This document shows positions 1 to 15,444 of a stretch of 15,444 nucleotides of DNA, in pieces. Source of the stretch: an uncultured Sediminicola sp. (GTDB lineage: Bacteria; Bacteroidota; Bacteroidia; Flavobacteriales; Flavobacteriaceae). The notes under the pieces were generated by a model. The model searched no databases, was not told where the DNA came from, and saw only the letters and a list, made by a program, of their open reading frames with translations. The first letter of the stretch is position 1, and every line of letters begins with the position of its first letter. The stretch covers positions 1 to 15,444 of the forward strand of contig CALHVB010000054.1 of the NCBI GenBank assembly GCA_938039345.1, given 5' to 3'. The translations under genes were made by a program, and so were the position numbers.

Positions 1-58
1 TTACAACCAATAATTATTATTTTCAATACTTTTGATTATTAGTTGTAAGTTTTCTTGT

Positions 59-89
59 AAAAGACTTCCTATTGCTAGGAAGCCTTTTT
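59..89 (+). terminator. Terminator-like hairpin of repeat unit 1
   Basis: AAAAG-A-CTTCCTA, loop TTGC, TAGGAAG-C-CTTTT followed by another T. The stem is 12 bp with one A-C mismatch and has a U-rich 3' side, the form of an intrinsic terminator. It is nearly symmetric, so it could stop transcription from either side. The same structure recurs at 164-194, weakened by a T-to-C change in the tail, and at 270-300. Confidence 0.6.
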
Positions 90-163
90 AACCAAAGTAA
101 CCTAATTACAACCAATAATTATTATTTTCAATACTTTTGATTATTAGTTGTAAGTTTTCTTGT

Positions 164-194
164 AAAAGACTTCCTATTGCTAGGAAGCCTTCTT
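164..194 (+). terminator. Terminator-like hairpin of repeat unit 2
   Basis: This is the second copy of the CTTCCTA-TTGC-TAGGAAG hairpin. The 3' tail reads CCTTCTT instead of CCTTTTT, which breaks one A-U pair and the U run, so it should be a weaker terminator than the other two copies. Confidence 0.5.
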
Positions 195-269
195 AACCAA
201 AGTAACCTAATTACAACCAATAATTATTATTTTTAATGTTTTTGATTATTGATTTATAAGTTTTCTTGT

Positions 270-300
270 AAAAGACTTCCTATTGCTAGGAAGCCTTTTT
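270..300. terminator. Terminator-like hairpin of repeat unit 3, facing the small membrane gene
   Basis: AAAAG (270-274) pairs with CTTTT (295-299), and CTTCCTA (276-282) with TAGGAAG (287-293), with one A-C mismatch between the two blocks. It is the first strong hairpin that a leftward transcript of the gene at 359-475 would meet, so it may end that transcript. In that direction the tail is CTTTTAC, a shorter U run than on the + strand. Confidence 0.55.
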
Positions 301-358
301 AACCAAAGTAACCTAATTACAACCAATAATTATTATTTTTAATGTTTTTCGTTTCGTA

Positions 359-475
359 CTAAAAAAATGCTAATATCAATACAGATAATACAATAGCTAA
401 AATTGTATCTAGAGAGATAATTACTATAGAAAGTAATCCTTTTAAAAATCCGTCTTTAAATGTTAGCTCGTTCAT
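359..475 (-). CDS. Small single-span membrane peptide, 38 aa, paralogue of the gene at 744-869
   Basis: The leftward ORF starts at ATG (475-473) and stops at TAG. The product opens with a short polar segment (MNELTFKDGFLKG), followed by about 25 hydrophobic residues (14-38) ending in LILAFF, with one acidic residue (D23) inside the span. It is too short for routine gene callers. The case for it being real is the second gene at 744-869: ungapped alignment of the first 16 residues keeps M1, T5, F6, L11, G13, L15 and S16, and both products end in LILA...FF. The ten bases ATAATGGTTA (+ strand), which cover the start and the sequence just upstream, are identical in both. The function is not recognised. 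Candidates are a hydrophobic toxin-like peptide or a small membrane regulator, both inference. Confidence 0.6.
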   Translation of the reverse strand: MNELTFKDGFLKGLLSIVIISLDTILAIVLSVLILAFF

Positions 476-743
476 AATGGTTAGTGTTTATTATATAACT
501 ATATTTCTTAACTTATGTAAAGCTACAAAAAATTAAGAAAAAGACTACATTTGTTGTTGTGAAAATTAATAAAAATGTTGTGTAGATGTATTTTATGTAT
601 TTCTTATCGATTAAAAGTCAAAAATTGATTTTAAGAAATCATATTTTTTGTAGGAAAAAAAGAAATAATGAATATGCTAGTTATAAAAACTACATTATAA
701 GGTTAAGTTCATTTAGGGATAGTTGTATTTCTTATGATAGTGT
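476..743. other. Intergenic spacer between the two small membrane genes
   Basis: No third copy of the small gene was found on either strand. The stretch is very AT-rich. It has an AT-only-stem hairpin at 611-634 (TTAAAA-g-TCAA, loop AAA, TTGA-TTTTAA) and an 11-bp direct repeat GTATTTCTTAT at 597-607 and 725-735. It should hold the promoter of the gene at 359-475, but no good TAnnTTTG box was seen on the minus strand. Confidence 0.5.
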
Positions 744-869
744 TTAAAAGAAACCTAGAGCTGCTAATATTAAGCAAACAATTACTGCAATTATGATAAG
801 AATTAGAACAACAACCATAACACTTAAAAACCCGTTTAAAATTTTAGATCCAAAAGTTGCATTTTCCAT
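744..869 (-). CDS. Small single-span membrane peptide, 41 aa, paralogue of the gene at 359-475
   Basis: The leftward ORF starts at ATG (869-867) and stops at TAA. The product has a polar head (MENATFGSKILNG) and then an almost unbroken hydrophobic stretch from about residue 14 to 41, rich in V, I and L, with C32 and a terminal ALGFF. It matches the other small gene in length, head-to-span layout, seven identities in the first 16 residues, the LILA motif near the end, and the bases just upstream of the start. The two starts are 394 bp apart in the same direction, as expected from a local duplication. The duplication with conserved reading frame and start region is the main evidence that both are translated. 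The function is unknown. Confidence 0.6.
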   Translation of the reverse strand: MENATFGSKILNGFLSVMVVVLILIIIAVIVCLILAALGFF

Positions 870-917
870 AATGGTTATATTTCATATAGTTTCCATTAAA
901 ATAACAAATAAATAACT

Positions 918-940
918 AAAAACCAATAGAATAGGTTTTT
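918..940 (-). terminator. Probable terminator downstream of waaA
   Basis: AAAAACC (918-924), loop of nine bases, GGTTTTT (934-940). Read leftward it is a 7-bp stem ending in a U run, about 90 bp past the waaA stop and before the small gene at 744-869. It would separate the two leftward transcripts. Confidence 0.6.
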
Positions 941-1028
941 CATTCGATTAAAGGTTATAAGATTAAGGTGTTCGGTATTGTGTAAAAACAATAGAGACTC
1001 TTATTAAGTAAGGCTTATAAGCTTTATT

Positions 1029-2270
1029 CTAAAGCAGTGTTTGTCGTTTTATATAATCTAAGATAATTTTACTAGCCCCTGTATTTGTAGCCACATAATT
1101 TTTATTTATTAAACCAGTAGTCTTACAATATTCTGCGTTAGTGTATAATTTATCTACAATAAGGTTAAAATCAGAAGCACTAGTAACGGGTATGATTCCT
1201 TTTTTATCTACCAAATCTTTTGCTTCTTTAAAACCATCGAATTGCGGACCAATAATAATAGGCATGCCAAAAACGGCAGGTTCTAACGTATTATGTAAAC
1301 CCGTAGCAAAACCTCCACCAACATATCCTATATTGGCATAACTATATATTTTAGTTAAAATCCCAATAGTATCTATAATAAGGACATCATAAGAAGAAAT
1401 ATTTTGTTTATTTACCTCAGAATATAAAATACTCTTTTTAGAAATAGCCTTTTTTAACTCTTGTATATGTGTTGGTTTAATATTGTGCGGTGCAATAACA
1501 TATTTAAGAGAAGAGGTATAAGAGTTTATATGTTGTATTAATAAGTTTTCATCTTGTGGCCATGTACTCCCCGCTATAAAACAAAGGTTCTTTTGCTTAA
1601 AAGAGTCCATAAAATCCAAAGAATTATCGTTTGTTAAAATTTCTGAAACCCTATCAAATCTAGTGTCGCCACTAATGGTAGTGTTTTTAATATCTATACT
1701 ATTTAGTAGTTGTATAGATTTTTGGTCTTGTAAAAAGATATGTGTAAAATAGGATAAGCTATTGCGCATAAAGCCTCCATACCACTTAAAGAATAACTGT
1801 TTTTTATTAAAAATAGCTGAGGTTAGTAGTACTGGAACTTGTTTTAAATTTAAAGCTTTTAAAAAAGAAGGCCATATTTCATACTTTACAAAAATGGCTA
1901 ATTGCGGATTAACAAGGGTTATAAATTTTTTTGCATTGTATTTTGTGTCTAAAGGTAAGTAACATATAAAATCGGCTATGCTAGTGTTTTTTTTAATTTC
2001 ATACCCCGATGGAGAGAAAAAAGTAACTAATATTTTATGGTTAGGATAATTAACCTTTAATTTTTCTATAACAGGTAAGCCTTGCTCATATTCCCCTAAA
2101 GATGCAGTGTGTATCCAAATAACGGCATCTTCTTTAGAAAGTTTTTCTTGTAAATAAGAAAAGGTGTTTTTTCTACCTTTAACAAACAATGCTATTTTAG
2201 GATTAAATAAAGCTATACCTTTTAAAAAAAAGGAAACAAGGTATATTACAATATTATAGATGCTGTGCAC
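1029..2270 (-). CDS. waaA: 3-deoxy-D-manno-octulosonic acid (Kdo) transferase
   Basis: WaaA (KdtA) moves Kdo from CMP-Kdo onto lipid A precursor at the cytoplasmic face of the inner membrane, the first step of the LPS core. The product is 413 residues, the usual length for the family. An N-terminal hydrophobic anchor lies at about 5-22. The GT-B N-domain signature WIHTASLGEYEQG is at 52-64, with E60 matching the family's catalytic Glu. The C-domain has GGGFATGLHNTLEPAVFGMP, the CMP-Kdo binding motif. The start codon is GTG at 2270-2268; no in-frame ATG lies close upstream, and the sequence after it (HSIYNIVIYL) fits the family N-terminus. It is divergent from the aminotransferase gene across a 94-bp gap. 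A near-consensus leftward box, TATTTTAG, lies in that gap. How many Kdo residues it adds cannot be told from sequence. Confidence 0.95.
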   Translation of the reverse strand: MHSIYNIVIYLVSFFLKGIALFNPKIALFVKGRKNTFSYLQEKLSKEDAVIWIHTASLGEYEQGLPVIEKLKVNYPNHKILVTFFSPSGYEIKKNTSIADFICYLPLDTKYNAKKFITLVNPQLAIFVKYEIWPSFLKALNLKQVPVLLTSAIFNKKQLFFKWYGGFMRNSLSYFTHIFLQDQKSIQLLNSIDIKNTTISGDTRFDRVSEILTNDNSLDFMDSFKQKNLCFIAGSTWPQDENLLIQHINSYTSSLKYVIAPHNIKPTHIQELKKAISKKSILYSEVNKQNISSYDVLIIDTIGILTKIYSYANIGYVGGGFATGLHNTLEPAVFGMPIIIGPQFDGFKEAKDLVDKKGIIPVTSASDFNLIVDKLYTNAEYCKTTGLINKNYVATNTGASKIILDYIKRQTLL

Positions 2271-2317
2271 GTAAAAATCTTTGCTGCTAAAATACGTTTC
2301 TTTCGATAAATTGATTA

Positions 2318-2346
2318 TTGATAGTGTCTTTTATTTTGTAATTTTG
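2318..2346 (+). promoter_or_regulatory. Bacteroidota-type promoter for the aminotransferase-galE operon
   Basis: TTG at 2318-2320, an 18-bp spacer, then TAATTTTG at 2339-2346 match the -33 TTG and -7 TAnnTTTG elements of Bacteroidota primary-sigma promoters. Transcription would begin near 2353, leaving a leader of only about a dozen bases before the ATG at 2365. Confidence 0.65.
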
Positions 2347-2364
2347 TAAGACTAATTTCTACAA

Positions 2365-3519
2365 ATGAAGAAAATTCAAATGGTAGACCTTAACGGTCAG
2401 TACCAAACTATAAAAGAACAAGTAAATACTTCCATTTCAAATATTTTAGAAACTTCGGCATTTATAAATGGACCAGAAGTAAAAAGTTTTCAAAAAGAAT
2501 TAGAAACATATTTAGGGGTTAAACATGTAATTCCTTGTGCTAATGGTACAGATGCATTGCAAATAGCAATGATGGGTTTAGGACTAAAGCCAGGAGATGA
2601 GGTTATTACAGCAGATTTTACTTTTGCGGCAACAGTAGAAGTAATAGCTTTATTAGGTTTAGTACCCGTATTAGTAGATGTAGAGATAGATACTTTTAAT
2701 ATAGATGTTGTTGCTTTAGAAAGAGCAATAACTCCAAAAACAAAAGCCATAGTACCCGTACATCTTTTTGGGCAGTGTGCTAATATGGATGTTATTTTAG
2801 AATTAGCGAAAGAGCATAACTTGTTTGTTATAGAAGATAATGCGCAAGGAATAGGCGCTAATTATATAGCTAAAGATGGTTCTAAACAAAAATCAGGAAC
2901 AATAGGTAATGTAGGAGCTACTTCTTTTTTTCCATCTAAAAATTTAGGATGTTATGGAGATGGAGGAGCTATTTTTACAAACGATGATGATTTAGCACAT
3001 ACGCTAAGAGGTATAGTAAATCATGGGATGTATAAAAGGTATCACCATGATGTAGTAGGTGTAAATTCTAGATTAGATAGTATACAGGCAGCTGTTTTAC
3101 GAGCTAAATTACCCTTGTTAGATACTTATAATGGTAAACGAAGAAATGCAGCAAGAAAATATTCTAAAGCCTTTGAGGGGCAAGAACATATTGTTGTTCC
3201 TAAATTAGTAAGTAATTGTTCAGAAATATGCGATACCTGCGATTGTCATGTATTTCATCAATATACATTAAGAATTTTAAATGGAAAAAGAGATGCTTTA
3301 GTACAGCATTTAAATGATAATGATATACCATGCGGAGTGTATTATCCAATTCCATTACATCTTCAAAAAGCCTATGTTGATAGTCGTTATAAGGAAGAAG
3401 ATTTTCCAATAACAAATCAATTGGTAAAAGAAGTAATATCACTTCCGATGCATACAGAATTAGATGATGAGCAGATAGCTTATATAACAAATAAAGTAAT
3501 TGAATTCATAAATAATTAA
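2365..3519 (+). CDS. DegT/DnrJ/EryC1/StrS-family PLP-dependent sugar aminotransferase
   Basis: These enzymes aminate keto-sugar nucleotides using PLP and glutamate, for surface polysaccharide or LPS. The 384-residue product has the family layout: a substrate loop near NGPEVKSFQKELE (35-47), ANGTDALQIA for PLP phosphate contact (59-68), EDNAQGIGA (157-165) where D158 and Q161 contact the cofactor ring, and SFFPSKNLGCYGDGGA (187-202) with K192 as the Schiff-base lysine. Unusual is a cysteine cluster just before HVFHQYTL: C285, C289, C292 and C294. The stop is one base before the galE ATG, so the two are almost certainly co-transcribed and perhaps translationally coupled. It resembles the branch acting on UDP-3-keto-GlcNAc(A) or dTDP-3-keto sugars (WbpE- or FdtB-like), but the exact substrate cannot be fixed from sequence. 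Confidence 0.92.
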   Translation: MKKIQMVDLNGQYQTIKEQVNTSISNILETSAFINGPEVKSFQKELETYLGVKHVIPCANGTDALQIAMMGLGLKPGDEVITADFTFAATVEVIALLGLVPVLVDVEIDTFNIDVVALERAITPKTKAIVPVHLFGQCANMDVILELAKEHNLFVIEDNAQGIGANYIAKDGSKQKSGTIGNVGATSFFPSKNLGCYGDGGAIFTNDDDLAHTLRGIVNHGMYKRYHHDVVGVNSRLDSIQAAVLRAKLPLLDTYNGKRRNAARKYSKAFEGQEHIVVPKLVSNCSEICDTCDCHVFHQYTLRILNGKRDALVQHLNDNDIPCGVYYPIPLHLQKAYVDSRYKEEDFPITNQLVKEVISLPMHTELDDEQIAYITNKVIEFINN

Positions 3520-3520
3520 A

Positions 3521-4537
3521 ATGAAAGTATTAGTAACAGGTGGTTTAGGATTTATTGGTTCTCACACCGTAGTAGAGCTACAAAATGTAGGGTTTGAGGT
3601 AGTGATTATAGATGACCTTTCTAATTCATCAGAAGAGGTACTAAACGGAATTACTTCTATTACTGGTAAGACTCCTATTTTTGAAAAGTTAGATTTAAAA
3701 GAAAAATCTAAAGTAGAAGATTTCTTTAAAAAGTATGATGATATAGAAGGTGTTATTCATTTTGCAGCTTCTAAAGCAGTAGGAGAAAGTGTTGAACTAC
3801 CATTACTATATTATGAGAACAATATTGGAACATTAGTATACATATTAAAAGAATTATCTAAGAAAGATAAAGCTGGTTTTATATTCAGTTCTTCTTGTAC
3901 TGTATACGGACAAGCAGATAAAATGCCTATTACAGAAGACGCACCGGTAAAAAGCGCAGAATCTCCTTATGGTAATACCAAACAAGTTGGAGAAGAAATT
4001 ATTAGAGATACCTGTAAAGTAACACCAAGTTTACAAGCAATAGCATTACGTTATTTTAATCCTATGGGAGCGCACCCAAGTGCTAAAATAGGAGAATTGC
4101 CAATTGGAGTTCCACAGAATTTAGTGCCATTTATTACGCAAACAGGAGTAGGGTTAAGAGAAAAATTATCTGTTTTTGGAGACGATTACCCAACTAAAGA
4201 TGGTACATGTGTTAGAGATTATATACACGTAGTAGATTTAGCAAAAGCACATGTAGTAGCATTACAACGTTTGCTAGAAGGCAAAAATAAAGAAAATTAC
4301 GAGGTGTTTAACGTAGGAACAGGAACAGGTAGTACTGTTTTAGAGGTTATTAATAGTTTTGAGAAAGTTTCTGGTAAGAAATTAAATTATCAAATTGTAG
4401 ATAGGAGAGAAGGAGATATTACGGCAGCCTATGCAGATACAGCTAAAGCTAATAATGAGTTAGGATGGAAAGCAGAATCTACCTTAGACGAAGCAATGAA
4501 ATCTGCTTGGGACTGGGAAGTAAAAGTAAGAAGTTAA
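3521..4537 (+). CDS. galE: UDP-glucose 4-epimerase
   Basis: GalE interconverts UDP-glucose and UDP-galactose (some members also the N-acetyl forms) with tightly bound NAD, supplying galactose-type donors for envelope glycans. The 338-residue product is of normal length. It shows the NAD-binding VTGGLGFIGSHT (5-16), D31-D32 at the end of the second strand, SSSCTVYG (123-130) with S125 as the likely catalytic serine, the Y150-x3-K154 pair in SPYGNTKQVGEE, YFNPMGAHPS (178-187) and the C-terminal GTG...VRDYIHVVDLA region typical of short-chain epimerases. It starts one base after the stop of the aminotransferase gene and is followed by a strong terminator, so it ends the operon. Specificity for N-acetylated sugars cannot be judged by eye. 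Confidence 0.95.
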   Translation: MKVLVTGGLGFIGSHTVVELQNVGFEVVIIDDLSNSSEEVLNGITSITGKTPIFEKLDLKEKSKVEDFFKKYDDIEGVIHFAASKAVGESVELPLLYYENNIGTLVYILKELSKKDKAGFIFSSSCTVYGQADKMPITEDAPVKSAESPYGNTKQVGEEIIRDTCKVTPSLQAIALRYFNPMGAHPSAKIGELPIGVPQNLVPFITQTGVGLREKLSVFGDDYPTKDGTCVRDYIHVVDLAKAHVVALQRLLEGKNKENYEVFNVGTGTGSTVLEVINSFEKVSGKKLNYQIVDRREGDITAAYADTAKANNELGWKAESTLDEAMKSAWDWEVKVRS

Positions 4538-4557
4538 TACACTTATATAAAATTAAG

Positions 4558-4600
4558 AAAAAGGTTTATCTGTTTTTAGGTAAACCTTTTTTTGTTTTTT
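4558..4600 (+). terminator. Intrinsic terminator after galE
   Basis: AAAAAGGTTTA (4558-4568), 12-base loop, TAAACCTTTTT (4581-4591). This is a perfect 11-bp stem running into TTGTTTTTT, 20 bp after the galE stop. It separates the sugar operon from the next small gene. Confidence 0.9.
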
Positions 4601-4618
4601 AGAATTAATATACAATGT

Positions 4619-4975
4619 ATGATACCTAATTTTTTAGATAGTAACGAATTGCTAAAAAAAGCAACTGAAGAAAACTTGTTTGTGAATTTAGTTACACAAC
4701 TACAGAAAGATTTTACGTTAGCAAATATCGATATTGAATTTTCTACAACAGCTTCTGCAAAAGACTTTTTAATTCAATTACAAGAAAAAGTATATTTTCT
4801 GCTTCTAGAGAAATTTATGGAATATTTAAATCTAATGTATATTATAGATGTTCCAGAAAAGGCGTTTAAAGACATAAAAGAAGATGATATAGTTGAGGTG
4901 GCAAAACATGTTTCTTTTTTAATATTAAAAAGAGAATGGCAAAAAGTTTGGTATAAAGCTAAATATAGCAAATGA
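4619..4975 (+). CDS. Conserved-type small protein of unknown function, 118 aa
   Basis: I do not recognise a named domain. The best start is ATG at 4619 (MIPNFLDSNELLKKATEEN); a TTG in frame at 4592 lies inside the galE terminator and is unlikely. The product has no signal peptide or membrane span. It looks mostly helical, with an amphipathic pattern around QLQEKVYFLLLEKFMEYLNL and a C-terminal basic segment with three tryptophan or tyrosine positions (REWQKVWYKAKYSK). It appears to be a soluble cytoplasmic protein. Similar short proteins near galE and nucleotide genes are familiar to me from flavobacterial genomes, but no function is established that I can name. It lies alone between the galE terminator and a 228-bp spacer, so it is probably its own transcript, though no clear promoter was seen. 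Confidence 0.75.
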   Translation: MIPNFLDSNELLKKATEENLFVNLVTQLQKDFTLANIDIEFSTTASAKDFLIQLQEKVYFLLLEKFMEYLNLMYIIDVPEKAFKDIKEDDIVEVAKHVSFLILKREWQKVWYKAKYSK

Positions 4976-5036
4976 AAATATTGAAACGTGTTTTAATTAA
5001 AGTAATGTTAATGAGAGGTTTGTAATTTGTTAAATA

Positions 5037-5044
5037 TACCTTTG
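5037..5044 (+). promoter_or_regulatory. Candidate upstream -7 promoter box for the PAP2 gene
   Basis: TACCTTTG matches the Bacteroidota -7 consensus TAnnTTTG. TTTG motifs lie upstream at 5019-5022 and 5026-5029, but the spacing is shorter than usual. It would give a leader of about 150 bases before the ATG at 5204. The rest of the spacer (4976-5203) shows no convincing gene. Confidence 0.35.
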
Positions 5045-5181
5045 AATTGTCTTTGTTAAGCTTGGAAGTATAATAATGGGTGGTCTTTTGTTTAAAAACA
5101 GTTCACAGCTAATTAACAACAGTTTATAGTTTTTAATCTACAATTGAAAAAAGCGTAGTAAAAAAAAGTTAAAAAATAATT

Positions 5182-5189
5182 TACGTTTG
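5182..5189 (+). promoter_or_regulatory. Candidate proximal -7 promoter box for the PAP2 gene
   Basis: TACGTTTG matches TAnnTTTG and lies 14 bp before the ATG at 5204, giving a nearly leaderless transcript. No good -33 TTG was seen at the proper distance, so this is tentative. Confidence 0.4.
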
Positions 5190-5203
5190 AAAAAATGTAA
5201 ATT

Positions 5204-5884
5204 ATGAGAAATCTAAAAAACAATTTAGTTCCTTTTATTTTTTTGTTAATAGTCCTTTTTCCTTTTAATTTTTTAGAAAAGGGTAAACTAGTTTTAGAAT
5301 TAAATGCTGCAAGAACATCTTTTTTAGATGTTTTTTTTATTAATGCCAGTAGTTTAGGTAACGGATTTAGTATATTATTTGTACTGTTTTTTGTGGTTTT
5401 GTACTTTAGATTTAAATGGGTCTCTATTTTCTTTTTAGCTTTTATTTTTCATTTATTATGGATACTATTATTTAAAAAAGGGTTTTATCATGGAGCATTA
5501 AGGCCATTATTATATTACAGAAGTTTAGATCAGGAATGTTTGTTAAACCTTATAGAAGGGGTAAAAGTGAGGCATGTTAATACATTTCCTTCTGGACATA
5601 CCACCTGTGTATTTTTTCTAGTATCTTTCTTTGCACTATTAGCAAATAACAAATATCTATCTTGGTTTTTGGCTATTATAGGTTTATTTGTGGGCGTATC
5701 TAGAATTTATTTAATTCAACACTTTTTTAACGATGTATATTTTGGAATTTTATTTGGAACTATATCTTCCTTATTAGCCTATTATATAGTATTAAAATAT
5801 CCAAAATTATGGCATCAAAATAAAATTCAAATTAATTTTTCTATAGAGAAAAATGAAGGAGAAAGTCAAACCTTAAATAGGTGA
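5204..5884 (+). CDS. PAP2-superfamily membrane phosphatase
   Basis: PAP2 enzymes remove phosphate from lipid phosphates such as undecaprenyl diphosphate, phosphatidate or lipid A at the outer face of the inner membrane. The 226-residue product is strongly hydrophobic, with likely spans at about 8-24, 54-68, 73-90, 132-148, 152-168 and 179-196. Motif 2 is PSGH at 129-132 (H132 as acid). Motif 3 is SR-x5-H-x3-D with S166, R167, H173 (nucleophile) and D177. Motif 1 is imperfect: K91-K92 stand eight and seven residues before R100-P101, not the usual six. The C-terminus is polar (about 200-226). Nearness to waaA and sugar genes fits a role in envelope lipid carrier recycling or lipid A dephosphorylation, but that is inference. 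It is convergent with the kinase gene, 15 bp away. Confidence 0.88.
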   Translation: MRNLKNNLVPFIFLLIVLFPFNFLEKGKLVLELNAARTSFLDVFFINASSLGNGFSILFVLFFVVLYFRFKWVSIFFLAFIFHLLWILLFKKGFYHGALRPLLYYRSLDQECLLNLIEGVKVRHVNTFPSGHTTCVFFLVSFFALLANNKYLSWFLAIIGLFVGVSRIYLIQHFFNDVYFGILFGTISSLLAYYIVLKYPKLWHQNKIQINFSIEKNEGESQTLNR

Positions 5885-5899
5885 TGTTTTAATTGCAGT

Positions 5900-6514
5900 T
5901 TAAAATAACCCGTTTATTTCGGCATCAATTTTATTAATAACAAATCCTAAATCTTCTGGGTTATTAACAAAATCTATTTTATCTACATCTATAATTAAAA
6001 GTTTCCCTTTTTCATAGCTTTCAGACCATGCCTCATAGCGTTCATTAAGCCTACTTAAATAATCTATAGATATAGAATTTTCGTAATCTCTACCTCGTGT
6101 ATGTATTTGTTTTACCAAATTAGGAATAGAACTTCTTAGGTAAATTAATAAATCTGGTGCTTGTACTAAAGACTCCATTAACTCAAAAAGGCTAGAGTAA
6201 TTACTAAAATCTCTATTGGTCATAAGTCCCATTGCGTGCAGGTTGGGAGCAAAAATAAAAGCATCTTCATAAATAGTTCTATCTAAGATAGTACTTTTAC
6301 CACTTTCTCTTATTTGTAATATTTGTCGGTATCTACTGTTTAAAAAGTAAATTTGTAAATTAAAACTCCAACGTTCCATTTGGCTATAGAAATCATCCAA
6401 ATAAGGATTGTCTACAACATCTTCGTAATGTGCTTCCCATTTGTAATGTTTAGCGAGTAGTCTTGTTAAAGTGGTTTTACCAGCCCCTATATTTCCTGCA
6501 ACGGCTATATGCAT
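5900..6514 (-). CDS. Deoxynucleoside kinase (deoxyadenosine/deoxyguanosine kinase type)
   Basis: This enzyme phosphorylates salvaged deoxynucleosides at the 5' position with ATP in the cytoplasm. The 204-residue product is standard for bacterial dAK/dGK. It shows the P-loop GNIGAGKTT (7-15), a Glu after the second strand (E31, the likely general base), the LDRTIYEDAFIFA segment (77-89) corresponding to the family DRS/DRT motif, and an arginine-rich LID, TRGRDYENSISIDYLSRLNERYEAW (139-163), with R140 and R142. The start ATG is at 6514-6512 (MHIAVAGN), directly before the P-loop strand as usual. It is convergent with the PAP2 gene and divergent from metK. No clear leftward promoter box was found in the 289-bp gap to metK. 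Preference among dA, dG, dC and dT cannot be decided here. Confidence 0.93.
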   Translation of the reverse strand: MHIAVAGNIGAGKTTLTRLLAKHYKWEAHYEDVVDNPYLDDFYSQMERWSFNLQIYFLNSRYRQILQIRESGKSTILDRTIYEDAFIFAPNLHAMGLMTNRDFSNYSSLFELMESLVQAPDLLIYLRSSIPNLVKQIHTRGRDYENSISIDYLSRLNERYEAWSESYEKGKLLIIDVDKIDFVNNPEDLGFVINKIDAEINGLF

Positions 6515-6643
6515 TTAATAAAAGATTAATGATTAGAGTGAGGCGCAATATACAACGATTCTTGGGTTAGAGAAAAAATAGTTGATGAAAAGTTAATTAA
6601 GTAATAATAATAGTATAATGTTTTTATATCGTAAACAAATATT

Positions 6644-6651
6644 TACCTTTG
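6644..6651 (+). promoter_or_regulatory. -7 promoter box for metK
   Basis: TACCTTTG matches TAnnTTTG. A T-run at 6620-6625, 18 bp upstream, is a poor -33 element. Transcription would start near 6658, only a few bases before the riboswitch P1 stem, as expected for an aptamer at the 5' end of the leader. GTAAA (6631-6635) and TTTAC (6642-6646) form a short dyad overlapping the box. Confidence 0.65.
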
Positions 6652-6663
6652 CGCCACAATTTA

Positions 6664-6710
6664 ATGAGGAAAAATTTGACTGATTGCAACCTCGAAAAAA
6701 ATGCTAAAGC
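6664..6710 (+). promoter_or_regulatory. SAM-II-type riboswitch in the metK leader
   Basis: The stretch shows the SAM-II pseudoknot order. P1 is TGAGG (6665-6669) with CCTCG (6690-6694). The loop contains ATTTGACTGATTGCAA (6674-6689), with the AUUUG and AUUGCAA elements of the class. An A-rich linker follows, then ATGCTAAAGC (6701-6710), the conserved GCUAAA that forms the pseudoknot with ATTGCA (GCA 6686-6688 with TGC 6702-6704, and TT 6684-6685 with AA 6706-6707). The loop between P1 strands is 20 nt, close to the 19 nt of characterised SAM-II RNAs as I recall them. The related SAM-V class shares this core and cannot be excluded. It sits 94 bp before metK, whose product makes SAM, so feedback repression is the natural reading. 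Confidence 0.8.
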
Positions 6711-6803
6711 AGTTATAGCTGTAAATATCTATTTCAGTTTGTAATTTTCTTTATCTATTTCCGTCAAAAATCAGTCTTAAGTAATAAAATTAAATAAACA
6801 TTT

Positions 6804-8060
6804 ATGTCATATTTATTTACATCAGAATCTGTTAGTGAAGGGCATCCAGATAAAGTTGCAGATCAGATTAGTGATGCATTGTTAGATAGCTTTTTGGCTT
6901 TTGATCCAGAAAGTAAAGTAGCCTGCGAAACTTTAGTAACAACTGGTCAGGTTGTACTAGCCGGAGAGGTAAAAAGTAATACTTATTTAGACGTTCAGAA
7001 CATTGCTAGGAATGTAATTAACAAAATAGGATATACAAAAGGAGAATATCAATTTAGTGGAGATTCTTGTGGTGTAATATCATTAATTCATGAGCAATCG
7101 CAAGATATTAATCAAGGAGTAGACAGGGGAACAAAAGAGGAGCAGGGCGCAGGTGATCAAGGTATGATGTTTGGATATGCTACCAAAGAAACAGAAAACT
7201 ACATGCCTTTGGCTTTAGATATTTCTCATAAAATTCTACAAGTTTTAGCAGAGTTAAGAAGAGAAGGGAACCAGATTAATTATTTAAGACCAGATGCTAA
7301 ATCTCAGGTTACTATTGAATATTCTGATGATAATGTACCACAACGTATAGATACTATTGTCGTTTCTACACAGCATGATGCTTTTAATACTGATGATGAG
7401 CTAATGTTGGCTAAAATAAAAGAAGATATTATAGCTATTTTAATACCTAGAGTAAAAGCACAATTACCAGAAAATATACAAGCACTTTTTGATGACCAAA
7501 TAACCTATCATATTAATCCAACTGGGAAGTTTGTAATTGGAGGACCGCATGGAGATACAGGACTTACAGGACGTAAAATTATAGTTGATACCTACGGAGG
7601 AAAAGGAGCGCATGGTGGTGGTGCTTTTAGCGGAAAAGATCCAAGTAAGGTAGATCGTAGTGCGGCTTATGCAGCAAGGCATATTGCAAAAAATTTAGTG
7701 GCAGCAGGAGTTTCCGATGAGATTTTAGTACAGGTAAGTTATGCTATTGGTGTAGTAGAGCCAACATCAATTTTTGTAGATACCTATGGTACCGCAAATA
7801 TAGATTTGAGTGATGGTAAAATAGCTGAAAAAGTTTCTGAGTTGTTCGATATGCGTCCGTTTGCTATTGAAGAACGTTTAAAACTGCGTAACCCTATTTA
7901 TTTAGAGTCTGCTGCTTATGGGCATATGGGTAAAGAGCCTAAAACAATTACCAAGGTGTTTGAGTCTCCTTATAATGGTAGAGTAGAAAAAGAAGTTGAG
8001 CTTTTTACATGGGAGAAATTAGATACGGTAGATGCTGTTAAATCAGCATTCAACCTGTAA
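6804..8060 (+). CDS. metK: S-adenosylmethionine synthetase (methionine adenosyltransferase)
   Basis: MetK makes SAM from methionine and ATP, releasing phosphate and diphosphate, in the cytoplasm as a tetramer. The 418-residue product carries [19 protein letters not shown] (7-25) with H14 and D16, the signature [12 protein letters not shown] (115-126) and, in the C-terminal half, [13 protein letters not shown] followed by [19 protein letters not shown], the ATP and Mg/K binding loops. It is about 20-30 residues longer than the E. coli enzyme, mostly through surface loops. The ATG at 6804 gives the conserved [15 protein letters not shown] start. It is a single-gene transcript between its own promoter and terminator, under a SAM-II-type riboswitch. 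The methionine operon begins 2 kb downstream in the same direction. Confidence 0.98.
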
Positions 8061-8081
8061 ATAAATCATATTAAATTATAA

Positions 8082-8118
8082 AAAAAAAGAACCTTAACGG
8101 GTTCTTTTTTTGTTTTTA
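8082..8118 (+). terminator. Intrinsic terminator after metK
   Basis: AAAAAAAGAACC (8082-8093), loop TTAACG, GGTTCTTTTTTT (8100-8111), then GTTTTT. This is a strong stem with a long U tail beginning 21 bp after the metK stop. The A-rich 5' side also makes it bidirectional in form. Confidence 0.93.
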
Positions 8119-8119
8119 G

Positions 8120-8127
8120 TATTTTTG
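8120..8127 (+). promoter_or_regulatory. Candidate -7 promoter box for the lipoprotein hydrolase
   Basis: TATTTTTG matches TAnnTTTG just after the metK terminator. Start of transcription would be near 8134, before the ATG at 8150 but after the GTG at 8129, which supports the ATG as the true start. No clear -33 element was seen. Confidence 0.45.
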
Positions 8128-8149
8128 AGTGACTAATTATATTGAGAAT

Positions 8150-10069
8150 ATGAAACATATAATATTACTGATATTTATAATAATGTGTGTTGTTTCTTGT
8201 AAAGAAGAGCAAATACCTTTAGTAGAAGACGTTTTTGTAAAAGAAAATTATACAAAGCAAGAAGTAGCTATTAAGATGAGAGATGGGGTAAAGTTGCATA
8301 CTACTATTTATAGTCCAAAAGATACATCTAAAGTATATCCTATATTAATGCAAAGAACACCTTATAGCTCTAAGCCTTATGGAGAAGGAGAATTTAAAAA
8401 AAATATAGGGCCCAATATTCATTTAATGAAAGAAGGTAATATTATAGTGTATCAAGATGTTCGTGGTCGTTGGTTAAGCGAAGGTTCTTATGAAAATATG
8501 CGTGCCTATATTCTTAATAAAAAAACAGATAACGATATAGACGAAAGTTCAGATACTTATGACACCATTGAATGGTTAATTAATAATGTTGCGCATAATA
8601 ACGGAAAAGTAGGTGTTTGGGGAATATCGTATCCTGGGTATTATTCTACTTATGCAACAGTAGATGCGCATCCAGCTTTAAAAGCAGCTTCGCCACAAGC
8701 ATGTATTGGAGATTTCTTTTTTGATGATTTTCATCATAATGGCGCCTATTTATTAAGTTATTTTAGAGCAACTTCTCTTTTTGGAACTAAAAGACCCAAT
8801 GGAGACCAGCCTATTGATACAGCTTGGTATTCTTTGCCGAAATTACCTTCAGAAGATCAGTATCAATTTTTTTTAGATGCAGGACCATTAAAAAACTTAA
8901 ATTCTTTTTTTAAGTATAAAATAGACGGAAATACGAATGTAGAAAACGATGGTTTGGTAGATGATTTTTTCTGGAATGAGTTAAAAGAGCACCCTAATTA
9001 TGATACGTTATGGAGGAGTAAAGGCTTAATACAACATTTAAAAAATGTAAAACCTAGTGTTGCAACTATGGTTGTTGGTGGGTGGTTTGATGCTGAGGAT
9101 TTATATGGCCCTTTAGAAACCTATAAGAACATAGAAAAGTATAATAGAAAAAATTATAATACACTTGTTTTTGGTCCATGGGATCATGGTGCATGGGCAC
9201 GTAGAAAAGGAAAAAATATAGTAGGTAATTATTATTTTGGGGATTCAATTTCTGAGTTTTTTCAAGAGAAAATAGAGACTAAATTTTTTAATCACTTTTT
9301 AAAAGGAAAAGGTGACCATAATAGTGGCTTACCAGAAGCTTATGTATTCGATTCTGGTTTAAAAAAATGGAAAACCTATGATAGTTGGCCTCCAAAAGAG
9401 GTGGTAAAGAAAGAGTTTTTCTTGTCTGGTGAACAAATTTTAAGTGAGCAACAAGGTATTGAGAAAGGTATTAAATTTATTAGTGATGTAAAAAAACCTG
9501 TTCCTTATTCCGAAGATATAAAGTCTGTATTTACGCCAAGAAAATATATGACAGATGATCAACGTTTTGCTGCACGTCGTTCAGATGTTTTAGTCTATGA
9601 GACAGAAGTTATGGAAGAAGATTTAACATTGGCAGGAGATATATTGGCTAAGTTAAAAATAGCAACTACGGGTACTGCTGCAGATTGGATTGTTAAGGTT
9701 ATAGATGTACACCCAACAGATGAACCTACACATGAGCATATGCAAGAACATTTAAAAATGAGTAATTATCATATGATGGTGCGTAGTGAGGTATTACGAG
9801 GTAGGTTCAGAAATAGTTTTGCAAACCCAGAACCTTTTACACCAAATAAAAAAACAGAAGTAAATATTAAATTGCAAGATGTTTTTCATACAATTAAAAA
9901 AGGGCATAAGTTACAGGTACAAGTGCAAAGTACTTGGTTTCCGTTAATAGATTTAAACCCACAGACTTATGTAGATAATATTTTTAAGGCAGAAGAATCA
10001 GACTTTAAAACACAAACACATACTGTATTTACAGATTCTAGTATTGAATTTTTAGTTTTAAAGCCATAG
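8150..10069 (+). CDS. CocE/NonD-family serine hydrolase, lipoprotein, probably surface exposed
   Basis: The family contains alpha/beta-hydrolases such as cocaine esterase, X-Pro dipeptidyl peptidase-like enzymes and glutaryl-7-ACA acylases. Counting from the ATG at 8150 (639 aa), residues 1-17 are a lipoprotein signal with lipobox VVSC, so C17 is lipidated. The residues after it (K-E-E) fit the Bacteroidota lipoprotein export signal K-(D/E)2 that sends lipoproteins to the cell surface. The hydrolase core has RTPYS (Y72, likely oxyanion), DVRGRWLSEG, GVWGISYPGY (nucleophile S160), GGWFDAEDLYG (D314) and GPWDHGAW (H346). A C-terminal jelly-roll (from about 420) ends the protein. A GTG 21 bp upstream is in frame but would bury the signal peptide. 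The natural substrate is unknown; peptide- or ester-scavenging at the surface is inference. It is probably transcribed alone. Confidence 0.92.
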   Translation: MKHIILLIFIIMCVVSCKEEQIPLVEDVFVKENYTKQEVAIKMRDGVKLHTTIYSPKDTSKVYPILMQRTPYSSKPYGEGEFKKNIGPNIHLMKEGNIIVYQDVRGRWLSEGSYENMRAYILNKKTDNDIDESSDTYDTIEWLINNVAHNNGKVGVWGISYPGYYSTYATVDAHPALKAASPQACIGDFFFDDFHHNGAYLLSYFRATSLFGTKRPNGDQPIDTAWYSLPKLPSEDQYQFFLDAGPLKNLNSFFKYKIDGNTNVENDGLVDDFFWNELKEHPNYDTLWRSKGLIQHLKNVKPSVATMVVGGWFDAEDLYGPLETYKNIEKYNRKNYNTLVFGPWDHGAWARRKGKNIVGNYYFGDSISEFFQEKIETKFFNHFLKGKGDHNSGLPEAYVFDSGLKKWKTYDSWPPKEVVKKEFFLSGEQILSEQQGIEKGIKFISDVKKPVPYSEDIKSVFTPRKYMTDDQRFAARRSDVLVYETEVMEEDLTLAGDILAKLKIATTGTAADWIVKVIDVHPTDEPTHEHMQEHLKMSNYHMMVRSEVLRGRFRNSFANPEPFTPNKKTEVNIKLQDVFHTIKKGHKLQVQVQSTWFPLIDLNPQTYVDNIFKAEESDFKTQTHTVFTDSSIEFLVLKP

Positions 10070-10138
10070 AAAATGTAAAAAAATAATGTTTTCCTGTTTT
10101 TTATGTGTAAAAAATAGGAGTTTCAATTTTTTCGTACT

Positions 10139-10146
10139 TATATTTG
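10139..10146 (+). promoter_or_regulatory. -7 promoter box for the methionine operon
   Basis: TATATTTG matches TAnnTTTG, followed by CAC and a likely start near 10153, about 20 bases before the SAM-I riboswitch. The -33 region (about 10117-10124) is weak. Confidence 0.65.
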
Positions 10147-10174
10147 CACTCGCAAGTTCAAACATATATTGAAT

Positions 10175-10287
10175 AGTTATCAAGAAAGGTGGAGGGATTA
10201 GACCCATTGAAGCCTTAGCAACCCTCTGTTTTTACAGAGAAGGTGCTAAATTCTACCAAAGTAAATTTATACTTATGGCAGATAACG
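10175..10287 (+). promoter_or_regulatory. SAM-I (S-box) riboswitch of the methionine operon
   Basis: All S-box landmarks are present in order. P1 is GTTATC (10176-10181) with GATAAC (10281-10286). AAGAAAGGTGGAGGGATTAGA and CCCATTGAAGCCTTAGCAACC form P2 with its kink-turn and pseudoknot loop. P3 is CTCTGT-TTTT-ACAGAG (10224-10239). Then come AAGGTGCTAAATTCTACC, and P4 AAGTA/TACTT (10259-10263 with 10270-10274). The class binds SAM and turns methionine genes off. Here it precedes metY by about 130 bp, and the rest of the operon follows. Confidence 0.97.
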
Positions 10288-10293
10288 AAAAAC

Positions 10294-10320
10294 CAATTAC
10301 TTACTGTAATTGTACTTTCT
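10294..10320 (+). terminator. Hairpin in the SAM-I expression platform, possible weak terminator
   Basis: CAATTAC (10294-10300), loop TTACT, GTAATTG (10306-10312), a perfect but AT-rich 7-bp stem, followed by the pyrimidine-rich TACTTTCTTC and a further T-rich stretch at 10331-10347. It begins seven bases after the aptamer P1 and is the only obvious structure between aptamer and gene. It could end transcription when SAM is bound, but the stem is weak and no antiterminator pairing was clear. Confidence 0.45.
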
Positions 10321-10414
10321 TCTTAATAACTTTTTTGATTTTTTTATACTGCAAATGTCCGTAGTATACTGTTTAGCTTTTTTTAGTATTAATTTTAGAA
10401 AAAACAAAAAAATC

Positions 10415-11689
10415 ATGAGTAATCAAAAATTTTCAACAAACGCTTTGCATGCAGGGCACGACACAACTCAAACAGGAGGAACCAGAGCTGTACCAATTTA
10501 TCAAACATCTTCGTATGTTTTTAAAGACACAGATCATGCTGCAAATTTATTTTCGTTAAAAGAATTAGGATTTATTTATACACGTTTAAATAATCCTACA
10601 AATCAAATATTACAAGATAGGCTAGCAGCTATTGAAGGTGGTGTAGGAGCCGTTGTATTTGCGTCGGGTACTTCTGCTATTGCAACAGGTTTAATGACTT
10701 TGTTAAGAGCAGGTGATCATATTGTGGCTTCTAGTAGTTTATATGGAGGTACATTTACATTATTGAATGTAACCTTGCCAAGATTAGGAATTACAACTAC
10801 GTTTGTAGATGCCTCTAACCCAGAAGAGTTTAAAGCAGCCGTGCAAGATAATACACGAGCTTTCTTTGTAGAGTCTTTAGGGAATCCAAAGTTAGATGTA
10901 TTAGATTTAGAAGCTATTGCGGAGCAAGCTAAGGCTGTCGAAGTACCTTTTATTGTAGATAATACAGTAGCATCACCAGCCTTATTAAATCCTATTAAGC
11001 ATGGCGCTAATTTGGTAATTCATTCATTAACAAAATATATAGGAGGACAAGGAAATTCTTTAGGAGGAGCAATTATTGATGCAGGAACATTTAATTGGGC
11101 AAATGGTAAATTTCCAGAATTTACAGAACCTAGTGCAGGATACCATGGGTTAGTGTATCATGAAGCTTTAGGAGCCGCTGCATTTACGTTTAAGTTAATA
11201 TTAGAAGGCTTAAGAGATTTTGGTGGAGCTTTAAGTCCGTACAATGCTTTTCAGATTATTCAAGGCTTAGAAACTTTATCAGTTAGAATTAAGCAACATA
11301 GTGCAAATGCATTAGAATTAGCACAGTGGTTAGAAGGCAAAGAAGAAGTTGCATGGGTAAATTATCCTGGCTTAGCAAGTAGCAAGTACAATACTTTAGC
11401 AAAAAAGTATTTACCTAACGGACAAAGTGGTTTGGTAACTTTTGGATTAAAAGGAGGTTTTGATGCAGCTAAGAAAGTAACAGACGCAACTAAAATATTC
11501 TCTTTATTAGCCAATATAGGAGATACTAAATCTTTAATTATTCACCCAGCAAGTACAACGCACCAGCAATTAGCACTAGAACAACAAGCAGCCGCCGGAG
11601 TAACGCAAGATTTAATTCGTTTGTCTGTTGGTTTAGAAGATATAGAAGATTTAAAATCAGATTTAGAAGCTGCTTTTGAAGCACTTTAG
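10415..11689 (+). CDS. metY: O-acetylhomoserine sulfhydrylase
   Basis: MetY makes homocysteine from O-acetylhomoserine and sulfide with PLP, the direct sulfhydrylation step of methionine synthesis. From the ATG at 10415 the product is 424 residues, normal for the family. It begins FSTNALHAGHDTTQTGGTRAVPIYQT, and has YTRLNNPT (55-62; Y56 and R58 contact the phosphate of the neighbouring subunit's PLP), SSLYGGT with Y110 stacking on the ring, VDNT with D182, SLTKYIGG with K207 forming the Schiff base, and R402 for substrate carboxylate. An in-frame TTG at 10310 would add 35 residues with no family match and would overlap the leader hairpin, so it is rejected. The operon continues with the MetX fusion 45 bp on, which makes its substrate. 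Confidence 0.96.
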   Translation: MSNQKFSTNALHAGHDTTQTGGTRAVPIYQTSSYVFKDTDHAANLFSLKELGFIYTRLNNPTNQILQDRLAAIEGGVGAVVFASGTSAIATGLMTLLRAGDHIVASSSLYGGTFTLLNVTLPRLGITTTFVDASNPEEFKAAVQDNTRAFFVESLGNPKLDVLDLEAIAEQAKAVEVPFIVDNTVASPALLNPIKHGANLVIHSLTKYIGGQGNSLGGAIIDAGTFNWANGKFPEFTEPSAGYHGLVYHEALGAAAFTFKLILEGLRDFGGALSPYNAFQIIQGLETLSVRIKQHSANALELAQWLEGKEEVAWVNYPGLASSKYNTLAKKYLPNGQSGLVTFGLKGGFDAAKKVTDATKIFSLLANIGDTKSLIIHPASTTHQQLALEQQAAAGVTQDLIRLSVGLEDIEDLKSDLEAAFEAL

Positions 11690-11734
11690 GAAGTAGTTAT
11701 TTAAATAGCTTACAGAATTAAATAGAATAGAGTT

Positions 11735-14700
11735 ATGTTACATCATTTAAAAATAAATAATTATACCAATCATGGAGGTACAACTCAAGATTTAGAGTTG
11801 TCTTATCAACTGTTTGGACCTAAATTGCATACAGCACCTATAGTATTGGTGAACCATGCACTTACAGGAAATTCTGATGTAGCAGGCGAAAACGGATGGT
11901 GGTCAGCATTAATCGGAGATGGTAAATGTATAGATACTCAAAAATATACGATTCTTTGTTTTGATGTTCCCGGTAATGGTCATGATGGTTTTGTAATAGA
12001 TAATTATAAAGATTTTGTTGCTCAGGATATAGCCAAAGTATTTTTGTTAGGTCTAGAGCAGCTTTCTGTTCAAAAGGTATTTGCACTTATAGGAGGTTCT
12101 ATGGGTGGTGGTATAGCATGGGAAATGGTAGCTTTAAAACCTAATTTGGCAGAAAACTTAATACCTGTAGCATCAGATTGGAAATCAACAGATTGGTTAA
12201 TTGCCAATTGTCAAATTCAGGAACAGTTTTTAATAAATTCTAAACAGCCTGTTCATGATGCACGTATGCATGCTATGTTGTGTTACCGTACTCCAGAATC
12301 TTTTAAAGAACGTTTTAAGCGAAGTACAAACGAAGAATTACAAGTTTTTAATGTAGAAAGCTGGTTAACACATCATGGGAAAAAGTTACAAGAAAGGTTT
12401 CAGCTTTCGGCGTATAAATTAATGAATCAGTTGTTAAAGACTATTGATATTACAAGAGGTAATAAAGATGCTTTTAACAGTATAGAAAAGAGTGCTACCA
12501 AAATACATATTATCGGTGTAGATTCAGATTTGTTTTTTACGGCAAAAGAGAATAAAGATACTTTTAAACAATTGGCGCAAGTAAATAGTAATGTAACCTA
12601 CGGAGAAATTAGGTCATTACACGGGCATGATGCTTTTTTAATAGAGTTTCAGCAAATGGAACAATTGTTAAAAGGAATTTTTGACCAACAAGGCAAAAGT
12701 AAACGTGTAAAAGTTTTAAAATTTGGCGGTAAATCTTTAGCCAATGGAGACGGGTTAAAGCGTGTTCTAGAGATTATAACTACTAAAGTTAAAGGCGGAG
12801 AAAATATAGCGGTTGTTTTATCGGCAAGAGAAAAAGCAACCAACCAATTAGAAGGTATTTTAAAGAAAGCAGCACAAGGTAAAACGTATACTAAAGATTT
12901 TGATGCTTTTAAAAAATACCAACAATCTAATTTAGATGTTGAGTTATCTCAAGAGTTTTTAGATTTAGAAAAGTTGTTCGAAGGGGTTTCTCTTTTAGGA
13001 GATTATAGTGCAAAAATTAAAGATCAGGTTTTAGCTTATGGAGAGTTAATTTCGGCAAAGGTAGTTGTAAAATTATTGGGAGACCAAGAAGTTAAAGCTA
13101 AATTAATAGATGCCAGAGATATTATAAAAACAGATGCAAGTTTTGGTGATGCTCAGGTTTTAGAAGCAATTTCTAAAGAAAATGTATTGTCAGAGATAGC
13201 AAAGTTGGCAACTAATGTGGTACCTGTTGTTACTGGTTTTATAGCATCAAACAGAGATAATGAAACAACTACTTTAGGTAGAAACGGAAGCAATTATACG
13301 GCGGCTTTGGTGGCAAACTTTTTAGATGCTGCTGAATTACAAAATTATACACATGTAGATGGTATTTATACCGCAAATCCAGATTATGTGCCAGATGCAA
13401 AAAAGATAGAAGAACTATCTTATGCAGAGGCTAACGAGCTTGCAAATTTGGGAGCAACAATTTTACATGCAAAAACAATAATTCCGTTAATAGAAAAGAA
13501 TATTCCATTACGGATATTAAATACTTTTAATAACGATGCTGAGGGAACATTAATAAGCGCAAAGACTAATAAGGAAGGAATAAAGTCTCTTTCTGTAATG
13601 GAAGATGTAGCACTTATTAATTTTGAAGGACGTGGTTTATTAGGTAAAGTTGGTGTAGATGCGCGTGTATTTAAAGCACTAAGTGCTAATAATATTAGTG
13701 TTAATATTATATCGCAAGGCTCTTCTGAACGTGGTCTAGGTTTTGTGGTAGATGCAGAAGATGCCTTAAAAGCAAAACAAGTATTAACAGAAGAGTTTAG
13801 TATAGATTTTGAGACTAAAGATGTAAACATGATTACTGTTATCGATGACGTTTCGGTAATTTCAATAGTTGGTCAAGATTTAAGTTCGTTTCATAAACCC
13901 TTTAACGCACTAATAAAAAATCAAATAGTTCCTTTATTATTTAATAATACTGTAACGGGTAAAAATGTGAGTTTAGTGGTAAAAAGAGTTGACCTATATA
14001 AAGCATTAAATGTAATGCATGGCCAGGTCTTTGGAATTAGCAAGAAAGTAAATATTGCTGTATTTGGACATGGAAATGTTGGGGGTACATTAATAAGTCA
14101 GCTATTAAAATCTGCTAGAGCCATAGAAGAACGTAAAGGAATACAGTTAAATGTTTTTGCTGTTGCTAATTCTAAAAAAGTAATTCTAAATAAAAAAGGA
14201 GTTACAAAAAAGTGGGAAAGTAATTTTGATGAAAAAGGGATTGCATATTCACCACAAACCATTTTTGATTATGTAAAGAAGCATCATTTAGAAAATTTAA
14301 TAGTAGTAGACAATACCGCTAGTCAAGAATTTGTTTTAAGTTATTTTGATTTTATAGCAAATGGTTTTGATATTGTATCGTCTAATAAAATAGCGAATAC
14401 ACTAGATTTTGAATTCTATAGTAAACTACGTTCAGAATTAACTAAAAATCAAAAGCAATATTTGTATGAAACCAATGTTGGTGCTGGTTTACCATTGATA
14501 GATACAATTAAGTTACTGCATTTGTCAGGAGAAAATATTACACAAATAAAAGGAGTGTTTTCTGGTTCTTTAAGTTATATTTTTAATACGTTTTCTGAAG
14601 TTGATAGGCCTTTTTCAGCTATTTTAAAAGAAGCTATGGATAAAGGTTTTACAGAGCCAGATGCTCGTGAAGATTTATCGGGGAATGATGTGGGACGTAA

Positions 14701-15118
14701 ATTATTAATATTAGCAAGAGAATTAGATTTAAGAAATGAACTAGAAGATGTACAGATAGAGAATTTAATACCTAAAGAATTGCAAAAAGGAACTGTTGAT
14801 GCATTTTTGAGCAATTTAGAAGTGTTAGATGAAGTTTTTGAAAAAATAAAAGCAGCACAAAAACCAAATTATGTATTGCGTTATGTAGGCGATTTGTCTG
14901 GAGATTTACAAAAAGAAATAGGAAATCTACAAGTAAAATTAATATCTGTTCCTAAAGAAAGTGCTTTAGGGCAAGTTAAAGGTTCCGATTCTATTATAGA
15001 AATATATACAGAATCTTATGGAGAAAAACCTTTGGTTATTCAAGGAGCAGGAGCAGGAGCAGCTGTAACGGCAAGAGGTGTTTTTGGAGATATATTGCGA
15101 ATTGTAGAAAAAGGATAA
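11735..15118 (+). CDS. Trifunctional fusion: homoserine O-acetyltransferase - aspartokinase - homoserine dehydrogenase
   Basis: One 1127-residue frame holds three enzymes of homoserine and methionine synthesis. Residues 1-318 are a MetX-like alpha/beta hydrolase with NHALTGNSDVAG (40-51), nucleophile S122 in GGSMGGG, D265 in DSDLF and H298 in GHDAF. It is shorter than free MetX (about 350-380) and lacks the long NVLGG loop. After a short linker (QGKSKR), 325-610 are aspartokinase: KFGGKSL, AYGELISAK, TTLGRNGSNYTAAL, THVDGIYTANPD, LGATILHAKT. Residues 615-765 are ACT regulatory domains. From 771 comes homoserine dehydrogenase: FGHGNVGG (777-784), SSNKIANT with K885, ETNVGAGLP and LSGNDVGRK with K989. 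The MetA/X step and two upstream steps are thus joined, while aspartate-semialdehyde dehydrogenase is not here. The AK-HSD order equals ThrA/MetL. Acyl donor (acetyl rather than succinyl) is inferred from the MetX fold. Confidence 0.94.
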   Translation: MLHHLKINNYTNHGGTTQDLELSYQLFGPKLHTAPIVLVNHALTGNSDVAGENGWWSALIGDGKCIDTQKYTILCFDVPGNGHDGFVIDNYKDFVAQDIAKVFLLGLEQLSVQKVFALIGGSMGGGIAWEMVALKPNLAENLIPVASDWKSTDWLIANCQIQEQFLINSKQPVHDARMHAMLCYRTPESFKERFKRSTNEELQVFNVESWLTHHGKKLQERFQLSAYKLMNQLLKTIDITRGNKDAFNSIEKSATKIHIIGVDSDLFFTAKENKDTFKQLAQVNSNVTYGEIRSLHGHDAFLIEFQQMEQLLKGIFDQQGKSKRVKVLKFGGKSLANGDGLKRVLEIITTKVKGGENIAVVLSAREKATNQLEGILKKAAQGKTYTKDFDAFKKYQQSNLDVELSQEFLDLEKLFEGVSLLGDYSAKIKDQVLAYGELISAKVVVKLLGDQEVKAKLIDARDIIKTDASFGDAQVLEAISKENVLSEIAKLATNVVPVVTGFIASNRDNETTTLGRNGSNYTAALVANFLDAAELQNYTHVDGIYTANPDYVPDAKKIEELSYAEANELANLGATILHAKTIIPLIEKNIPLRILNTFNNDAEGTLISAKTNKEGIKSLSVMEDVALINFEGRGLLGKVGVDARVFKALSANNISVNIISQGSSERGLGFVVDAEDALKAKQVLTEEFSIDFETKDVNMITVIDDVSVISIVGQDLSSFHKPFNALIKNQIVPLLFNNTVTGKNVSLVVKRVDLYKALNVMHGQVFGISKKVNIAVFGHGNVGGTLISQLLKSARAIEERKGIQLNVFAVANSKKVILNKKGVTKKWESNFDEKGIAYSPQTIFDYVKKHHLENLIVVDNTASQEFVLSYFDFIANGFDIVSSNKIANTLDFEFYSKLRSELTKNQKQYLYETNVGAGLPLIDTIKLLHLSGENITQIKGVFSGSLSYIFNTFSEVDRPFSAILKEAMDKGFTEPDAREDLSGNDVGRKLLILARELDLRNELEDVQIENLIPKELQKGTVDAFLSNLEVLDEVFEKIKAAQKPNYVLRYVGDLSGDLQKEIGNLQVKLISVPKESALGQVKGSDSIIEIYTESYGEKPLVIQGAGAGAAVTARGVFGDILRIVEKG

Positions 15119-15147
15119 TTTAAGTAAGAAATAAGAATAAAATTATA

Positions 15148-15444
15148 ATGAAGAAGAAATATAATTTTGAGACAGAGGCAGTAAGAACACAAACAGAGCG
15201 CACACAATTTTTAGAGCATTCTACACCATTATACTTAACCTCTAGTTTTGTGTTTGAGGATGCTGAAGATATGAGAGCTGGGTTTGCAGAAGAAAAGGAA
15301 CGAAATCTATATTCTAGATATTCAAACCCTAACTCAACGGAGTTTATAGAAAAAGTATGTAAAATGGAAGGGGCAGAAACTGGTTTTGCTTTTGCATCTG
15401 GTATGGCTGCAGTTTTTTCAACTTTTGCTGCATTGGTAGATAGT
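15148..15444 (+). CDS. Second Cys/Met-metabolism PLP enzyme (MetZ-like), truncated by window end
   Basis: Only the first 99 codons are present and the frame is open to the last base. The product starts MKKKYNFETEAVRTQTERTQ and shows STPLYLTSSFVFEDAEDM, then YSRYSNPNSTEFIEK (PLP-phosphate loop of the gamma-synthase family) and EGAETGFAFASGMAAV, matching the large-domain start of trans-sulfuration enzymes. It is distinct from metY: the insert after VFED and the LYSRYSNPN form resemble O-succinylhomoserine sulfhydrylase/cystathionine gamma-synthase-like members. It follows the fusion gene by 29 bp in the same direction, so it belongs to the SAM-I-controlled operon. The catalytic lysine lies beyond the window and the exact reaction is open. 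Confidence 0.85.
   Translation, partial: MKKKYNFETEAVRTQTERTQFLEHSTPLYLTSSFVFEDAEDMRAGFAEEKERNLYSRYSNPNSTEFIEKVCKMEGAETGFAFASGMAAVFSTFAALVDS

Follow-up and report, generated by a model that had tools for sequence, protein, structure and literature searches.

Background

Small membrane proteins of about 40 residues are often missed and functions are rarely assigned to them. Among the kinds that have been described, AcrZ and KdpF are single-helix accessory proteins of larger membrane proteins, while the type I toxins, compared here as the Hok, Ldr, TisB and DinQ kinds, are hydrophobic peptides that are often tandem-duplicated. Small membrane proteins with a part in the stress response, YohP among them, are also described. 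Closest in sequence to the peptides of this study, and by sequence of the same family, are proteins of the type of Celal_2019 of Cellulophaga algicola, which are annotated as hypothetical only, with neither a listed function nor a domain model.

Here we analyse two short open reading frames (ORFs), ORF1 and ORF2, in a flavobacterial window, a term that we use for the whole 15,444-nucleotide stretch of DNA. The original prediction, that the two are related genes for tiny membrane proteins, is confirmed as an observation and borne out in part in its interpretation. Using comparative genomics, we describe a well-supported and testable family of roughly 40-residue membrane proteins from a group of marine flavobacteria; it comprises three subtypes and has a core locus that is fixed, along with candidate signals for expression.

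Results and discussion

Two related reading frames next to kdtA

The window begins with a 105-bp tandem array, followed by ORF1, ORF2 and kdtA, the gene for Kdo transferase, and both ORFs run leftward (Table 1). The nearest locus found, L001, comes from an uncultured Cellulophaga, whose kdtA is 91% identical. The resemblance between ORF1 and ORF2 was described correctly in nearly every detail: both frames, of 38 and 41 residues, are present with ATG starts, seven of their first 16 residues (M, T, F, L, G, L, S) are identical without gaps, and a LILA...FF ending is common to the two. The string of identical bases across the two starts is real, although its length is 11 rather than ten (TAACCATTATG, at 473-483 for ORF1 and 867-877 for ORF2). 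The likeness also exceeds chance, as had been argued, in that an ORF2 profile built without ORF1 finds ORF1 with E=0.0031 among 33,955 stop-to-stop frames.

Table 1. Features of the locus and loci of the third type; positions refer to the window unless another locus is named
Feature	Position	Strand	Description
Tandem array	1-343	.	3.3 copies of a 105-bp unit, GCAA-loop hairpin; neighbour, outside the family
ORF1	359-475	(-)	38 aa, ATG start; diverged tandem paralogue of ORF2, by profile comparison
ORF1 translation start	476-488	(-)	A at -3, -6, -12, -13; 4/4
Candidate -7 region of ORF1 (TATAGTTA / TATATAAT), tentative	490-503	(-)	Identical in L001; weak TANNTTTG match
ORF2	744-869	(-)	41 aa, ATG start; predicted single-pass membrane protein, core family member (Celal_2019-type)
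ORF2 translation start	870-882	(-)	A at -3, -6, -12, -13; 4/4
TATTTTAA, candidate -7 promoter element of ORF2	896-903	(-)	34 nt before ATG in the window
TTTAATCGAA, conserved element upstream of ORF2, possible regulator site	943-952	(-)	TTARTCGA match
kdtA (Kdo transferase)	1029-2270	(-)	Pfam PF04413 and synteny; conserved upstream neighbour of ORF2
Third type	L203 5778-5903; L204 5963-6088; L205 5745-5870; L206 5842-5967; L207 5716-5841		Acidic mid-helix residue

Coding selection and translation starts

Between the window and L001, one of the 126 bases of ORF2 and four of the 117 bases of ORF1 differ, and all five changes are synonymous, an outcome with a chance of about 7e-4 at a synonymous fraction of 0.236. 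Of the codon changes in kdtA of this pair, 61 are synonymous and 35 non-synonymous. Mismatches amount to 8% in the sequence upstream of ORF2, to 6% in that separating the ORFs and to 3% in the region of the array, in which 85 of 358 bases have no counterpart in L001. Wider sampling gives the same picture as these five changes: when codons are aligned, dN/dS lies below 1 in all 175 ORF2 pairs (median 0.19, maximum 0.75), and in the 31 disjoint pairs it reaches about 0.50 at most. In an ungapped treatment, 17 of 116 pairs had given values of at least 1, two of 28 disjoint pairs among them, but none was left after codon alignment and these high values are therefore register artefacts. The synonymous bias for which the original prediction proposed to look is present, and ORF2 is a real gene under purifying selection.

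Bacteroidetes do without Shine-Dalgarno sequences, and a profiling study of Flavobacterium found that adenines at -3, -6, -12 and -13 favour translation (PMC6847099). Adenine occupies these positions in 87, 79, 92 and 96% of 76 ORF2 genes, where random ORFs have it in about 30%, and all four together in 1.2% of 4064 random ORFs of 35-50 aa. Both genes of the window have the complete set, but in L012, L076 and L002 the genes of the ORF1 type have two of the four only. The bases immediately before both starts are nearly unchanged between the window and L001, as might also be expected if ORF1 and ORF2 were not genes but chance frames over a conserved non-coding region. To that reading we assign next to no probability, given the synonymous-only change, the frames that are intact in 75 relatives, the start adenines and the homology at the protein level.

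Promoter-like elements upstream of ORF2

In the 76 regions upstream of ORF2, which come from related genomes so that motif counts are not independent, the relaxed -7 motif TANNTT[GTA] is present 73 times (mean 20.4 and maximum 35 of 76 in 300 shuffles), and in 66 of the 76 it begins 24-27 nt before the ATG (shuffled maximum 10). The -7 consensus, as given in the same study (PMC6847099), is TTTG/TANNTTTG. The motif of ORF2 is mostly TANNTTG, one T less than TANNTTTG, and exact TANNTTTG forms no peak upstream of ORF2 starts. Judged by this -7-like motif, transcription of ORF2 would start at a promoter of its own. Further upstream, with a peak about 73 nt before the ATG, the sequence TTARTCGA occurs exactly in 44 of the 76 regions and with one mismatch in 16, and is not found in the other 16 (shuffles 0.5%).

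A regulon search was carried out with a strict combined pattern in 19 genomes, mostly picked because their ORF2 shows the upstream element. The pattern occurs once in each of 14 genomes, 13 times at ORF2 and once (L149) away from any family member, and no regulon was seen; a reversed control gave three hits in the 19 genomes. This concentration on ORF2, together with its promoter-like element and conserved upstream site, would suit a membrane-active stress peptide in the manner of YohP, made in response to a signal read through TTARTCGA and acting, with no one protein as its partner, to lower metabolism or the energisation of the membrane. Such a role is possible but, in our view, unlikely, as the one-sided conservation of the helix (see below) and the tightly conserved LNGFL stretch near the N-terminus suggest a specific contact.

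Distribution of the ORF2 family and its linkage to kdtA

A scan of species genomes for kdtA gave 259 relatives, and among the best 80 of these 259 loci, which were retained, 75 have an ORF2 homologue with an intact frame on the same strand downstream of kdtA. The frameshifts and stops that would speak against the gene are thus absent from these 75 relatives. Three of the five remaining loci are short contigs (L037, L071 and L072); the genome of L071 carries ORF2 on another contig, as does that of L056 (L083), and a genome scan detected no ORF2 in those of L037 and L072 either. In L045 (10889-11983), where kdtA is present, nothing credible for ORF2 was found in the locus or in its genome (G012) and, as this is a member of the genus, ORF2 is not indispensable. 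Across the genus, 17 of 18 genomes contain ORF2, and in 16 of these 17 its neighbour is kdtA or the porter gene that comes after kdtA; only the copy in G011 departs from this. A short ORF beginning MREVT lies near the expected place of ORF2 in L045.

A sugar-porter gene (PF00083) stands between kdtA and ORF2 in 53 of 76 loci, the window counted, and is absent or not recognised there in the other 23. In L134/L157 the porter matches come in overlapping pieces only and the gene looks broken, with ORF2 intact, so that ORF2 seems to be selected independently. In a family scan of 299 sampled genomes, the ORF2 type was found in 52 at E<=0.01 (three of the 52 weaker than 0.001), and a class-wide scan was positive in three of 395, all three already in the family scan. 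As far as sampled, the ORF2 family is restricted to part of the Flavobacteriaceae. Diverged ORF2-like frames were noted at L103 1492-1623 (G002), L153 5651-5809 (G225) and L158 8573-8767 (G264), in stretches where no kdtA was found.

A database search with ORF2 returned 45 matches of 36 to 44 aa at E<=10, the window's own protein included. The annotated relatives, Celal_2019 and proteins of Eudoraea, Muriicola and Robiginitalea, are 41 to 42 aa long and 59 to 78% identical to ORF2, so that gene callers do not always miss this family, as the original prediction had supposed. ORF2 belongs with the Celal_2019-type proteins by its full-length match, a length within 41 to 48 aa and an LNGFL-type motif. 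No model of Pfam or NCBIfam reached its cut-off, and PHROGs and PADLOC yielded nothing credible. The best domain match, DUF2649 on P0041 with E=0.016, was rejected, since its 15.9 bits fall short of the cut-off of 25. A literature search of limited depth brought up no work recognisable as concerning these proteins. The family is of a known kind, with no matching domain model or described function that we could find.

No neighbour except kdtA is constant across the ORF2 loci. The family scan supplied 28 loci, some of them shared with the set of 80 kdtA loci, and in 27 of the 28 the gene directly upstream is kdtA or the porter, even where the porter is absent or broken-looking. A dedicated accessory subunit of KdtA, or of another lipopolysaccharide enzyme, would account for so lasting a linkage, and by linkage only KdtA is a candidate partner of ORF2. 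We nevertheless regard this role as distinctly unlikely. ORF2 has a separate promoter-like element, L045 has kdtA without a recognised ORF2, and galE and DegT of the kdtA block are stably linked too, which makes the synteny weak evidence for a functional tie; vertical inheritance alone can produce it.

ORF1 and a third, dispersed type

Homologues of ORF1 were found 139 to 260 nt after ORF2 (as stop-to-stop frames) only in L001, L002, L012 and L076, and ORF1 has counterparts at the corresponding place in three other lineages. A second scan, of hydrophobic ORFs within 700 nt after ORF2, gave no further convincing ORF1-type gene. With the ORF1 profile, the family scan was positive in 43 of 397 at E<=0.05; strong ORF1-type matches were confined to G001, G002, G090 and G300, and many of the others were ORF2 picked up through homology. 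The same scan revealed a third, dispersed type in G720, G261, G052, G272 and G323 (Table 1).

Profile-profile comparison with hhalign links these types. The ORF2 and ORF1 profiles score 40.9, against at most 23.3 in segment-wise column shuffles (n=150) and 19.4 in full shuffles (n=150), and ORF1 and the third type score 45.4, against at most 21.5 in shuffles. The score of ORF2 against the third type, 22.2, is not above that of its shuffles (maximum 23.3), and the connection between these two therefore rests on ORF1. By these measures ORF1 is a diverged tandem paralogue of ORF2, homologous by profile to the Celal_2019-type family yet forming a separate subgroup. Halfway along its helix lies the acidic residue D23, and in the nine aligned sequences of the ORF1 and third types one mid-helix position is taken by D, E, N or H. 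No neighbour recurs among the five loci of the third type, which thus provide no functional clue. The further paralogues that the original prediction proposed to seek to the left of the window did not appear in 11.9 kb searched across the array in the closest relative (G001 contig 13).

A predicted single helix with a conserved face

Hydropathy and AlphaFold2 agree that ORF2 is a small hydrophobic peptide with a single membrane helix, modelled from a 58-row alignment at residues 6-38 (mean pLDDT 89.6, pTM 0.53). Together with the homology, the synonymous bias, the conserved translation starts and the tandem duplication, this bears out the suggestion of a family of tiny single-helix membrane proteins. 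Among solved structures, no relative was found at E<=1. Conservation peaks at residues 7, 11, 14, 15, 18, 22, 25, 26, 35 and 39. At 100 degrees per residue, positions 11, 14, 15, 18, 22, 25, 26 and 29 fall on one side of the helix, while L35 and G39, also strongly conserved, fall off it; the permutation P for this periodicity is 0.034, 0.015, 0.009 and 0.19 over four residue ranges. A Lys or Arg directly precedes the LNGFL-type motif in 75 of 76 sequences, and the last 26 residues contain no acidic residue in 51 of 76, a pattern that suggests a cytoplasmic N-terminus.

Comparison with type I toxin-antitoxin loci

It had been proposed that the locus resembles a type I toxin-antitoxin system, in which ORF1 and ORF2 would be tandem-duplicated membrane toxins curbed by antisense RNA. 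Short, hydrophobic and in tandem copies, the two peptides do share these traits with the type I toxins, but the remaining evidence makes the proposal very improbable. A -7 motif on the reverse strand, as an antisense RNA would need, reaches three of 76 at its best position, against 45 of 76 for forward TANNTTG, and Rfam gave no match above the gathering score near either ORF. The long, structured, translation-blocking leader typical of such toxins is not seen at ORF2, whose predicted leader, if transcription starts as the -7-like element implies, is too short for antisense control (the element lies mostly 24-27 nt, and in the window 34 nt, before the ATG), and the intergenic region has no unusual RNA fold (z -1.35 and -0.65). 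The start adenines point to strong translation, which also speaks against a toxin.

The distribution is likewise unlike the patchy, mobile and multicopy occurrence of type I toxins. ORF2 keeps its place beside kdtA or the porter gene within the genus, as described above, and neither peptide matched plasmid or phage records (72,556 and 50,697), although the low-complexity filter of that search may mask hydrophobic matches. A peptide-pattern scan of viral contigs produced 84 pattern matches, none of them a relative by tblastn. ORF1 and ORF2 thus resemble normal constituents of the cell more than they do a toxin system.

Nor does the adjacent hairpin array, which had been read as a further sign of such a system, lend support. 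Its exact hairpin core is present in one of the 18 genus genomes (G001), against 17 with ORF2, so that array and gene family are not inherited together. Its unit folds strongly (z -4.85), with 13 pairs in the predicted minus-strand fold. The two sites called as terminator-like lie on the plus strand, hence none in the direction of the ORFs, and the array probably consists of terminators. It appears to be a separate, young feature. In G001 the core is found at two contig edges, closing one contig and opening another; contig 13 bears matching units at its end, the array probably broke the assembly of this nearest relative, and contigs 13 and 14 would adjoin. On the far side of the array in the nearest relative is what we take to be an amidinotransferase/ctlX-like gene.

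Proposed role of ORF2 and its paralogues

We consider the chances about even that ORF2 is an accessory helix for a larger inner-membrane protein or for itself. Like the AcrZ- and KdpF-type accessory proteins, it is a short protein at a fixed place with a single conserved membrane helix under purifying selection; it differs from them in that no sequence relation was found. In the proposed scheme, ORF2 would be a vertically inherited gene that follows directly on kdtA, or on kdtA and the sugar-porter gene, yet has a promoter to itself and is read from a strong flavobacterial start. Its product would be a small inner-membrane protein of one helix, with a short N-terminal stretch that is probably cytoplasmic. 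By its one conserved face the helix may pack on a larger membrane protein or on itself, and this packing could tune the stability or activity of the partner, in the fashion of AcrZ. ORF1 would go back to an old tandem duplication and survive in a few lineages only, as a copy whose surface residues have been exchanged, a polar mid-helix one included, and which for this reason probably has another partner or pairs with ORF2.

A bolder extension, which we hold to be improbable, would unite ORF2, ORF1 and the third type as single-helix regulators of one superfamily, specific to this clade, whose members pair among themselves or with enzymes of the envelope. The member linked to kdtA would then set the output of lipopolysaccharide, itself controlled by a dedicated regulator with TTARTCGA as its site. 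If ORF2 does tune an envelope enzyme, it would provide a new handle on the control of the flavobacterial outer membrane.

Other features of the window

Elsewhere, the window contains SAM riboswitches of two classes (6660-6717 and 10174-10288): SAM-II precedes an ORF that resembles metK and SAM-I one that resembles a sulfhydrylase gene, with gene names assigned by eye. A single ORF of 1127 aa at 11735-15118 combines three parts, namely an alpha/beta hydrolase, an amino acid kinase that includes an ACT domain, and a homoserine dehydrogenase.
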